From Nitrospirota bacterium (GTDB lineage: Bacteria; Nitrospirota; Thermodesulfovibrionia; Thermodesulfovibrionales; UBA6898), in NCBI GenBank assembly GCA_021811105.1, contig JAJZPM010000019.1, forward strand, positions 1-54,518: a DNA stretch of 54,518 nt. Direction: 5' to 3'. Shown here piece by piece: positions 1 through 54,518 of this stretch. Position numbers and translations under genes: made by a program. The notes below the pieces were generated by a model that was given only the letters and a program-made list of their open reading frames with translations, was not told the origin of the DNA and did no database searches. Each line of letters starts with the position of its first letter. The stretch's first letter is position 1.

Positions 1-2
1 TG

Positions 3-496
3 TATACCCAGCCCCCAGTCGTCCGGTCCTCTGGCATTATCTGCGACCAGAGCATCATGTTGAACGGCTACTACAGTCATTGTCATTACCCCGAACATTT
101 GCGCCGTATCCGCTTCAAAGATACCGAGAAAGACAAGACGCTGATCTTTATTACAAACAACACAACGCTACCAGCTCTCACAATCGAAGCACTCTACAAA
201 AGCCGGGGCAGATCGAACTGTTCTTCAAGTGGATCAAACAGCATCTCCGTATCAAACGGTTCTATGGCACATCAGAAAACGCAGTGAAGACCCAAATCTG
301 GATCGCCGTTTCCGTGTATGTACTCATCGCGATCATCAAGAAAAAGCTCAATCTCGATGCTTCCCTCTATACTTTGCTACAGATTCTCTCTGTCACCCTT
401 TTCGAAAAAATGCCTCTACAACAGGCAGTTCAGACAATAGAGGAACGCTCAATTATGATAGAAAACCAAAACCAGTTGAATTTATTCACTTCTTAG
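3..496 (+). pseudogene. IS4-family transposase, C-terminal part, frameshifted
   Basis: This is the C-terminal part of a DDE transposase; the 5' part lies outside the window. Reading from base 3 gives a protein running through ICDQ to ALYKSR. The frame then breaks at about 205, and the rest (QIELFFKWIKQHLRIKRFYG and onward, stop at 496) continues in the frame that begins at base 80. Restoring one lost T, so that the codon after CGG is TGG, rebuilds Y-KS-R-WQI-E-LFFKWI-K. That is the IS4-family YREK signature, which carries the catalytic Glu. The single-base loss makes it a pseudogene unless it is a sequencing error. The sequence just after the stop may be near the right end of the element, but without the left end the inverted repeat cannot be confirmed. 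Confidence 0.88.
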
Positions 497-747
497 CCGG
501 ACACTAGCGTCCCGCTACATCTTCTTTATCACCACCTTCCAAGACTTATCTTTCACACAGTCCCGACGACCTGTTTCCCGAATTTCTGATGTAGGATTCC
601 GCCTTGATGTCACCCTTCCTCTTGTGCTGATTCGCCGCCGGTGCTATAGTTGATCAAGGGGATACCAGCGATGGTAAAAAGCGATATGGGTTCACTGGGC
701 CTCTTTCTCCTATTTTGGGGCTATAATGGCGATCCCTCAAAAATATA

Positions 748-776
748 TTGATTTCCGATTCGGTATGCATTATATT
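748..776 (+). promoter_or_regulatory. Sigma-70-like promoter of the receiver gene
   Basis: A -35 box TTGATT (748-753), a 17-base spacer and a -10 box TATATT (771-776) lie just before the receiver gene. The predicted start of transcription falls close to the GGAAGGAA ribosome binding site at 781. Inferred from consensus match only. Confidence 0.5.
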
Positions 777-793
777 CCTTGGAAGGAATCAGA

Positions 794-1195
794 ATGGGGA
801 ACATTGAAGATCGGCAGCTCAGAGGGGGAACAGAGATAATCCTCCTGGTAGAAGACAATAGCGCAGCAAGAAAAGTTACGAAAATCATGCTGGAAGAGTT
901 AGGATACCGCGTAATAGAGGCCGTGGATGGCGAAGACGCGCTGAAAAAATTTCATACTAACAAAGACAAAATTCAACTTGTCATACTTGACGTCATTATG
1001 CCACATGGAAGCATCAAGCCAATCTACGACGAAATGCTTCTTATACGATCGGATATAAAGGCTATTTTCTTTAGCGGGTACACAGAAGACATCCTAAAAA
1101 GAAGTGGGATGATAGAAGAAGGACTGACCTTTCTTACAAAGCCTTTTCTGCCTGCAAAGCTTGCAAGCATGGTGAGAGAAGTGCTTGATACCTAA
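794..1195 (+). CDS. Stand-alone response regulator receiver domain
   Basis: This 133-residue protein is a single CheY-like receiver domain. It has the acidic cluster LLVEDN near the N-terminus, a phospho-acceptor Asp in VILDVIMP, an FFSGYT stretch in the conserved Thr/Ser region and the conserved Lys in LTKPF. It resembles the C-terminal receivers of hybrid histidine kinases, and no output domain is present. The start ATG at 794 is chosen because GGAAGGAA (781-788) sits at the right distance; the TTG at 779 would overlap that site. The loop after the phospho-Asp (MPHGSIKPIYDE) departs from the usual MPxMxGxELYDE, so contacts with a partner kinase may be altered. No kinase is adjacent. Its partner is unknown. 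Confidence 0.85.
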   Translation: MGNIEDRQLRGGTEIILLVEDNSAARKVTKIMLEELGYRVIEAVDGEDALKKFHTNKDKIQLVILDVIMPHGSIKPIYDEMLLIRSDIKAIFFSGYTEDILKRSGMIEEGLTFLTKPFLPAKLASMVREVLDT

Positions 1196-1319
1196 AACAG
1201 TGGGACAAAGCCCGGCCCCTTCTACCAAGACGGCGCTAATAGTATTGCGCTTACCACGCAAGGAATAAAGCGCGGTACCGCTGCCGGGTTATCGCGCGAG
1301 AGTCTTTCCCCCTGCCGGC

Positions 1320-1497
1320 CTACCTGTCCACCGCTTCGATCCGTCCTTTCATGCCGAAGGCGGAATGAAAGGGCTTGTCGCAGTAATAATCGTATACTCC
1401 TTTCTCGGAGAGGGTGACGCTGACGTCGGTCACCTTCCCGGCGGGAAGTTCCGCGCTTTGGATCACTCTGCCAATGGCGCAAAAGATTTTTTTTCAT
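1320..1497 (-). pseudogene. Cupredoxin remnant with internal deletion
   Basis: Reading leftward, the segment ending at a TAG (1320-1322) encodes a typical cupredoxin C-terminus: GRVIQSAELPAGKV, then YDYYCDKPFHSAFGMKG. The copper ligands Cys, His and Met are spaced C-x4-H-x4-M, as in rusticyanin-like proteins. The only start nearby is ATG 1497, after a GGAGGAAAAC site. It reads MKKNLLRHWQS and is out of frame with this C-terminus. The signal peptide and the first beta strands, with the N-terminal His ligand, are missing. The simplest explanation is a deletion joining the extreme 5' end of the gene to its last third. It would have been a periplasmic electron carrier or copper protein. Confidence 0.75.
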
Positions 1498-1806
1498 GTT
1501 TTCCTCCCCTTTCTTTTTGTATGCACATACTCTCATCTCCAATGATATCAGATAAAAAGAGATGTTATAATGACCATAGCAATCCTTTACAGTTTCGCCC
1601 GGCTGCCGCTTCTGAACCGTGACATACGTGCTATACTGAAGGTCAATGCATGTATTGTTCCCCTTGCAGTTGCAAACAATTAAGGACCGGGCGGCATCCC
1701 GGGACGGATATGAGGCACGCATGCGCCCCGCGTAAAAAGACGCTATCCTCACCTCTCAAACGCGACATGGTACAATAGAAGAAAACAATATCGTGAGGGC
1801 AGCTTT
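1498..1806. other. Intergenic stretch without a gene
   Basis: This holds the leader of the broken cupredoxin (minus strand) and the upstream region of the next plus-strand gene, including a possible -10 (TACAAT near 1770) and a GAGGG ribosome binding site just before 1807. No protein-like reading frame is recognisable on either strand. Confidence 0.5.
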
Positions 1807-2343
1807 GTGATAGGATACGGAGATTTTTTGACAATTTTTAGCGGCACGGATTTTACGGTCGCAGAGCTGAGGAGATTTTATCATTCGGCAAAAAAGTCGG
1901 TAATCTTTCGGTCCCTCGGCAAACGCTCATGGCACGAGCTCTTCAAGCTCGAGGAGAGTTGTCAGTGGCCCGTTCTTCAGCGGATAGACGACCCTGCGCT
2001 GCCCATCTATCGGGGCGCCGACAAGGAATTACTCGATAGATTCCTGAGGTCGATTCGCGAAGGAAAATACCTCAGGTCGCGCAAGAACTCAATGGACAAA
2101 GTCCGCTATTGGTCGCTTCTTCAGTCGCTGATCTGGGAGCGAATAGACCTTTTCATCCATATCTTCGGTTTTTCGCAGGAAGACGTGAGGCACTGCGAAC
2201 TCGTGGCCGAACGGTACGAAAGGATCCTCGAAAGAAAGAAGAGGAACAAGAAAAAAATGATGCAGATCGGCATCGGGGCCGGGGCAGCCACGCTTGCCGG
2301 GGCAGCGGCAATCTGGTATTTCTCGAAAAAGGAGAAGAAATAG
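1807..2343 (+). CDS. Hypothetical protein with C-terminal membrane anchor
   Basis: This is a 178-residue protein of unknown family. The first 140 residues are soluble, charged and mostly helical in character, followed by a lysine-rich stretch (ERKKRNKKKMM). The single hydrophobic segment (IGAGAATLAGAAAIWYF) lies near the end with only a short Lys-rich tail after it. That layout fits a tail-anchored or single-pass inner-membrane protein with a cytoplasmic domain. The start GTG at 1807 has GAGGG upstream. It ends four bases from the convergent crotonase gene. I do not recognise any catalytic motif. Confidence 0.65.
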   Translation: MIGYGDFLTIFSGTDFTVAELRRFYHSAKKSVIFRSLGKRSWHELFKLEESCQWPVLQRIDDPALPIYRGADKELLDRFLRSIREGKYLRSRKNSMDKVRYWSLLQSLIWERIDLFIHIFGFSQEDVRHCELVAERYERILERKKRNKKKMMQIGIGAGAATLAGAAAIWYFSKKEKK

Positions 2344-2347
2344 CGGG

Positions 2348-3121
2348 CTATCGCCCCGTGAATTTGGGTTCTCTCTTTTCGAGGAATGCCTCAATCCCCT
2401 CTCTGTAGTCCTCGCCCGAGAAACAGTCGGCAAAAAATGCGGCCTCCTTTTGCAGCCCCTTCTTTATCTCCTGTTGTTCGTTTATCAATGCCTTCACCAG
2501 TCTGAGGGCGACCGGACTTTTTTTTGCGAGGAGTGCCGCGGTATCCTCCGCATTCCCGAGGAGTTCCCCGTCTTTCACCACACTGTTCACAAGCCCTATC
2601 GCGACCGCTTCCTCCGCACCGACAATCCTGCCGCTGAGGACCATATCCTTCGCCCTGCCGATCCCGACAATTCTGGCGAGACGCTGCGTACCGCCAAAAC
2701 CGGGTATCAGACCGAGGTTGACTTCTGGCTGGCCGAACTTCGCACCTGCGGAAGCGATCCGTACGTCGCAGGCAAGGGCTATCTCGCAGCCGGCGCCAAG
2801 GGCATAACCGTCCACCGCCGCAATAACGGGTTTCGACATCTTCTCGATCTGGTCGCATACCCCCTGTCCCAGCCCGGCAAATGTCCCCGCCTTTCCGGGG
2901 TCTTTCTCTTTCAGCTCACGCACGTCCGCGCCGGCGCAGAAATGCCGCATGCCGGTAATGATAACAACCCTCACCGATCCGTCGCGCTCGATCTCCGTGA
3001 GCAATGCTCCGAGCCTGCTCAGCGAGGGGGTATCGACAATATTCATGCGTTCAGGGTTGTCCAGGACGATCGTCCCGACCGCCCCTTTTCTTTCGATCCT
3101 CATTTTTTCAGCGGTACTCAT
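2348..3121 (-). CDS. Enoyl-CoA hydratase/isomerase (crotonase family)
   Basis: This 257-residue crotonase-fold enzyme hydrates trans-2-enoyl-CoA to 3-hydroxyacyl-CoA. The oxyanion-hole region HFCAGADVRELK and the block ALGAGCEIALACD are intact. So is GQPEVNLGLIPGFGGTQRL, so both catalytic Glu positions of hydratases are kept. It is the last gene of a four-gene minus-strand operon and overlaps the upstream 3-hydroxyacyl-CoA dehydrogenase gene by 14 bases. The context fits either beta-oxidation or butanoate (crotonyl-CoA) interconversion; chain-length preference cannot be read from sequence. Confidence 0.93.
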   Translation of the reverse strand: MSTAEKMRIERKGAVGTIVLDNPERMNIVDTPSLSRLGALLTEIERDGSVRVVIITGMRHFCAGADVRELKEKDPGKAGTFAGLGQGVCDQIEKMSKPVIAAVDGYALGAGCEIALACDVRIASAGAKFGQPEVNLGLIPGFGGTQRLARIVGIGRAKDMVLSGRIVGAEEAVAIGLVNSVVKDGELLGNAEDTAALLAKKSPVALRLVKALINEQQEIKKGLQKEAAFFADCFSGEDYREGIEAFLEKREPKFTGR

Positions 3122-3956
3122 AGAACCCCTCCCTGTTTTTCCTTCCGAGTTTCCCGGACGCCACCATTCTTCTCAGCAGAGGTGCTGGCCTGAACTTTTC
3201 CCCAAGCTCCGCTTCGAGGATCTCGAGTATCTCAAGACAGGTATCCAGCCCGATGAAATCTGCCAGCTCAAGCGGTCCCATGGGATGGTGGGCGCCGAGT
3301 TTCATCACCGTGTCGATGCCCTCTCGTGGCGCAACGCCTTCCTGGAGGCAAAAGACGGCCTCATTTATCAGCGGCATGAGCACCCGGTTAGAGACAAACC
3401 CGGGGGAGTCGTCGACCACTACTGGGACCTTCCCCATACTGTCGCAAACCTTCTTTGCGGTATCCACCGTACCTTGCGACGTGCGCACTCCCTTTACTAT
3501 CTCGACCAGCTTCATGACATAGGCAGGGTTCATGAAATGCATGCCTATGAACCGGTCGGGCCTCTTCGTGCTGCCGGCGAGTCTCGTGATCTGGATCGAA
3601 GAGGTGTTCGTCGCGAAGATCGTCTCCGGCGGACACAGAACGTCAAGTGCAGTGAATATCTCCTTTTTCGCCTCTTCCTTCTCTATCACCGCCTCGATCA
3701 CGAGGTCCGCGCCTCTGCAGTATTCAAGCGTCGACCCGGTCCGGATCCTGCCGACAATCGCGTTCTTACCGCCGCTTTCGAGCTTCCCTTCGGCCACGCG
3801 CGTTTCGAGCCTCCGCTCTATCTTCCCGAGTCCCTCGACAACCAATCCTTCGCTCACGTCTTCCAGAATCACATCGAAACCGCTCCCTGCAGCTGTCTGG
3901 GCTATCCCGCCGCCCATGGTACCCGCCCCTATCACCGCTATAGTTCTTATCTCCAT
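3108..3956 (-). CDS. hbd: 3-hydroxybutyryl-CoA dehydrogenase
   Basis: A 282-residue NAD(P)-dependent dehydrogenase that interconverts acetoacetyl-CoA and 3-hydroxybutyryl-CoA. The N-terminal dinucleotide site reads GAGTMGGGIAQTAA. The catalytic His lies in GMHFMNPAYVMKLVEI, and the C-terminal dimer domain carries GFVSNRVLMPLINEA and HPMGPLELADFIGLD. The length matches the stand-alone short form rather than the FadB fusion. It sits between the acyl-CoA dehydrogenase (9-base gap) and the crotonase (14-base overlap), as in classical butyrate-type operons. Confidence 0.94.
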   Translation of the reverse strand: MEIRTIAVIGAGTMGGGIAQTAAGSGFDVILEDVSEGLVVEGLGKIERRLETRVAEGKLESGGKNAIVGRIRTGSTLEYCRGADLVIEAVIEKEEAKKEIFTALDVLCPPETIFATNTSSIQITRLAGSTKRPDRFIGMHFMNPAYVMKLVEIVKGVRTSQGTVDTAKKVCDSMGKVPVVVDDSPGFVSNRVLMPLINEAVFCLQEGVAPREGIDTVMKLGAHHPMGPLELADFIGLDTCLEILEILEAELGEKFRPAPLLRRMVASGKLGRKNREGFYEYR

Positions 3957-3965
3957 CCCTTTCTT

Positions 3966-5141
3966 TTACCCCTCCTTCAGCGCCAGGTGCGCAATCAGGA
4001 GCCTCAACATGTCCGAGGTCCCCTCGCCGATCGTAAGAAGCCTCGCATCCCGCCAGTGTCTGTGGACGTCATGGGCGTCGGTGTACCCGTATCCGCCGTG
4101 GATCTGGATCGCCTGATCGCACACCTTCTGGCTCATTTCAGAGGAAAAAAGTTTTGCCTGTGACGCCTGCAGCGCAGCGTCCTCTCCCCTGAATTTCAAA
4201 TAAGCGGCGTGGCAGGTCATCAGTCGCGCCGCGCTTATCGCCGTGGCCATATCGGAGATCTTCTCCTGGACAAGCTGAAAATTCGCGATCTTCTCTCCGA
4301 ATGCCTCCCTTTTTTTGCTGTAGAAAACCGATTTTGCGAACGCCGCCTGGGCGATGCCCACGCCGATGGCGGCGATCGTCATCCGGCCGGAATTCAATAT
4401 CTGCTTTGCGTATTCGAGGCCCTTCCCTTCATCTCCCAGAAGGTCCTCCTCCGGCACAAGGCAGTCTTCAAGGCGGATAGCGGAAAGTTGATTGCCGCGG
4501 AAGCCGAGTTTCGGTATCGTCTTCATCACCTGAAAACCGCGCGCCCGGGAAGAGACAAGAAAGGCAGAGATGCCTTTATCGGCCTTCGCGAATACGAGTG
4601 AGAACTCAGCTTCTCCGGCGTTCGTGATCAGCATCTTGCTTCCGTTTAATATATACCCCTCTTTCGACCGCACCGCCTTCATACGGATGGCCCTCACATC
4701 CGATCCGCAGCATGGCTCGGTGAGCGCAAAGGCGATCAAACGCCTGCCTTCCGCCAGTCCCTCTTCCTTGAGAAACCTTGTTTTTTGTGTGTCACTTCCG
4801 AAGAGCCTGATGCCTTCGCAGATCATTCCCTGTATCGATACGTGAAGCGCGGTGTTCGCGCAGGCCTTTGCGAGCATCTCAAGGGCGGCTATGTATACCG
4901 GGAAAGGATAATTTCCGCCGCCGTATTCCCGGGGAAACGGTAGGCCGAATATTCCCTTCCCGGCCGTTCTGAGGAGGTTCTCTTTCGGGAACAACCCCTC
5001 CTGGTCCACCGATTTTGCGCCCGGCAGGATATCCCTTTCGCAGAAATCCCCGATCGAGTCGAGGACCCGGTGGTATTCCGGCATCCCGGGGAAAAGCATG
5101 TCGATAATGTTTCGCTGTTCCTTTGTATAAAACATCCTCAC
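3966..5141 (-). CDS. Acyl-CoA dehydrogenase
   Basis: A 391-residue FAD enzyme that oxidises acyl-CoA to enoyl-CoA or, in reverse, reduces crotonyl-CoA with ETF. The three ACAD regions are complete: a helical N-terminal domain, a central beta domain with FALTEPCCGSDV and KMLITNAGEA, and a C-terminal helical domain. The catalytic base Glu is in the short-chain-type position, IGEGTSDML. The start overlaps the thiolase stop as ATGA, so translation is probably coupled. No etfAB genes are in this window; the electron acceptor flavoprotein must be encoded elsewhere. Confidence 0.92.
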   Translation of the reverse strand: MRMFYTKEQRNIIDMLFPGMPEYHRVLDSIGDFCERDILPGAKSVDQEGLFPKENLLRTAGKGIFGLPFPREYGGGNYPFPVYIAALEMLAKACANTALHVSIQGMICEGIRLFGSDTQKTRFLKEEGLAEGRRLIAFALTEPCCGSDVRAIRMKAVRSKEGYILNGSKMLITNAGEAEFSLVFAKADKGISAFLVSSRARGFQVMKTIPKLGFRGNQLSAIRLEDCLVPEEDLLGDEGKGLEYAKQILNSGRMTIAAIGVGIAQAAFAKSVFYSKKREAFGEKIANFQLVQEKISDMATAISAARLMTCHAAYLKFRGEDAALQASQAKLFSSEMSQKVCDQAIQIHGGYGYTDAHDVHRHWRDARLLTIGEGTSDMLRLLIAHLALKEG

Positions 5142-6304
5142 CTCTCGACGATCATCGCAACTGCGTTGCCCCCGCCGAGGCAGAGAGTGGCGAGTCCCCT
5201 TTTCAACCCCTTTTCTTTCAGCGCGTAAAGGAGCGTCACCAGTATCCGGGCACCGCTGCAGCCAATGGGGTGTCCCATCGCAACCGCGCCTCCGTTTGCG
5301 TTCATCTTTCCCGCAGGGATGCCGAGCTCCCTCTCGATCACTATCGAAGCGGTCGAATAAGCCTCGTTATGCTCGAAGAGGTCGATGTCCGGGATGCCGA
5401 AGCCGGTTTTATCGAGAAGCCCCCGGACGACCGGGATCGGGGCCTCCATCACGTCTTCGGGCCGCATGCCGCCCACCGCGTAATCGATTATTCGCGCCAG
5501 AGGAGTGATGCCGAGTGCGTCCGCTCTCCTGCCTGACATAACGATCAGGGCGGCGGCCCCGTCACTCAGCTTCGAACAATTACCCGCCGTGAGGACGCCG
5601 TCTTTCTTGAAGACCGGCTGGAGTCTCGCCAGCTTTTGGAGCGATGTGTCAGCCCTTACGCATTCGTCCCTGTCGATTACTCCGTCTCCGGCCTTCACCG
5701 GGACAATCTCATCCCTGAACCTTCCCTCATCAGTTGCCGCGAGCGCCTTTTTGTTGCTGCTCAGACTGAATTCGTCGGCCTCATGCCTTGTGATGCCGTA
5801 TTTCTCCGCCACCCTCTCCCCGGTGATAGCCATATGAAAATCATTGTAGACGTCCCACAGTCCGTCGCTGAGCATAGCGTCCGTTGCCGGAGTGTGGCCC
5901 ATTCTCGCGCCCCATCTGAGGCTGCGGATGAGATATGGTGAGGCGCTCATGTTCTCCATCCCGCCCGCCACGACGATTTCCGCATCGCCTGCCTTCACCG
6001 CCTGCGCCGCGAGCATCACCGCCTTCAGTCCGGAGCCGCAGACCTTATTTACCGTAAACGCGCCCTTCTCGACGGGGATACCCGCATAAATCGCAGCCTG
6101 CCTCGCCGGGTTCTGACCGAGGCCGGCCGAGATCACATTGCCCATGATCACTTCGTCAACGTCCTGCGGGCCGATACCCGCCCTTCTCATTGCCTCCCGG
6201 ATCGCGACCTGGCCGAGCCGCGGGGCGGGGATGTCCCTGAACGCCCTTCCAAACCTGCCGACCGCGGTCCTCACGCCGCTCGCGATAACTGCCTCTTCCC
6301 TCAT
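5138..6304 (-). CDS. Acetyl-CoA acetyltransferase (thiolase)
   Basis: A 388-residue thiolase that condenses or cleaves acetoacetyl-CoA or longer 3-ketoacyl-CoA. The acyl-accepting Cys is in NKVCGSGLKAV, the His in AVAMGHPIGCSGAR and the second Cys in LCLGGGNAVAM. The start ATG at 6304 is preceded by GAGAGAGGTG at good spacing. An in-frame ATG at 6340 would add 12 unrelated residues and overlaps that site, so it is less likely. This is the first gene of the operon thiolase, acyl-CoA dehydrogenase, hbd, crotonase. The set can run as butanoyl-CoA synthesis or as beta-oxidation. Confidence 0.93.
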   Translation of the reverse strand: MREEAVIASGVRTAVGRFGRAFRDIPAPRLGQVAIREAMRRAGIGPQDVDEVIMGNVISAGLGQNPARQAAIYAGIPVEKGAFTVNKVCGSGLKAVMLAAQAVKAGDAEIVVAGGMENMSASPYLIRSLRWGARMGHTPATDAMLSDGLWDVYNDFHMAITGERVAEKYGITRHEADEFSLSSNKKALAATDEGRFRDEIVPVKAGDGVIDRDECVRADTSLQKLARLQPVFKKDGVLTAGNCSKLSDGAAALIVMSGRRADALGITPLARIIDYAVGGMRPEDVMEAPIPVVRGLLDKTGFGIPDIDLFEHNEAYSTASIVIERELGIPAGKMNANGGAVAMGHPIGCSGARILVTLLYALKEKGLKRGLATLCLGGGNAVAMIVER

Positions 6305-6363
6305 AACACCTCTCTCCACAACCCCTTTTAAGGGACTCATGCTTCAGTAGACCTTTTATCCGG

Positions 6364-6437
6364 AAAATCTCCCCTTTACCCCTCTTTGCCAAAGAGGGGT
6401 TTCTTCCCTTTGGCAAAGGGAGGTTAGGAGGGATTTT
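6364..6437. repeat. Double-hairpin intergenic repeat, copy 1
   Basis: AAAATC at 6364 pairs with GATTTT at 6432-6437. Between them lie two tight hairpins: CCCCTCTTT/AAAGAGGGG at 6379-6399 and TCCCTTT/AAAGGGA at 6405-6421. A similar element with the same two-hairpin plan lies at about 30023-30097. It sits between divergent genes and has no coding content. Confidence 0.7.
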
Positions 6438-6538
6438 ATAATTCAATACCGTCTTACTTTGAGACTTTTACTATTCGTGACACAGTATTACTAATCACAG
6501 TATATCAGCATTTTTTGATGTTCACACCGGGGGAGTAA

Positions 6539-6988
6539 ATGGACTTTGCGTTTTCTCCAGAGGAAGAGCGGTTCAGAAATTCCATCAGGGATTTCTGTGA
6601 GGAGACTATCGTCCCGATCGCAGGGGAAATCGATGAAAAAGGAGAAATCCCCCGCGATATCATTCAGGCGATGGGGGCCAGGGGCATCCTTGCAATGACT
6701 GTTTCAGAGGAATACGCCGGCGCCGGTGCCGGATTTATGAAGGCTGCTATCGCGACCGAGGAGATCGCCAGGGCCGACACGAGCATGGCTGCGTTCGAGA
6801 TCATCAAAGACGTAATGATATGGCACGGAGCATACGTTTACACAAAAGAGGCGGGACTCGAAAGAGGACTGAGGGGGGTAATGTCCTACCTCGTCGGCGC
6901 CGAAGGCGCGATGAATATCATGAGGACCATCATCGGCAAAGAACTACTGGGAAAAGATTTCGGGCCGGTGCAAAAGGGGAAAGAATAG
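6539..6988 (+). pseudogene. Acyl-CoA dehydrogenase with large in-frame internal deletion
   Basis: The 149-residue frame begins as a normal acyl-CoA dehydrogenase (MDFAFSPEEERFRNSIRDF to IARADTSMA). It then jumps at about residue 85-90 to the family's extreme C-terminus (MIWHGAYVYTKE, LRGVMSYLVGAEGAMNIMRT). Roughly 240 residues, containing the FAD-binding beta domain and most of the C-terminal helical domain, are absent. The result cannot be a working dehydrogenase. Frame, start (GGGGGAG before ATG 6539) and stop are intact, so a short protein could still be made. It is either a real deletion or an assembly collapse; the neighbouring complete acyl-CoA dehydrogenase is a different paralogue. 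Confidence 0.75.
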
Positions 6989-6997
6989 GGATCCGTG

Positions 6998-7522
6998 TCA
7001 TATCCCGAGCGTCTCCCTGCATTTCTCGCAAAAGCCCGGCCCTTTCGCATCGGTATCGGCGATGCTGTTCGAAAAAAACATCACGCATGCAGGATCGTCA
7101 CAGTGGTCCAGTCCCCAGATATGCCCGAGTTCGTGCACTGCCTCCTTTGCGGCCCGTTCTGCAAACAAAACGGGATCAGGAGTAAGACCATAAAATTCCT
7201 GTTTGATTCTGGCAAGGGAGATCACAGCCAGACCGGCAAAGATGTCCGCTTCCCCAAAGACATAATTAAGACCTGCCACAAAAAGGTCCGCATCTGTCAC
7301 ACCCAGCAGGATTTCATGCTCTCCTTGTCCTGATGCCCGCAACTCCCTGAGAAACGCGGCCGCTTGAAATTGCTTCCGCGCAGGATCGTAGGCATGGCGC
7401 GGTTCCGGCAATCCCTTTCCTTCAGATACCTTCACCTTGAAAATGGCTTCGAGTCCCTTCGAGATCGAATCAGTTATTTGGGGGGCGATACCCCCTATCG
7501 GCACTATGACGATCTTTTTCAT
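6998..7522 (-). CDS. Archaemetzincin-like zinc metallopeptidase
   Basis: A 174-residue protein of the archaemetzincin family. The zinc site is HELGHIWGLDHC, giving HExxHxxGxxHC. It is followed by DDPACVMFF, with the second Cys and Met, and a CEKC pair near the C-terminus that in known members binds a structural zinc. The start ATG 7522 (MKKIVIVPIG) follows GGAAGGAG closely; the longer frame to 7555 has no such site. There is no signal peptide, so it is probably cytoplasmic. The family is common in archaea and patchy in bacteria, and its substrate is not established. Confidence 0.9.
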   Translation of the reverse strand: MKKIVIVPIGGIAPQITDSISKGLEAIFKVKVSEGKGLPEPRHAYDPARKQFQAAAFLRELRASGQGEHEILLGVTDADLFVAGLNYVFGEADIFAGLAVISLARIKQEFYGLTPDPVLFAERAAKEAVHELGHIWGLDHCDDPACVMFFSNSIADTDAKGPGFCEKCRETLGI

Positions 7523-7618
7523 TCTCCTTCCAGTGTAGCAGACGGTCTGGCCCATGCAAAGCAGGAAAGGCTATTCCACCGCACCGCGGATGCGGCATGA
7601 GCCAGACCCTACAGTTTC

Positions 7619-9154
7619 TCAGGGTTCGCTCTTTTTAGGAAGCGGAAGAGTGAAATAAAATGTTGAGCCTTCTCCCGGTCTCCCTTCGGCCCAGGTGCGG
7701 CCGCCATGGCGGGCAATGATGCGCTGCACAATCGAAAGACCGATGCCTGTGCCTTCAATAGTTGCTGCGCCGCGGCCGCGTTGGAACACCTCGAACAGCT
7801 TCGCGGCATCCTCCGGCGCAAACCCTGCGCCGTTGTCCCTGAACGAATAAAGAATCTCCTGCCCTTCCCTCATGCTGCTGTCGACCTCTATCACCGCCTC
7901 ATCCCTCTGCTGCGTGAACTTAAACGCATTCGAGAGAAGGTTCACGATCACCTGTTTCAGCAATCGCCGGTCCGCGTATACCGGGAGCAGCAGGCCTGTT
8001 TTGAGAGATACCGTCCGTTTGGGGTACGCGGCCTTAAGTTCATCGAAAACGGATTTCACCATCTCGTCCATGTCCAGTTCGGTGAGGACCATCTCCTGCC
8101 GGCCTGAGCGGGAGAACGCGAGAAGGTCGTTGATCAGGTCCTCCATCCTCCGCACGTTCGCCTGTATCGCATCCAGCATTTCCATGCTTTTTGAATCAAG
8201 GAGATCGGAACATTTCCTGCTGAGCCTTCCGGCAAATCCGCCGATCGCAACAAGCGGCACCCTCAGGTCGTGCGATACGGTATGGCCGAAGGCATCAAGC
8301 TCTTTGTTCGCCTCGGTGAGGTCGGCGACCCTCCGTCTGAGTTCCCTGTTGAGCGCCCGGATCTCCTCCTCTGCGCGCTTCCGGTCAGTAATATCTCTCG
8401 AAACATTGATGACACATGGTTCCCCTTCGAGCTCTATCAGTTCCGCCGACCTGAGAAATGTACGGACCTCGCCCGATTTCAGGCGGAAGGTGGTCTCATG
8501 GTCCCTTACCTGCCCCCTCTCTCGCAGCAGTCTCACGACTCTTTCTCTTTCCCCCGGGTCCAGCCAAAGGCCGAGTTCGCCGGATGTCTTTCCGATCACC
8601 TCTTCCCGGGTATATCCGGTTATTCTGAGAAAGGCGTCATTCACGTCGATCAGACGGCCGTCCGTCAGGCCGCTTATCGCGATCCAGTCGGGACTCGACC
8701 TGAAGATCATCGAAAACTTTTCCTCCGACTGACGCAGGGCGGCCTCGGCTTTTTTCTGCGCCGTTATGTCACGTATGATTCCCTGATAGCCTTCGACTTC
8801 CCCGCTGGCCGACCGCCTCAGCGTCGAGCTGAGAAGGCAGTGCAGCAGAGTTCCGTCTTTTCTCCGGAGCGTCACCCCGTAGTCTTTCACGGCACCCGAC
8901 CGTTCTATCTCCTCCCTGAACAGCTCGCGGTCCTGCGGATCGGCGTAAAGGGCGCGAATATCCATCCCTATGAGTTCCTTCCTCGAATAGCCGAAGAGCT
9001 CCTCTGCCGCCTTGTTGATATTGAGAATCTTCCCTTCCCTGGAGGAGACGTACACAGTGTCTTTCGACTCTTCGAACAGGTCCCTGTAGCAGGCGTCCCC
9101 GAGCGGTCCCCGCATGTGGGTCCGGGCCGGGCTAATAGCCGTCCACCTCTTCAC
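7619..9154 (-). CDS. PAS-PAS sensor histidine kinase
   Basis: A 511-residue kinase. PAS domains lie at about residues 22-135 and 143-262, each ending in the typical DIT-QKKAE or DITDRKRAE linker. A short coiled coil follows, then the dimerisation domain with the phospho-His in FGHTVSHDLRVPL (His295). The ATPase domain has the N box NLLSNAFKF, DNGAGF and GTGIGLSIV. No transmembrane segment is visible, so it is a soluble sensor. The start is a GTG at 9154 with GGAGGAAGG upstream, inside the end of xseB (23-base overlap). No response regulator is adjacent; the closest class match is to bacteriophytochrome-like or orphan kinases. Confidence 0.88.
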   Translation of the reverse strand: MKRWTAISPARTHMRGPLGDACYRDLFEESKDTVYVSSREGKILNINKAAEELFGYSRKELIGMDIRALYADPQDRELFREEIERSGAVKDYGVTLRRKDGTLLHCLLSSTLRRSASGEVEGYQGIIRDITAQKKAEAALRQSEEKFSMIFRSSPDWIAISGLTDGRLIDVNDAFLRITGYTREEVIGKTSGELGLWLDPGERERVVRLLRERGQVRDHETTFRLKSGEVRTFLRSAELIELEGEPCVINVSRDITDRKRAEEEIRALNRELRRRVADLTEANKELDAFGHTVSHDLRVPLVAIGGFAGRLSRKCSDLLDSKSMEMLDAIQANVRRMEDLINDLLAFSRSGRQEMVLTELDMDEMVKSVFDELKAAYPKRTVSLKTGLLLPVYADRRLLKQVIVNLLSNAFKFTQQRDEAVIEVDSSMREGQEILYSFRDNGAGFAPEDAAKLFEVFQRGRGAATIEGTGIGLSIVQRIIARHGGRTWAEGRPGEGSTFYFTLPLPKKSEP

Positions 9155-9380
9155 CGGTGGCGCCTTCCTCCCCCGGTTTCTCCTCCATCTCCGAAAGCGC
9201 CTTTTTCACTTCTTCCTCGGTCGACCTCAGTTTCGCCCTGCAGAGTTTGATCAGGGAAGCCGCCCTCTTCACCTTTTCGGAAAGGACGTCAAGGTCCGTA
9301 TCCTCCGACTCTATTTCGGCGATGATCTTCTCAAGCTCACTCAAAGCCCGGGAGTAGGATATCTGTTTGGTTTTGCTCAC
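9132..9380 (-). CDS. xseB: Exodeoxyribonuclease VII small subunit
   Basis: An 82-residue, highly charged helical protein matching the small subunit of exonuclease VII (SYSRALSELEKIIAEIES, then DLDVLSEKVKRAASLI). Several small subunits coat one large subunit. The GTG at 9380 is preferred because AAGGAGG lies upstream at normal spacing; the frame opens from a TTG at 9410 that has no site. It starts inside the end of xseA (44-base overlap) and its own end overlaps the kinase start. Confidence 0.88.
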   Translation of the reverse strand: MSKTKQISYSRALSELEKIIAEIESEDTDLDVLSEKVKRAASLIKLCRAKLRSTEEEVKKALSEMEEKPGEEGATGEEVDGY

Positions 9381-10644
9381 CCTTTTCCGCCTCCTTTCTT
9401 TCCTGGACAATACTCGTTATTTTCCCGTTACGCAACCTAGTCTCAATGACCGCCCATCTCTTGAGAAGGGACGCATCCTTAACTACCCTGCCTTTGTGCC
9501 GAGTGATACTGTATCCCCTCCTGAGCACATTCAGCGGGTCGAGATGTCTCACCGCCTGCTCGAGGCCGCTGCAGCGGGTGTCCTCTCTCCTGAGCGCCTG
9601 CGCGGCCAATCCCTCAAGGTCTCTGCGGAGGAGAGCGAGTCTCTGGCCGTGCAGGGATGAAATCCGGAGCGGCACAAAGGAGATCCTCTGCGCGAGCGCG
9701 CCAAGCTCGTATCGCTTGTCCTTCAGAAACCTGTCGGTGTACGCGAGGGTCCTCTCCTGGATATCCAAGACCTTCTCTTCGAAGCTTCTCATCCCCGATA
9801 TCAGGAATTCTGCTACGGCCGTCGGCGTCTTCATCTTTGTGTGGGCGACCATGTCGGTCACAGTATCGTCTTTTTCATGACCTATCCCCGTAACGACAGG
9901 CAGCGGAAATTTTGCGATATGGGACGCAATCGAATAGCCGTCAAAACAACTCAGGTCCACGACCGAGCCGCCGCCTCTGATGATCACTGCAAGATCGTAA
10001 TCGCCGGCGTTCCGTTTGATCTCCTCCAGCGCAGAAATGAGTGACTTCTCCGCCTCCTGTCCCTGCATCAGCGCCGGGAAAAGCGCGTGCGCAAACCGAT
10101 ATCCGAACGGATTACTGTCGAGCTGTTTAAAAAAATCGCCGTATCCCGCCGCAGTCGGGGAGGAGACCACCGCGATCCTCTGCGGTACAAGCGGAAGAGG
10201 CAGGGACTTGTTCAGCTCCATGATCCCCTCTTTTTTCAGCCGGTCGATCACTTCCTTTTTTTTGCGGGCCATCTCCCCGAGCGTATAGGCCGGGTCGATG
10301 TCACGGATGTTAAGGCTCAGCCCGTAGACCTCATGGAACGTCACCTCCGCACACAGCAATACCCTCATCCCCGGCTTCAGGGGTTCCCCGGCGGCCTTCT
10401 CAAATTTACTTGCGAGCCTCCTGTATTCATAGGCCCAAATCGTAGCCTTGATCTGCGCAGTGGTCTTTTCGTCCTCTTTTTCGACGAGCTCAATATAGCA
10501 GTGGCCCTTCTGATTACACTTGAGTTCCGCGATCTCGGCCGCCACCCAGTACGCATCAGGAAAGCTGCCGGCAATCACAGATTTGATGATGCTGTTCAGC
10601 TCAAAGAGGGTATAGTGCGTTCTTTCGGCCGGTTGTCCTTCCAT
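9337..10644 (-). CDS. xseA: Exodeoxyribonuclease VII large subunit
   Basis: A 435-residue catalytic subunit that degrades single-stranded DNA from both ends. An N-terminal OB fold (HYTLFELNSIIKSVI) precedes the catalytic domain with VVSSPTAAGYGDF, IIRGGGSVVDLSCFD and VVTGIGHEKDDTVTDMVA. The tail is a coiled coil. The ATG at 10644 starts MEGQPAERTHYTL; the longer frame to 10677 runs across a TATAAT element. xseA, xseB and the kinase overlap in series and are surely cotranscribed. Confidence 0.92.
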   Translation of the reverse strand: MEGQPAERTHYTLFELNSIIKSVIAGSFPDAYWVAAEIAELKCNQKGHCYIELVEKEDEKTTAQIKATIWAYEYRRLASKFEKAAGEPLKPGMRVLLCAEVTFHEVYGLSLNIRDIDPAYTLGEMARKKKEVIDRLKKEGIMELNKSLPLPLVPQRIAVVSSPTAAGYGDFFKQLDSNPFGYRFAHALFPALMQGQEAEKSLISALEEIKRNAGDYDLAVIIRGGGSVVDLSCFDGYSIASHIAKFPLPVVTGIGHEKDDTVTDMVAHTKMKTPTAVAEFLISGMRSFEEKVLDIQERTLAYTDRFLKDKRYELGALAQRISFVPLRISSLHGQRLALLRRDLEGLAAQALRREDTRCSGLEQAVRHLDPLNVLRRGYSITRHKGRVVKDASLLKRWAVIETRLRNGKITSIVQERKEAEKGEQNQTDILLPGFE

Positions 10645-10653
10645 GCGTATCTC

Positions 10654-10699
10654 ATTATACCCGAAAAGAGAGAGCATCTGAACCCAACTGCGCTATAAT
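10654..10699. promoter_or_regulatory. Back-to-back TATAAT -10 elements
   Basis: A perfect TATAAT on the minus strand (10654-10659) lies 9 bases before the xseA ATG. Another on the plus strand (10694-10699) lies 6 bases before the ATG at 10706. If both act as -10 boxes, each messenger would start at or within a few bases of its start codon. The -35 matches are weak (TTCAGA 17 bases upstream on the minus strand). Confidence 0.4.
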
Positions 10700-10705
10700 T
10701 GATGC

Positions 10706-11491
10706 ATGAGATATCTGTCGGCAAATGTCGTCGGCCTGCTCGTGTTTATGTTTTGGCTCTTTGCACTGCCCGTGCCACACCGGGCGTATGCATTGGAGAA
10801 GGTCGTCACAGGCGCCGACGGCGCACCCATGGCGCTGGTGCCCGGGGGCGAGTTCATAATGGGGCTGAAAGACAGGGAACCTCTCAGCGAGATGAACCCT
10901 CTCAGGAAGGTGAATCTCAAGGCCTATTATATCGACATCTACGAAGTGACGAACGAGCGCTACCGCTTATGCGTCAATGCAGGGGCCTGTACATTGCCTT
11001 CATGGAACATCGATTATCCCCCCACTCTCCACGAAGAGGGCAAGCACTGGTACTTCGATAAGGCGATGGGGGACTATCCCGTTGTGGGGCCCACGTGGAG
11101 ACAGGCGGTCGACTATTGCAGATGGGCAAAAAAGAGGGTGCCGTCGAACGCGGAATGGGAGAAGGCGGCGCGGGGCACGGACGGAAGGACCTACCCTTGG
11201 GGAAATGAATGGGACGGAAAGCGGGCCAACTGGGACGACGACGGCAAGGTCGACGGCTTCCGGAAGCTTGCGCCGGTCGGCAGTTTTCCGGCGGGCCAGT
11301 CGCCTTATGGCGCGATGGACATGGCAGGTAACGTCAGGGAATGGACCGATAATCTCGTGGTAAGAGGAGGTTCATGGTACAGCAGGCCGATCACACTCAG
11401 GGCGGCAGACCCGGGACATGACTTCATCGTGGAGCGCGACGACGATATGGGCTTCCGCTGCGTTATGGATGCTGAACCGGCTGAAAAATAG
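10706..11491 (+). CDS. Secreted SUMF1/FGE-sulfatase-domain protein
   Basis: A 261-residue protein with an N-terminal signal peptide (hydrophobic VVGLLVFMFWLFAL, cleavage likely after AYA) followed by a formylglycine-generating-enzyme-like fold. Family marks include VPGGEFIMG, YYIDIYEVTNERY, RVPSNAEWEKAARG, TYPWGNEWD, MAGNVREWT, VRGGSWYSRP and MGFRCV. The paired catalytic cysteines of true formylglycine-generating enzymes are not visible, so a binding or non-heme-iron role is more likely than sulfatase activation. The loop between NVREWT and VRGGSW is shorter than usual. No sulfatase lies nearby. Confidence 0.85.
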   Translation: MRYLSANVVGLLVFMFWLFALPVPHRAYALEKVVTGADGAPMALVPGGEFIMGLKDREPLSEMNPLRKVNLKAYYIDIYEVTNERYRLCVNAGACTLPSWNIDYPPTLHEEGKHWYFDKAMGDYPVVGPTWRQAVDYCRWAKKRVPSNAEWEKAARGTDGRTYPWGNEWDGKRANWDDDGKVDGFRKLAPVGSFPAGQSPYGAMDMAGNVREWTDNLVVRGGSWYSRPITLRAADPGHDFIVERDDDMGFRCVMDAEPAEK

Positions 11492-11556
11492 AGCGGAGTT
11501 GACCCGATGGGCTGTCTTGCCGGCTTAGCAAGACCACCTTTCCGGGTCTCGTTCGC

Positions 11557-13983
11557 CTATAATCCGAATCTCCTGAATATATAGTATTTTGGAAAATCTA
11601 TTCCGAGCGTAAAGAATACGGAAAATCCCAGCACCGTGACGACCTGATAGGGGTTGAGGGACGGAACAAAGATACCGTACACTCCTAACAGCGCAAATCC
11701 GATGATGGTCGCTATGCTCAGAAGCAGTAATTCCCTGCTCGGGAATGACGACCAGAAGTGCCTCCTTTCCCGTACTATCAATACCCGCAACTGACTATTG
11801 AATATCAGGTTCAGCATGACCATGGTGCGCAGATGCTCCCATTCAAGGTTAAAATAGTTCCTGCCCACGATGAGGACTAGCATGTCTTCCAAGACAAAGA
11901 GCATGCCGGGAACCAGCGACGCCAGCGTAATGTTTCTGACGTTCCAGATGTTCGGATTCGGCGTATAGGTCACCCTGTCGGTTGAAAGAGACATGGTCAC
12001 GAAATCGTTAGCAAACACAAGCAACGACATGCCTAAAAGAGAGAGCACGATATTATGAAGCCAGAAAAAGCTGAGGGTGATCAGCCCGATGAATTCTATG
12101 ACCTTAGTAACTTTGTTGAGGACCCAGGTAAGCATCCGCTGATAGGTTTTTCTACTTATGGTCACCGCATTGATGATCACGTTAATCCCCGGCTCGGTCA
12201 GGACCACGCTTGCGGACGCCTTTGCCACATCGGTCGAGTTGCTCACCGCGATTCCCATCTCCGCCTGTTTGAGCGCCGGCGCGTCGTTCACCCCGTCTCC
12301 GGTCATTCCCACCATATGGCCTCTCGACTGAAGGAGTTTCACGATTTTGTATTTGTCCTCGGGATAGATCTCGGCGAGCCCATCGCTTTCTCCCACAATT
12401 CTGATCTGTTCCTCTTCGCTCAGACCCTGAATTTCCGCCATCCGGATAATGTTGCTCCCGAACCCAACCTGACCGGCTATTTCTTTTGCGATGGCCATAT
12501 TATCTCCCGTAAGCATCATCGGCTTGATTCCCAGTTTTCGCGCCTGCGCTATCATGTTTTTTGATTCCGGCCTGGGCGGGTCTGCCATCGGCAGCAATCC
12601 GATGAATTTAAAATAATCCGGACCATCACCTTCCGATCTCGCGACCGCTATTGTCCTGAACCCGTTCCGGGAAAACTCGCGGATAATTCCGTTTGCCTTC
12701 TCCCTCGTCTCTTCGTCCATGTCCCGGCAGAGCGACATGACTATCTGGGCCGCGCCTTTTACGGCCTTGAAGCGCCTTCCTTCAACCTCGATGACCGCCT
12801 CCGTTCTCTTGATCGACGGGTCGAAAGGCTTAAACGAGAGCTGCCGGTAGGGTTTGAGATCAGCGCCCGTGGTTTTGGCATATTCAAGGACCGCGCTGTC
12901 TATTAGGTCCATACCTTCCCTCTGGGAGGCCAATGCTGCCGCAACGACGACGTCTTCCTTGCGCGCTCCGGAAAAAGGAACGGCATCGCTCACCGACAGC
13001 CTGTTCTGTGTTATGGTCCCTGTCTTGTCGAAACAGAGGACATCAATGGAAGCCGCATCCTCGATCGAATCGAGCCTTGTCACCAACACGCCCTTGCCGG
13101 CAAGCTCCATTGCGCCCATTGCCTGGACGATGGTGATCACCGCCGGAAGGGCTACAGGGACGGTGCCCATAAGGAAGATCACGGCCAGGGTCAGCACGGT
13201 GACGAGATGTTCGTGCAAATTGGCGAGCAGGCCGTAAGCCAAAACCAGGATCAGCGCGGTTATTCCAACATACATCATGTATTTGACCATCGCCATCATC
13301 ACCGCCTCCTGGTGGGACTTGGGTTTGGCTATCTTGACGAGTTCCGCGGTCCTTCCGAAGTAGGTATTTGCGCCTGTATTGACTATGACGCACCTCGCTT
13401 CCCCCCTCCGCACGATGGCGCTCGAGTAAATGATGTCCGATTGTTTTATTTCGACCGGCAGAGATTCGCCGGTCAGGGCCGATTCATCGACTGAAAGCTC
13501 GCCGCTCACGATTTTGGCATCGGCTGGCACAATGTCCCCGAGCCCGACGGCGATAATGTCTCCCGGCACGAGGTTTCTCGACTCCTGCGTGACCCATTCC
13601 CCATCGCGCAATACCTTCGCTTTAATTGCCAGCTTTTTCCTGAGAAGCGTGACCGCCCTTTGCGAGCCGCGCGAGTGGAGGTGGCCGATGACAGCGTTTA
13701 CTGTGAGCAGCACGAAGATAATGACCCCTTCAAGGGTATGATGCAATATGAACGAGAGTCCCATTGCAAGCTCCAGAAGCCACGGCATGGGGCCCCAGTA
13801 GCGCAGCAGGAATTCGAGCAAGGCGTTCTTTTTCTTCTCGGCTATTTCGTTATACCCGAAGGCCTCAAGGCGTTCCGATGCTTCTGACAAGGAAAGGCCG
13901 TTTTCAGTTGTCCCTAAGGACTCGATCGTCTCTTCCACAGAGATTTTCTTGTACTCCGCGGTACTCCTCACCTTTGAATCCAT
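11557..13983 (-). CDS. P-type (IIIA) proton-translocating ATPase
   Basis: An 808-residue P-type ATPase that pumps protons out across the inner membrane. The actuator motif TGES is at 171-174, and the phosphorylated Asp is in CFDKTGTIT (Asp319). Further motifs are MLTGDNMAIAKEIA and the hinge TGDGVNDAPALK. The membrane region carries FANDFVTMS followed by DRV, the position of the proton-carrying Asp in plant and fungal plasma-membrane pumps. There is no heavy-metal domain and no CPC motif, which argues against a copper or cadmium pump. Homologues are eukaryotic, archaeal and sporadic in bacteria. MFS and NicO-like genes lie upstream on the same strand. Confidence 0.9.
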   Translation of the reverse strand: MDSKVRSTAEYKKISVEETIESLGTTENGLSLSEASERLEAFGYNEIAEKKKNALLEFLLRYWGPMPWLLELAMGLSFILHHTLEGVIIFVLLTVNAVIGHLHSRGSQRAVTLLRKKLAIKAKVLRDGEWVTQESRNLVPGDIIAVGLGDIVPADAKIVSGELSVDESALTGESLPVEIKQSDIIYSSAIVRRGEARCVIVNTGANTYFGRTAELVKIAKPKSHQEAVMMAMVKYMMYVGITALILVLAYGLLANLHEHLVTVLTLAVIFLMGTVPVALPAVITIVQAMGAMELAGKGVLVTRLDSIEDAASIDVLCFDKTGTITQNRLSVSDAVPFSGARKEDVVVAAALASQREGMDLIDSAVLEYAKTTGADLKPYRQLSFKPFDPSIKRTEAVIEVEGRRFKAVKGAAQIVMSLCRDMDEETREKANGIIREFSRNGFRTIAVARSEGDGPDYFKFIGLLPMADPPRPESKNMIAQARKLGIKPMMLTGDNMAIAKEIAGQVGFGSNIIRMAEIQGLSEEEQIRIVGESDGLAEIYPEDKYKIVKLLQSRGHMVGMTGDGVNDAPALKQAEMGIAVSNSTDVAKASASVVLTEPGINVIINAVTISRKTYQRMLTWVLNKVTKVIEFIGLITLSFFWLHNIVLSLLGMSLLVFANDFVTMSLSTDRVTYTPNPNIWNVRNITLASLVPGMLFVLEDMLVLIVGRNYFNLEWEHLRTMVMLNLIFNSQLRVLIVRERRHFWSSFPSRELLLLSIATIIGFALLGVYGIFVPSLNPYQVVTVLGFSVFFTLGIDFPKYYIFRRFGL

Positions 13984-14063
13984 AAGAGACCTCCCTATCT
14001 CCGTTACGCTTCGTCCTTAAAGGAAGACGCCATATCACCGGCCGCTTTATCACATATAGGATA

Positions 14064-15347
14064 TCACGGTCCGTCGTCCTGCAGAAGATTGTAATTTCTG
14101 AAGGTTCGCCCATATCCGACCAGATAGATGCCCTGGAGCAGCCCCGCTACGTAAAAAGGCAGCGCAAACTGACCAGCGTCCAGAAGGAAACCTGCAATGC
14201 CGGGCCCAGCCGATTGAGGTATCTGCATCGATACCGCATTCAGGCTGGCCGCCAATCCGCGCCGCTCATTTCGCACCAGCCCGACAACAAGCGCCTGGCG
14301 CGCCCCGACCGATCCCCGGTTAAAGACAGAGCGGAGGAGGAAAACCGTCGACGCAAGCCAGTAGACCGGCATAAGCGGAAGCAGCACCGTCAGCGCCAGC
14401 CCTATAAGCCGGGCGCGCACCACCAATCGAACAATGCCGATGCGTTCCGTCAATCTTCCCGAGAACAGGGAAGCCGCGCCGGTAATTACAAAGGTTGCCG
14501 CCATCATAGGCGCAATCGCAACAGGTCCCACATGGAAACGCCGCATGAACCAGTACGATATGAGGGTGCTGGTCAAGCCGACTGCCAGTCCGTTCATGGT
14601 GTTGAGCAGGATAAGCCTGCAAAGAATCCTGTTTTCACCATGACGGGCCCGCTCATCACGCTGAAACGTCTCCGGCCCCGTTTCGCCCGCCGTGCTGCGC
14701 TCCTCCCTGGCCCCGGAGGCGCCTCCTAGTAATACCAGATTGATGACCGTCAGCAGCCCTACCACAGCGAACAGCGGGCGATACGCCAGTGCCTGCTCTG
14801 GTCCCCTTGCAAGGGCAAAGTCCGGCCACGCGTTCAAGTATGCGGGGAAGATCGCGAGGAGAGCGCCGAATCCCATGCCGAAAAAACCGAGCGCAGCGTT
14901 GAGGCTGTAAATCTGCCCGCGACGCGCCGGGGCAATAGCCTCGGCAAGCCATGCCTGCTCAACCGGAGCGAATGGGCCGGCAGCCCCGTTTGCTCCGCGG
15001 CCGAATCCTGCGGCGATCGTAGCAATTGACAGAAGCAGCGGCTGCGCGCTGAGCAGCGCAGCGATGCTGCTGAACAATACAATACCCTCGTAGACCAGTA
15101 AAAACGGCTTACGCCCCAGCCGGTCGCTGCTCGTGCCGACCAGCAGACTGAGCCCCGCGCCGAATAAGCCGCTGCCTGTCAGCACCAACCCGATCGCGAA
15201 GCCGCTCCAGTGCAGCGCGTGCAAATATAGCGAAAAATCCACGACCAGCGCGCCCTGGCCGATACTCCGCAGTGTGCGCGACAGCAAAAGCCGCCGGGTT
15301 GTTGGATGCAGGCCTCCGAAGCCGGGAATAGTCATGTCTATTCTCAC
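14064..15347 (-). CDS. MFS transporter
   Basis: A 427-residue carrier with about 12 hydrophobic segments and the MFS loop 2-3 motif (GTSSDRLGRKPFLL). A central cytoplasmic loop rich in charged residues (GAREERSTAGETGPETFQRD) separates the two halves. The substrate is unknown. The GTG at 15347 overlaps the last base of the NicO-like gene stop, giving translational coupling; an ATG at 15335 is an alternative. It shares the unit with the NicO-like gene upstream. Confidence 0.85.
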   Translation of the reverse strand: MRIDMTIPGFGGLHPTTRRLLLSRTLRSIGQGALVVDFSLYLHALHWSGFAIGLVLTGSGLFGAGLSLLVGTSSDRLGRKPFLLVYEGIVLFSSIAALLSAQPLLLSIATIAAGFGRGANGAAGPFAPVEQAWLAEAIAPARRGQIYSLNAALGFFGMGFGALLAIFPAYLNAWPDFALARGPEQALAYRPLFAVVGLLTVINLVLLGGASGAREERSTAGETGPETFQRDERARHGENRILCRLILLNTMNGLAVGLTSTLISYWFMRRFHVGPVAIAPMMAATFVITGAASLFSGRLTERIGIVRLVVRARLIGLALTVLLPLMPVYWLASTVFLLRSVFNRGSVGARQALVVGLVRNERRGLAASLNAVSMQIPQSAGPGIAGFLLDAGQFALPFYVAGLLQGIYLVGYGRTFRNYNLLQDDGP

Positions 15348-16204
15348 TATTTAGGGGCCGACAATTTTCGTGCCGCCAGGACTTCCTTTACTGAGTAAAC
15401 AAGGGCCGGGATCGCAACCGCGATCATGAAAAGTGCAATGAATGCGTAGTCGGAGGCGAGCGGCAGGTAGCGGTCAAGACCTGATAAGCCAGCAACTCCG
15501 GCGGCCACGAACAGGATCCCTCCGAGGAAGAGTGTCCGTCCGCCGGTCTGTGAGCCGATCAGCTTGATTTCCAGCTCGCTCAGCGCATGCGCCCATCGGA
15601 GAGAGGCGCCAAATAATCCGCCGACAACCACAAGCATGATCATTGTCCCCAGTCCGAAAACCAGTCCGGGGAGAAAGCCCGTCCACGGGCTTTTCATTGC
15701 CGGGGCGGCAACGGTATTCACAAAAAGGGAAAATCCGCCGAAGCCGAATCCGGCAATAAACCCGTGTATGACCGTCCACCGTACGGGGGGGATACTCACC
15801 TGTCCCGGCGACGCTTCATGCTGTTTCGTGAAGATCCCGCCCGTCCGCTCCATTTCGCAGGCCTCACCATGGCAGTGACCGAAGAGGTGGATGTGAACAT
15901 AACGGTTCCTGCGGAGGACTACCGCGCCTGCGACAGACATTACGATGCCGACGGCAAGGTACACGACGCCGTTGACTCCCGGATCAAACAGGAAGGGGGC
16001 CAAAGCCAGGTAGGCCAGTTCTGAAACAAGCGTGCGCTGGAGCGTGAAGGCAGCCGCGAAGTACAGCCCCGCCTTCATCCCCTCCCTGCCGCTTGCGCCT
16101 CCTATCGCGTAACTGAACGTGATGGGCCACGTGTGCTCGTCGGGCAAAATTCCGTGCAGCAATCCGAAGAGGAACGAGTATAGCAACGCTATCAACGGTG
16201 TCAT
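15347..16204 (-). CDS. NicO/HupE-like polytopic membrane protein
   Basis: A 285-residue membrane protein with about seven hydrophobic segments. The N-terminal block LLHGILPDEHTWPITFSYAIG resembles the His-Asp metal motif of nickel/cobalt transporters (HAxDADH) but reads H-G-x3-P-D-E-H. A His-rich loop (YVHIHLFGHCHGEACEM) and a second HGFIAGFGFGGF block follow. This suggests a metal ion permease or exporter, but substrate assignment is inference. The start ATG 16204 has AAAGGG upstream; the frame to 16258 is less likely. MFS follows directly. Confidence 0.7.
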   Translation of the reverse strand: MTPLIALLYSFLFGLLHGILPDEHTWPITFSYAIGGASGREGMKAGLYFAAAFTLQRTLVSELAYLALAPFLFDPGVNGVVYLAVGIVMSVAGAVVLRRNRYVHIHLFGHCHGEACEMERTGGIFTKQHEASPGQVSIPPVRWTVIHGFIAGFGFGGFSLFVNTVAAPAMKSPWTGFLPGLVFGLGTMIMLVVVGGLFGASLRWAHALSELEIKLIGSQTGGRTLFLGGILFVAAGVAGLSGLDRYLPLASDYAFIALFMIAVAIPALVYSVKEVLAARKLSAPK

Positions 16205-16337
16205 TTCAAACCCTTTCTTTGATGGAGTTATTATACCGCCTGGGCCCGGCACGCTCAAAGCATCTTCCCTTTAAAATCCAGCTTGCTCCTGCTGCGATGA
16301 GATAGTTGACCGCCTTGATCCCCCTGCTTTCCGCCAT

Positions 16338-16374
16338 AAAAAAACTCCTGCCCTCGCAATCCGAGAGTAGGAGT
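16338..16374 (-). terminator. Rho-independent terminator
   Basis: Read on the minus strand, ACTCCTACTCTCG, a GATTG loop and CGAGGGCAGGAGT form a long stem that ends in seven T. It lies about 95 bases downstream of the radical SAM gene and probably ends that unit. Confidence 0.7.
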
Positions 16375-16470
16375 CATCATAACCACGACGAATCGGGAGC
16401 TTGACGAATTCGACGAGTTTGTCCAAACGCACCCGCCGTTCCATCCCGGTATATACGGGCACAGAAGATC

Positions 16471-17955
16471 TTAAGGAGCAGTGTCCTTTCTTATCCCGGT
16501 ACAGACGGACGCTTCGTTCTTGCGCTTCCTGAAAATATCGCTTCGCGTCCAGAGCCAGAAGAGGCTCCTTATGCTTTTCAGCGCAACCGCGAAGTCGTGG
16601 GGTGTCCTTAATTCAAGGACCCGTTTCAGGATAAAAGAAGGCCTCGAATAAAACCTCTTGAAGGCTATCTGACGGAGCTTCAGGATATCCTCCCGCGTCA
16701 TGGAATGGGGGATGAAGGCGGCACCCTGATAGGTATAATCGCTGAGTTCCTCTGAAATAGTCCCGTACTTATCAAGATTGTCATACAGGTATGTCCCGGG
16801 AAAAGGCGTGATCGCATGGAAATTCGCTATGTCCGGGTTAAGGTCCAGTGCGAATTCGATCGTCTGGAGGCCCTCCTCGAAGGTCTCGCCCGGAATGCCG
16901 AACATAAAAGGGGTGCTCACCCTCAGCCCCACCTCCTGCGCCGCTTTCACGGCCTTTCTGATCTGTTCGGGGGTCGTCCCCTTCCTTATCGCGTTGAGGT
17001 TCTTCTGCACCCCGCTCTCTGCGCCGAAGAGTATCGCCCAACAGCCCGCGTCCTTGAACGCCTGGAGAAGCGGCTTGTCAACCTGATTGACGCAGGCCGA
17101 GGCGAACCAGGTAAAATCGTATCCCCTGGTCTTGATCTCCCGGGCAATGGTCATCGCCCGGTTATAATCAGCAGCAAGGGTATCGTCTATGAACTTGATT
17201 TCTCTATAACCCTGTTTCAGACAGTGCTCGATTTCGCCCAGCACACTTTCGACGCCACGGTAACGGATCCCTCTTGCCCGGTCCTTGTCTATCTGAAAAC
17301 AGTAGATGCACCGCCTGTTGCATCCGCGGGAGGTCATCAAAACAGCAACAGGCTTCCGCCTGTAGGTCGCAGGCGGGGGGATATAGAGGTTCGCATCGCC
17401 AAGCAGCTCCCGGGCCGGAAACGGCAAAGAATCGAGGTCTTCGATCAGCGGTCGCGGAGGGTTCTTGACGATCCTGCCGCCTTCACGATATGCAACGCCC
17501 GCCACGCCCTCAAGTCTTTTGCCCGCCTCGAGCCTTTCGATAATTTCGAGGGATGTAAATTCGCCTTCTCCTGTCACGATCGCGTCGAAACACTCTCCTG
17601 CGTCTTCGAGGCATTTCTCCTGTACCGCGATGGGGTAGGGCCCCCCCGCACATATGAAGACCCTGTTCCCGTATATCGCCCTCAATTCCGATGCGGTCTT
17701 TTTCGCCTTTTTCCATCCGAAGGTGGTTGAATAGATGCCGATGAACGACGGATTGAACTCGCGCGTCCGTCTCATGAGTTCATCGTGGTCAATGAACGCG
17801 CCGTTAAGGAAAGTCACCTCATGACCGGCCCGCTGAAGGACTGCAGCTACGTAAAGCGTGCCGAGTGGCTGCCAGTAGTTGATCTGCGAACTCGCGGTCT
17901 TCGACGAAAAGATATCGTCCGGCACCCAGGAGGGGATGACGAGCGCACATCTCAT
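16471..17955 (-). CDS. B12-binding-domain radical SAM protein
   Basis: A 494-residue enzyme. The N-terminal third is a cobalamin-binding-like Rossmann fold (YWQPLGTLYVAAVLQRAGHEV, then IGIYSTTFGWKKAK). The canonical DxHxxG base-off His motif is not evident. The radical SAM core carries the 4Fe-4S motif CNRRCIYCF, with FIDDTLAADYNRA and FGAESGVQ typical of this family. The C-terminal 100 residues are a helical tail with several basic stretches. Such proteins methylate or rearrange lipids or cofactors; no substrate can be named. A terminator follows at 16338. Confidence 0.88.
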   Translation of the reverse strand: MRCALVIPSWVPDDIFSSKTASSQINYWQPLGTLYVAAVLQRAGHEVTFLNGAFIDHDELMRRTREFNPSFIGIYSTTFGWKKAKKTASELRAIYGNRVFICAGGPYPIAVQEKCLEDAGECFDAIVTGEGEFTSLEIIERLEAGKRLEGVAGVAYREGGRIVKNPPRPLIEDLDSLPFPARELLGDANLYIPPPATYRRKPVAVLMTSRGCNRRCIYCFQIDKDRARGIRYRGVESVLGEIEHCLKQGYREIKFIDDTLAADYNRAMTIAREIKTRGYDFTWFASACVNQVDKPLLQAFKDAGCWAILFGAESGVQKNLNAIRKGTTPEQIRKAVKAAQEVGLRVSTPFMFGIPGETFEEGLQTIEFALDLNPDIANFHAITPFPGTYLYDNLDKYGTISEELSDYTYQGAAFIPHSMTREDILKLRQIAFKRFYSRPSFILKRVLELRTPHDFAVALKSIRSLFWLWTRSDIFRKRKNEASVCTGIRKDTAP

Positions 17956-18045
17956 CGGAACGGACCTCTCAAAGAGTGAGAAGTAAGGTGTGAGGAGTGA
18001 GGGGATAAAAGAGGCAATTCAACATTCCAACGACAGGCGTTTATT

Positions 18046-19491
18046 TCAGCGCTGGCAAATCTCTTCATAGTCATCCGTCCTCTCTTTGGTTGTCTTTTCC
18101 TCTTTGCTCCTGACTTCTCGCTCTTCACTTTCTTTTTTCAAAATCTTTCCCGCCGTATCGATGCCCGATTCAATCGCATGGTCCATGTTGTAGTACCGGA
18201 ACATGCCCGATCTGCCAGCGATATGCAGGTTTTCGAATTCCGCGAGATACTCATACAGCACGTCGCAGCGCTCTTTATACCCCACCTCGAAAAGAGGATA
18301 GGCCTTCGCAGCCCTGACCACCGCGGTGTCTATCACCTCACTCCCCTTCAGGAACCCGAGGCGTTCCAGGTTCTGCACCGTGATCTGCGAAAGCCTCGCA
18401 TCGCCCTCGTTCCAGATCGCATCCCCCTTGAAACTGAAAAACTCCGTGACAACGATCGTCTTTCCCTCGGGGGCCATCATCTCGCTCCAGTTCGTCGGCT
18501 CATGTATCCTGCCGAAGGGGATGCCCTGTTCAGGTATGTAGATCCATGTCTGGTCGGTCACCCTTTTCCTGTCGATCATTACGGCAACCACGACGAGGTC
18601 CCTGAATTTAAGTTTCGAGGCCGCTTCCATCACGTGTCCCGGTGGTGCAGGGTTCAACATCTTCACAAGCGCCGTCATCGGAAGGCTCGACACGAATTCC
18701 CCGCCTTCAAGTACGGTCCCTCCCTTATGGTTTTGTACTTCAACGCTCTTTATCGTCAGGCCCGACCGGTTGATCCGCCCGACCCTCGTATCGGTATGCA
18801 CCTCGCCGTGCTTCTCGATCTCTTCTCTGAGCCTCTCCGCTATCCTCCCGATTCCCGTCTTGGGATAGATAAACCTGTCAACGAGTGTGGGGAGGTCCTT
18901 TCCGCTGAATTTGAAGAAGGCGTTCTTGACCGCCTTTGCCAGAGAAAGCCCCTTGATCCGCTGCGCCACCCATTCTGCGCTGATCCTGCTGCAGTCGATT
19001 CCCCAGACTTTCTCGCTGTACTCCTTGAAGTAGATATCGAACATAGTCCTGCCGAAGTTGCTGACCACCCAGTCCTCGAGGGAGACATTCTCATGCGGCT
19101 TCAGCATCCCCCTTATCTTCTCTATGCCGTAGTCCCCCATGATCTTCATCGTCGTCGGGATGCCAAGACCGAACATCGCGTTCACAGGTTTTAGAGGGTA
19201 ATCGAAGTATTTGCCGCGCATGTATATCTTGCTCGTGCGGTGGACCGAGACCAACTCCCCGCCCATAAGGGTCCTTACGAATGCGTCGATCTTTTTGTCC
19301 CTGGTGAAGAACCGGTGGCCGCCGAGATCAAAACGAAAGCCGTTCTTTACGATCGTCTTGGAGAGTCCGCCCACTTCGGCATCATTTTCGAAGACTTTCA
19401 CCTTTCTCCCGGCCTTCGAGAGGACGAACCCGGCCGACAGACCCGTAAGCCCCCCTCCCAGAATGAGGACATCATTTTTCTGATCGTTCAT
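18046..19491 (-). CDS. FAD-dependent amine oxidase/desaturase-like protein
   Basis: A 481-residue flavoprotein. The FAD site is VLILGGGLTGLSAGFVLSKAG with downstream VGGLSKTI and FDLGGHRFFT. The fold resembles protoporphyrinogen oxidase, phytoene-desaturase and UDP-galactopyranose mutase relatives; the block FDIYFKEYSEKVWGIDCSRIS is typical of the polysaccharide/UDP-sugar-linked branch. The C-terminus ends in a low-complexity acidic-basic tail. The ATG at 19491 follows AAGGTGAG. It lies 90 bases upstream of the radical SAM gene on the same strand, so the two may act together. Confidence 0.82.
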   Translation of the reverse strand: MNDQKNDVLILGGGLTGLSAGFVLSKAGRKVKVFENDAEVGGLSKTIVKNGFRFDLGGHRFFTRDKKIDAFVRTLMGGELVSVHRTSKIYMRGKYFDYPLKPVNAMFGLGIPTTMKIMGDYGIEKIRGMLKPHENVSLEDWVVSNFGRTMFDIYFKEYSEKVWGIDCSRISAEWVAQRIKGLSLAKAVKNAFFKFSGKDLPTLVDRFIYPKTGIGRIAERLREEIEKHGEVHTDTRVGRINRSGLTIKSVEVQNHKGGTVLEGGEFVSSLPMTALVKMLNPAPPGHVMEAASKLKFRDLVVVAVMIDRKRVTDQTWIYIPEQGIPFGRIHEPTNWSEMMAPEGKTIVVTEFFSFKGDAIWNEGDARLSQITVQNLERLGFLKGSEVIDTAVVRAAKAYPLFEVGYKERCDVLYEYLAEFENLHIAGRSGMFRYYNMDHAIESGIDTAGKILKKESEEREVRSKEEKTTKERTDDYEEICQR

Positions 19492-19624
19492 TCTCACCTT
19501 GCTTCACCGTAACGCCGCCGTCCCGTCGCGTCAAAACCCAAACTCATGAAAAAATATACCCTCCGGAATGACCGCAGGGTAATAACATTTTGCTTCTCAC
19601 TTGCCCGAACAATTCTACTACCGG

Positions 19625-19658
19625 ATCCATCGCCGGCGCATAAACGCCGGCGATGGAT
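19625..19658. repeat. Perfect 14-bp inverted repeat after usp
   Basis: ATCCATCGCCGGCG and its exact complement flank a 6-base loop. It lies 22 bases past the stop of the universal stress gene. No T tract follows on the minus strand; on the plus side TATTTT follows. It may stabilise the messenger 3' end or act as a weak terminator. Confidence 0.6.
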
Positions 19659-19679
19659 TATTTTACTACAAACCGTCTC

Positions 19680-20144
19680 CTATTTGACAATGAGCACCGG
19701 GACCTCGGCGCTGTTGACCACCTCTCTGCTGACACTCCCCATAAAGAGATGTGTGGTCCTGCTGCCTCTCGAACCGACAATTATCATGTCGCTCCTGTCT
19801 TCTTTGGCGGCAGCGAGGATCTCTTCCGCAGGATGGCCCTTTCTCACCACTGTCTTCACTCCCTTCAATCCACTTTCCTCGAGGACGCTCTTATAATAGT
19901 CCAGTATTTTTCCGGCCTTTTTATCGAGCGCCTCCTGATATTCGGTGCCTTCCAATGCTTTCTTGAGGGTGTCCATCTCGGAAACACTTAACAGTACTTC
20001 ATCCATCAGGGACCTGCCTTCCAGCTTTTCCACATACACGAGCATAATAGACTCAGGCATCATGCAGAGGCACGCCTTCGCGCACATGGCAAAGGCATTT
20101 TTGGTGCCCTTCGTGTCGTCTACTGCAATGAGTATTTTTTTCAT
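19680..20144 (-). CDS. Universal stress protein (UspA family)
   Basis: A 154-residue single Usp domain. The strand-1 motif KKILIAVDDTKGTKNA is followed by a C-terminal nucleotide loop GSRGSRTTHLFMGSVS, the ATP-binding G-x2-G-x9-G(S) type. It ends in VPVLIVK as usual. It is the last gene of the run yedE-like, tusA-like, small membrane protein, usp, with short gaps. The role is inferred as stress or energy-state sensing for this sulfur unit. Confidence 0.92.
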   Translation of the reverse strand: MKKILIAVDDTKGTKNAFAMCAKACLCMMPESIMLVYVEKLEGRSLMDEVLLSVSEMDTLKKALEGTEYQEALDKKAGKILDYYKSVLEESGLKGVKTVVRKGHPAEEILAAAKEDRSDMIIVGSRGSRTTHLFMGSVSREVVNSAEVPVLIVK

Positions 20145-20182
20145 TTGCCACCCTTTTTTTAGTAGGTTGCCGGAAATATTCC

Positions 20183-20428
20183 CTATTTGCCGTATCCGCT
20201 TGCTGCAGGCGCGGCCTGCTGCCCGCCGTAACCTGCCGCAGCAGGGGCAGAGCCAGACCCTCCGGCTACAGGGGCTGACCCGCCACTATCGGCCGCGGGG
20301 GCCGAACCATATCCAGCGGTCTGGCCCTGCTGGGCCTGTGTCGTAACCTGACGCTGCTGACTGTAGACCGTAAGAAAGCCGATTATGGCAACCACGATCA
20401 CGATAATTATCACAAGGGGCGCTTTCAT
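20183..20428 (-). CDS. Small membrane protein with Gly/Ala/Gln/Tyr-rich tail
   Basis: An 81-residue protein. One N-terminal transmembrane helix (VIIIVIVVAIIGFLTVY) is followed by SQQRQVTTQAQQGQTAGYG and a low-complexity run of Ala, Gly, Ser and Pro with repeated YG or GYG units. It ends in SGYGK. It is probably anchored in the inner membrane with its tail outside. It sits between tusA-like and usp genes. No enzymatic domain is visible and I do not recognise the family. Confidence 0.75.
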   Translation of the reverse strand: MKAPLVIIIVIVVAIIGFLTVYSQQRQVTTQAQQGQTAGYGSAPAADSGGSAPVAGGSGSAPAAAGYGGQQAAPAASGYGK

Positions 20429-20460
20429 AAGACCTCCTTCAAATATTCAGGTGGACTTCC

Positions 20461-20712
20461 CTATGCCTTCTCGATGACAAATATGATTTTACCGCCTTCC
20501 TTCCTCCTTTCCTTAAGTTCATGCCCAGCCTGGTCGAGCATCTGGACGATCGTCTCGGCCGAAGACGGATTGTCAAAGATCATTTCCAAGACATCTCCCT
20601 CCGCCATTTTTTCGAGGGACTTCTTGCAATAGATCTGGGGATGCGGGCAAACATAGCCGCAGACGTCCAACATGTACTTCCCTTCACCTGTCTTCTCAAA
20701 CTTCATTGCCAT
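20461..20712 (-). CDS. tusA: TusA/SirA-type sulfur carrier protein
   Basis: An 83-residue small alpha/beta protein with the family signature CPHP (Cys22), the Cys that carries persulfide sulfur. Additional cysteines at 18 and 29 flank it, which is not typical of housekeeping TusA. A strong AAGGAGG lies upstream. It follows the YeeE/YedE gene on the same strand, a pairing known for sulfur uptake and trafficking. The symbol reflects family membership; the tRNA-thiolation role of E. coli TusA is not implied. Confidence 0.9.
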   Translation of the reverse strand: MAMKFEKTGEGKYMLDVCGYVCPHPQIYCKKSLEKMAEGDVLEMIFDNPSSAETIVQMLDQAGHELKERRKEGGKIIFVIEKA

Positions 20713-20748
20713 GGTACCAAAATCCTCCTTTGAATTATTTTCTGAAAA

Positions 20749-22167
20749 TCAGAAAGCTTCCATTTCCTTTGCCATCTTCCGCTCGGACCACCAGTTGAAG
20801 AACTTGACGCCTAAAAAGGCGCCGCCGACCATACCGATGCCGAATAACCAGCCGCCCGGATCTCCTCCCGCGACTCTTATAAAAAATGCCCCTATGTTAC
20901 AACCAAGGGCCACTCTTGCCCCCAGTCCCATAAAAAGACCGCCGAACAGCCCCCACGCGATGAGCTCGCCTTTGGGAAACTTGAATTTGAACTCCTTGTT
21001 CAGGAGGGCCATAACCATAGCTCCGAAAATGATCCCGATGGACATCCACAACGCAGGATTGCGCCACGGCTCGGGCAGTCCGTTACTGAATCCGAAATAC
21101 ACGTTGTCATGCATGTTCCAGCCGAATTTTTCAAGCACCCAAGCGCCGAACTGCGCCTCCTGAGTCGTGATATACCAGTATCCCGGATCGAAGACTGTCC
21201 CATTTGTCGACAGGTCGCTAACGTGCCCCATCCTTTCGAGCAGTTCCCCGAAATTGAAGATGCCGAATTTTATCTGCATGCCCTTTAAAACAAAAATATG
21301 CAGGCCGGCCGTGAGGCCTATGAGCACGCCCATCAACGAAGTCCTCTTCGAAGCCGTTATCATGCCCCAGATGCCGGACAATTCGTCGCCGAACCCGGTA
21401 GCGCCGCCCTTTTGCTTGGCCCTTTTCTTGAGGAAGCCCTTTCTGATATAAAAGACGTAGATGATGAGGATCAGCGCGAGGGCAGGGATAATAGTGTTGA
21501 TGATCGCATCGCTCAACAAGAACTTTGTTATCCCATGGAATCCCGACATGAAACCTGCCTCATCCAGCGTCATCTTCGGCTTGCGAAAGACGTTGCCGAC
21601 GAGAAAATAATCGAACCAGGAGGTGATTTTTTCCTGAGGGATCCGTGTTTGCGATAAGGCGTTATTTACCCACTCTTTTGGAAGAAGCTTGTTGAATACC
21701 CCTCCAACGTCGGCAAATATCGCCTGCCCGAAAGATATGCCCACTATTGCAAGGATAGAAGTGCCGTTCCCTTCGCCAATCTTATAAAGAGATCCGGAAG
21801 CACAACCGCCGGAAAGCACCATCCCGACCCCGAAAATGAGCCCACCTACAACCTCATGGATTCCGATGGGCCCCGCATGGAACGTAGTCATTTCATTAGC
21901 AGTCAGGAAAGCCGCAACCAGACTGAAGAAAATGAGCCCCAAGAGGATCCCGACTGCCATCCTGGGGACACCCGCCGCAAACAAATCCCTCGAGGCCGAA
22001 GCAAAACAAAATCTGCCGTACTGCAGCATCATGCCATAGGCAAATCCAAACCAGATATACACTACAACGTAAATGTAATAAACATTCACCTTGTAGTAAA
22101 TTAAGCTGATGAGGATCATCAGCCCCGTAACAATAAAAGCCCAGATTTGACTTTTCTTATCTTCCAC
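20749..22167 (-). CDS. YeeE/YedE-family sulfur transporter
   Basis: A 472-residue membrane protein with about ten hydrophobic segments in two homologous halves. Each half carries a glycine-rich Cys motif: VLSGGCASGSLYKIGEG and VALGCNIGAFFIR. These match the thiosulfate/sulfur-compound channel family, where Cys residues pass the substrate through the membrane. The length is longer than the short YeeE form, with an extra loop in the middle. The GTG start has GGAGG upstream. It heads the run with tusA, the small protein and usp. Confidence 0.9.
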   Translation of the reverse strand: MEDKKSQIWAFIVTGLMILISLIYYKVNVYYIYVVVYIWFGFAYGMMLQYGRFCFASASRDLFAAGVPRMAVGILLGLIFFSLVAAFLTANEMTTFHAGPIGIHEVVGGLIFGVGMVLSGGCASGSLYKIGEGNGTSILAIVGISFGQAIFADVGGVFNKLLPKEWVNNALSQTRIPQEKITSWFDYFLVGNVFRKPKMTLDEAGFMSGFHGITKFLLSDAIINTIIPALALILIIYVFYIRKGFLKKRAKQKGGATGFGDELSGIWGMITASKRTSLMGVLIGLTAGLHIFVLKGMQIKFGIFNFGELLERMGHVSDLSTNGTVFDPGYWYITTQEAQFGAWVLEKFGWNMHDNVYFGFSNGLPEPWRNPALWMSIGIIFGAMVMALLNKEFKFKFPKGELIAWGLFGGLFMGLGARVALGCNIGAFFIRVAGGDPGGWLFGIGMVGGAFLGVKFFNWWSERKMAKEMEAF

Positions 22168-22501
22168 TGCTGTATCTACCTCCTTTTTTTATTTTCATTT
22201 TTTTAAGGGTTATCATAAGTAGACACTTTTCCTATATTTTTCTTGGTCTTAATTCATAGTCGAATAGTCGTATAGCAGGTATCCCCCTTTCCGCAAGAAT
22301 TTGTGTAGCGATTGCTGATGATGCTGAGAAGAGAATCTATTGAAAGCGATTATCTTAATCATTATTTCGCCGAACTTCTTGTTCCGACTGTATTTAACAA
22401 AATACTCCGGTCAAAAATCAAGCTAAATTTATAACTTTAAGTTTCACTATTTCGCTATTGCATAACTCACTAAAGAGGCAAATGCCGGCATTTTTACCGT
22501 A
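22168..22501. other. AT-rich intergenic region
   Basis: This region of more than 330 bases is upstream of the YedE gene and downstream of the glycosyltransferase gene. It contains the AT-rich leader of the YedE unit and an AAATGCCGGCATTT palindrome at about 22478, just after the glycosyltransferase stop. No reading frame or known riboswitch is recognisable. Confidence 0.45.
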
Positions 22502-24220
22502 TCATCGCAGGTCTGCCTTTTTTTCATAAATCCTCACACTCGTCTGATAGCGAAATATCCTTTCGCTCGACCCGAAGGACCTCACCAGCCGATAGCCCGT
22601 CAACTTCTCCCCGATCTCCGGGGGGAGCGGATCGTGCGGACTTTCCGATATTACCGCGACAGAGGCATCGCTTTCGGGCTGTACGCCGGACAAATAATAG
22701 GACGGGTTCCTGTATTCCAGGGTAAACCTGAGCGATGACGCTGCAATCGCAGCGCGGTCCGCGGGACTCAACGCGTTCCGGTAATCATAGACGATATGTT
22801 TATCGGTGAAGATATCGAGAAGCGGAACAGAAACGGCGGGATTGAGCGGCGGCCCTGCCGAAGTCAACGTGAACACCTCAACGTTAGGTTCCCTCGTCCC
22901 ATTGAGAAATGTCCCGGCCTCCTTGATATTCACCGCGCTCACCGTTTGCAGAAAGGGAAGATACGCCAACAGGGCCACGGCGAACGACGACGTCATCGCG
23001 CACGCGGCAATACCCCTGCGAACACCGGCATCCTTTATCGCACAGAGACCGTAGGACGCCGCAAGCGACAACATCGGAAACACCATTATACTGTACCGTA
23101 TCCTTTTGATCTGCAGAAGGACGATCAGCACCACCAGCCAGGCAACTATTATGTATTTGCCGTCCTTGTTCCTCGCGGCGGCGTAAACGGAAAAAAGGGC
23201 AAGAGCGGTAACAAACGGATGTATCTGAAAAAGAAATGTCGACAGGAAGCTTTCTCCCCAGCGTTTCAGTCCGGGCTTTTGATAGGCTATGAGCAGTTGG
23301 ATCTGCTCGGAAAAGACACTGAACTTGTACAGAAAAACAACCCCTATGGGTACAACCGCACAAAGGACGATATACCCGAGACGGGAAAACAACTCTCGCC
23401 TACCGGAGTTCTTCGTCGGTCCTTCCGTCATATATACCGCAGCGATCACCCCGATAACGGAAAGCATCAGCCACGTCGAGTACTTCGAAAAAAAGGCCAG
23501 GAATATTGCGAAGCCGGCGAAAAGCACCGTGGCCCCGCCTCGCTTCAGCGCCCTGATGACCAGATAGACGGCAAGGATAAGAAAAAAAGTTGAAGGAATA
23601 TCGACAAGCATGAGCGGCACCTGCGTATAGAGATAAGGCGTGCCCAACAGGAACAAACCCCCGTAAAATCCGACCTCTTCATCCCAGAGCTCCTTGCCGG
23701 CAAGATACGTAAGCACCACGCTCGAAGCGAACAACACGCTCGTAAACATCTGTACGTAGACCCTCACCTCCCCGAAGACCCTGAAGATGACCCCGTACAA
23801 AAAAGGCACAAGCGGCATGTCCGTCCAGACCTCGATTTCCCTCCCCCATTCCTCGAGGAAATATCGGATGCCATATAGCTCAAGATGCTTCGCCTGCGTG
23901 AAATAACGGGATGCGTCTACGATGACCTCGGGCTCAGGCCAAAAAAAGGAAGAAGCAGCAAAAGCCAGGACGAAAAGGACAGCCGGCTTATATCTGATCC
24001 GCATCTGCGCCGCGGCGAACAAATATGAAACGACCGTCCCAACCGCAACAGCGGCAAAGACTGATACTGCGACGCCGCCATGAAAGCACCATCCCCATCC
24101 CGTAAGCCTGTCGTCGTCGAGACTGCGCGCGTGATAAAGCGCAAGATAAGCCAGCAGCGTCAAACCCGATATAAAAAGAAGACTGAGCTGCTTTCCTGAG
24201 GACGCCCGCATGCCGCCCAT
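22502..24220 (-). CDS. Membrane glycosyltransferase (PMT/ArnT-like, GT-C fold)
   Basis: A 572-residue polytopic protein with about 11 hydrophobic segments and a C-terminal soluble domain of about 150 residues. The first large loop holds acidic residues in VDASRYFTQAKHLELYG and WTDMPLVPFLYG, typical of lipid-linked sugar transferases such as ArnT and PMT. It would move a sugar from a polyprenyl-phosphate donor to an acceptor in the periplasm. Donor and acceptor are unknown. It separates the two sulfur units and ends before the YedE unit begins. Confidence 0.82.
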   Translation of the reverse strand: MGGMRASSGKQLSLLFISGLTLLAYLALYHARSLDDDRLTGWGWCFHGGVAVSVFAAVAVGTVVSYLFAAAQMRIRYKPAVLFVLAFAASSFFWPEPEVIVDASRYFTQAKHLELYGIRYFLEEWGREIEVWTDMPLVPFLYGVIFRVFGEVRVYVQMFTSVLFASSVVLTYLAGKELWDEEVGFYGGLFLLGTPYLYTQVPLMLVDIPSTFFLILAVYLVIRALKRGGATVLFAGFAIFLAFFSKYSTWLMLSVIGVIAAVYMTEGPTKNSGRRELFSRLGYIVLCAVVPIGVVFLYKFSVFSEQIQLLIAYQKPGLKRWGESFLSTFLFQIHPFVTALALFSVYAAARNKDGKYIIVAWLVVLIVLLQIKRIRYSIMVFPMLSLAASYGLCAIKDAGVRRGIAACAMTSSFAVALLAYLPFLQTVSAVNIKEAGTFLNGTREPNVEVFTLTSAGPPLNPAVSVPLLDIFTDKHIVYDYRNALSPADRAAIAASSLRFTLEYRNPSYYLSGVQPESDASVAVISESPHDPLPPEIGEKLTGYRLVRSFGSSERIFRYQTSVRIYEKKADLR

Positions 24221-24227
24221 CGCTCAG

Positions 24228-24255
24228 CAAAAAATAAGGGCGTCTTCCGACGCCC
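24228..24255 (-). terminator. Rho-independent terminator of the DsrE-rhodanese unit
   Basis: On the minus strand, GGGCGTC, a short GGAA loop and GACGCCC form a stem followed by TTATTTTTTG. It lies 45 bases after the rhodanese stop and close to the start of the next gene. Confidence 0.7.
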
Positions 24256-24299
24256 ACGTCTGCATGTCATGTTGCCGCAATGCGACAGCCTGAACAGTC

Positions 24300-24800
24300 C
24301 TATTTCACGACCGGGTAATTCTTGGTCTCGGCCTCATGAAGGGCCTCTTTCATAAGCTTGACACCCAAGGAATTCTTGTCCCATGACGCCATTCCGAATT
24401 TCATTGTCAGGGCATCGTAGCCGAGCGCACGCAACGCGACCACCGGCAAATTCTGCGTCTGTCCCGTCACACATACAAGAATGATTTTCTTGTTCTTCGG
24501 CAGTTTCTTGAGGTTCTCGGGTTTCAGTACGTCCTGGGTCGGTATGTAAATCGCCCCCGGGATGTGACCTCCCTTATAAAGGCTGGGGGCAGGTCTGACG
24601 TCGACGACCACAAAATCTGTTTTCTTCGAATCTATCATCGCCTTCACATCATCGGGGCTCACCTGCCAGAATTTCTCGGCAGCTGCCTTCGAAAGCACGC
24701 TATTGAGTTTTGCCGCCATATCGTCCGCGGCAAAAGCGGACGACGCCACCAGCATCACCGAAAAAACAACTGTAAAAATGATCACACCTGATCTTCTCAT
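24300..24800 (-). CDS. Periplasmic single-domain rhodanese
   Basis: A 166-residue protein with a signal peptide (VIIFTVVFSVMLVASSAFA, cleavage after AFA) and one rhodanese domain. The active-site Cys is at about residue 110 in ILVCVTGQTQN; the loop CVTGQT differs from the common CRSGxR. Upstream motifs VVVDVRP and GGHIPGAIYIP match the family. It would transfer sulfur in the periplasm. It is the last gene of a run with a TusB-like and a DsrE-like protein, and a terminator follows. Confidence 0.88.
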   Translation of the reverse strand: MRRSGVIIFTVVFSVMLVASSAFAADDMAAKLNSVLSKAAAEKFWQVSPDDVKAMIDSKKTDFVVVDVRPAPSLYKGGHIPGAIYIPTQDVLKPENLKKLPKNKKIILVCVTGQTQNLPVVALRALGYDALTMKFGMASWDKNSLGVKLMKEALHEAETKNYPVVK

Positions 24801-24863
24801 GAACCCGTCCTCCTTATTTATTCTTTATTTTTTTCCTTTTCCGTCTCACACGTTCAATCTCTG

Positions 24864-25034
24864 TCACCAGGATATCACCCTGTCACTCGAAAAAATATCG
24901 TCGACAATACTTTCATACGAAACGCCCGGTTTGGACAGATCGACAACCTTGGTCTCGTGCTCTTTTGACTGCACGGCGATGATCTGATCGGACAACTTCG
25001 ACGGCCCGTCATTAAGGATATGCAGAATCTTCAC
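24864..25034 (-). CDS. Small DsrH/TusB-like protein (56 aa)
   Basis: A 56-residue frame beginning GTG-AAG-ATT (MKILHILNDGPSK) with GGAG at good spacing and a TGA stop at 24864. The middle reads ETKVVDLSKPGVSYESIVDD, and it ends DRVISW. The layout (strand, phosphate-binding-like loop, helix, strand) resembles shortened DsrE/DsrH/TusB proteins. It lacks any Cys, so it cannot itself carry persulfide. It lies between the DsrE-like and rhodanese genes with short gaps. Conservation elsewhere would decide whether it is real. Confidence 0.7.
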   Translation of the reverse strand: MKILHILNDGPSKLSDQIIAVQSKEHETKVVDLSKPGVSYESIVDDIFSSDRVISW

Positions 25035-25070
25035 GGTAACCACTCCTTTCTCTTTTTCGGATCTTTTCGC

Positions 25071-25373
25071 CTACAGGATGATGACCCTGTCAGCGTCGTG
25101 GTTCATTACAGCATTATTGTACTGACTTCCACAGACGATCTCCTTGGGAAGGCCCTCGGTCGTGACGTTGAGGCCCTTTGCGCTATGGTCACAAAAACTC
25201 ATGGTGACCCCCTTGGTCTTGCAAAGCTCGCCCAACTCCGGAGTGCCGAGAAGCTTTGTGCCGTCGTCCATGTTGAACATAATCACCTCATGCCCTTTCG
25301 CAAGGGCGGCCTTCACGATTCCGACAACATGACCGAGATGTCGGTTCGTGTTCACAAAAATGCCGAGTTTCAT
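25071..25373 (-). CDS. DsrE-family sulfur-relay protein
   Basis: A 100-residue single-domain protein. The first strand MKLGIFVNTNRHLGHVVGI is followed by KGHEVIMFNMDDG and by two cysteines at about 51 and 61 (LGELCKTKGVTMSFCDHSAKG), the region where DsrE carries sulfane sulfur. A third Cys lies in EIVCGSQYNN. It is a DsrE/DsrF-like relative. It is the first gene of the run with the 56-residue protein and rhodanese; the promoter probably lies in 25374-25553, though no strong box is evident. Confidence 0.88.
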   Translation of the reverse strand: MKLGIFVNTNRHLGHVVGIVKAALAKGHEVIMFNMDDGTKLLGTPELGELCKTKGVTMSFCDHSAKGLNVTTEGLPKEIVCGSQYNNAVMNHDADRVIIL

Positions 25374-25553
25374 CCGTCTTCCTCCTTGTCACGAATTTTT
25401 TTTCCGGCAGCCTTCCACTGCATGCATGCCCGCTATCTTCGTTTCCCGCATGCGGTTACTATAAATACCATAAACGGGCGATAAAGTAAATTGGAAAATA
25501 ATGACGATCGAATTTACTTCTATTGAAATTTCATAAGTGCTAAACAGGGAAGG

Positions 25554-26615
25554 TCATTCCGGAAAACCGCTCTGCCCTTCGATCAGATTTTTCACCTTTT
25601 CGTAAACAACCTCAGGAGCGATGCCTCTCATGCATTTCACGTCAGGGCATTTCTTCCTGTAACAGGGCGCGCAGGGAACACCGCTTTCGACGATAGTGTG
25701 CCGATTTCCGTAAGGACCAGTTCTTCCGGCGCTCGTCGGGCCGAATACGGCGACCACGGGAACGTCGAGTGCCGCCGCGATATGCATCGGGCCTGAGTCA
25801 TTCGAGATCGCAAGTTTTGCCCCTCTCATCAATTCGATCAGTTCCGTGATATCCGTCCGGCCGGCAAGGGACACCGCGTTTCCGCGCGAGGCGCCGACTA
25901 CCCTCTCTGCAATCTTGCCGTCAGAGACGCTTCCCACCACGATGCATCTGACAGACAGCATAGCAGCCACCTTCCCGAAGTTTTCCGCAGGCCATATCTT
26001 CGTATCCCATCTCGCTCCCGGGACAATCACAATATACTCCCCGAATTCCTCCCTGAGTTTTCTTCCCTCCTCTGCCCCTTTCTTCGTAAGAGGAAACGGA
26101 AAGACCGGGTTCTCCGTTTCACAACCGAGCGCACCGGCGATCTTCAGGTATCGGTCGACCGCGTGTACGTCCCTCCCTCCGATCACCTTTTTATTGTAGA
26201 AGATCCTGCTGCCCTCTCTCGCCTCCGAAAAGCCGATCCTCACACGCGCCCTGGAGGCCATCGTGATGACACCGCTCCTCATTAGTCCCTGCAGGTCCAC
26301 GGCAAGATCGTAAGCTTCGCCACCGATCTCCCTGAAAAGGCCCCTTACTTCGCGCAACGTCGAAGCTGCCCGCGAGATCTTCTTCCACCTGTCCTTATTG
26401 ATCACGATCAGCCTGTCGATCATCGGGTTTCCCTCAAGCAGGCCTTCAAGGCCCTTCGCGATGACCCAGTGTATCTCGGCCTTCGGGAAACAGGACCGGA
26501 CCGAATTGAGAAAGGGCAGGCTGTGGACGACATCGCCCAGCGAACTGGGCTTCACGATGAGGATCTTCTTCGGAGGCTTTGTTAACAAAACTCTTTTCCC
26601 CTGTTCGTGCGACAC
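25554..26615 (-). CDS. Glycosyltransferase family 9 (heptosyltransferase-like)
   Basis: A 353-residue GT-B enzyme that adds heptose or a related sugar to LPS core. The N-terminal block is ILIVKPSSLGDVVHSLPFLN. The ADP-sugar side carries IVVGSVSDG, then ISNDSGPMHIAAALDVPVVAVFGPTS, the family signature. Cys-rich residues (CAPCYRKKCPDVKC) close to the end match the core-heptosyltransferase pattern. The start used is GTG 26615; a TTG at 26588 is another possibility. It precedes a related heptosyltransferase fusion gene on the same strand. Confidence 0.88.
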   Translation of the reverse strand: MSHEQGKRVLLTKPPKKILIVKPSSLGDVVHSLPFLNSVRSCFPKAEIHWVIAKGLEGLLEGNPMIDRLIVINKDRWKKISRAASTLREVRGLFREIGGEAYDLAVDLQGLMRSGVITMASRARVRIGFSEAREGSRIFYNKKVIGGRDVHAVDRYLKIAGALGCETENPVFPFPLTKKGAEEGRKLREEFGEYIVIVPGARWDTKIWPAENFGKVAAMLSVRCIVVGSVSDGKIAERVVGASRGNAVSLAGRTDITELIELMRGAKLAISNDSGPMHIAAALDVPVVAVFGPTSAGRTGPYGNRHTIVESGVPCAPCYRKKCPDVKCMRGIAPEVVYEKVKNLIEGQSGFPE

Positions 26616-26669
26616 TATTGATAGTATACCATGCGGTCCGACGACAGAAAATAACCCTTGCGGGACTGG

Positions 26670-26692
26670 ATTGCCCGATCAAGTCGGGCAAT
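26670..26692. repeat. Short palindromic intergenic hairpin
   Basis: ATTGCCCGA and TCGGGCAAT flank a TCAAG loop in the gap between the two heptosyltransferase genes. It is of the same type as other hairpins in this window and has no T tract. Confidence 0.5.
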
Positions 26693-26734
26693 GACAATCA
26701 GTGTAGCTCTACGACCCGACTTATTAGTATCTTT

Positions 26735-28273
26735 TTAGGTTCCAAGGATAACGTCCGTCGCTTCGGCAAGGTCCTTTACCACAAAATCTGCGTAAGGCGA
26801 AGTGAGGTCTTTCCCGGTCCCTACCAGGACCCCTTTTGCTCCGACCGACCTCGCAAGGAACATATCGATCTCCTTGTCCCCAACGACAAACGATCCTTTG
26901 AGGTCTATCCCATGATCCACCCTGGCCCGATGCAGAAGCCCCGGCTCGGGTTTTCGGCAGGAGCAATGTTCGTCCGGATGATGAGGACAGTAATAGAAGC
27001 CGTCAAAACCGTATTCGCCGGTAAAAATATCGTTCACTCTCCTCACAAATCCTTCCTCCACAAGCCCCCTTGCAATGCCCGACTGGTTCGACACCCCTAT
27101 CAGCCGGAACCCGTTCTCCCGCAACCTTCCCAGACTGGCGATATCAGGAAATATCTCAAGGTCTTCCATCCTGTTCAGGAAGTGGGCGTCCCGGCAGAGC
27201 GTGCCGTCCCTGTCGAAGAAAACCGCCCGGCTGCGGCCGATAAGCCTTCTTGCCGCGTCGAACACCTCGTCCGAGCTGATCAGGTCCATACATTTCAGGT
27301 CCTTTCTACTGCATTCTCTCTCGAAGCAGGGGGCGCAATCCAGCGATTTCTTTATCGCAACACTGCCGCCGCCGACCGGCCCGGTCATCTCCGGAGAGGT
27401 CGATCCGAACACCGCCACGACCGGAGTTCCCACGGCGTAACCGATATGCATGGGGCCGGAGTCGTTCGTGATGAGAAGGTCACTTTCCGATATCAGCGCA
27501 GCGAGTTCGCGAAGGGAGGTTTTGCCGGCAACCGGGAGGAGACGAGCGTCCGGTCCTGAAAGGCCGGAGCCGCCCATGCAGCGGACGATCTCCCCGGCGA
27601 TATCTGCTTCGGCCGGGCCTCCCGTAAGGAGGACGCCGCCGTCTAGTTCGTCGATCACTCTCATCGCTGCTTCGGCAAAACGTTCGGGGCGCCATCTTTT
27701 GGAAGACCCGTATGTAGCGCCCGGATTGACCGCAACGACCGGCCGCTTCAGTGCGTTAAGGCGTTCTCTGGCTGCGAGGCGCTCTTCCAACTGGAGATAT
27801 ATCCACGGCGCGGACTTTGCAACAGGGACCCCGGCCTTTGACAAAAGATTCAGGTAATAGTCGATATGGTGAAGACGTTCGGCAGAAGAGTCGAAAAGAA
27901 CAGAATGAGTCAAGAGGAAACTTCTTGCGTCTCTTGCATAACCTACCCTGTCCGGGACCCCGGCAAGAGAAGCGATCATCGCGGCATCGAAGGCGTTCTG
28001 CAGAAGAAGTGCAGAGCAAAAGCGCCGCTCCCTCAGCTTTTTTGCCAGTCTGAGACGTCCCGGCAGGCTCTCGTACTCAGCGGAATAGAGGATAATCTCG
28101 TCGATATTCGGGTCCTTTTCGAACAACGGGGCAACCCAGGGTTTCACCAGGAGCGATATTTTCGCACCGGGCCGTGCAAGCCTGAGCGCGCGCACAGCAG
28201 GCATCGTCATTACGGCGTCGCCGATCCAGTTGACGCCCCGCACGAGGATGTTGTCGCAATCATTCAGGGACAC
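26735..28273 (-). CDS. Heptosyltransferase II fused to GmhB-type phosphatase
   Basis: A 512-residue two-domain protein. The N-terminal part (to about residue 350) is a GT9 heptosyltransferase: NILVRGVNWIGDAVMTMPAV at the start, then LITNDSGPMHIGYAVGTPVVAVFG. The C-terminal part (from AVFFDRDGTL) is an HAD phosphatase of the GmhB type with SNQSGIARG and the zinc loop CPHHPDEHCSC followed by RKPEPGL. GmhB removes the 7-phosphate from D-glycero-beta-D-manno-heptose 1,7-bisphosphate. Fusion would couple donor synthesis to transfer. The GTG at 28273 is chosen because the longer frame to 28384 runs through a non-coding repeat. Confidence 0.87.
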   Translation of the reverse strand: MSLNDCDNILVRGVNWIGDAVMTMPAVRALRLARPGAKISLLVKPWVAPLFEKDPNIDEIILYSAEYESLPGRLRLAKKLRERRFCSALLLQNAFDAAMIASLAGVPDRVGYARDARSFLLTHSVLFDSSAERLHHIDYYLNLLSKAGVPVAKSAPWIYLQLEERLAARERLNALKRPVVAVNPGATYGSSKRWRPERFAEAAMRVIDELDGGVLLTGGPAEADIAGEIVRCMGGSGLSGPDARLLPVAGKTSLRELAALISESDLLITNDSGPMHIGYAVGTPVVAVFGSTSPEMTGPVGGGSVAIKKSLDCAPCFERECSRKDLKCMDLISSDEVFDAARRLIGRSRAVFFDRDGTLCRDAHFLNRMEDLEIFPDIASLGRLRENGFRLIGVSNQSGIARGLVEEGFVRRVNDIFTGEYGFDGFYYCPHHPDEHCSCRKPEPGLLHRARVDHGIDLKGSFVVGDKEIDMFLARSVGAKGVLVGTGKDLTSPYADFVVKDLAEATDVILGT

Positions 28274-28336
28274 AGATGATTGTAACCGATGCGCAGAAGG
28301 AAAGTCAGGGTGAAGGCACCAGAAGCACGTTTGAAT

Positions 28337-28364
28337 GCAGGGGCGTATCGCAATACGCCCCTGC
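28337..28364. repeat. GGGCGTAT-type hairpin
   Basis: GCAGGGGCGTAT and its complement ATACGCCCCTGC form a perfect 12-bp stem with a CGCA loop, between the Ig-like lipoprotein stop and the heptosyltransferase start. A related hairpin (GGGCGTGATTAATCACGCCC) lies at 45689. It may also terminate the lipoprotein message. Confidence 0.65.
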
Positions 28365-28395
28365 GAATCTGCAGAAGATCCCATAGATGGCTAAA

Positions 28396-29916
28396 CTACT
28401 GTATCGTAATCACAGATGATGCAGTGAGTCCACCCGAATCCTGCACATTCAACGTCACCGTACCACCCGGGGTTGCCGCAGGATCAATATTTACGCTGAT
28501 AACCGATGTCGTCCACGAGCCATTGCCGGGTGTCCCGTTATAGGCGAAATTAGCGTTGGACGAACTCGTTACGTACGGAGGCGTACCGCCGGATATGGAA
28601 AAACTCTGAGTCGCCCCTGGCGCAAGTGTAACATTAGAAGGCGTAATCCTCAATGGAAGTGCCGTTACCGTCACAGTTGCCGGGACCACCGAACCTGCAG
28701 CATCCGTTATCGTATAGGTGATTGGCCCCGTAGGAGGAGTGAGAGGTGCGGTGACACTATACGTCCCTCCGCTTGTGGAAATCGCGGAGGGGAATGGCTG
28801 CGCAGAGGAATTATTAGATGCTATCGAATAAGGCGGAATTCCCCCGGTCACTCTGAATACCTGGCTGCTTCCTGCAGTGAGGGTCACGGTTGACGGCGAG
28901 ACAACCAGTGCAGGAGGGGTATCGACCGTCACGGTTGCCGAGATGATGGAACCAGCAGTGTCCCGGATCGTAAACGTAATAGGTGTCCCCGGAGTCATGG
29001 TGGGAGGAATGTTGATTGTAAAAGTACCTCCGCTTAAGTCCACAATGGAAGGTGAAGGAGGAACCGCCGCATTGTTCGTAATAATCGTATACGGTGGCAA
29101 GCCATCTATAATGATGAACTGTCCGCTCTCGCCGGGAAGTATTTTGAGAGAATCAGGAAATACCTTGGGTTGCGAGGCAGGTTTTCCTACCGTCAACGTC
29201 ACACTCGCCTGAGTGCCGACGCTATCGATAATCGTATATATTACGGATATGCCGTCCGGCGTCCCGAAGGGAACGGCAACGGTAAACGAGCCTCCACTCG
29301 AACCAACCGTCGAAGGCGCCGGCAGCAGCACCGATGGATTCGCGGAAACCGTGTATGGAGGAATACCTCCCACGATATTAAACTGCGCAGTACTACCCGC
29401 AGGCACCGTTTGCGGTGATGGAGAAACCGCCAATGCCTGAGGCTTCGAGGTCACTTCAAGACCGACCGAAGGAGACTGGTCACCGCTGGCTACAACCAGA
29501 CTGCCGGAATAGGCAAGACCTCCGCCGGACTTATAGAGGATGCAGAGGTCATAGTTCCCCTTATTATCGGTTGTTCTCACGACCGGCGTGCCTACGATCC
29601 GCGTGCCGTCGCAAAGCGTCACCGCGCCTGCCGCATCGGAAAGTATGTTTGTATCGGGAGGATTAGCAAACCCGAAGCTGATCGAAAACGTCACGTCGCG
29701 CACCCCCGGAGCGTTCGTAGCTTTCGAGTCCTTGACAGCCACATGAAAAGTCTGGCTCGCGCTCTCGATCGTACTGCTCGCGCTTTCGACGGTTATTTTT
29801 TCCGAAGGAGTCAACGTCATCACCGCACCGGACGGCGCGTCGCTGCCACTACCGCTGCAGCCTGAAATAATCATGAGGACCGTCAGGCATATGACCGCAA
29901 AAACAGCTTTCTTCAT
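28396..29916 (-). CDS. Lipoprotein with four Ig-like tandem repeats
   Basis: A 506-residue protein with a lipobox (ISGC, Cys20), so it is likely anchored to a membrane by lipid. After an N-terminal domain of about 140 residues there are four tandem repeats of about 80-85 residues. Each begins with a VSPS or ITPS-type strand and contains a core of the type GGIPPYT or GGTPPYV, then SGGTFT-like and a VTVT-type end. These are bacterial Ig-like beta domains. It is probably a surface or periplasmic scaffold or adhesin. It lies beside the LPS heptose genes but is probably unrelated to them. Confidence 0.82.
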   Translation of the reverse strand: MKKAVFAVICLTVLMIISGCSGSGSDAPSGAVMTLTPSEKITVESASSTIESASQTFHVAVKDSKATNAPGVRDVTFSISFGFANPPDTNILSDAAGAVTLCDGTRIVGTPVVRTTDNKGNYDLCILYKSGGGLAYSGSLVVASGDQSPSVGLEVTSKPQALAVSPSPQTVPAGSTAQFNIVGGIPPYTVSANPSVLLPAPSTVGSSGGSFTVAVPFGTPDGISVIYTIIDSVGTQASVTLTVGKPASQPKVFPDSLKILPGESGQFIIIDGLPPYTIITNNAAVPPSPSIVDLSGGTFTINIPPTMTPGTPITFTIRDTAGSIISATVTVDTPPALVVSPSTVTLTAGSSQVFRVTGGIPPYSIASNNSSAQPFPSAISTSGGTYSVTAPLTPPTGPITYTITDAAGSVVPATVTVTALPLRITPSNVTLAPGATQSFSISGGTPPYVTSSSNANFAYNGTPGNGSWTTSVISVNIDPAATPGGTVTLNVQDSGGLTASSVITIQ

Positions 29917-30022
29917 CTCTCCTCCTTGGATCTCACCCTCGTGCTACGGGAGACACTGTGACAAAATAAATTTACGCGTATTATAGCCTTATCGTGCAGG
30001 CTTTGCATAGAGGGGACTGCAT

Positions 30023-30097
30023 AACCCCTCCCCAACCTCCCCTTATCTTAAGGGGAGGAAAAACCCCCTCTTAATTTAAGAGGGGGAAGGGGGAGTT
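30023..30097. repeat. Double-hairpin intergenic repeat, copy 2
   Basis: Same plan as 6364-6437: outer AACCCCTCCCC against GGGGGAGTT, with an inner hairpin CCTCCCCTTA/TAAGGGGAGG (30036-30058) and a second one CCCCCTCTT/AAGAGGGGG (30064-30086). It is located between convergent or adjacent minus-strand genes with no coding content. Confidence 0.65.
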
Positions 30098-30128
30098 ACT
30101 TCTGCCGATTCAGCCCTGCGCAGACAGC

Positions 30129-32087
30129 TCACAACGGCCGCGAAAGGAATTCTTCGAGGGCTTTTACCTCATAAATGGGTTCCAGACAGACCCCTGAAGC
30201 AAGGCAGGGGGTGACTGAGCCCTTCTCTCCGGAATATGCAAGCGTCTTGTAAGGTCTGAAGCAATGGACCGCCCTTTCGGCCAATTCGCTTCCTGAAGCG
30301 GCACCGACACTCAGTTTCATGATATTGAAATATGCGTCGACCGCGCAGTGAAAATAACCTGCATGGATGCCGAGATCGGCGGCAGTTCCGGAAAAGGTTT
30401 TGAGTCCCTCTTCAGCCCGCCGGTAATAGTCGTCCTTTCCGGTAAGGAAGTGCAGCCTGAGGAGTTGCATGATCCCTACCGAATTCGCCGAGGGGTGAGG
30501 AATGTCCTCCACAGGTTTCATCCTGATGCCCAACACCTCCTCGTCGGTATCCCGGAATCCACCCTGTCCTTCGTCCCAGAATTTTGCGATGCCGAGATCA
30601 GCAAGTCTTTCCGCGGTGTCCAGGTATGGGCCATGCGCCGTCACCTCATACGCGTCGATCAGCGCCGCAGTCACGTTCGCGTAGTCGTCAAACACGCCCT
30701 TGATCCCTCCGGCATGGAGAAGCTCATCCCCGGCAAAATGCTCCCTCAAAATCCTGTCGAGGCTTTTCAGGGCGAACTCCTTGAGAGGTTTGTCTCCGAG
30801 CGTCCTGAAGGCGACCAGAAATGCAGAGATACACGTGCCGTTGAGCCCTGAATACAACACCCGGTCCACGAAGGGCATTACCCGGCTGTTCCGCGCGCCG
30901 AGCAATTTTGCCCTTGCCGACCCGATGGTCTTCAGTACCCGCTCCGGTGCATAGCCGGTTTTGACGGCAATTTCCGGCGGTTCCATTGCCACAAAGAGCA
31001 CCCGCTTCGCACTGTCATGGGGCATCCTCCCTCTTTCGTGGAAGAGGTGGAGGGACATGACCTTGTACTCCTCCTCATCGAGGGCTCCTCTCAAATCCTC
31101 GTCCCGCCAGATAAAATACCCCCCCTCGTCTTCGAGAGTCACGTCGGCATCCTGGCTGCCGTAAAAACCGCCCCTTGGGTCCGAGAGGACTTCGAGGAAA
31201 AATCGTATGATGCCTTCCGCAACAGTCTTGAAATATTCGGAGCCGAATAGGGAGTAAGCGTTCAGAAAATTTCTCAGGAGCCAGGCATTATCGTCCGCCA
31301 TCTTCTCGAAATGAGGTACTATCCATGCCTCGTCGGTCGAGTACCGGTGAAACCCTCCCCCGATCTGGTCGTGGATTCCTCCCTTTGCCATGGCTTCCAG
31401 GGTCTTCGTTACCGCGTATCCGGGCGCCTCCCGGCGGCCAAAAAAATACCTGTTCAGAAGGAATTCCACGGCACCGGGGGCGGGAAACTTCGGGGCTGAA
31501 CCGAACCCCCCGTTCTCCGGATCGAACTGGGAGAGAATCAAGGACTCTGCGCGATCAACAAAATCCAGGGTTATCTCACCGGCCGAGGGACCTTCACCCC
31601 TGAGTGCCTCGATCAGCCTTTCTGCGTACTGATCAATTTCACCGCGCCTCGACATAAAAAATTCGTACACCGCTCCCAGCACCTTCTTGAAACCGGCCCG
31701 CCCCTGCCTGTCTTCGGGAGGGAAATATGTCCCCCCGAAAAAAGGTTTCCTTTCGGGGGTGAGAAAGACGCTCAGGGGCCAGCCGCCGCCGCTCCCCATC
31801 GCCGAAACCGCCCTCTGGTACCGCCTGTCTATGTCCGGCCTTTCGTCCCGGTCGAGCTTGACGCTGATGAATCTCTCGTTCAACATCCGCGCCACCTCTT
31901 TATCCTCGAAGCACTCTCTCGCCATGACATGGCACCAGTGGCACCAAATAGCGCCGGTGCTGAGAAATACCGGCTTGTTCTCCTGCCTCGCCCTCTCAAA
32001 TGCCTCGTCGCACCAGGGATACCAGTCGATCTCCTGCTCAGCGGCATGCCGTAAGTAGGGGGACTTTTCCCGTGCGAGTCTGTTCAT
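30129..32087 (-). CDS. DUF255 / YyaL-type thioredoxin-fold protein
   Basis: A 652-residue protein of the YyaL/SPATA20 group. The N-terminal thioredoxin-like domain carries AIWCHWCHVMARECFED, with the CxxC-type pair. It is followed by NGGFGSAPKFPAPG and a long alpha/alpha-barrel region (QIGGGFHRYSTDEAWIVPHFEK, then DDYANVTAALIDAYE). No signal peptide is present, so it is cytoplasmic. The biochemical function of the family is unsettled. The length is near normal for the family. Confidence 0.9.
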   Translation of the reverse strand: MNRLAREKSPYLRHAAEQEIDWYPWCDEAFERARQENKPVFLSTGAIWCHWCHVMARECFEDKEVARMLNERFISVKLDRDERPDIDRRYQRAVSAMGSGGGWPLSVFLTPERKPFFGGTYFPPEDRQGRAGFKKVLGAVYEFFMSRRGEIDQYAERLIEALRGEGPSAGEITLDFVDRAESLILSQFDPENGGFGSAPKFPAPGAVEFLLNRYFFGRREAPGYAVTKTLEAMAKGGIHDQIGGGFHRYSTDEAWIVPHFEKMADDNAWLLRNFLNAYSLFGSEYFKTVAEGIIRFFLEVLSDPRGGFYGSQDADVTLEDEGGYFIWRDEDLRGALDEEEYKVMSLHLFHERGRMPHDSAKRVLFVAMEPPEIAVKTGYAPERVLKTIGSARAKLLGARNSRVMPFVDRVLYSGLNGTCISAFLVAFRTLGDKPLKEFALKSLDRILREHFAGDELLHAGGIKGVFDDYANVTAALIDAYEVTAHGPYLDTAERLADLGIAKFWDEGQGGFRDTDEEVLGIRMKPVEDIPHPSANSVGIMQLLRLHFLTGKDDYYRRAEEGLKTFSGTAADLGIHAGYFHCAVDAYFNIMKLSVGAASGSELAERAVHCFRPYKTLAYSGEKGSVTPCLASGVCLEPIYEVKALEEFLSRPL

Positions 32088-32151
32088 TCCGCGCCTCTTT
32101 TCATTTTCCGAATGTCATGCACAATTACTAATCCTAAAAAAGGCAGATCAT

Positions 32152-32284
32152 TTACCACGGAGGCACAGGGACACAGAGAAAACAACGGTTTGCCGGAAAA
32201 TTTCGTGTCACCATCGAGGTGATTGGTACATTCAGGAGTTTTCTCTCTTCTTTCAACTCTGTGCCTCTGAGTCTCTGTGGTTAA
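32152..32284. repeat. Long inverted-repeat element (TTACCACGGAGGCACAG type)
   Basis: The left arm TTACCACGGAGGCACAGGG is complementary, with mismatches, to CTCTGTGCCTCTGAGTC and CTCTGTGGTTAA at the right end. The inner arms GAGAAAAC and GTTTTCTC also match. The spacer has no coding frame. This form is typical of dispersed non-autonomous elements. Confidence 0.65.
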
Positions 32285-32333
32285 CTGCTTTTTCTATGAT
32301 AATACGTGCATGAGATGAATATTCTTCTCCGGT

Positions 32334-32423
32334 GTCATTCCTGCTTGTCCGCCCCGGCGGATTCGCCGAGGAGAATCGGGAATCCTTCTCAGGACCGAGA
32401 GATTGCGGACAAGCCGCAATGAC
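32334..32423. mobile_element. MITE-like 90-bp element
   Basis: The termini are GTCATTCCTGCTTGTCCGC (32334) and GCGGACAAGCCGCAATGAC (32405-32423). They match as inverted repeats in 17 of 19 positions. The inside has no open frame and further small palindromes (CCGCCCCGGCGGATT). It looks like a non-autonomous mobile element or MITE; the transposase that would move it is unknown. Confidence 0.55.
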
Positions 32424-32483
32424 AGAACTCGGAACAGACTTTTTCGGTTCGTCCGTTTTATTCCTGACGAATGCAATCAAGGC

Positions 32484-32990
32484 CTATTTTTTCTTCAGCA
32501 TCTTAAGCGTCTCGCGCATGAAGGCCGGAAGGTCCGAAGGCTGCCGCGATGTGACGAGGTTGCCGTCGACTACCACTTCTTTGTCTTCATACACAGCGCC
32601 GGCCCCTTTCATTTCGGCCGCGACCGACTTGTAGCATGTTGCGTGTCTCCCCTTCATCAGCCCTGCGGTGATCAACGTCTGCGGGCCGTGACAGATGGCG
32701 GACACAGGCTTCTTCTCCGCGAAAAAGAATTTGGCGATCCCTACCGCCGTCCTGTCTCTTCTTACCGCCTCCGGCGCCTTGCCGCCGGGGAGAATGAGGA
32801 TGTCGTATTCCTCCGGATCGACCTCTTCAAGGGTTTTATCCACCGCGATCTCGTACCCGTGTTTGCCCTTTATTGTCCCCTTTTTCATGGAAGCGATGTC
32901 CACTGATATCCCTTCTTCCTTCAGCCGGTAGTACGGTGAAAAGAGCTCGAGGTCCTCGAAATTGTCCGCGCTGATCATTAATGCCTTCAT
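32484..32990 (-). CDS. DJ-1/PfpI family protein
   Basis: A 168-residue class I glutamine-amidotransferase-like protein of the DJ-1/PfpI group. The nucleophile Cys is in SAICHGPQTLI, and the start MKALMISADNFEDLELF is typical, with an acidic residue in that loop. The insert IAVDKTLEEVDPEEYD and LILPGGKAPEAVRRD match deglycase/YhbO relatives. Probable role: repair of glycated or oxidised molecules. The length fits the single-domain form. Confidence 0.9.
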   Translation of the reverse strand: MKALMISADNFEDLELFSPYYRLKEEGISVDIASMKKGTIKGKHGYEIAVDKTLEEVDPEEYDILILPGGKAPEAVRRDRTAVGIAKFFFAEKKPVSAICHGPQTLITAGLMKGRHATCYKSVAAEMKGAGAVYEDKEVVVDGNLVTSRQPSDLPAFMRETLKMLKKK

Positions 32991-33112
32991 GGTTTCCTCC
33001 TCGGGAGAGAATGTAGGAACTAATTACATGCTATCACGGAAGCGGCCATTGTCAAAAAAAACGGTTGGCGGCATAGCGACCACAGCAGAGGGTCATTCCC
33101 ATAAAAGTCATC

Positions 33113-33180
33113 GTCATTCCCCGGCTTGACCGGGGAATCCAGAAGGCACTGGATGCCCGCTTAAGACCTGCGGGCATGAC
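33113..33180. repeat. GTCATTCCCCGG-type inverted-repeat element
   Basis: GTCATTCCCCGG at the left end pairs approximately with CTGCGGGCATGAC at the right. The interior holds the hairpins CCCCGGCTTGACCGGGG and GCCCGCTTAAGACCTGCGGGC. It lies just past the end of the ferredoxin gene and may act as its 3' end. Confidence 0.6.
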
Positions 33181-33199
33181 AGACAAGCGGAATGGATGT

Positions 33200-34033
33200 C
33201 TATCGGGGGGAAAAGGGTTCCGGAGGCGCATCCGGTTCGACAAGGCGAATCGCTCCGACATGACAAAAGCTCCTGCAAACGCCGCAGCCGAAACAGCGCT
33301 GATGGTCGATAACTGCCTTATTGTCCACATCAGAATACTCGATCGCGCCGAACTGGCAGACTTGCATGCACTCGCCGCATCCGGTGCATTCCGACTGACC
33401 AATTATTGCGGTGCTTTCGGCCCTGAACATGATCGGCATCCGGAGTCCGACCGTGCTTCTCATGGCAAGACAGGCTTTTATTTCACAGTTGCATATCGCC
33501 CCGATAAACGGGGTCCGGAAAGTCCAGATGCTGTGCACCATCCCCTGACGGTCCAAATCCCTTATCTGATCGAGGGCCTGTTCCCTCCGGAGGTGGTCGA
33601 ATCTGGCGACATCCGGGGCACCGAAATAATCCATGTCAAGATCGCCGAACCAGTCCGACTGTCCGACGCTGATGCTGTAACAGACTCGCTGCTCCTTCTT
33701 CTCGACCGCCCATCGGCAGCCGCAGGGAAGCCGCACCGCGCTGTTACAGATCGAAAGTATCCGGGCCACTTCTTCGATCGGGACCACCTGGCCGAAATGT
33801 ATAGATTTCATCTCCGCGATGTAGGGAGCCCTTATCCTGTCGAGCAGCCTCGGGTTCCGCCGGTACATCCGCTCCATACGGGTGATCTTGCTGTTCCCTC
33901 CTCCGATATACTCCTTATAGAAATTCCTGATCATGGACTTGCGGCCGGGATCATGCAGCAGTTCCTCCGCATAATTCTTCGCGTTAAAATACCACTTCTC
34001 GCCCTCGCCGTGCTTCGTGCAAAATTCACACAT
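33200..34033 (-). CDS. Cysteine-rich 4Fe-4S ferredoxin-domain protein
   Basis: A 277-residue protein with 17 cysteines. The N-terminal MCEFC pair is followed by about 165 residues with further cysteine pairs (CNSAVRLPCGCRW and CNCEIKACLAM). The last 65 residues are a two-cluster ferredoxin domain with CTGCGECMQVC and CFGCGVCRSFC. The start MCEFCTKHGEGEKWYF agrees with conserved proteins of this type. The N-terminal part is not one of the ferredoxin folds I recognise; it may hold extra clusters or a substrate-binding domain. No signal peptide is present. No partner dehydrogenase lies next to it. Confidence 0.8.
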   Translation of the reverse strand: MCEFCTKHGEGEKWYFNAKNYAEELLHDPGRKSMIRNFYKEYIGGGNSKITRMERMYRRNPRLLDRIRAPYIAEMKSIHFGQVVPIEEVARILSICNSAVRLPCGCRWAVEKKEQRVCYSISVGQSDWFGDLDMDYFGAPDVARFDHLRREQALDQIRDLDRQGMVHSIWTFRTPFIGAICNCEIKACLAMRSTVGLRMPIMFRAESTAIIGQSECTGCGECMQVCQFGAIEYSDVDNKAVIDHQRCFGCGVCRSFCHVGAIRLVEPDAPPEPFSPR

Positions 34034-34081
34034 CGCGCTTCCTCATCGCATAATTATAGCAAATGGCAGGGGCTGTCCGGA

Positions 34082-35269
34082 TTATTCGCCGGCTTTCCTC
34101 TCGCCGATCGGCTTATAGTCGCATCCCATCCGTCCGCAATAATGGCCGACATATTCCGACTCCGGCCGGTAAAGGGCCGGCTTTTCCTGGGCATCTCCGA
34201 ATTTCTCTTCGATAATGTGGGCGCACCACCCTGCAATCCTCGACACCGCAAAGAGAGGGGTCATCAGATCCTCAGGGATCCCCATCATATGGTAGACCGA
34301 TGCGCTGAAGAAATCGCAGTTCGGCTTTATCGTCTTCTTTCCTCTCTTTTCGAACTCCTCAAGCGCCGCCTCTTCGATCTTCATAGTCAATTCGTACCAC
34401 TTCTTCTGGCCGAGTTTTTCCCCGAGCGTACGGGACATCTCCTTGAGAATTAAGGCCCTCGGGTCGTTCGTCTTGTACACCGCGTGTCCCATACCCATGA
34501 TCTTCCTTCCCCCGGCAAGCTCTTTCCTCACCCAGCCGGCAACGTCCCTTTCCGACTGCAGTTCGGAAAGCATCCTCATTACCCGGGCATTTGCGCCGCC
34601 GTGCAAGCTGCCTGAGAGCGCCCCTACTCCGGCGGCCGCGCCGGCGTATATATGCGCCCTCGTCGATACGACCTCCCGGCAAGCAAACGTAGAGGCGTTG
34701 AAGGTATGGTCGGCATGAAGGACTAAACATACGTCGAGGTCGTGCGCAATCTCGGCAGCCGGCTTTGTTCCGTGCAACTGCCAGAGAAAATTCTCCGCGT
34801 GGGAAAGGCTGCTGTCGGGCGGAAGCGGATCAAGGCCGTTCCTGATCCTGTGCCAGGCAGCCACCACCACAGGGATGCGGGCGATAAGTCTGGCCGCCTT
34901 TCTCAAGTTCCCCTCCCTCGTCTCATCCGCCAGTTCAGGGTCTGAAATTGCAAGAAGGGGGACAGTAGCCTGGAGTACGTCCATCGGGACCGCCCGTTTC
35001 GGCAATTTCTTTAAAGACCCAAGGACAAAGTCCGGAAGCGGACTCGCCTCCTCTATCTGCGTGATGAAAGAGCGAAGTTCTTTTTTGTCCGGGAGGGCAT
35101 CGTTCATAAGAAGCCAGGCTGTTTCGAGAAACGACGACCTTTCGGCCAGCTGCTCGATACGGTAGCCCCGGTAAAGGAGTATGCCTTCCTCGCCGTCGAT
35201 AAAGCTGATCCTCGTATCGGCGACCGTCACTCCCCTCAGCCCGATGTTTTTTACCCGTACTGTGTCCAT
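34082..35269 (-). CDS. Citrate synthase
   Basis: A 395-residue type II-like citrate synthase that condenses acetyl-CoA and oxaloacetate. The catalytic His is in GSLHGGANARVM, the second His in IMGMGHAVYKTNDPRA, and the catalytic Asp in KPNCDFFSASVYHMMG. It begins with DTRISFIDGEEGILLYRGY, typical of the group that includes 2-methylcitrate synthases, so that activity cannot be excluded. There are no adjacent TCA genes. Confidence 0.93.
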   Translation of the reverse strand: MDTVRVKNIGLRGVTVADTRISFIDGEEGILLYRGYRIEQLAERSSFLETAWLLMNDALPDKKELRSFITQIEEASPLPDFVLGSLKKLPKRAVPMDVLQATVPLLAISDPELADETREGNLRKAARLIARIPVVVAAWHRIRNGLDPLPPDSSLSHAENFLWQLHGTKPAAEIAHDLDVCLVLHADHTFNASTFACREVVSTRAHIYAGAAAGVGALSGSLHGGANARVMRMLSELQSERDVAGWVRKELAGGRKIMGMGHAVYKTNDPRALILKEMSRTLGEKLGQKKWYELTMKIEEAALEEFEKRGKKTIKPNCDFFSASVYHMMGIPEDLMTPLFAVSRIAGWCAHIIEEKFGDAQEKPALYRPESEYVGHYCGRMGCDYKPIGERKAGE

Positions 35270-35518
35270 ATCTTCTCCTTATCATTTGCCCGTGTTGATG
35301 ACCGGCCTTCGCCGTATCTGCATTTTACCCCTGCGGCCATGAAAGTCAATCGACCCCGAAGTAACCAAAGAAAACCGTCTCTCTATCACATCACTTCACG
35401 ATCCGCCCCGGAAAGTCCTTGTCAACCGTGCCGTTTCTATGGTAAAAAACCGCGTCGGCGGCCTGATCGTCTACGTTGCGGTAAAATATATCATGCAGTT
35501 CTTAGGATAGGAGGTCGC

Positions 35519-35998
35519 ATGCTCATAGGAATCATTTCCGATACGCACGACAACATGCCTCAGATACAAAAGGCGGTAGATCTCTTTAACGGAAGAAAGG
35601 TCGAACACGTCATCCATGCAGGCGATTTCACGTCGCCTTTCACGTTCCGGATACTGAATGACCTTGCCTCCGGGTTCACCGGCATTTTCGGGAACAACGA
35701 CGGCGACAAGCTGCTCCTCAACAAGATGTCCGGGGGAAGGGTCTTCGCCCAGCCGCATACTTTTGAATTGGCCGGGAAAAAGATCGTCGTCATCCATGAG
35801 CACCACGTCGCCGAGGCATTGGCGGACAGCGGCCATTACGACATCGTGATCTACGGGCATACCCACAAGCCGGTAGTAAAAAAAATGAAAGAGACCCTGC
35901 TCGTCAACCCCGGTGAGGCCGGAAGCTGGCTTTACGGAAAATCTACAGTGGCGGTGGTTGACCTGAGAGACATGACGGCCGAGATCGCAAGTCTGTGA
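35519..35998 (+). CDS. Metallophosphoesterase, YfcE/MJ0936 type
   Basis: A 159-residue calcineurin-like phosphodiesterase. Metal ligands lie in IGIISDTHDN, IHAGDF and FGNNDGD, followed by VIYGHTHKPV. The start ATG 35519 has a perfect AGGAGG upstream; the longer frame to 35339 lacks one. The YfcE family hydrolyses phosphodiesters in vitro; no natural substrate is inferred. Confidence 0.92.
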   Translation: MLIGIISDTHDNMPQIQKAVDLFNGRKVEHVIHAGDFTSPFTFRILNDLASGFTGIFGNNDGDKLLLNKMSGGRVFAQPHTFELAGKKIVVIHEHHVAEALADSGHYDIVIYGHTHKPVVKKMKETLLVNPGEAGSWLYGKSTVAVVDLRDMTAEIASL

Positions 35999-36017
35999 CA
36001 GCCGGCCCTACCTTGTC

Positions 36018-37397
36018 TCAAATCTTAAATTCGTCTCCCCTTGCCGGCACGTGCGTCTTGTAGCCGAAGCGTTCCTTTATCACCGCCTGGAAATCGAATG
36101 CCGCCTTTTCTTCGCCGTGCACGATAAAGATCTCCGGCGAGTTCCTGAAGCGTGATATCCAGTCGATCAACTCGGATTGGTCTGCGTGCGCGGAGAACCC
36201 TCCAAGCGTATGGATATCCGCCCTGACCGCAACATTTTCGCCCAGCACCTCGACAGCCTTGGCGCCGTCGACGATCTCGCGGCCGAGCGTACCCTCTGCC
36301 TGGTATCCGACGAAGACGATGCTGCATTCCCTCCTCCAAAGATTATGTTTGAGATGGTGGCGTATCCTTCCTCCTTCGCACATCCCTGAGCTGGCGATGA
36401 TGATCGCCTCCTTTTTTATCTTATTGAGGGCCATGGAATCTTCCGTGCTCCTGGTGAAGTGTATCCTCATTGCGTCAGTGCTTTCCGTGCTGAAGAGACG
36501 CCTCGCCTCCTCATCGAAATATTCCTTGTGGGCCTCATAGACCCTCGTAATACCCTGCGCCAGCGGACTATCGATATACACGTTGATCCTGAACAGCCGG
36601 TCTTCTCTCACCAGCTTGTTCAGGATGAAGAGCAGGTCCTGGGTCCTGCCGAGCGCAAAAGACGGAATGATAACATTGCCGCCTCTCCTGAATGTACTCC
36701 GTATGACGTTGACCAGCTCGTCGATCGACTCTTTCATCCCCTTATGGTTCCTGTTGCCGTAAGTCGATTCAATCGTAAGATAGTCGGTTTCCTCGACGAA
36801 TACGGGATCGTCGACGATGGGGTTGTCCTTTTTCCCTATGTCGCCGGAAAAGACGATCTTCCTCTCCCGGGAACCGTCGCGGCACCACAGCTCGAGGGTG
36901 GACGATCCGAGGATGTGGCCGGCGTTCACGAACCGGTACCTCACGGTTTCGCACAGGGTTTCTATTTTTCCGTAAAGCTTCCTCTCGATAAGGGGAAGCA
37001 CCTTGTCGACATCCCTGCTGATATATAAAGGCTCCTTGAGCGGCAGGCCCGACCGCAGGGCCTTTTTGTTATGCCATTCCGTGTCATACTCCTGGATATG
37101 GGCGGAATCGTAAAGAATAAGTTCTGCGATGTCCGCGGCAGCTGACGTCGTAATAATCCTCCCCCTGAAGCCGTCCTTGACCAGTTTCGGGACCAGGCCG
37201 ACGTGGTCGAGATGGGAGTGGGTAAGGAAGAGACAGTCTATTTCCGACGGCGTGAAATCGAACTCCGCCTTGTTCGCCTCTTCCGCATCAGGTCCCTGGT
37301 GCATGCCGCAGTCGACCAGTATCTTCTCTTTTTCGCCGACCACATGAAAACAGGACCCTGTTACCGTCCTCGCCGCACCCAAAAATCGTATCTTCAT
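36018..37397 (-). CDS. Beta-CASP metallo-beta-lactamase nuclease-like protein
   Basis: A 459-residue protein of the beta-CASP/MBL RNA-processing group. The metal motif is HSHLDHVGLVPKL, followed by GHILGSSTLELW and FSGDIG. The beta-CASP insert carries SSGMCEGGRIRHHLKH and the C-terminal block GGFSAHADQSELIDW, which are hallmarks of CPSF73/Ysh1-like nucleases. It may process RNA or act on other nucleic acids. No RNase J or CRISPR neighbours are seen. Confidence 0.88.
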   Translation of the reverse strand: MKIRFLGAARTVTGSCFHVVGEKEKILVDCGMHQGPDAEEANKAEFDFTPSEIDCLFLTHSHLDHVGLVPKLVKDGFRGRIITTSAAADIAELILYDSAHIQEYDTEWHNKKALRSGLPLKEPLYISRDVDKVLPLIERKLYGKIETLCETVRYRFVNAGHILGSSTLELWCRDGSRERKIVFSGDIGKKDNPIVDDPVFVEETDYLTIESTYGNRNHKGMKESIDELVNVIRSTFRRGGNVIIPSFALGRTQDLLFILNKLVREDRLFRINVYIDSPLAQGITRVYEAHKEYFDEEARRLFSTESTDAMRIHFTRSTEDSMALNKIKKEAIIIASSGMCEGGRIRHHLKHNLWRRECSIVFVGYQAEGTLGREIVDGAKAVEVLGENVAVRADIHTLGGFSAHADQSELIDWISRFRNSPEIFIVHGEEKAAFDFQAVIKERFGYKTHVPARGDEFKI

Positions 37398-37505
37398 ATC
37401 GTCACCCCGTCTATTCGTTTCGGCCCCGCTTTCACGGCGCAGGATATCGCATCAGAGTATTCCTTTTCGGTGTATCTTCTGTCAAGAAAAACAGCTGCAG
37501 GCGAT

Positions 37506-37538
37506 AAAAAAACCCGCTGGATAGCCGGCGGGTTTTTT
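37506..37538. terminator. Bidirectional rho-independent terminator
   Basis: AACCCGC and GCGGGTT form a stem with an A run on one side and T run on the other, so the hairpin ends in T tracts on both strands. It lies 23 bases past the porin-like gene stop and ends that minus-strand gene. Confidence 0.75.
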
Positions 37539-37560
37539 CGTTTTCCCGAACAAAAAATTC

Positions 37561-38967
37561 TTACAGCCTGTACTGAAGTTGCAGCCTGAAGAAAGTCGCG
37601 TTGTCGGCCTGGTCAGAGTAATAGCTCCCGGGGATGAAATACTCCAGCTGGGCCATGGCGTCCAGGTCCTTGGAGAACGCGTGGGTCAGGATTGCCGTAG
37701 GGAGATGTCCTCTTTCCTTCCCCGTTCCGAACATGGCCGAAGTGATTCCGGATTTTTCGGGCGCCCAAAGATACTGATAAGCGAGAAGCAGCGCAGTCTG
37801 AGGACTGAAATTCAATTTTATGCTGGCCTTCAGAATTTCCATGTTCGTCCAGTAACCAGGAATCCCCGCTCCTCCGTAAGCGGCTGTTTCGTTCAGAAGA
37901 GGATATATGATAAGCTCGTTCCAGTTCGGGTTTCGTGAAAAGAGCGGGTCGAATGTCTCATTTTTGTCAGTAGTGCCCTTGTCGTCGCCGGACAGATAGA
38001 CGTACCTCAGGTCGAATTCCGGTTTGAGACCGACATTCTCATACTTCCGTCCGACAAATACATATCCGCCGTTGCCTGTTCTGTCATGCCAGGGGCCGCC
38101 GTCATTATAGTCACCGAACTGAGTAGCGAATTCACCCCCGGCCTTCCAGCCGCCGTTGAAGGCGACAACCGCCCTTGCGCCGATTGTGTTGAGCTTGAGT
38201 TTCGGGATAGCGCCGAACGACTGTTCGATCTTGTAAATATAGTAAGGCTCCAGTGCAACATTGTCCGCAACCTTGGCTCTCCCGTACAGCATAAAGGCCT
38301 GCTCACGCGACGCGGTCAGGACCTTTTTATTATCCACGTACAATCCGCCGGAGACTGCAGGATGCCAGGAAGGAAGAAAGACATCGGTCCTCGGGTCATC
38401 GATATAGACGAAATCAACGCTGTTTTCCTTGTTGATCTTCAATCTCAGTTTGGCGGCGTTGAAATAGAAAGTCCTGGACCCGTCCGCAGGTGTTCCGTCC
38501 ATAAGCAGGAAGCCGTCGCCATACATATCAGGGCCGAGGAAATCCTGACGCCCGATCCTCACATCGACGGGAAGTCCGAAAACATCCTTCGCGTCGAAAT
38601 AGAGGTTGTCCATTATAAGTTCGTCCGGATCATATCTGTCGGGATCAGGTCCGTCATTGCCCGCTTTGTACGCGGTGAATGGACCGTCAAAATACTTCAT
38701 CTCGTTCACGAGCCTGGCATAGATGCCAATTTGGGGGGTGAAGTCAGCCCTCGCCCAGAGTTGGGTCCTGAGGCGGAAGAAGTTCCTGTCCGGAAAACCG
38801 CCGGTCGCCACATTGCCGGTGTCGAGGCTCACCACATCGTCCCAGATCTCCTGGCGGAGCCTGAAGGCAGCGCCGTACTTTAGCGTCGTCTCTGCATGCG
38901 CGACAGACGCGTAAAGAATGGCCGTCAGGAATACAACACATACTACCGATAAAGACTTTCTCAGCAT
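37561..38967 (-). CDS. Outer-membrane beta-barrel (alginate-export/porin-like)
   Basis: A 468-residue protein with a clear signal peptide (LSVVCVVFLTAILYASVAHA) and a beta-rich mature part. Alternating aromatic and charged strands (RLRQEIWDD, NFFRLRTQLWARADF, TFFRLQLQYRL at the end) fit a large outer-membrane barrel of the alginate export/OprO-like group. The C-terminal residue is Leu after RLQLQYR, a usual barrel end type. The ATG at 38967 follows AAGGAGGAGAGT; the longer frame to 39150 is not coding. The substrate is unknown. Confidence 0.8.
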   Translation of the reverse strand: MLRKSLSVVCVVFLTAILYASVAHAETTLKYGAAFRLRQEIWDDVVSLDTGNVATGGFPDRNFFRLRTQLWARADFTPQIGIYARLVNEMKYFDGPFTAYKAGNDGPDPDRYDPDELIMDNLYFDAKDVFGLPVDVRIGRQDFLGPDMYGDGFLLMDGTPADGSRTFYFNAAKLRLKINKENSVDFVYIDDPRTDVFLPSWHPAVSGGLYVDNKKVLTASREQAFMLYGRAKVADNVALEPYYIYKIEQSFGAIPKLKLNTIGARAVVAFNGGWKAGGEFATQFGDYNDGGPWHDRTGNGGYVFVGRKYENVGLKPEFDLRYVYLSGDDKGTTDKNETFDPLFSRNPNWNELIIYPLLNETAAYGGAGIPGYWTNMEILKASIKLNFSPQTALLLAYQYLWAPEKSGITSAMFGTGKERGHLPTAILTHAFSKDLDAMAQLEYFIPGSYYSDQADNATFFRLQLQYRL

Positions 38968-39101
38968 ACTCTCCTCCTTAAAGATGATTTTATCGAAAAA
39001 AACATCTCTCTTGCGCCGGTTGGCACCTCTGCAACTAACCAGGGTTCTCATAAATACCCAACACACCCGGAAAATTTCACCCTTGCAGCACGTCAGCAGA
39101 A

Positions 39102-39131
39102 ATAATAAGCGTAGGACAAAGGTATTGTCAA
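39102..39131 (-). promoter_or_regulatory. Promoter of the porin-like gene
   Basis: On the minus strand TTGACA (39126-39131) is followed after 18 bases by TATTAT (39102-39107). Transcription would start near 39095, leaving a leader of about 128 bases before ATG 38967. Confidence 0.55.
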
Positions 39132-39202
39132 GACCCCCGGAATCATTCATTATTTCGACCGGATCGGGACATTACCCCGGATCAACAAGCCTAATAAAAA
39201 TC

Positions 39203-39230
39203 TTGACAGGCCGATTTCGGCCGGTATATA
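39203..39230 (+). promoter_or_regulatory. Strong sigma-70 promoter with palindromic spacer
   Basis: TTGACA (39203-39208), a 16-base spacer and TATATA (39225-39230). The spacer holds a GGCCGA-TTT-CGGCC palindrome, which could be an operator covered by RNA polymerase. Start of transcription predicted near 39237. Confidence 0.6.
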
Positions 39231-39236
39231 GTTGAT

Positions 39237-39390
39237 TCATGCTGATGAGAAATCTGTTTATCGCAGTGAAGTTCCTTAGGACCGCCTGGCATCTTGATGC
39301 CGTGGCCGACGGGGGATTCTGTTAGCGATTAACAGATAGAAAGAAGAACTCAGAGGCCACGGGACAACCCCCGTGGCCTTTTTTATTTCT
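39237..39390 (+). ncRNA. Structured leader or small RNA ending in a terminator
   Basis: From the predicted start to the T run lie three structured parts. A 13-base arm (39252-39264) pairs with 39325-39337 in 12 of 13 positions. The closed region contains a GGCATC-TT-GATGCC hairpin (39288-39301). A terminator stem GGCCACGGG/CCCGTGGCC (39355-39378) is followed by T6. CCGTGGCC near 39300 can pair with the terminator's 5' arm, so an antiterminator is possible. A 28-codon frame (39239-39325) starts with ATG. It matches no riboswitch class I can recognise. Either an attenuator for the broken gene downstream or an independent small RNA. Confidence 0.45.
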
Positions 39391-39421
39391 TGGACCAAAA
39401 AGACGGAGCGGCTGTGGCGAC

Positions 39422-39673
39422 ATGCTCGACCTCGACTTCCACAAGGCCTGTCTGATGGAGTTGATGAGGGTCTCATCCGGAGAGGTGCGGATATTTCCGC
39501 TCTCGGGACTGGATCTGAGGCCTTACCGCCGTCTTGAGGAGATGCTATCTTTTCTCGACTCGAAGGACATAGAGGCGGACATCGCCGGGGTCCCCTTTGA
39601 ATTCCAGCGGGGGGCAAACAGGATGATGACAATGAAACGGAGAGCAGCGCATCAAAGGAGGGCTCGAAGATGA
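39422..39673 (+). pseudogene. C-terminal fragment of a SAM-dependent methyltransferase
   Basis: The 83-residue frame starts at LDLDFHKACLMELMRVSSGE and continues through VRIFPLSGLD to FEFQRGANRMMTMKRR. This resembles the last quarter of a conserved class of SAM-dependent methyltransferases (LDFHxxCxxELxRVS, then RIFPL and EFQRGAN). The SAM-binding N-terminal part is missing, and a terminator and RNA lie immediately upstream. It is therefore the truncated end of a gene. Confidence 0.6.
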
Positions 39674-39686
39674 AGTCGATTCATGA

Positions 39687-39956
39687 AAAAGGTATTCGTA
39701 CAATCCTGGTATCGATAGTGACGCTGCGTTCGATGCCGAAAAGATAATCCCCGGCCACGGGCCTGTATCAGGGAAGAAGGATGTCGGGGACATGAAAGAC
39801 TATCTTATCGCCTTTGACAAAAAGGCCAGAGAACTGGCTGCTGTTTCGGGAGACGCCCAATACATTGCGTCCGAAATAAAGAAGGCGCTGCCTGCGAGAG
39901 AAGAGCTCGATTTTCTCATCGTCTCTAACGTGCAGCAGAAATATTTAAAGAAATAG
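39687..39956 (+). pseudogene. C-terminal remnant of an MBL-fold hydrolase
   Basis: The 89 codons after a TGA at 39684 read FDAEKIIPGHGPVSGKKDVG, followed by a helical tail ending VQQKYLKK. This is the last part of a metallo-beta-lactamase-fold hydrolase, in which IPGHGPV provides a metal-ligand His. The N-terminal HxHxDH domain is absent and no start codon lies in place. It stops 11 bases before the methyltransferase at 39968, suggesting that gene once followed the full hydrolase. Confidence 0.65.
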
Positions 39957-39967
39957 AGGGAAAGCAT

Positions 39968-40693
39968 ATGGGACAATTTGAACAATCTCATTGGGCCGAG
40001 CCGGATTTCAGCAGGAAGTTCGTCGAAAGCGCCGACATCGCCATTGTTGAAAGAAAGAGGTCTCACGCCATCATGAAGTCGTTTTTCAGGCATCAGTTCA
40101 TGCATAAGGATGGACGGATAGACCTTCTCGATCTCGGATGCGGAGACGGCATACTGACCTACGAACTTATGCAGACCGAGGTCCCCCTCTCTGCTACGCT
40201 CGTCGACGGGTCGGAGGAGATGCTCGGGAAGGCCAAAGAACGCCTGAAGGACTATCCCGATATCCTAGCAGTGCGTGCGAGCTTTCAGGAGTTAATCGGC
40301 GGAAAGGTCATTGCAGACGACTTTGACTTTATCGTCTCGTCGCTCGCTATACACCACCTCGATATGAAGGAGAAGAGGGAACTATTCGGATGGGTCTATG
40401 CCCGCCTGAGAAACAACGGGTGTTTCATGAATATCGACGTGGTACTCGCCCCGAACGAGGTTCTGGAAGAGTGGTACATGGTCCTTTGGCAGGAATGGAT
40501 CACCGAAAAGAAGAAGGAGACGGGCATTACAGGCGACATCTACGGCGACACAATGAAACGGTATAAGGATAACAGGGACAACAAACCAGATAGTCTCGAC
40601 TCGCAAATGGATGCCCTGAAGGCGATCGGTTTTCGTGACATGGACTGTTATTACAAATACGGGATATTCACGATCTACGGCGGAAGAAAGTAA
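39968..40693 (+). CDS. Class I SAM-dependent methyltransferase
   Basis: A 241-residue methyltransferase. The SAM site is LLDLGCGDGILTYEL, followed by VDGSEEMLGKAKERL and the post-II region FIVSSLAIHHLDMKEK. The C-terminal part is longer than the minimal fold (TGITGDIYGDTMKRYKDNRD), suggesting a substrate cap. The substrate is unknown. It is preceded by an MBL-fold remnant and followed by a nitroreductase gene on the same strand. Confidence 0.85.
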   Translation: MGQFEQSHWAEPDFSRKFVESADIAIVERKRSHAIMKSFFRHQFMHKDGRIDLLDLGCGDGILTYELMQTEVPLSATLVDGSEEMLGKAKERLKDYPDILAVRASFQELIGGKVIADDFDFIVSSLAIHHLDMKEKRELFGWVYARLRNNGCFMNIDVVLAPNEVLEEWYMVLWQEWITEKKKETGITGDIYGDTMKRYKDNRDNKPDSLDSQMDALKAIGFRDMDCYYKYGIFTIYGGRK

Positions 40694-40826
40694 GAGACCA
40701 GGAAAAAAGACCAGGAGGGAAAAGAGGATTGACTCCGAGATCTCGTAAACGCCGGAAACTTTCCGCGTGATGCCCGATTAGGTTATCATTCATAAATCTG
40801 CGCGGAACCAAGAAGGGAGGATCGAT

Positions 40827-41384
40827 ATGGATATTTTCGAGGCAATAAAGACAAGACGGAGCGTGAGGAGGTTTCAGCAGAAGCCCGTAGAGGACGAGAA
40901 GCTGAACGCGCTGCTCGAATCGGTCAGAATGTCGCCTTCCTGGGCGAATCTCCAGTGCTGGAGGTTCATCGTCGTGAAGGAAAAGACAGTGAAAGAGCAG
41001 ATCAGTGAGATGTCGTATGTCGAGTCTTTCTTTTCGACGCGCGGGTACAAAACCAACCCCTCTAAGAAAGGGCTGGCTGAAGCACCGGTCGTGATCGTCG
41101 CCTGTGCGGACCCCTCGCAGTCCGGCGCTATCTGGGACCAGCAGTACTACATGACGGACATCGGCATCGCCTCACAGACCCTGATGCTCTCGGCGAAAGC
41201 GCTGGGGCTCGGTACGGTCTTTGTCGGCGTCTTTGATGAGCAGAAGATGCGCGATCTGCTCGGGGTGCCGTCCGGCATCCGGATCGTCGGACTGTTCCCC
41301 CTCGGATACCCCCTCGAGGAGAAAAAAGACGGTCCGCCGAGAAAGCCACTTCATGAGATCGTCTTTTATGAGAAGTGGACGTAG
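40827..41384 (+). CDS. Nitroreductase-family FMN protein
   Basis: A 185-residue FMN oxidoreductase. The N-terminus [20 protein letters not shown] is the family signature, with [12 protein letters not shown] for FMN contact and [21 protein letters not shown] near the end. It reduces nitro groups, quinones or similar. A GGGAGG site precedes the ATG. It is followed after 27 bases by rsmE. Confidence 0.9.
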
Positions 41385-41411
41385 GCGGATCATTACCGTC
41401 GCGAAGACTCT

Positions 41412-42122
41412 GTGAACCTCATCCTCCTGTTCGAAGGCGACTTCCTCGAGGCACGACGCAGGGTCCGGCTTGAGGGCCGGCGTCTCAGACATCTGCAGGA
41501 AGTCCATCGCGCGATCCCCGGCGACGAACTCTGCGTGGGAGAAGCCGGCGGACTGATAGGCTCGGGCCGGATCATCTCCCTGGACCAAAGCGCAGCTGAA
41601 ATGGAGGTGCATTTCGAGCGGACACCGCCCACGCCGCTTCCTGTCACGCTCATCCTGGCACTGCCGAGACCCAAGTTCCTGAGAAGGATTCTCTTCTCTT
41701 TAAGCACGATGGGCGTTAAACAGATTGTCATTCTGAACTCGTACCGGGTCGAAAAGAGTTACTGGCAGAGCCCCTTCCTGCAAGAAGGGCAGATCGAAAA
41801 GCAACTCATCCTCGGACTGGAACAGGCACGCGACACGATCATGCCCAAGGTGCTGCTTCGGCCCCTGTTCAAACCTTTCGTGGAAGATGAACTGCCTGAG
41901 ATCATGCAGGGTACCCTGCCCCTCCTCGCCGACCCACATGCCGGAGAACCCTGCCCGCGCGGCCTCAGCGGTCCGGTCACAGTCGCCGTGGGCCCCGAAG
42001 GAGGATTCATTCCCTACGAGGCCGGCAAATTCCTCTCCGCCGGTTTTCGTGCAGTCAGCCTGGGAGAGCGCATCCTGAACGTCGAGTCGGCTGTCCCCGC
42101 CCTTCTGTCGAGACTCTTTTGA
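41412..42122 (+). CDS. rsmE: 16S rRNA (uracil-1498-N3)-methyltransferase
   Basis: A 236-residue SPOUT-fold methyltransferase. An N-terminal PUA-like domain (ARRRVRLEGRRLRHLQEVHR) precedes the knotted SAM domain: ALPRPKFLRRILFSLSTMGV, AVGPEGGF and VSLGERILNVESAVPALL. The start is GTG 41412. The length is usual. It is the last gene of a compact plus-strand run after nitroreductase. Confidence 0.93.
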   Translation: MNLILLFEGDFLEARRRVRLEGRRLRHLQEVHRAIPGDELCVGEAGGLIGSGRIISLDQSAAEMEVHFERTPPTPLPVTLILALPRPKFLRRILFSLSTMGVKQIVILNSYRVEKSYWQSPFLQEGQIEKQLILGLEQARDTIMPKVLLRPLFKPFVEDELPEIMQGTLPLLADPHAGEPCPRGLSGPVTVAVGPEGGFIPYEAGKFLSAGFRAVSLGERILNVESAVPALLSRLF

Positions 42123-42197
42123 TCAGAACTAATGGGAAGCGCTTTTTAGACATGTTTGCCTTCTCCTTTATGAAGCAATAGGGTTATCATAGAAAAC

Positions 42198-42830
42198 ATG
42201 AACTGCAAGGTCGATCTTCACGTCCATTCAAAATACAGCGGCGACACAGATGCCGAACCAGAAGAGTTGATCCTTCGCGCGGTTTCGCGGGGATTGCAAG
42301 GCATCGCATTTACCGAGCACTACTCGTATGAAGCATCCGGGCCGGTCGAAAGACTGAGGGAAAAATACGAAGATGCCATAATGATATTGAGAGGCGTCGA
42401 GCTGTCCGCCGCCGAGGGGCATTGTCTCGTATTCGGGGCGAATACGGACAGTCTCTCGATCTCGCATGCCCCGGTCGAGACGATCGTACAGGTCGTCAAC
42501 AATGCCGGCGGGGTCGTGATACCTTCCCACCCCTTCCGCCGGGGCAGCGGGGTGGGTGAAGCGCTGTTCAGGATGCAGGGACTTTGCGCAATAGAGGGAT
42601 GCAACGGAGCAAACCTGCATGCCTTTAACACAAAAGCGATAGAAGCGGCCAGGGAATTGAACCTGCCTTTTACCGGAGGCTCGGACGCGCATTCTCCGGA
42701 AGAAGTGGGTTTATGTTACACCATGTTCCGTGATCGCGTTTCCTATGATAATTTTCTCGACCTTCTCAGAAAAGGAGCATATCACGGCGTGGACGCAAGA
42801 AAGATCAGCAGGGGGTGGTGGCCCTTCTGA
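42198..42830 (+). CDS. PHP-domain phosphoesterase
   Basis: A 210-residue protein with a single PHP domain. The metal motifs are VDLHVHSKYSGDT, AFTEHYSYEASG, GVVIPSHPFRRGSG and TGGSDAHSPEEVG. These residues in other PHP proteins bind two or three metal ions and hydrolyse phosphate esters. The substrate is unknown. TATCAT 8 bases before ATG 42198 is a possible weak -10. It is divergent or tail-adjacent to a DUF523 fragment on the other strand. Confidence 0.88.
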   Translation: MNCKVDLHVHSKYSGDTDAEPEELILRAVSRGLQGIAFTEHYSYEASGPVERLREKYEDAIMILRGVELSAAEGHCLVFGANTDSLSISHAPVETIVQVVNNAGGVVIPSHPFRRGSGVGEALFRMQGLCAIEGCNGANLHAFNTKAIEAARELNLPFTGGSDAHSPEEVGLCYTMFRDRVSYDNFLDLLRKGAYHGVDARKISRGWWPF

Positions 42831-42842
42831 GCCCAATGCAGC

Positions 42843-42995
42843 TCAGCCGCATTCGACCTCCGGACAGACCGGCATCCATTCAACAAACCGGCCCAGGGTG
42901 TCCCTCATATAATGGTCGAGCTTATGGCTGCCGTCATAACGGACCTTCTCACCAAGCAGACAGGCACTTATCCCGACTTTGATCTTCTCTTCCAT
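42843..42995 (-). pseudogene. DUF523 protein, N-terminal fragment
   Basis: A 50-residue frame MEEKIKVGISACLLGEKVRY, then DGSHKLDHYMRDTLGR and VCPEVECG, followed by a stop. It is the N-terminal part of a DUF523/YbbK protein, where the cysteines in SACLLG and CPEVECG are conserved. Typical proteins continue for over 90 more residues after CPEVECGLPVPRE. The rest is missing, so the gene is truncated by deletion. Confidence 0.78.
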
Positions 42996-43265
42996 GATAA
43001 GGCTGAGGGCGGCGCTGCTCGCAGCTTTTGTAATATTCCCGCCTTTTTATATAATACCCCATGGGACAAGAAATGTTATCGGAATTTTTCTCGGGATCTT
43101 CCTTGCTCCGGTCGTCTGCATCTGACCGGAACCTTTTTATCCGATCCGCGTATTATCCTTGCGAATGCTGACGCGGAAAAAGACAGGGCGCGGATCGCTT
43201 CCGCATATCTACCGGCACTTTCGCGGATATTCGCGAAACTCCGGAACAGGAAAGGACACTTGACA

Positions 43266-43907
43266 ATGGCAGAACACGGGCTTTCAACCGCTGCGGCGGC
43301 CGAAAAAAAATCGGTCTACCGCGACTATTTTGAGTCAATCATTTTTGCGCTGATCATCGCGCTCACTGTGAGGACCTTTGTAGTACAGGCATTCAAGATA
43401 CCCTCGGGGTCCATGGAGAACACGCTCGCCATAGGCGATTATATCCTCGTCAACAAGTTTATCTACGGCATTGAGATACCCTTCACCGGCAGGCATCTTT
43501 TTCCGCTGAGAAATCCGAGACGCGGGGACATTGCTGTTTTCGAGTATCCCGAAGACCCCAGCAGGGACTTCGTAAAGCGTGTCATAGGACTGCCGGGAGA
43601 CCGGATCCAGGTGATCGACAAGGAAGTCTTCATCAACGGAAAACCCTACGTAAACCCCCATGAAATTCACAAAGACAGCGCGATAATACCTGCGGAAGTC
43701 AATCCTCGCGACAATACCGGTGTAATCACGGTGCCTGCCGGGTCCTACTTTATGATGGGCGACAACCGCGACCAGTCCTATGACAGCCGCTTCTGGGGGT
43801 TTGTGAAGATCGGCAGGATCAAGGGACTCGCCTTTGTCAAATACTGGTCATGGGACGCAGACAATTCCCGCGTGCGATGGAAGAACATCGGGAGGCTGCT
43901 CGAATAG
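43266..43907 (+). CDS. lepB: Signal peptidase I
   Basis: A 213-residue type I signal peptidase. One transmembrane helix (SIIFALIIALTVRTFVVQAF) is followed by the catalytic Ser in IPSGSMENTL and Lys in DFVKRVIGLPGDRI, then MMGDNRDQSYDSRFWG. It cleaves signal peptides of exported proteins. The ATG at 43266 has AAAGGA upstream; the longer frame to 42912 is not supported. Confidence 0.93.
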   Translation: MAEHGLSTAAAAEKKSVYRDYFESIIFALIIALTVRTFVVQAFKIPSGSMENTLAIGDYILVNKFIYGIEIPFTGRHLFPLRNPRRGDIAVFEYPEDPSRDFVKRVIGLPGDRIQVIDKEVFINGKPYVNPHEIHKDSAIIPAEVNPRDNTGVITVPAGSYFMMGDNRDQSYDSRFWGFVKIGRIKGLAFVKYWSWDADNSRVRWKNIGRLLE

Positions 43908-43912
43908 GCCGT

Positions 43913-43947
43913 AAGGGCCGCGGAACTTCCCTGTCCGGACGGCCCTT
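43913..43947 (+). terminator. Possible hairpin after lepB
   Basis: AAGGGCCG and CGGCCCTT form an 8-bp stem just after the lepB stop, with an inner CGGA-TCCG type pairing. No T run follows, so terminator activity is uncertain. Confidence 0.35.
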
Positions 43948-43968
43948 CGCTTATCTCTTCGTCCCTTC

Positions 43969-43997
43969 TTGACAGAATTCCCTTTTCGTTTTATATT
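43969..43997 (+). promoter_or_regulatory. Consensus promoter of the TrmB-like gene
   Basis: TTGACA (43969-43974), 17-base spacer and TATATT (43992-43997). The predicted transcription start lies only a few bases before ATG 44008, so the messenger may be leaderless. Confidence 0.7.
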
Positions 43998-44007
43998 ATT
44001 ATCTACC

Positions 44008-44820
44008 ATGGTAGTGAATAGCATAGCAGGCAGGCTCTCCAGTGTCGGCTTTTCGACCTATGAAGCCAAGGCGTATGTGGCGCTGCTCAAGGAGAACCCT
44101 CTTACGGCATATGAACTCGCCAAATCCTCCGGCATACCGACGTCCAAAATATACGAGGTCCTGACAAGGCTGACAGAGAAAAAGGTCGTCTCCTCGCTCG
44201 GAGACGAAGGCACACCAAGGTATATCCCGATGGAGGCGGACGAGTTCATCGAAAGGTTCAGAAACGGAATGGAGTCCAACCTGAAGGCGCTCAGAGAAGA
44301 CCTGTCGAGCCTGCCCGGCAAGGCGGCCGTCTCGTATATCTGGAATATCCTGGATCACGGCTATCTCATCGAAAAAGCTCACAGGACCATCCTGGACGCC
44401 CGGAAGACCCTCCTGGTGTCGATCTGGAAGGAGGAACTGGCATCCCTCGACGTCTTCTTCCGGAGGGCGGAAGAAAAAGGTGTGCGCATCGCAATGGTCC
44501 ATTTCGGCGTGCCTGCAGTCAGGATCGGGCAGGTATATCCCCATCCCATAGAAGAAACGCTCTACAAGGAAAAAGGCGGCAGGGGACTTGTGATCGTTGC
44601 CGATTCGGAAACCGCCCTGATGGCGACCGTTTACGCAAACCAGCGCGTCGAGGGCGCATGGAGCATAAACAAGGGGTTCGTCACCCTCGCCGAGGACTAC
44701 ATAAAACACGACGTCTATATCATGAAGGTAGTCAGGAGATTCAACAAGGAACTTATAGAAAAATTCGGCCCCCGTTACGAACATATGAGGGACGTATATG
44801 AAGACAAGGAGATTGCATGA
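44008..44820 (+). CDS. TrmB-family transcriptional regulator
   Basis: A 270-residue regulator. An N-terminal winged helix (LSSVGFSTYEAKAYVALLKE, then LTAYELAKSSGIPTSKIYEV) matches TrmB/TrmBL1. The C-terminal effector domain contains YIWNILDHGYLIEKAHRTIL. ATG 44008 is preferred because a consensus promoter lies right before it. TrmB proteins are sugar-responsive in archaea; here no sugar transporter is adjacent. It ends ATGA over the aminotransferase start, so the two genes are one operon. Confidence 0.85.
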   Translation: MVVNSIAGRLSSVGFSTYEAKAYVALLKENPLTAYELAKSSGIPTSKIYEVLTRLTEKKVVSSLGDEGTPRYIPMEADEFIERFRNGMESNLKALREDLSSLPGKAAVSYIWNILDHGYLIEKAHRTILDARKTLLVSIWKEELASLDVFFRRAEEKGVRIAMVHFGVPAVRIGQVYPHPIEETLYKEKGGRGLVIVADSETALMATVYANQRVEGAWSINKGFVTLAEDYIKHDVYIMKVVRRFNKELIEKFGPRYEHMRDVYEDKEIA

Positions 44821-45668
44821 AAATCTATATCGACGGCAAGTACTACGATGAGGATGATGCGAAGATATCCGTCTTGGACCACGGTCTGCTTTACGGAGAC
44901 GGGGTCTTCGAAGGAATACGGGTATATAACTCGCGGATCTTCAGGCTCAGCGAACATGTCGACCGCCTCTACGCCAGCGCAAAGGCGATTGCGCTCACCA
45001 TTCCAGTGAACGAAAAAGAGATGGAGGCGGCCGTTGCCGCCACTGTCCGCGCGAACAACACGCAAGACGGCTATATCAGGCTCATCGTCACGCGCGGTCG
45101 GGGCTCGCTCGGCCTTGACCCCGGCTCATGCGACAGAGCAACGGTGATTATCATCGTCGGCGATATCCAGCTCTATCCGGAGGAGTACTACCGGGCAGGG
45201 ATCAAGCTCGTCACCGCGTCAACCCGCCGGGTCCCCCCCGAGTGTCTCGACGCGAGGATAAAGTCGCTCAACTATCTGAACAACATCCTGGCGAAGATAG
45301 AGGCGCGCGCGGCAGGCGCACTGGAGGCAGTGATGCTGAACACCCAAGGGTTCGTGACAGAGTGCACCGCCGACAATATCTTCATCGTAAAGGACGGAAG
45401 ACTTCTCACGCCCCACCCCGCCCACGGGGCGCTCCACGGCATTACGATGAGAACGGTATCGGAGATCGCGAAGAAGCAAGGCATTGAATGTGCCGAGTCC
45501 GCCGTCACGCAGTACGATCTTTATGCGGCGGATGAATGCTTCATTACCGGCACCGGCGCCGAAGTGATGCCGGTAATTTCGGTCGACGGCAGGATCATAG
45601 GAGATGGGAAGCCCGGCCCCGTCACCCTACAGTTGATGGAGGATTACCGGAAACTGGCAGCCGCTTGA
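44817..45668 (+). CDS. ilvE: Branched-chain amino acid aminotransferase (class IV)
   Basis: A 283-residue PLP enzyme. The N-terminal HGLLYGDGVFEGIRVY, then RLIVTRGRGSLGLDP and the PLP-Lys region IKSLNYLNNILAKIEA (Lys in IKSLN) are typical. Later TECTADNIFIVK and ECFITGTGAEVMPV complete the pattern. It transfers amino groups between branched 2-oxo acids and glutamate; D-amino acid aminotransferase is an alternative within this fold. It shares the operon with a TrmB-type regulator. Confidence 0.9.
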   Translation: MKIYIDGKYYDEDDAKISVLDHGLLYGDGVFEGIRVYNSRIFRLSEHVDRLYASAKAIALTIPVNEKEMEAAVAATVRANNTQDGYIRLIVTRGRGSLGLDPGSCDRATVIIIVGDIQLYPEEYYRAGIKLVTASTRRVPPECLDARIKSLNYLNNILAKIEARAAGALEAVMLNTQGFVTECTADNIFIVKDGRLLTPHPAHGALHGITMRTVSEIAKKQGIECAESAVTQYDLYAADECFITGTGAEVMPVISVDGRIIGDGKPGPVTLQLMEDYRKLAAA

Positions 45669-45688
45669 CTTATTCTCGGCTCACAGTA

Positions 45689-45708
45689 GGGCGTGATTAA
45701 TCACGCCC
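45689..45708. repeat. GGGCGTGATTAATCACGCCC palindrome
   Basis: A perfect 20-base palindrome after ilvE, of the same type as the hairpin at 28337. Both have a GGGCGT/ACGCCC core; the extended flanks resemble TAGGG and CCCTA. It could act as a 3' end hairpin. Confidence 0.55.
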
Positions 45709-45760
45709 CTACGACTGTCCCCACGCGGGCAACGGTGCATCGGAAGTGGCTGCAAACTTG

Positions 45761-45788
45761 TTGCGAATATTTTTTCGACCCCTATAAT
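45761..45788 (+). promoter_or_regulatory. Promoter of the attH-like operon
   Basis: TTGCGA (45761-45766), 16-base spacer and TATAAT (45783-45788). The start would be near 45795, with a leader of about 35 bases. Confidence 0.55.
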
Positions 45789-45829
45789 AGAGGTATGCGA
45801 AAAGGTCCCCACTTCAGTGAACGGCCCGG

Positions 45830-46879
45830 ATGAAGAGGGTCCTGCTCTTCGGTCTTCTGCTTTTCTTGTCCTTTCGGGTCGCTTCCGCCGGAGAGTTCCG
45901 GGAGATCACAAAAGGGTATTCCCTGACATTCCCTCGCGATTTTTACTACAAGGACGGATACAGGGTCCAGTGGTGGTATTTCACGGGTCATCTCTTCACG
46001 CCGGAAGGCCGGGAATTCGGCTACGAACTCACCTTTTTCGTCGCCGGCGTGCAGAGGAAGGCATACAAGTCCAGGTTCGGGGTCCGCGATATCTATGTCT
46101 CCCACTTTGCCATATCGGATGTGAAAGAAGACAGCTACTCTTCCTTCGACAAAGCGGACAGCGGCGCATACGGGTTTGCCGGCGCAGAAAGCGACAGATT
46201 GAAGGTATGGGTGGACGGCAATGAACTGGATGGGACCATGACCAGGATGCATCTCAGGGCACACGGCGGCGACAAGTCCCTCGACCTTACCCTTGTCCCC
46301 GCAAAGCCGGTCGTACTAAACGGCGACAACGGCTATTCCCGGAAGTCGGAAGAATCTCCGGAGATCGCTTCATGGTATTTTTCGTATACGGACATGGAGA
46401 CCGAAGGAAGCCTGACACTCGGAGGAAAGACCCTTCCGGTGGACGGCAAGAGCTGGTTCGACAGGGAGATCTCTTCCGGCAAAATGGGGAAGAGCGAGAA
46501 GGGCTGGGACTGGTTTTCCATCCAGCTGGACGACGGCCGGGAGGTGATGCTTTATGTAATGAGAAACAAAGACGGGACCTTCGACCCATATTCTTCCGGC
46601 ACGTTCGTATACAAGAACAGGGTATACAGACACCTGCCCCTCGATGATTTCCGCATAGCCGTATTGGCACACTACACATCGAAGAAAACCGGGGCCGAAT
46701 ATCCTTCGCAGTGGCGGGTCCGGGTGCCGTCCGAGAAACTGGACCTGCGTATCACCCCTCTCATCGAAGACCAGGAGTTCGTCGCCTCTTCTTCAACCGG
46801 TAATTACTATTGGGAGGGAGACTGCGCGGTCACGGGTTCGGCAACCGGCAGGGCCTACGTGGAATTGACGGGGTATTGA
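45830..46879 (+). CDS. AttH/CrtC-like lipocalin-domain secreted protein
   Basis: A 349-residue protein with a signal peptide (LLFGLLLFLSFRVASAGEF). It belongs to the AttH/carotenoid 1,2-hydratase-like group, with tandem lipocalin-type beta domains: QWWYFTGHLFTPEGREFGYELTFF, then SWYFSYTDMETEGSL and KSWFDREIS. The WWYF and WYFSYT elements are family marks. The last codon overlaps the ATPase start (TGATG), so the two are coupled. In Agrobacterium, AttH lies with the AttE, AttF and AttG ABC proteins; here the same gene set appears. The substrate is unknown. Confidence 0.85.
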   Translation: MKRVLLFGLLLFLSFRVASAGEFREITKGYSLTFPRDFYYKDGYRVQWWYFTGHLFTPEGREFGYELTFFVAGVQRKAYKSRFGVRDIYVSHFAISDVKEDSYSSFDKADSGAYGFAGAESDRLKVWVDGNELDGTMTRMHLRAHGGDKSLDLTLVPAKPVVLNGDNGYSRKSEESPEIASWYFSYTDMETEGSLTLGGKTLPVDGKSWFDREISSGKMGKSEKGWDWFSIQLDDGREVMLYVMRNKDGTFDPYSSGTFVYKNRVYRHLPLDDFRIAVLAHYTSKKTGAEYPSQWRVRVPSEKLDLRITPLIEDQEFVASSSTGNYYWEGDCAVTGSATGRAYVELTGY

Positions 46880-47523
46880 TGATCGTACTTGAAGGCGTTG
46901 AAAAATATTACGGGAGGACCCACGTCCTCAAAGGCATCGACCTGAAAGTTGCCAAGGGAGAATTCATCGCGATCGCCGGCAGCTCGGGGTCAGGTAAATC
47001 CACGCTCCTGAATCTCATCGGCGGAATGGACAGGCCCGAAAAAGGAAGGATTGTGGTCCAGGGCGCCGACATCTCTTCCTGCACCGACGAGGAACTCACC
47101 CTTTACAGAAGAAGAAAGATCGGGTTTGTTTTCCAGTTCTTCAATCTGCTCCCGAATATCACCGTTTTCGAGAATGTGAGGATCCCTCTCCTTTTAAACG
47201 GCTCAAGGGAGCAAGAGAGGGTCTCCCGCTTCATAGGTCGTGTGGGGCTGGGCGGAAAAGAAATGAGGTATCCCCATGAGCTTTCAGGCGGGGAGCAGCA
47301 ACGCGTAGCCATCGCCCGGGCACTCGCCCATGACCCGGAAATTATCCTGGCCGACGAGCCCACCGGCAGCCTCGACAGCCGGACGGGAGAGTCGGTCATG
47401 GGACTCATGAAACAACTGATCGAAGAAGAGGCCAAAACGATCGTCCTCGTCACACACGAGGAATACGTGGCCCGCCACGCCGACAGGACAGTCAGGATCA
47501 GGGACGGGGTGATCATTTCGTGA
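46879..47523 (+). CDS. ABC transporter ATPase (LolD/MacB type)
   Basis: A 214-residue ATPase. Walker A is AGSSGSGKSTLLN, the signature LSGGEQQRVAIARAL and Walker B IILADEPTGSLD, the MacB/LolD branch that powers FtsX-type permeases. It overlaps the AttH gene end and the permease start (both TGATG). The symbol attE is not assigned because homology alone is not enough. Confidence 0.93.
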   Translation: MIVLEGVEKYYGRTHVLKGIDLKVAKGEFIAIAGSSGSGKSTLLNLIGGMDRPEKGRIVVQGADISSCTDEELTLYRRRKIGFVFQFFNLLPNITVFENVRIPLLLNGSREQERVSRFIGRVGLGGKEMRYPHELSGGEQQRVAIARALAHDPEIILADEPTGSLDSRTGESVMGLMKQLIEEEAKTIVLVTHEEYVARHADRTVRIRDGVIIS

Positions 47524-50042
47524 TGTTTCGCGAACTGGCGAAACTGCTGGTACTGAGAAACCTCCTGGCGGAAAGGTTCCTGACGGTCCTCTCGATAGTC
47601 GGCGTAGCCCTCGGCATAGGCCTCTTCACCGGCGTAAAGGTAGCCTCGGACAGGGCAGTCGCCTCCTTCGAGTCGGATATCAGGGGGACCATCCCTTTTG
47701 CGAATTACGAAATCGTCGATACCGCAGGCGTCGACTTTCCCGAGGAGATATACAGTAAGGTCCGCACGATCGACGAGAACAGTTTTCCGGTCCTGACGGT
47801 CAACGGTTATCTGCCCTCGCTGCATGAGACGGTCAAGATCAACGGTACCGACATAGTCAAGACCGCAAGGTTTCTGGACGTTGGTCCCTCAGGGGGGAGA
47901 GGATACGGAGACTACTTCACGGTGATCAACGGGGTAATCATCACAAAGCGGTTCGCAGCTTCCCATTCGATCGGAAAAGGGGAAATCCTGAAGGCCCTCA
48001 TGTACGACAGGGAATACCGGTTGAAGGTAGTGGATGTCATCGACATACCGGCCCTCCCGTCGAATACCTTCATTATGGACCTCGGCAACTTTCAGGAATT
48101 CTTCGGCAAGGAGGGGTATCTGTCGGGGATCGACCTACAGACCGGCGAAAAGACCGCAGCGGAGATAGAAAAGATACTCCCCCCTTCCCTGTCGATAGCA
48201 GGGAAAGCCCGGTTGATAGAAGACCGGAAGTCGCTCGTTAAATCCTTTCGTTACAACCTCCAGTTCGTAAGCCTTATCGCCATACTGGTCGGCATATTTC
48301 TCCTCTACAACACCATTTTCATATCGGTCGTAAAGAGACGGACTGAGATCGGGGTACTGCGCGCCCTCGGCATGAGGCGGAGGTCCGTGGTCCTCCTCTT
48401 CACCGCCCAGGGATTGATCCTCGGACTGATCGGTTCGGCACTTGGGATAATCTTCGGGCAGATCGCTGCCTATTTCTCGGTCGCCGCGGTCCGCAAGACG
48501 ATCACGACGATGTACGGTGCGATTTCGATATCAGACTATCTCGTCTCGACCGGAGACGTCTTGCTTGCGCTCGGACTCGGGGCCGTGATTTCCTTTCTGG
48601 CTTCGGCCGTCCCTGCATACGAGGCCTCCCGCGTCAGACCTACCGAGAGCGCGAAAGAGGGGACCTTCGAGTCGAAATACCAGGGCCGTCGTGGAACTCT
48701 TGCCACTGCGGGGGGAGTTCTGGTCCTCTCGGGGTGTCTCGTCTCCTATGTTGACTACCGCACGATGCCGTTCGACTTTCCCTTCCTTGCCTACGCCGGG
48801 ATCCTGTTGATCATTCTTGGGTTCACCTTTCTCTCGCCTTCCTATCTGGCGCTGCTCCTCCGATTGCTGAGGAGGCCGATAGAAAAGGTCTTCCGTGCAA
48901 CCGGCGGGCTGACGGTGGCCGACATGCAGGGAAGTGTCTACAGGTTTTCCGTGGCGCTGATGAGCGTAGCGATAAGCAGCGCCCTGATCTTTGCGCTCCT
49001 GATTCTGATCTTTTCATTCAGAAACAGCCTGAAGGCCTGGACCAGCAGAAATATCGCCGCCGACGTATACGTAAAGCCGGCGTCCTGCAGATCGAACTTC
49101 TGTTATTTCCCGCTCTCTTCCGAACTCGTGAAAACCATCGAGGGCCTTCCCGAAGTGGCGGGGATTGACAGGTTCAGGACGCTCCAGATCGACTTCAGGG
49201 GCGGGAAGATCGTTGCCGGTTTCGGCAACCGGAATATCCGTGAGAGGCTCGGCCGCACGAACAGTCGTGGAGAGAGCCCTGTCTATACATACTCAGGAGA
49301 CCGGGTAGTCGGCATCTCGAAGTACCTGAGTGTCAAATACGGGCTGAAGACAGGCGGCCGCATCACCCTTGATACGCCGAAGGGAAAGAAAGAATTCACC
49401 ATAATCGACGTCTTCAGCAGTTACTCGACGACCTCCGGGTTCATGTATCTCGACAGGAAATGGCTGAAGGAAGACTGGGGGCTCGACGATACGACCCAGC
49501 TCGGGATCTATCTCAGAAAAGGGACCGACACCGGCCGCTTCATCGGCCGGCTGAAGGCGATGCTGCTTCCTCGCTACGCGCTCGAAATCACAAATACGGC
49601 GGAGCTGAGAGAAAGCGTGCTCTCGATCTTCGACAGGACGTTCGCAATCACCTACGCGATCGAACTGATCTCGATCGTCGTCTCGCTGATAGGCGTGATC
49701 AACACCCTCCTGGCCCTCGTACTCGAACGAAAACGCGAAATCAGCATCTTCAGATATCTCGGGGGAAGCTGGGCACAGATACGTGATATGCTCGTCCTCG
49801 CGGCCGGGATTGTGGGCATCACGGGGATCCTCATGGGCGGGGTGATGGGGCCGGTAATGAGCGTGATCTTCATCGAAGTGATCAACAAGATATCCTTCGG
49901 ATGGGACATATCGTTTCACCTGCCGGTGCTCTACCTCGCAGTCGTCACGACGGTCCTTTTCCTCACCACCCTTTCGGCAGGACTGATCCCGCTGAACGTC
50001 GCCCGCAGGATCGACCCGAAACGGTTTATCAGTTTTGAATAG
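47523..50042 (+). CDS. FtsX-family ABC permease (AttFG/LolCE-like)
   Basis: An 839-residue permease with two FtsX/MacB-type units. The first contains a short N-terminal transmembrane helix, a large periplasmic domain and three helices around 250-370 (FLLYNTIFISVVKRRTEIGV, ALGMRRR). The second starts after about 400 and ends with LERKREISIFRYLGGSW and TMD-rich residues near the C-terminus. Such one-chain double permeases extrude lipids or lipoproteins or act in cell-wall signalling. It is coupled to the ATPase. AttFG in other species is often two genes; here it is one. Confidence 0.85.
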   Translation: MFRELAKLLVLRNLLAERFLTVLSIVGVALGIGLFTGVKVASDRAVASFESDIRGTIPFANYEIVDTAGVDFPEEIYSKVRTIDENSFPVLTVNGYLPSLHETVKINGTDIVKTARFLDVGPSGGRGYGDYFTVINGVIITKRFAASHSIGKGEILKALMYDREYRLKVVDVIDIPALPSNTFIMDLGNFQEFFGKEGYLSGIDLQTGEKTAAEIEKILPPSLSIAGKARLIEDRKSLVKSFRYNLQFVSLIAILVGIFLLYNTIFISVVKRRTEIGVLRALGMRRRSVVLLFTAQGLILGLIGSALGIIFGQIAAYFSVAAVRKTITTMYGAISISDYLVSTGDVLLALGLGAVISFLASAVPAYEASRVRPTESAKEGTFESKYQGRRGTLATAGGVLVLSGCLVSYVDYRTMPFDFPFLAYAGILLIILGFTFLSPSYLALLLRLLRRPIEKVFRATGGLTVADMQGSVYRFSVALMSVAISSALIFALLILIFSFRNSLKAWTSRNIAADVYVKPASCRSNFCYFPLSSELVKTIEGLPEVAGIDRFRTLQIDFRGGKIVAGFGNRNIRERLGRTNSRGESPVYTYSGDRVVGISKYLSVKYGLKTGGRITLDTPKGKKEFTIIDVFSSYSTTSGFMYLDRKWLKEDWGLDDTTQLGIYLRKGTDTGRFIGRLKAMLLPRYALEITNTAELRESVLSIFDRTFAITYAIELISIVVSLIGVINTLLALVLERKREISIFRYLGGSWAQIRDMLVLAAGIVGITGILMGGVMGPVMSVIFIEVINKISFGWDISFHLPVLYLAVVTTVLFLTTLSAGLIPLNVARRIDPKRFISFE

Positions 50043-50057
50043 CCCTGGGAAAAAGGA

Positions 50058-52142
50058 TCAGTTCGGGTCGAGCTTCCCGCCGAGGGCCTTTCTCACCGCC
50101 TCGGCCAGCGTCTGGACGACGAACGGTTTCTGGATAAAGTCGGTAATGCCGGCATTTTCGAAATCGTCCCACTCGCAGCGGAGCGGATACCCGCTCAGGG
50201 CGATGATCTCTACTGAGGGATATCTGTCCTTGATCGTCCGGCTCAGTTCCAGTCCGCCCATTTCAGGCATCACCAGATCGGTAATCACGAGCCTGATCTT
50301 TTCGCCGTGGCCGTCCATAAGGGACAGCGCGTCCCGTCCGTTTTTCGCGGTGTAGATCGTGTATCCCAACTTGAGCAGCTTGCGATGGATAAGGTTGCGA
50401 ACGGATTCATTGTCTTCCACGACGAGGATCGTCTCTTCCGCACCCTTCGGGAGTACCGGCCCTTTTCCCGAGCGGGGGACCTCTGCGCGGACGTCATGGG
50501 CAGGCAGGTATATGGCGAAAGAACTTCCCTCGCCGACCTTGGTACGGACGTCGATGAACCCTTCATGCTGTTTGATGATCCCGTAGACCTGCGAGAGGCC
50601 GAGTCCCGTCCCTTTTCCCACCTCCTTCGTCGTAAAGAAGGGCTCGAATATATGAGTAAGCACCTCGGAGGTGATGCCGGTCCCCGTATCCAGGACGGTC
50701 AGCACTATCCAGTCGCCATGGGACATCTCCGGGACCGGGGGCATGCGATCGGGCCCCACCCGGAGCCTGGATAGGGAAAGAGACAATCTCCCGCCGCCGG
50801 GCATCGCGTCCCTCGAGTTGACGACAAGGTTCGCCAGCACCTGCTGGATCTTTGCAGGGTCGGCCCAGATCATATACACGCCGGGTTTGCAGTCGACCGA
50901 GATATGGATATCTTCGGGTATCGTCCGCCTGATGAACTTCGAGAACTCCTTCAGAAAAAGAAGCAGATCCAGGGATTTCATCTCGCTGATCGACTTGCGG
51001 CTGAAGTCCAGTATCTGGCGGATCAACTGAGCGGCCCGTTGCCCGTTTAGCAGTATCCCCTGCACCATGTCCCAGTCTTCCTTCCCCAGGTCGCTGTCGG
51101 AAAGCATGAGTTCGGCAAATCCGATGATGCTGGTGAGAATATTATTAAAGTCGTGCGCTATGCCTGCGGCGAGCTGCCCGACCGCCGCCAGGCGCTCCTG
51201 GGAATTTATCCGCTCCTCGAAAAATCTCTCATCGGTAACGTCCTTGAGGACAAGGACTATGCCGCTGACGGTATCGCCCTGCCTAATGGTCCTGCCCGCG
51301 ACCTCGAAGACGAACTTCGAGGGTTCGTGGATTACGACTTCGTGCCAGATGATCTGAGGCGCGTACGCGAGAAAATCCCCGAGGTTGCGGCCGGCGACAT
51401 TCTCCACCACCGCTCCTTCTCCCATCCCTGTCAGCGTGCGGAGGTGGTCCTTCCCCCGCTGGTTGGCGAACACGACCCTCTGTTGCCCGTCGAGGAATAC
51501 AACACCCTCGGGGATGTGGGCAACCAGGGTATTGAGCGTCGAAATCAACTTTTTCAGTTCGACTTCGGTCTCCCTGCGGACCTCTATTTCATGCACGAGC
51601 CGCTCGTTGACCGAAACGAGATCGGCGGTCCTCTGTCTGACCCGCGTTTCGAGTTCGGTCTGGGATTTTCGCAGCGCATCTTCTGCCTTTTTTCGTTCCT
51701 TGACCTCCTCCAATGCCTGGTCCCGCATCATCCTGTATCCTTGTATCCTGTGGGTGAGATCGGTGACGTCCTGAATGGCGAGAAGGGCATAGGCGTCTCT
51801 GTGATCGTACGAAGGAACGGAAGTCACCGTCGTGTGCTGGATCCTCATCTTTCCCCGGTTGGTCGGCGCGGGGATAAGGTAGTTGTGCAGTTGTGAGGAG
51901 AATATGGTCGGAGGTCCGCCTTCGAAAATATTCCGAAACCGACTGGCGTACTTCGGTGCGCTCAGATGCGGGAAATGCGCAAGAAGGCTTCGTCCGACGA
52001 TGTCGCTTCCCGGGATGCCGGTCCAGTCTTCGAGGCATCGGTTCCAGTAGAGGATGGTAAAATCCTTCTTGAGCACGCAGAGACCGACCGGCACCTGGTC
52101 AAGTACGCTAAACTGTAAGCGCGCGGCCTCAATCTCTTTCAT
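50058..52142 (-). CDS. PAS-PAS hybrid sensor histidine kinase with receiver
   Basis: A 694-residue hybrid kinase. Two PAS domains (about residues 10-125 and 205-315) are joined by a long coiled coil. The kinase core has the phospho-His in GIAHDFNNILTSIIGF, the N box NLVVNSRDAMPGGG, GTGIT and GKGTGLGLSQVYG. A C-terminal receiver domain (from ETILVVEDNESVR, Asp in ITDLVMPEMGG, Lys in IQKPFVV) completes it. It lacks transmembrane segments. The gene overlaps cheC by 14 bases if ATG 52142 is used; the frame extends to 52172. Confidence 0.88.
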   Translation of the reverse strand: MKEIEAARLQFSVLDQVPVGLCVLKKDFTILYWNRCLEDWTGIPGSDIVGRSLLAHFPHLSAPKYASRFRNIFEGGPPTIFSSQLHNYLIPAPTNRGKMRIQHTTVTSVPSYDHRDAYALLAIQDVTDLTHRIQGYRMMRDQALEEVKERKKAEDALRKSQTELETRVRQRTADLVSVNERLVHEIEVRRETEVELKKLISTLNTLVAHIPEGVVFLDGQQRVVFANQRGKDHLRTLTGMGEGAVVENVAGRNLGDFLAYAPQIIWHEVVIHEPSKFVFEVAGRTIRQGDTVSGIVLVLKDVTDERFFEERINSQERLAAVGQLAAGIAHDFNNILTSIIGFAELMLSDSDLGKEDWDMVQGILLNGQRAAQLIRQILDFSRKSISEMKSLDLLLFLKEFSKFIRRTIPEDIHISVDCKPGVYMIWADPAKIQQVLANLVVNSRDAMPGGGRLSLSLSRLRVGPDRMPPVPEMSHGDWIVLTVLDTGTGITSEVLTHIFEPFFTTKEVGKGTGLGLSQVYGIIKQHEGFIDVRTKVGEGSSFAIYLPAHDVRAEVPRSGKGPVLPKGAEETILVVEDNESVRNLIHRKLLKLGYTIYTAKNGRDALSLMDGHGEKIRLVITDLVMPEMGGLELSRTIKDRYPSVEIIALSGYPLRCEWDDFENAGITDFIQKPFVVQTLAEAVRKALGGKLDPN

Positions 52143-52746
52143 CGCGACTGTCAGGATCCATATTGATCGCATTCATCAGAACGCTGAAGGAGCCCAACTC
52201 GAAGATGAGGATGATGTCCCCTTCGATATGGCGCTGCTCGACAGTAAACCTCGTATGCGCCAGCACGACCGTCGCATCCGGGACAGTATCGATCGGCGTC
52301 ACGAGGTTTTCGATGTTGTCCTCGGTGTAGGTGGGCAGCGTGTAGTTGATCTGCAGCTTCAGCACGTTGGCGATCGATCCCATCACCCCGTTGATCACAA
52401 TATTGCCGACCTCGCTGAGGGTTCCCACTCTCACCGAATCCAGGTCAGGGGTCCCCATCCCCTCGCCGGTCAGAATCGCGACAAGCTTCGAGGCGCTGTC
52501 CGGCGGAAAAACGAGTGCGGCAGTCCCCGAAAAGGGGCCCTTAAAGCCGAGGCGCACGGCAGCCAGAAGGCCCTCTCCCAGATGCCCCATCTCGCGCCTA
52601 AGATTTTCAGGCGTGAGGAGCTTGATGAAAGGCACCTGCAGGAGGATCCGGGCGTTCACCATCTCGCTCAAAACTTTGGCCGCCCTGCCGATCCCGATAT
52701 TGATCAATTCCCGGAGCGCATCAAGCTGGTATTCAGTGGGATTCAT
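52129..52746 (-). CDS. CheC-family phosphatase
   Basis: A 205-residue protein of the CheC/CheX/FliY group that removes phosphate from CheY-type receivers. The two half-sites both show the E-x2-N and later Pro pattern. The first is DALRELIN followed 22 residues later by Pro. The second is EVGN with Pro 22 residues after the Asn, although the Ser/Asp four positions before its Glu is replaced by Gly. The start ATG 52746 has GGAAGGA upstream and overlaps the CheY-like stop (ATGA). It lies between a CheY-like gene and the hybrid kinase, suggesting it acts on these receivers. Confidence 0.86.
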   Translation of the reverse strand: MNPTEYQLDALRELINIGIGRAAKVLSEMVNARILLQVPFIKLLTPENLRREMGHLGEGLLAAVRLGFKGPFSGTAALVFPPDSASKLVAILTGEGMGTPDLDSVRVGTLSEVGNIVINGVMGSIANVLKLQINYTLPTYTEDNIENLVTPIDTVPDATVVLAHTRFTVEQRHIEGDIILIFELGSFSVLMNAINMDPDSRDERD

Positions 52747-53117
52747 CCGTTGTCCTTCCCCCTCCGGAGCACTTTCCGCACCGTACTCAGCAGTTCCTCC
52801 TCCGTCGGCGGCTTGTTCACAACAGCCGCAGCGCCCAGTTCTCTGCACTGTCTTATCGTGCTTTCCTGAATATCTGCGGTAACGATCACCACCGGAGGCA
52901 CCATCCCGCGCTCGCGGAGGGTCATGAGGAGCTTTACGCCGTCCATGCCGGGCATGATAAGGTCGAGCAGGATACAGTCGGGAGAGCGCTCGATGGTCAT
53001 CTGAAGGCCTTTTATCCCGTCCTCCGCCTCAATGATCTCATGGCCGCCCCGCTTCAGGATATTGCCGATCTTGTTCCTCATAAAAGACGAGTCTTCTATT
53101 ACAAGAATCAGGGCCAT
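52743..53117 (-). CDS. CheY-like response regulator
   Basis: A 124-residue receiver with LVIEDSSFMRNKI at the N-terminus, phospho-Asp in CILLDLIMPGMDG, VTAD in the Thr/Ser region and Lys in VNKPPTEEEL. No output domain is present. It is the first gene of the operon CheY-like, CheC-like, hybrid kinase, with overlapping starts. No chemotaxis receptor or flagellar gene is in the window. Confidence 0.92.
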   Translation of the reverse strand: MALILVIEDSSFMRNKIGNILKRGGHEIIEAEDGIKGLQMTIERSPDCILLDLIMPGMDGVKLLMTLRERGMVPPVVIVTADIQESTIRQCRELGAAAVVNKPPTEEELLSTVRKVLRRGKDNG

Positions 53118-53317
53118 TTTGCATCTCCTCGGTGCGGGTCTGTCATCGGCGGAAAATCCACATCCACCTAGCGTACCAGATTATAGCAAAATTCCCTCAT
53201 TTTTATATAGAAGTATTTTAAGGGACAGGAGTGGCGCCGGGTGCAGCTATAGAGGAGGTCACGGTATCGGGGTGCGGACCGCCCGCAGGACAAACCCGCG
53301 TCCGTCATGCGGATTTT
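53118..53317. other. Intergenic region between the CheY-like and methyltransferase genes
   Basis: About 200 bases that should hold the promoter of the CheY-CheC-kinase operon. No strong -35/-10 pair, hairpin or short gene was recognised. Confidence 0.4.
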
Positions 53318-53896
53318 CTATGTGCCGTGCCGCTTTTGGAAAACGGACAAATAATTATATGGTCCGACCTCGACCTTTTTTGCGATGCCGAAGCCATACG
53401 GAAAAAGAAGGTCTTCGAGCTCCTCGGGCGAGACCCTGATTTCAAGGGGCGGTCCGGGCGGTCCTTCGACCTTCTTGAATTCGACGACGGCCAATATGCC
53501 ATCGGGCCTCAAGACCCTTTTCACTTCTCGTAAAGTTCCCTCTTCCGTCTTGTCCTGAATGAGATCATGCAGCACCGTTGCCATCAGGCACACGTCGACC
53601 GAGTGGTCTCCGAGGGGGATCTTTCTGCTGACGTCCGCAACACCGGCATGGATCTGTCGCAGCTGCCTGACCGCTAGTCCCCGCGAGAGGTGGTCGATCC
53701 CTTCCTTCCATAGATCGAATGCGTATATTGCGCCGTCTGTACCGATGAATTTCGATGCAAATAAAGAATAAGATCCGCTCCCGCATGCCAGGTCAAGGAG
53801 CACAGTATCGCTCCTGAGCTGCAGTTCGGAAAAGAGTCTGTTCGGATCTATCAGATCGAAGCTGCTTTTCCCCGCGGCAATGGGACGTTCATTCAT
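53318..53896 (-). CDS. Class I SAM-dependent methyltransferase (UbiE-like)
   Basis: A 192-residue methyltransferase. SAM residues lie in VLLDLACGSGSYSLFASKF, followed by IYAFDLWKEGIDHL, DVCLMATVLHDL and REVKRVLRPDGILAVVEFKK. It resembles the small UbiE/ArsM-like group. The ATG at 53896 follows AAGGAGGAGTCTTCT; the longer frame to 53992 is not needed. The substrate is unknown. Confidence 0.85.
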   Translation of the reverse strand: MNERPIAAGKSSFDLIDPNRLFSELQLRSDTVLLDLACGSGSYSLFASKFIGTDGAIYAFDLWKEGIDHLSRGLAVRQLRQIHAGVADVSRKIPLGDHSVDVCLMATVLHDLIQDKTEEGTLREVKRVLRPDGILAVVEFKKVEGPPGPPLEIRVSPEELEDLLFPYGFGIAKKVEVGPYNYLSVFQKRHGT

Positions 53897-54029
53897 AGAA
53901 GACTCCTCCTTCATCTGCTTCGGAACAGGAGGTAAAACAAAAGCAATAACGCTTTTATTTTCATTGCCAGCCCTTCCGCCAGCGTCAATCACAACGTTAG
54001 CTATAATTATAAGCTTTTTCCGACTTTTT

Positions 54030-54440
54030 CTACAGGTGTAACGGCGGCCTTAACCAGCGCGAGAGTTCTCCTGCATAGGGGTCGGCATCGACAAGGATCG
54101 CCTTGTATCTCCCCTGAAAAAGATGCCTTGCGCGGTTATGCCGCTTATTAAAATAGGCTGTATATCCCCCGTTTATGTGGCGCATGATCTGTGAGAGGTT
54201 CGCCTCTGGTGTGGACAGCAGGAGGTGGTAGTGGTTGCTTATAAGACAATAGACATGTATGCCCGCCTTATAACGGCCGAAGGTTTCGAGGTATCCAAGA
54301 AACCGCTGTCGGTCCTTATCATCTCTGAAGATGGCTTTTCGTTCGTTACCACGCGAGGTGACATGGTAGAAGGCGTCAGGGTATTCTATCCTTAGCCCAT
54401 GTTCCGCAGTTGGACCGTACGATCTGCAAAAAAATGCCAT
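54030..54440 (-). pseudogene. RAYT/IS200-like transposase, truncated
   Basis: A Y1-type transposase (REP-associated tyrosine transposase group). The start of the fold GLRIEYPDAFYHVTSRGNER, the HUH-type metal site VYCLISNHYHLLL, and the region YTAYFNKRHNRARHLFQGRYKAI with the candidate catalytic Tyr are present. Full-length relatives continue after ELSR with YIHLNPVRA. Here the frame goes to WLRPPLHL and stops, so about 60 or more residues are missing. The N-terminus is also odd (MAFFCRSYGPTAEHG instead of MARG), and no ribosome binding site is visible. It is near the window end, so its partner sequences cannot be tested. Confidence 0.78.
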
Positions 54441-54518
54441 AAGCGTGCGGCGACTCCGCGTCAGTACGTGATCGGCGAGCGCCTTATGCTGAAAAAGCAA
54501 ATGTAGTGCAGAAAACCC

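Follow-up and report, generated by a model that had tools for sequence, protein, structure and literature searches.

What kind of RNA is made between the promoter and the terminator at positions 39203 to 39390 of this DNA from a member of the Nitrospirota (the window, i.e. the whole stretch of 54,518 nucleotides that was analysed), and what does it control? The first-pass annotation, made from the sequence alone, left the choice between a riboswitch, an attenuator and a small RNA. Following conservation, the co-evolution of stems, a reading-frame test, ribosome-mask folding and the presence of related leaders before trpE and leuA, it is the attenuator that stands, with a leader peptide, while a ligand-binding riboswitch is not needed. 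The element at 39203-39384 is thus probably a ribosome-mediated attenuator that governs transcription of a methyltransferase operon, with Trp17 of the leader peptide as its candidate control codon; leaving the tryptophan claim aside, the attenuation mechanism can be held with slightly more confidence. Conservation, base pairing, reading frame and alternative folds were all computed.

Promoter and transcript start

The promoter (39203-39232, forward strand) consists of a -35 box TTGACA (39203-39208), which is aligned in the homologues, an 18-nt spacer and a -10 box TATAGT (39227-39232). It matches the consensus at 11 of 12 positions, exactly where a near-consensus promoter had been proposed. 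In the whole 54.5-kb window, only three sites on both strands combine an exact TTGACA with at least five of the six bases of TATAAT, and only the one at 39203 has an ATG at leaderless distance. Because the -10 box ends about 6 nt 5' of the ATG at 39239, the transcript is predicted to start at or adjoining this codon, probably at its A, in which case it would be leaderless. The spacing is widespread: counted from the initial T of TTGAC, the ATG comes 34-38 nt later in 78 of the 83 curated leaders.

The promoter spacer does contain the palindrome noticed at first reading (GGCCGATTTCGGCC, 39209-39224). It was considered as an operator and rejected, being broken in a relative from the same genus (L002); since it is not kept even within the genus, such a role has no support and probably does not exist.

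Distribution and database searches

A DNA search returned homologues within the genus, the family and the order; Nitrospirae bacterium DBS2-1.bin90 is one of the close relatives. A covariance model (R1) matched 68 of 176 genomes of the order at E<=0.01, the weakest of these matches being chance, and 75 of 396 genomes of the phylum, another class included, at E<=0.001; a wider model (R2) gave further matches. By these covariance models the element occurs, with the same architecture, at about 100 places in Nitrospirota genomes. Weak matches without promoter, ORF or antiterminator (L099, L100, L101, L102, L104, L105, L130-L132, L152, L153 and L157) were discarded.

Several genomes carry two or three paralogous leaders before different genes (L074/L085, L084/L091/L092, L079/L089 and L067/L072), and in one (G108) they stand before trpE and before a methyltransferase. 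The window's own genome (G000) has a second, decayed copy on contig C4 (L107:2096-2224), with a weaker promoter, an ORF of 26 codons, and neither a terminator nor a plausible target gene. Two shortened leaders (L149:2116-2204 and L150:2067-2203) have kept the promoter, start codon and terminator and lost the part with the UGG and the antiterminator; both look like the leader in front of a branched-chain aminotransferase gene (L118).

No Rfam family matched in the window, at either the gathering or relaxed thresholds, and a search of 20 homologous loci returned two tRNAs and nothing else. An Rfam match to isrD was rejected, its score coming mostly from the terminator hairpin. In the window and the 20 loci, Trp_leader, Leu_leader, His_leader and Phe_leader all stayed below the gathering threshold. 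Phe_leader and His_leader share the layout of a leader plus terminator with the element, but their scores (20.4 bits where 55 are required, and 18.2 where the cutoff is 49, respectively) show that it is not a member of either. The aptamer models of the riboswitch classes gave no match at or near threshold in the same sequences, in agreement with the initial impression that no known riboswitch class fits.

Mutually exclusive RNA structures

The leader folds with a minimum free energy of -59.3 kcal/mol (z -4.38), and none of 200 shuffles was as good. Its closing stem P1 is formed by 39252-39264 (codons 5-9) and 39325-39337 (overlapping the last base of the stop codon), with 12 of 13 positions paired, precisely at the coordinates proposed beforehand. 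RNAalifold missed P1 on the first alignment, in which the 5' strand was misaligned, and the stem was recovered by single-sequence folds and a strand co-evolution test: in 44 nonredundant leaders the leader's own strands pair with a mean of -10.4 kcal/mol, versus -8.2 kcal/mol for strands swapped between leaders (z -6.0). The inner hairpin P3/P2 (39284-39306), which holds the antiterminator sequence, covaries in the homologues, with 45 cells changed on both sides, a number reached in 0 of 500 shuffles. The first-pass annotation had staked its structure on covarying base pairs in homologues; these were looked for and found.

The intrinsic terminator (39355-39384) reads GGCCACGGG-acaacc-CCCGTGGCC followed by T6, and is the strongest in the region. 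Its 5' arm GGCCACGG lies at 39355-39362 and its 3' arm CCGTGGCC, with the T run, at 39371-39384. All aligned leaders have this terminator, some with A-U to G-C changes, and it stands 5' of the structural gene, as in attenuators generally; that transcription ends here is predicted from the fold and the alignment.

A second CCGTGGCC is found at 39300-39307, identical to the terminator 3' arm. Because the antiterminator is a near copy of that arm, both segments can pair with the terminator 5' arm, as had been suggested for a segment near 39300. Across the homologues the pairs between antiterminator and terminator arm are held in 98% of cells, with five double changes (2 of 500 shuffles): in five leaders from four lineages an A-to-G change in the terminator arm is matched by U-to-C in the antiterminator (i.e. 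U-A becomes C-G). The homologues therefore support an antiterminator whose formation and that of the terminator exclude each other.

The leader reading frame

The 28-codon frame that had been put forward as a possible leader peptide (MLMRNLFIAVKFLRTAWHLDAVADGGFC, 39239-39325, forward strand, with the stop codon TAG at 39323-39325) is conserved in length and frame. In 82 of 83 homologous leaders the ORF has 26-30 codons, and exactly 28 in 44. It contains a UGG as codon 17 (39287-39289), and the distance from ATG to the UGG site is 42, 45, 48, 51 or 54 nt, always in frame, in 76 of 81 leaders; insertions and deletions in that stretch therefore keep the frame. From the UGG to the antiterminator, the distance runs from 9 to 17 nt, covering all three residues modulo 3, and the frame through the antiterminator segment gives AVA, PWP or GRG depending on the homologue. 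The stop codon again lies in a narrow range, mostly 21-30 nt past the start of the antiterminator. The frame being kept from ATG to UGG but not beyond, it seems that the position of the ribosome, and not the peptide, is the signal. With its constant start and length and its frame to the UGG, the ORF has the form of the short leader ORF of a ribosome-mediated attenuator, and its translation is predicted.

These results also bear on two other readings. It is hardly credible that the ORF encodes a RiPP precursor or another small peptide with a function of its own (AWHLxAVAxGGFY), on which the neighbouring methyltransferase would act: the C-terminal residues are alike in close relatives, but three frames are used after the UGG, the end of the peptide varies while the RNA is conserved, and the terminator stands between the ORF and the methyltransferase gene. 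A conserved peptide or RiPP core was rejected for the change of frame after the UGG. A riboswitch that binds a ligand, with the ORF there by chance, could be suspected from conserved stretches such as GCCGUGGC and GGGGGAUUCU and from the compact alternative structures. It is very improbable nonetheless, as these stretches are largely accounted for by the alternative helices, the ORF is conserved in its start, frame and length, relatives of the element sit before trpE and leuA, and no Rfam riboswitch came near its threshold.

Ribosome position and choice of structure

The effect of a ribosome on the attenuator was modelled by folding each leader up to the terminator loop with the ribosome footprint held unpaired, an equilibrium and not a co-transcriptional calculation. 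Of the 83 curated leaders, one with an unconvincing terminator was left out, so that 82 were folded. For the window's leader, the probability of the antiterminator is 0.00 without a ribosome and 0.45-1.00 with the A site at codons 3-17; it is 1.00 at Trp17, falls to 0.55 at His18 and stays at 0.00 from Leu19 up to the stop. Trp17 is thus about the last permissive codon in the model; with stalls beyond it, the antiterminator is no longer entirely free. Over the 82 leaders the mean probability exceeds 0.9 when the ribosome stands 7 to 4 codons ahead of the antiterminator, and is zero between 2 codons ahead of it and 6 codons past it; a second rise, at the stop codon, is seen in a minority of leaders whose stop comes late. 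Placing the front of the footprint anywhere between +12 and +17 does not change the outcome for a ribosome at the UGG. With no ribosome on them, some leaders (both trpE leaders among them) are predicted to be on rather than off.

E. coli trpL was treated likewise as a control. Its antiterminator formed in full only when the ribosome stood at Trp11 or one codon further on, was partly paired just before Trp11, and did not pair with the ribosome absent or at the stop codon. In silico, with this control, the position of the ribosome therefore selects the structure.

The mechanism that can be proposed is as follows. Transcription would begin at the A of the ATG at 39239, so that ribosomes load directly on the leaderless 28-codon ORF. 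With no ribosome on the leader, or with one at the stop codon, CCGUGGCC (39300-39307) would be locked in P1/P3/P2 or in P3/P2 alone, upon which the terminator would form and an RNA of about 146 nt would be the only product. A ribosome stalled with its A site anywhere from about codon 3 to Trp17 would break the hairpin and let CCGUGGCC pair with the 5' arm of the terminator, and with this antiterminator formed RNA polymerase would read on into the operon. Codon 17, the conserved UGG, is the one that probably exerts control, so that the switch would likely be induced when charged tRNA-Trp runs short. In short, an early ribosome stall, mostly at the Trp codon, appears to be what makes this switch of 146 bases activate methyltransferase, exporter and amino-acid genes.

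An RNA of about 146 nt, ended at the terminator, is to be expected in the cell, and it could have an added role in trans, as does the attenuator RNA rnTrpL of Sinorhizobium meliloti (PMC7298713). That the RNA is chiefly a trans-acting small RNA, with the terminator as a mere 3' end, would fit its own promoter and strong terminator as well, yet it is improbable: throughout the phylum the element is followed by the same few gene families, which share its orientation and often begin no more than 10-50 nt further on, and neither the complementarity of the antiterminator nor the conservation of the frame would be explained.

Is tryptophan the signal?

Within the attenuator, the UGG is the candidate for what is sensed. 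It occurs in frame in 2 of 10 leuA leaders versus 72 of 83 others (Fisher 2.6e-5, which overstates the evidence since the lineages are not independent), and the trpE leaders, with WKAWRWPW and WKAW, have extra Trp codons at permissive positions. The UGG takes part in the pairing of P2 as well, and the need to keep that structure may account for some of its conservation. Among 73 aligned non-leuA leaders CGG was never found in frame at this site, which argues for a constraint at the codon level, because CGG would strengthen P2 (U-G becoming C-G); it is present in two later leaders (L141 and L142). The UGG is absent from five leaders from elsewhere in the class (L121, L141, L142, L146 and L154), which precede the methyltransferase family of the window's intact gene. 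Following the CGG in L141 and L142 and these methyltransferase leaders without UGG, the chances that tryptophan is the signal of the attenuator are put at about even. A single Trp codon is, moreover, a weak sensor in comparison with classical leaders, and the genes downstream are mostly not tryptophan genes; the link between tryptophan and the methyltransferases is unexplained. Leucine was considered as a universal control codon, since most leaders have a Leu codon within the permissive zone, and rejected: its position is not fixed, and by eye it is not visibly richer before leuA.

The main alternative is that the same attenuator senses slowed translation in general (e.g. by ribosome-targeting antibiotics or starvation for any one of several amino acids) and not tryptophan. 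In the folding model nearly every stall position between codons 3 and 17 releases the antiterminator, and many of the targets (YedA exporters, Nim-like oxidoreductases, metallo-beta-lactamase folds, methyltransferases) look like detoxification or export functions. There are also precedents: the toiL uORF of E. coli senses many antibiotics (PMC12121999), and trpL of S. meliloti ties a Trp leader to drug efflux (PMC7298713). Such general sensing is possible but rather doubtful, as it leaves unexplained why most non-leuA leaders have an in-frame UGG at about the last permissive codon, and why extra Trp codons are found before trpE.

Probable target genes

The gene directly behind the leader had been described as a truncated methyltransferase. 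This is correct: 39422-39673 (forward strand) matches the C-terminal part of a SAM methyltransferase-like gene, the first of the operon, that is intact in three relatives of the same genus, although the remnant itself has no Pfam match. It is followed by the remnant of a metallo-beta-lactamase-fold gene (39676-39956, forward strand), which by eye matches the end of the L045 protein. Relatives of the same genus carry undamaged versions of both genes, so the window's lineage has lost the first part of the operon. Next comes an intact class I SAM-dependent methyltransferase of 241 aa (39968-40693, forward strand; Pfam Methyltransf_25, 5e-14; PDB relative 3dtn), whose family sits directly behind the leader in L021 and L061, and it is this gene that the switch probably still acts on here. 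The genome's own trpE and leuA have no such leader in front.

Elsewhere, the nearest recognised gene behind the leader encodes a trans-aconitate-like methyltransferase in 42 of 82 cases, a YedA-type exporter in nine, leuA in seven (eight with L098), a second methyltransferase family in six, a third one, in the window's genus, in three, a Nim-like oxidoreductase in three and trpE in two, while a metallo-beta-lactamase fold, a branched-chain aminotransferase and a chorismate mutase occur once each. The names of these families were taken from Pfam and NCBIfam matches and from sequence signatures; only YedA passed the curated NCBIfam cutoff, the Nim-like oxidoreductases remaining below it. At one locus (L123, from about position 2238) a leuA-like gene lies directly behind the trans-aconitate-like methyltransferase that follows the leader. 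The yeast relative Tmt1 methylates 3-isopropylmalate, a precursor of leucine. Given this gene order and the activity of Tmt1, the methyltransferase may be linked to the leucine pathway.

Comparison with known attenuators

With attenuators of the E. coli trpL type the element shares a short leader ORF, a control codon (here the probable one, Trp17) just before the hairpin or antiterminator segment, an intrinsic terminator, trpE and leuA among its targets and the same behaviour under the ribosome mask. It has no relationship with them at the level of Rfam, and differs in its leaderless start, its usually single Trp codon, its 28-codon ORF and its targets, which are mostly methyltransferases, exporters and oxidoreductases. 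A closer parallel for the start is found in S. meliloti, where the attenuator RNA (trpL/rnTrpL) begins at the ATG of the leader ORF (PMC7298713), so that a leaderless leader peptide, predicted here, is common to both. The alphaproteobacterial trpL has 14 codons, several of them Trp, and precedes trpE(G), whereas the present leaders are 26-30 codons long, as a rule contain a single Trp codon and mostly have other targets. Ribosome stalling on a uORF also alters RNA structure and induces stress or resistance genes in the case of E. coli toiL and the B. subtilis vmlR leader (PMC12121999, PMC9226507), but toiL acts through repression of translation and Rho, in contrast to the intrinsic terminator and conserved Trp codon found here. 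The element fits no described sequence family that was found, and a search of the open-licence literature returned no leader-peptide attenuator from Nitrospirota, which is not proof of absence.

Implications

If the attenuator reading is correct, the element would represent a new family of RNAs that Rfam 15 does not include, and would bring leader-peptide attenuation to the Nitrospirota. Due to the leaderless start, loading of ribosomes on the leader would depend on initiation without a Shine-Dalgarno site. The family would show that a single attenuator can be moved between genes and that its control codon can be changed. As a tentative extension, held at somewhat less than even confidence, a leaderless attenuator family spread over the phylum may have moved between two kinds of genes, those for amino acids (trpE, leuA, branched-chain aminotransferase) and those for stress or detoxification (methyltransferases, YedA exporters, Nim-like oxidoreductases), with tryptophan shortage or slow ribosomes serving as a general alarm for genes that have no role in making tryptophan. 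The element would also predict when methyltransferase, exporter and Nim-like genes of unknown function are switched on.
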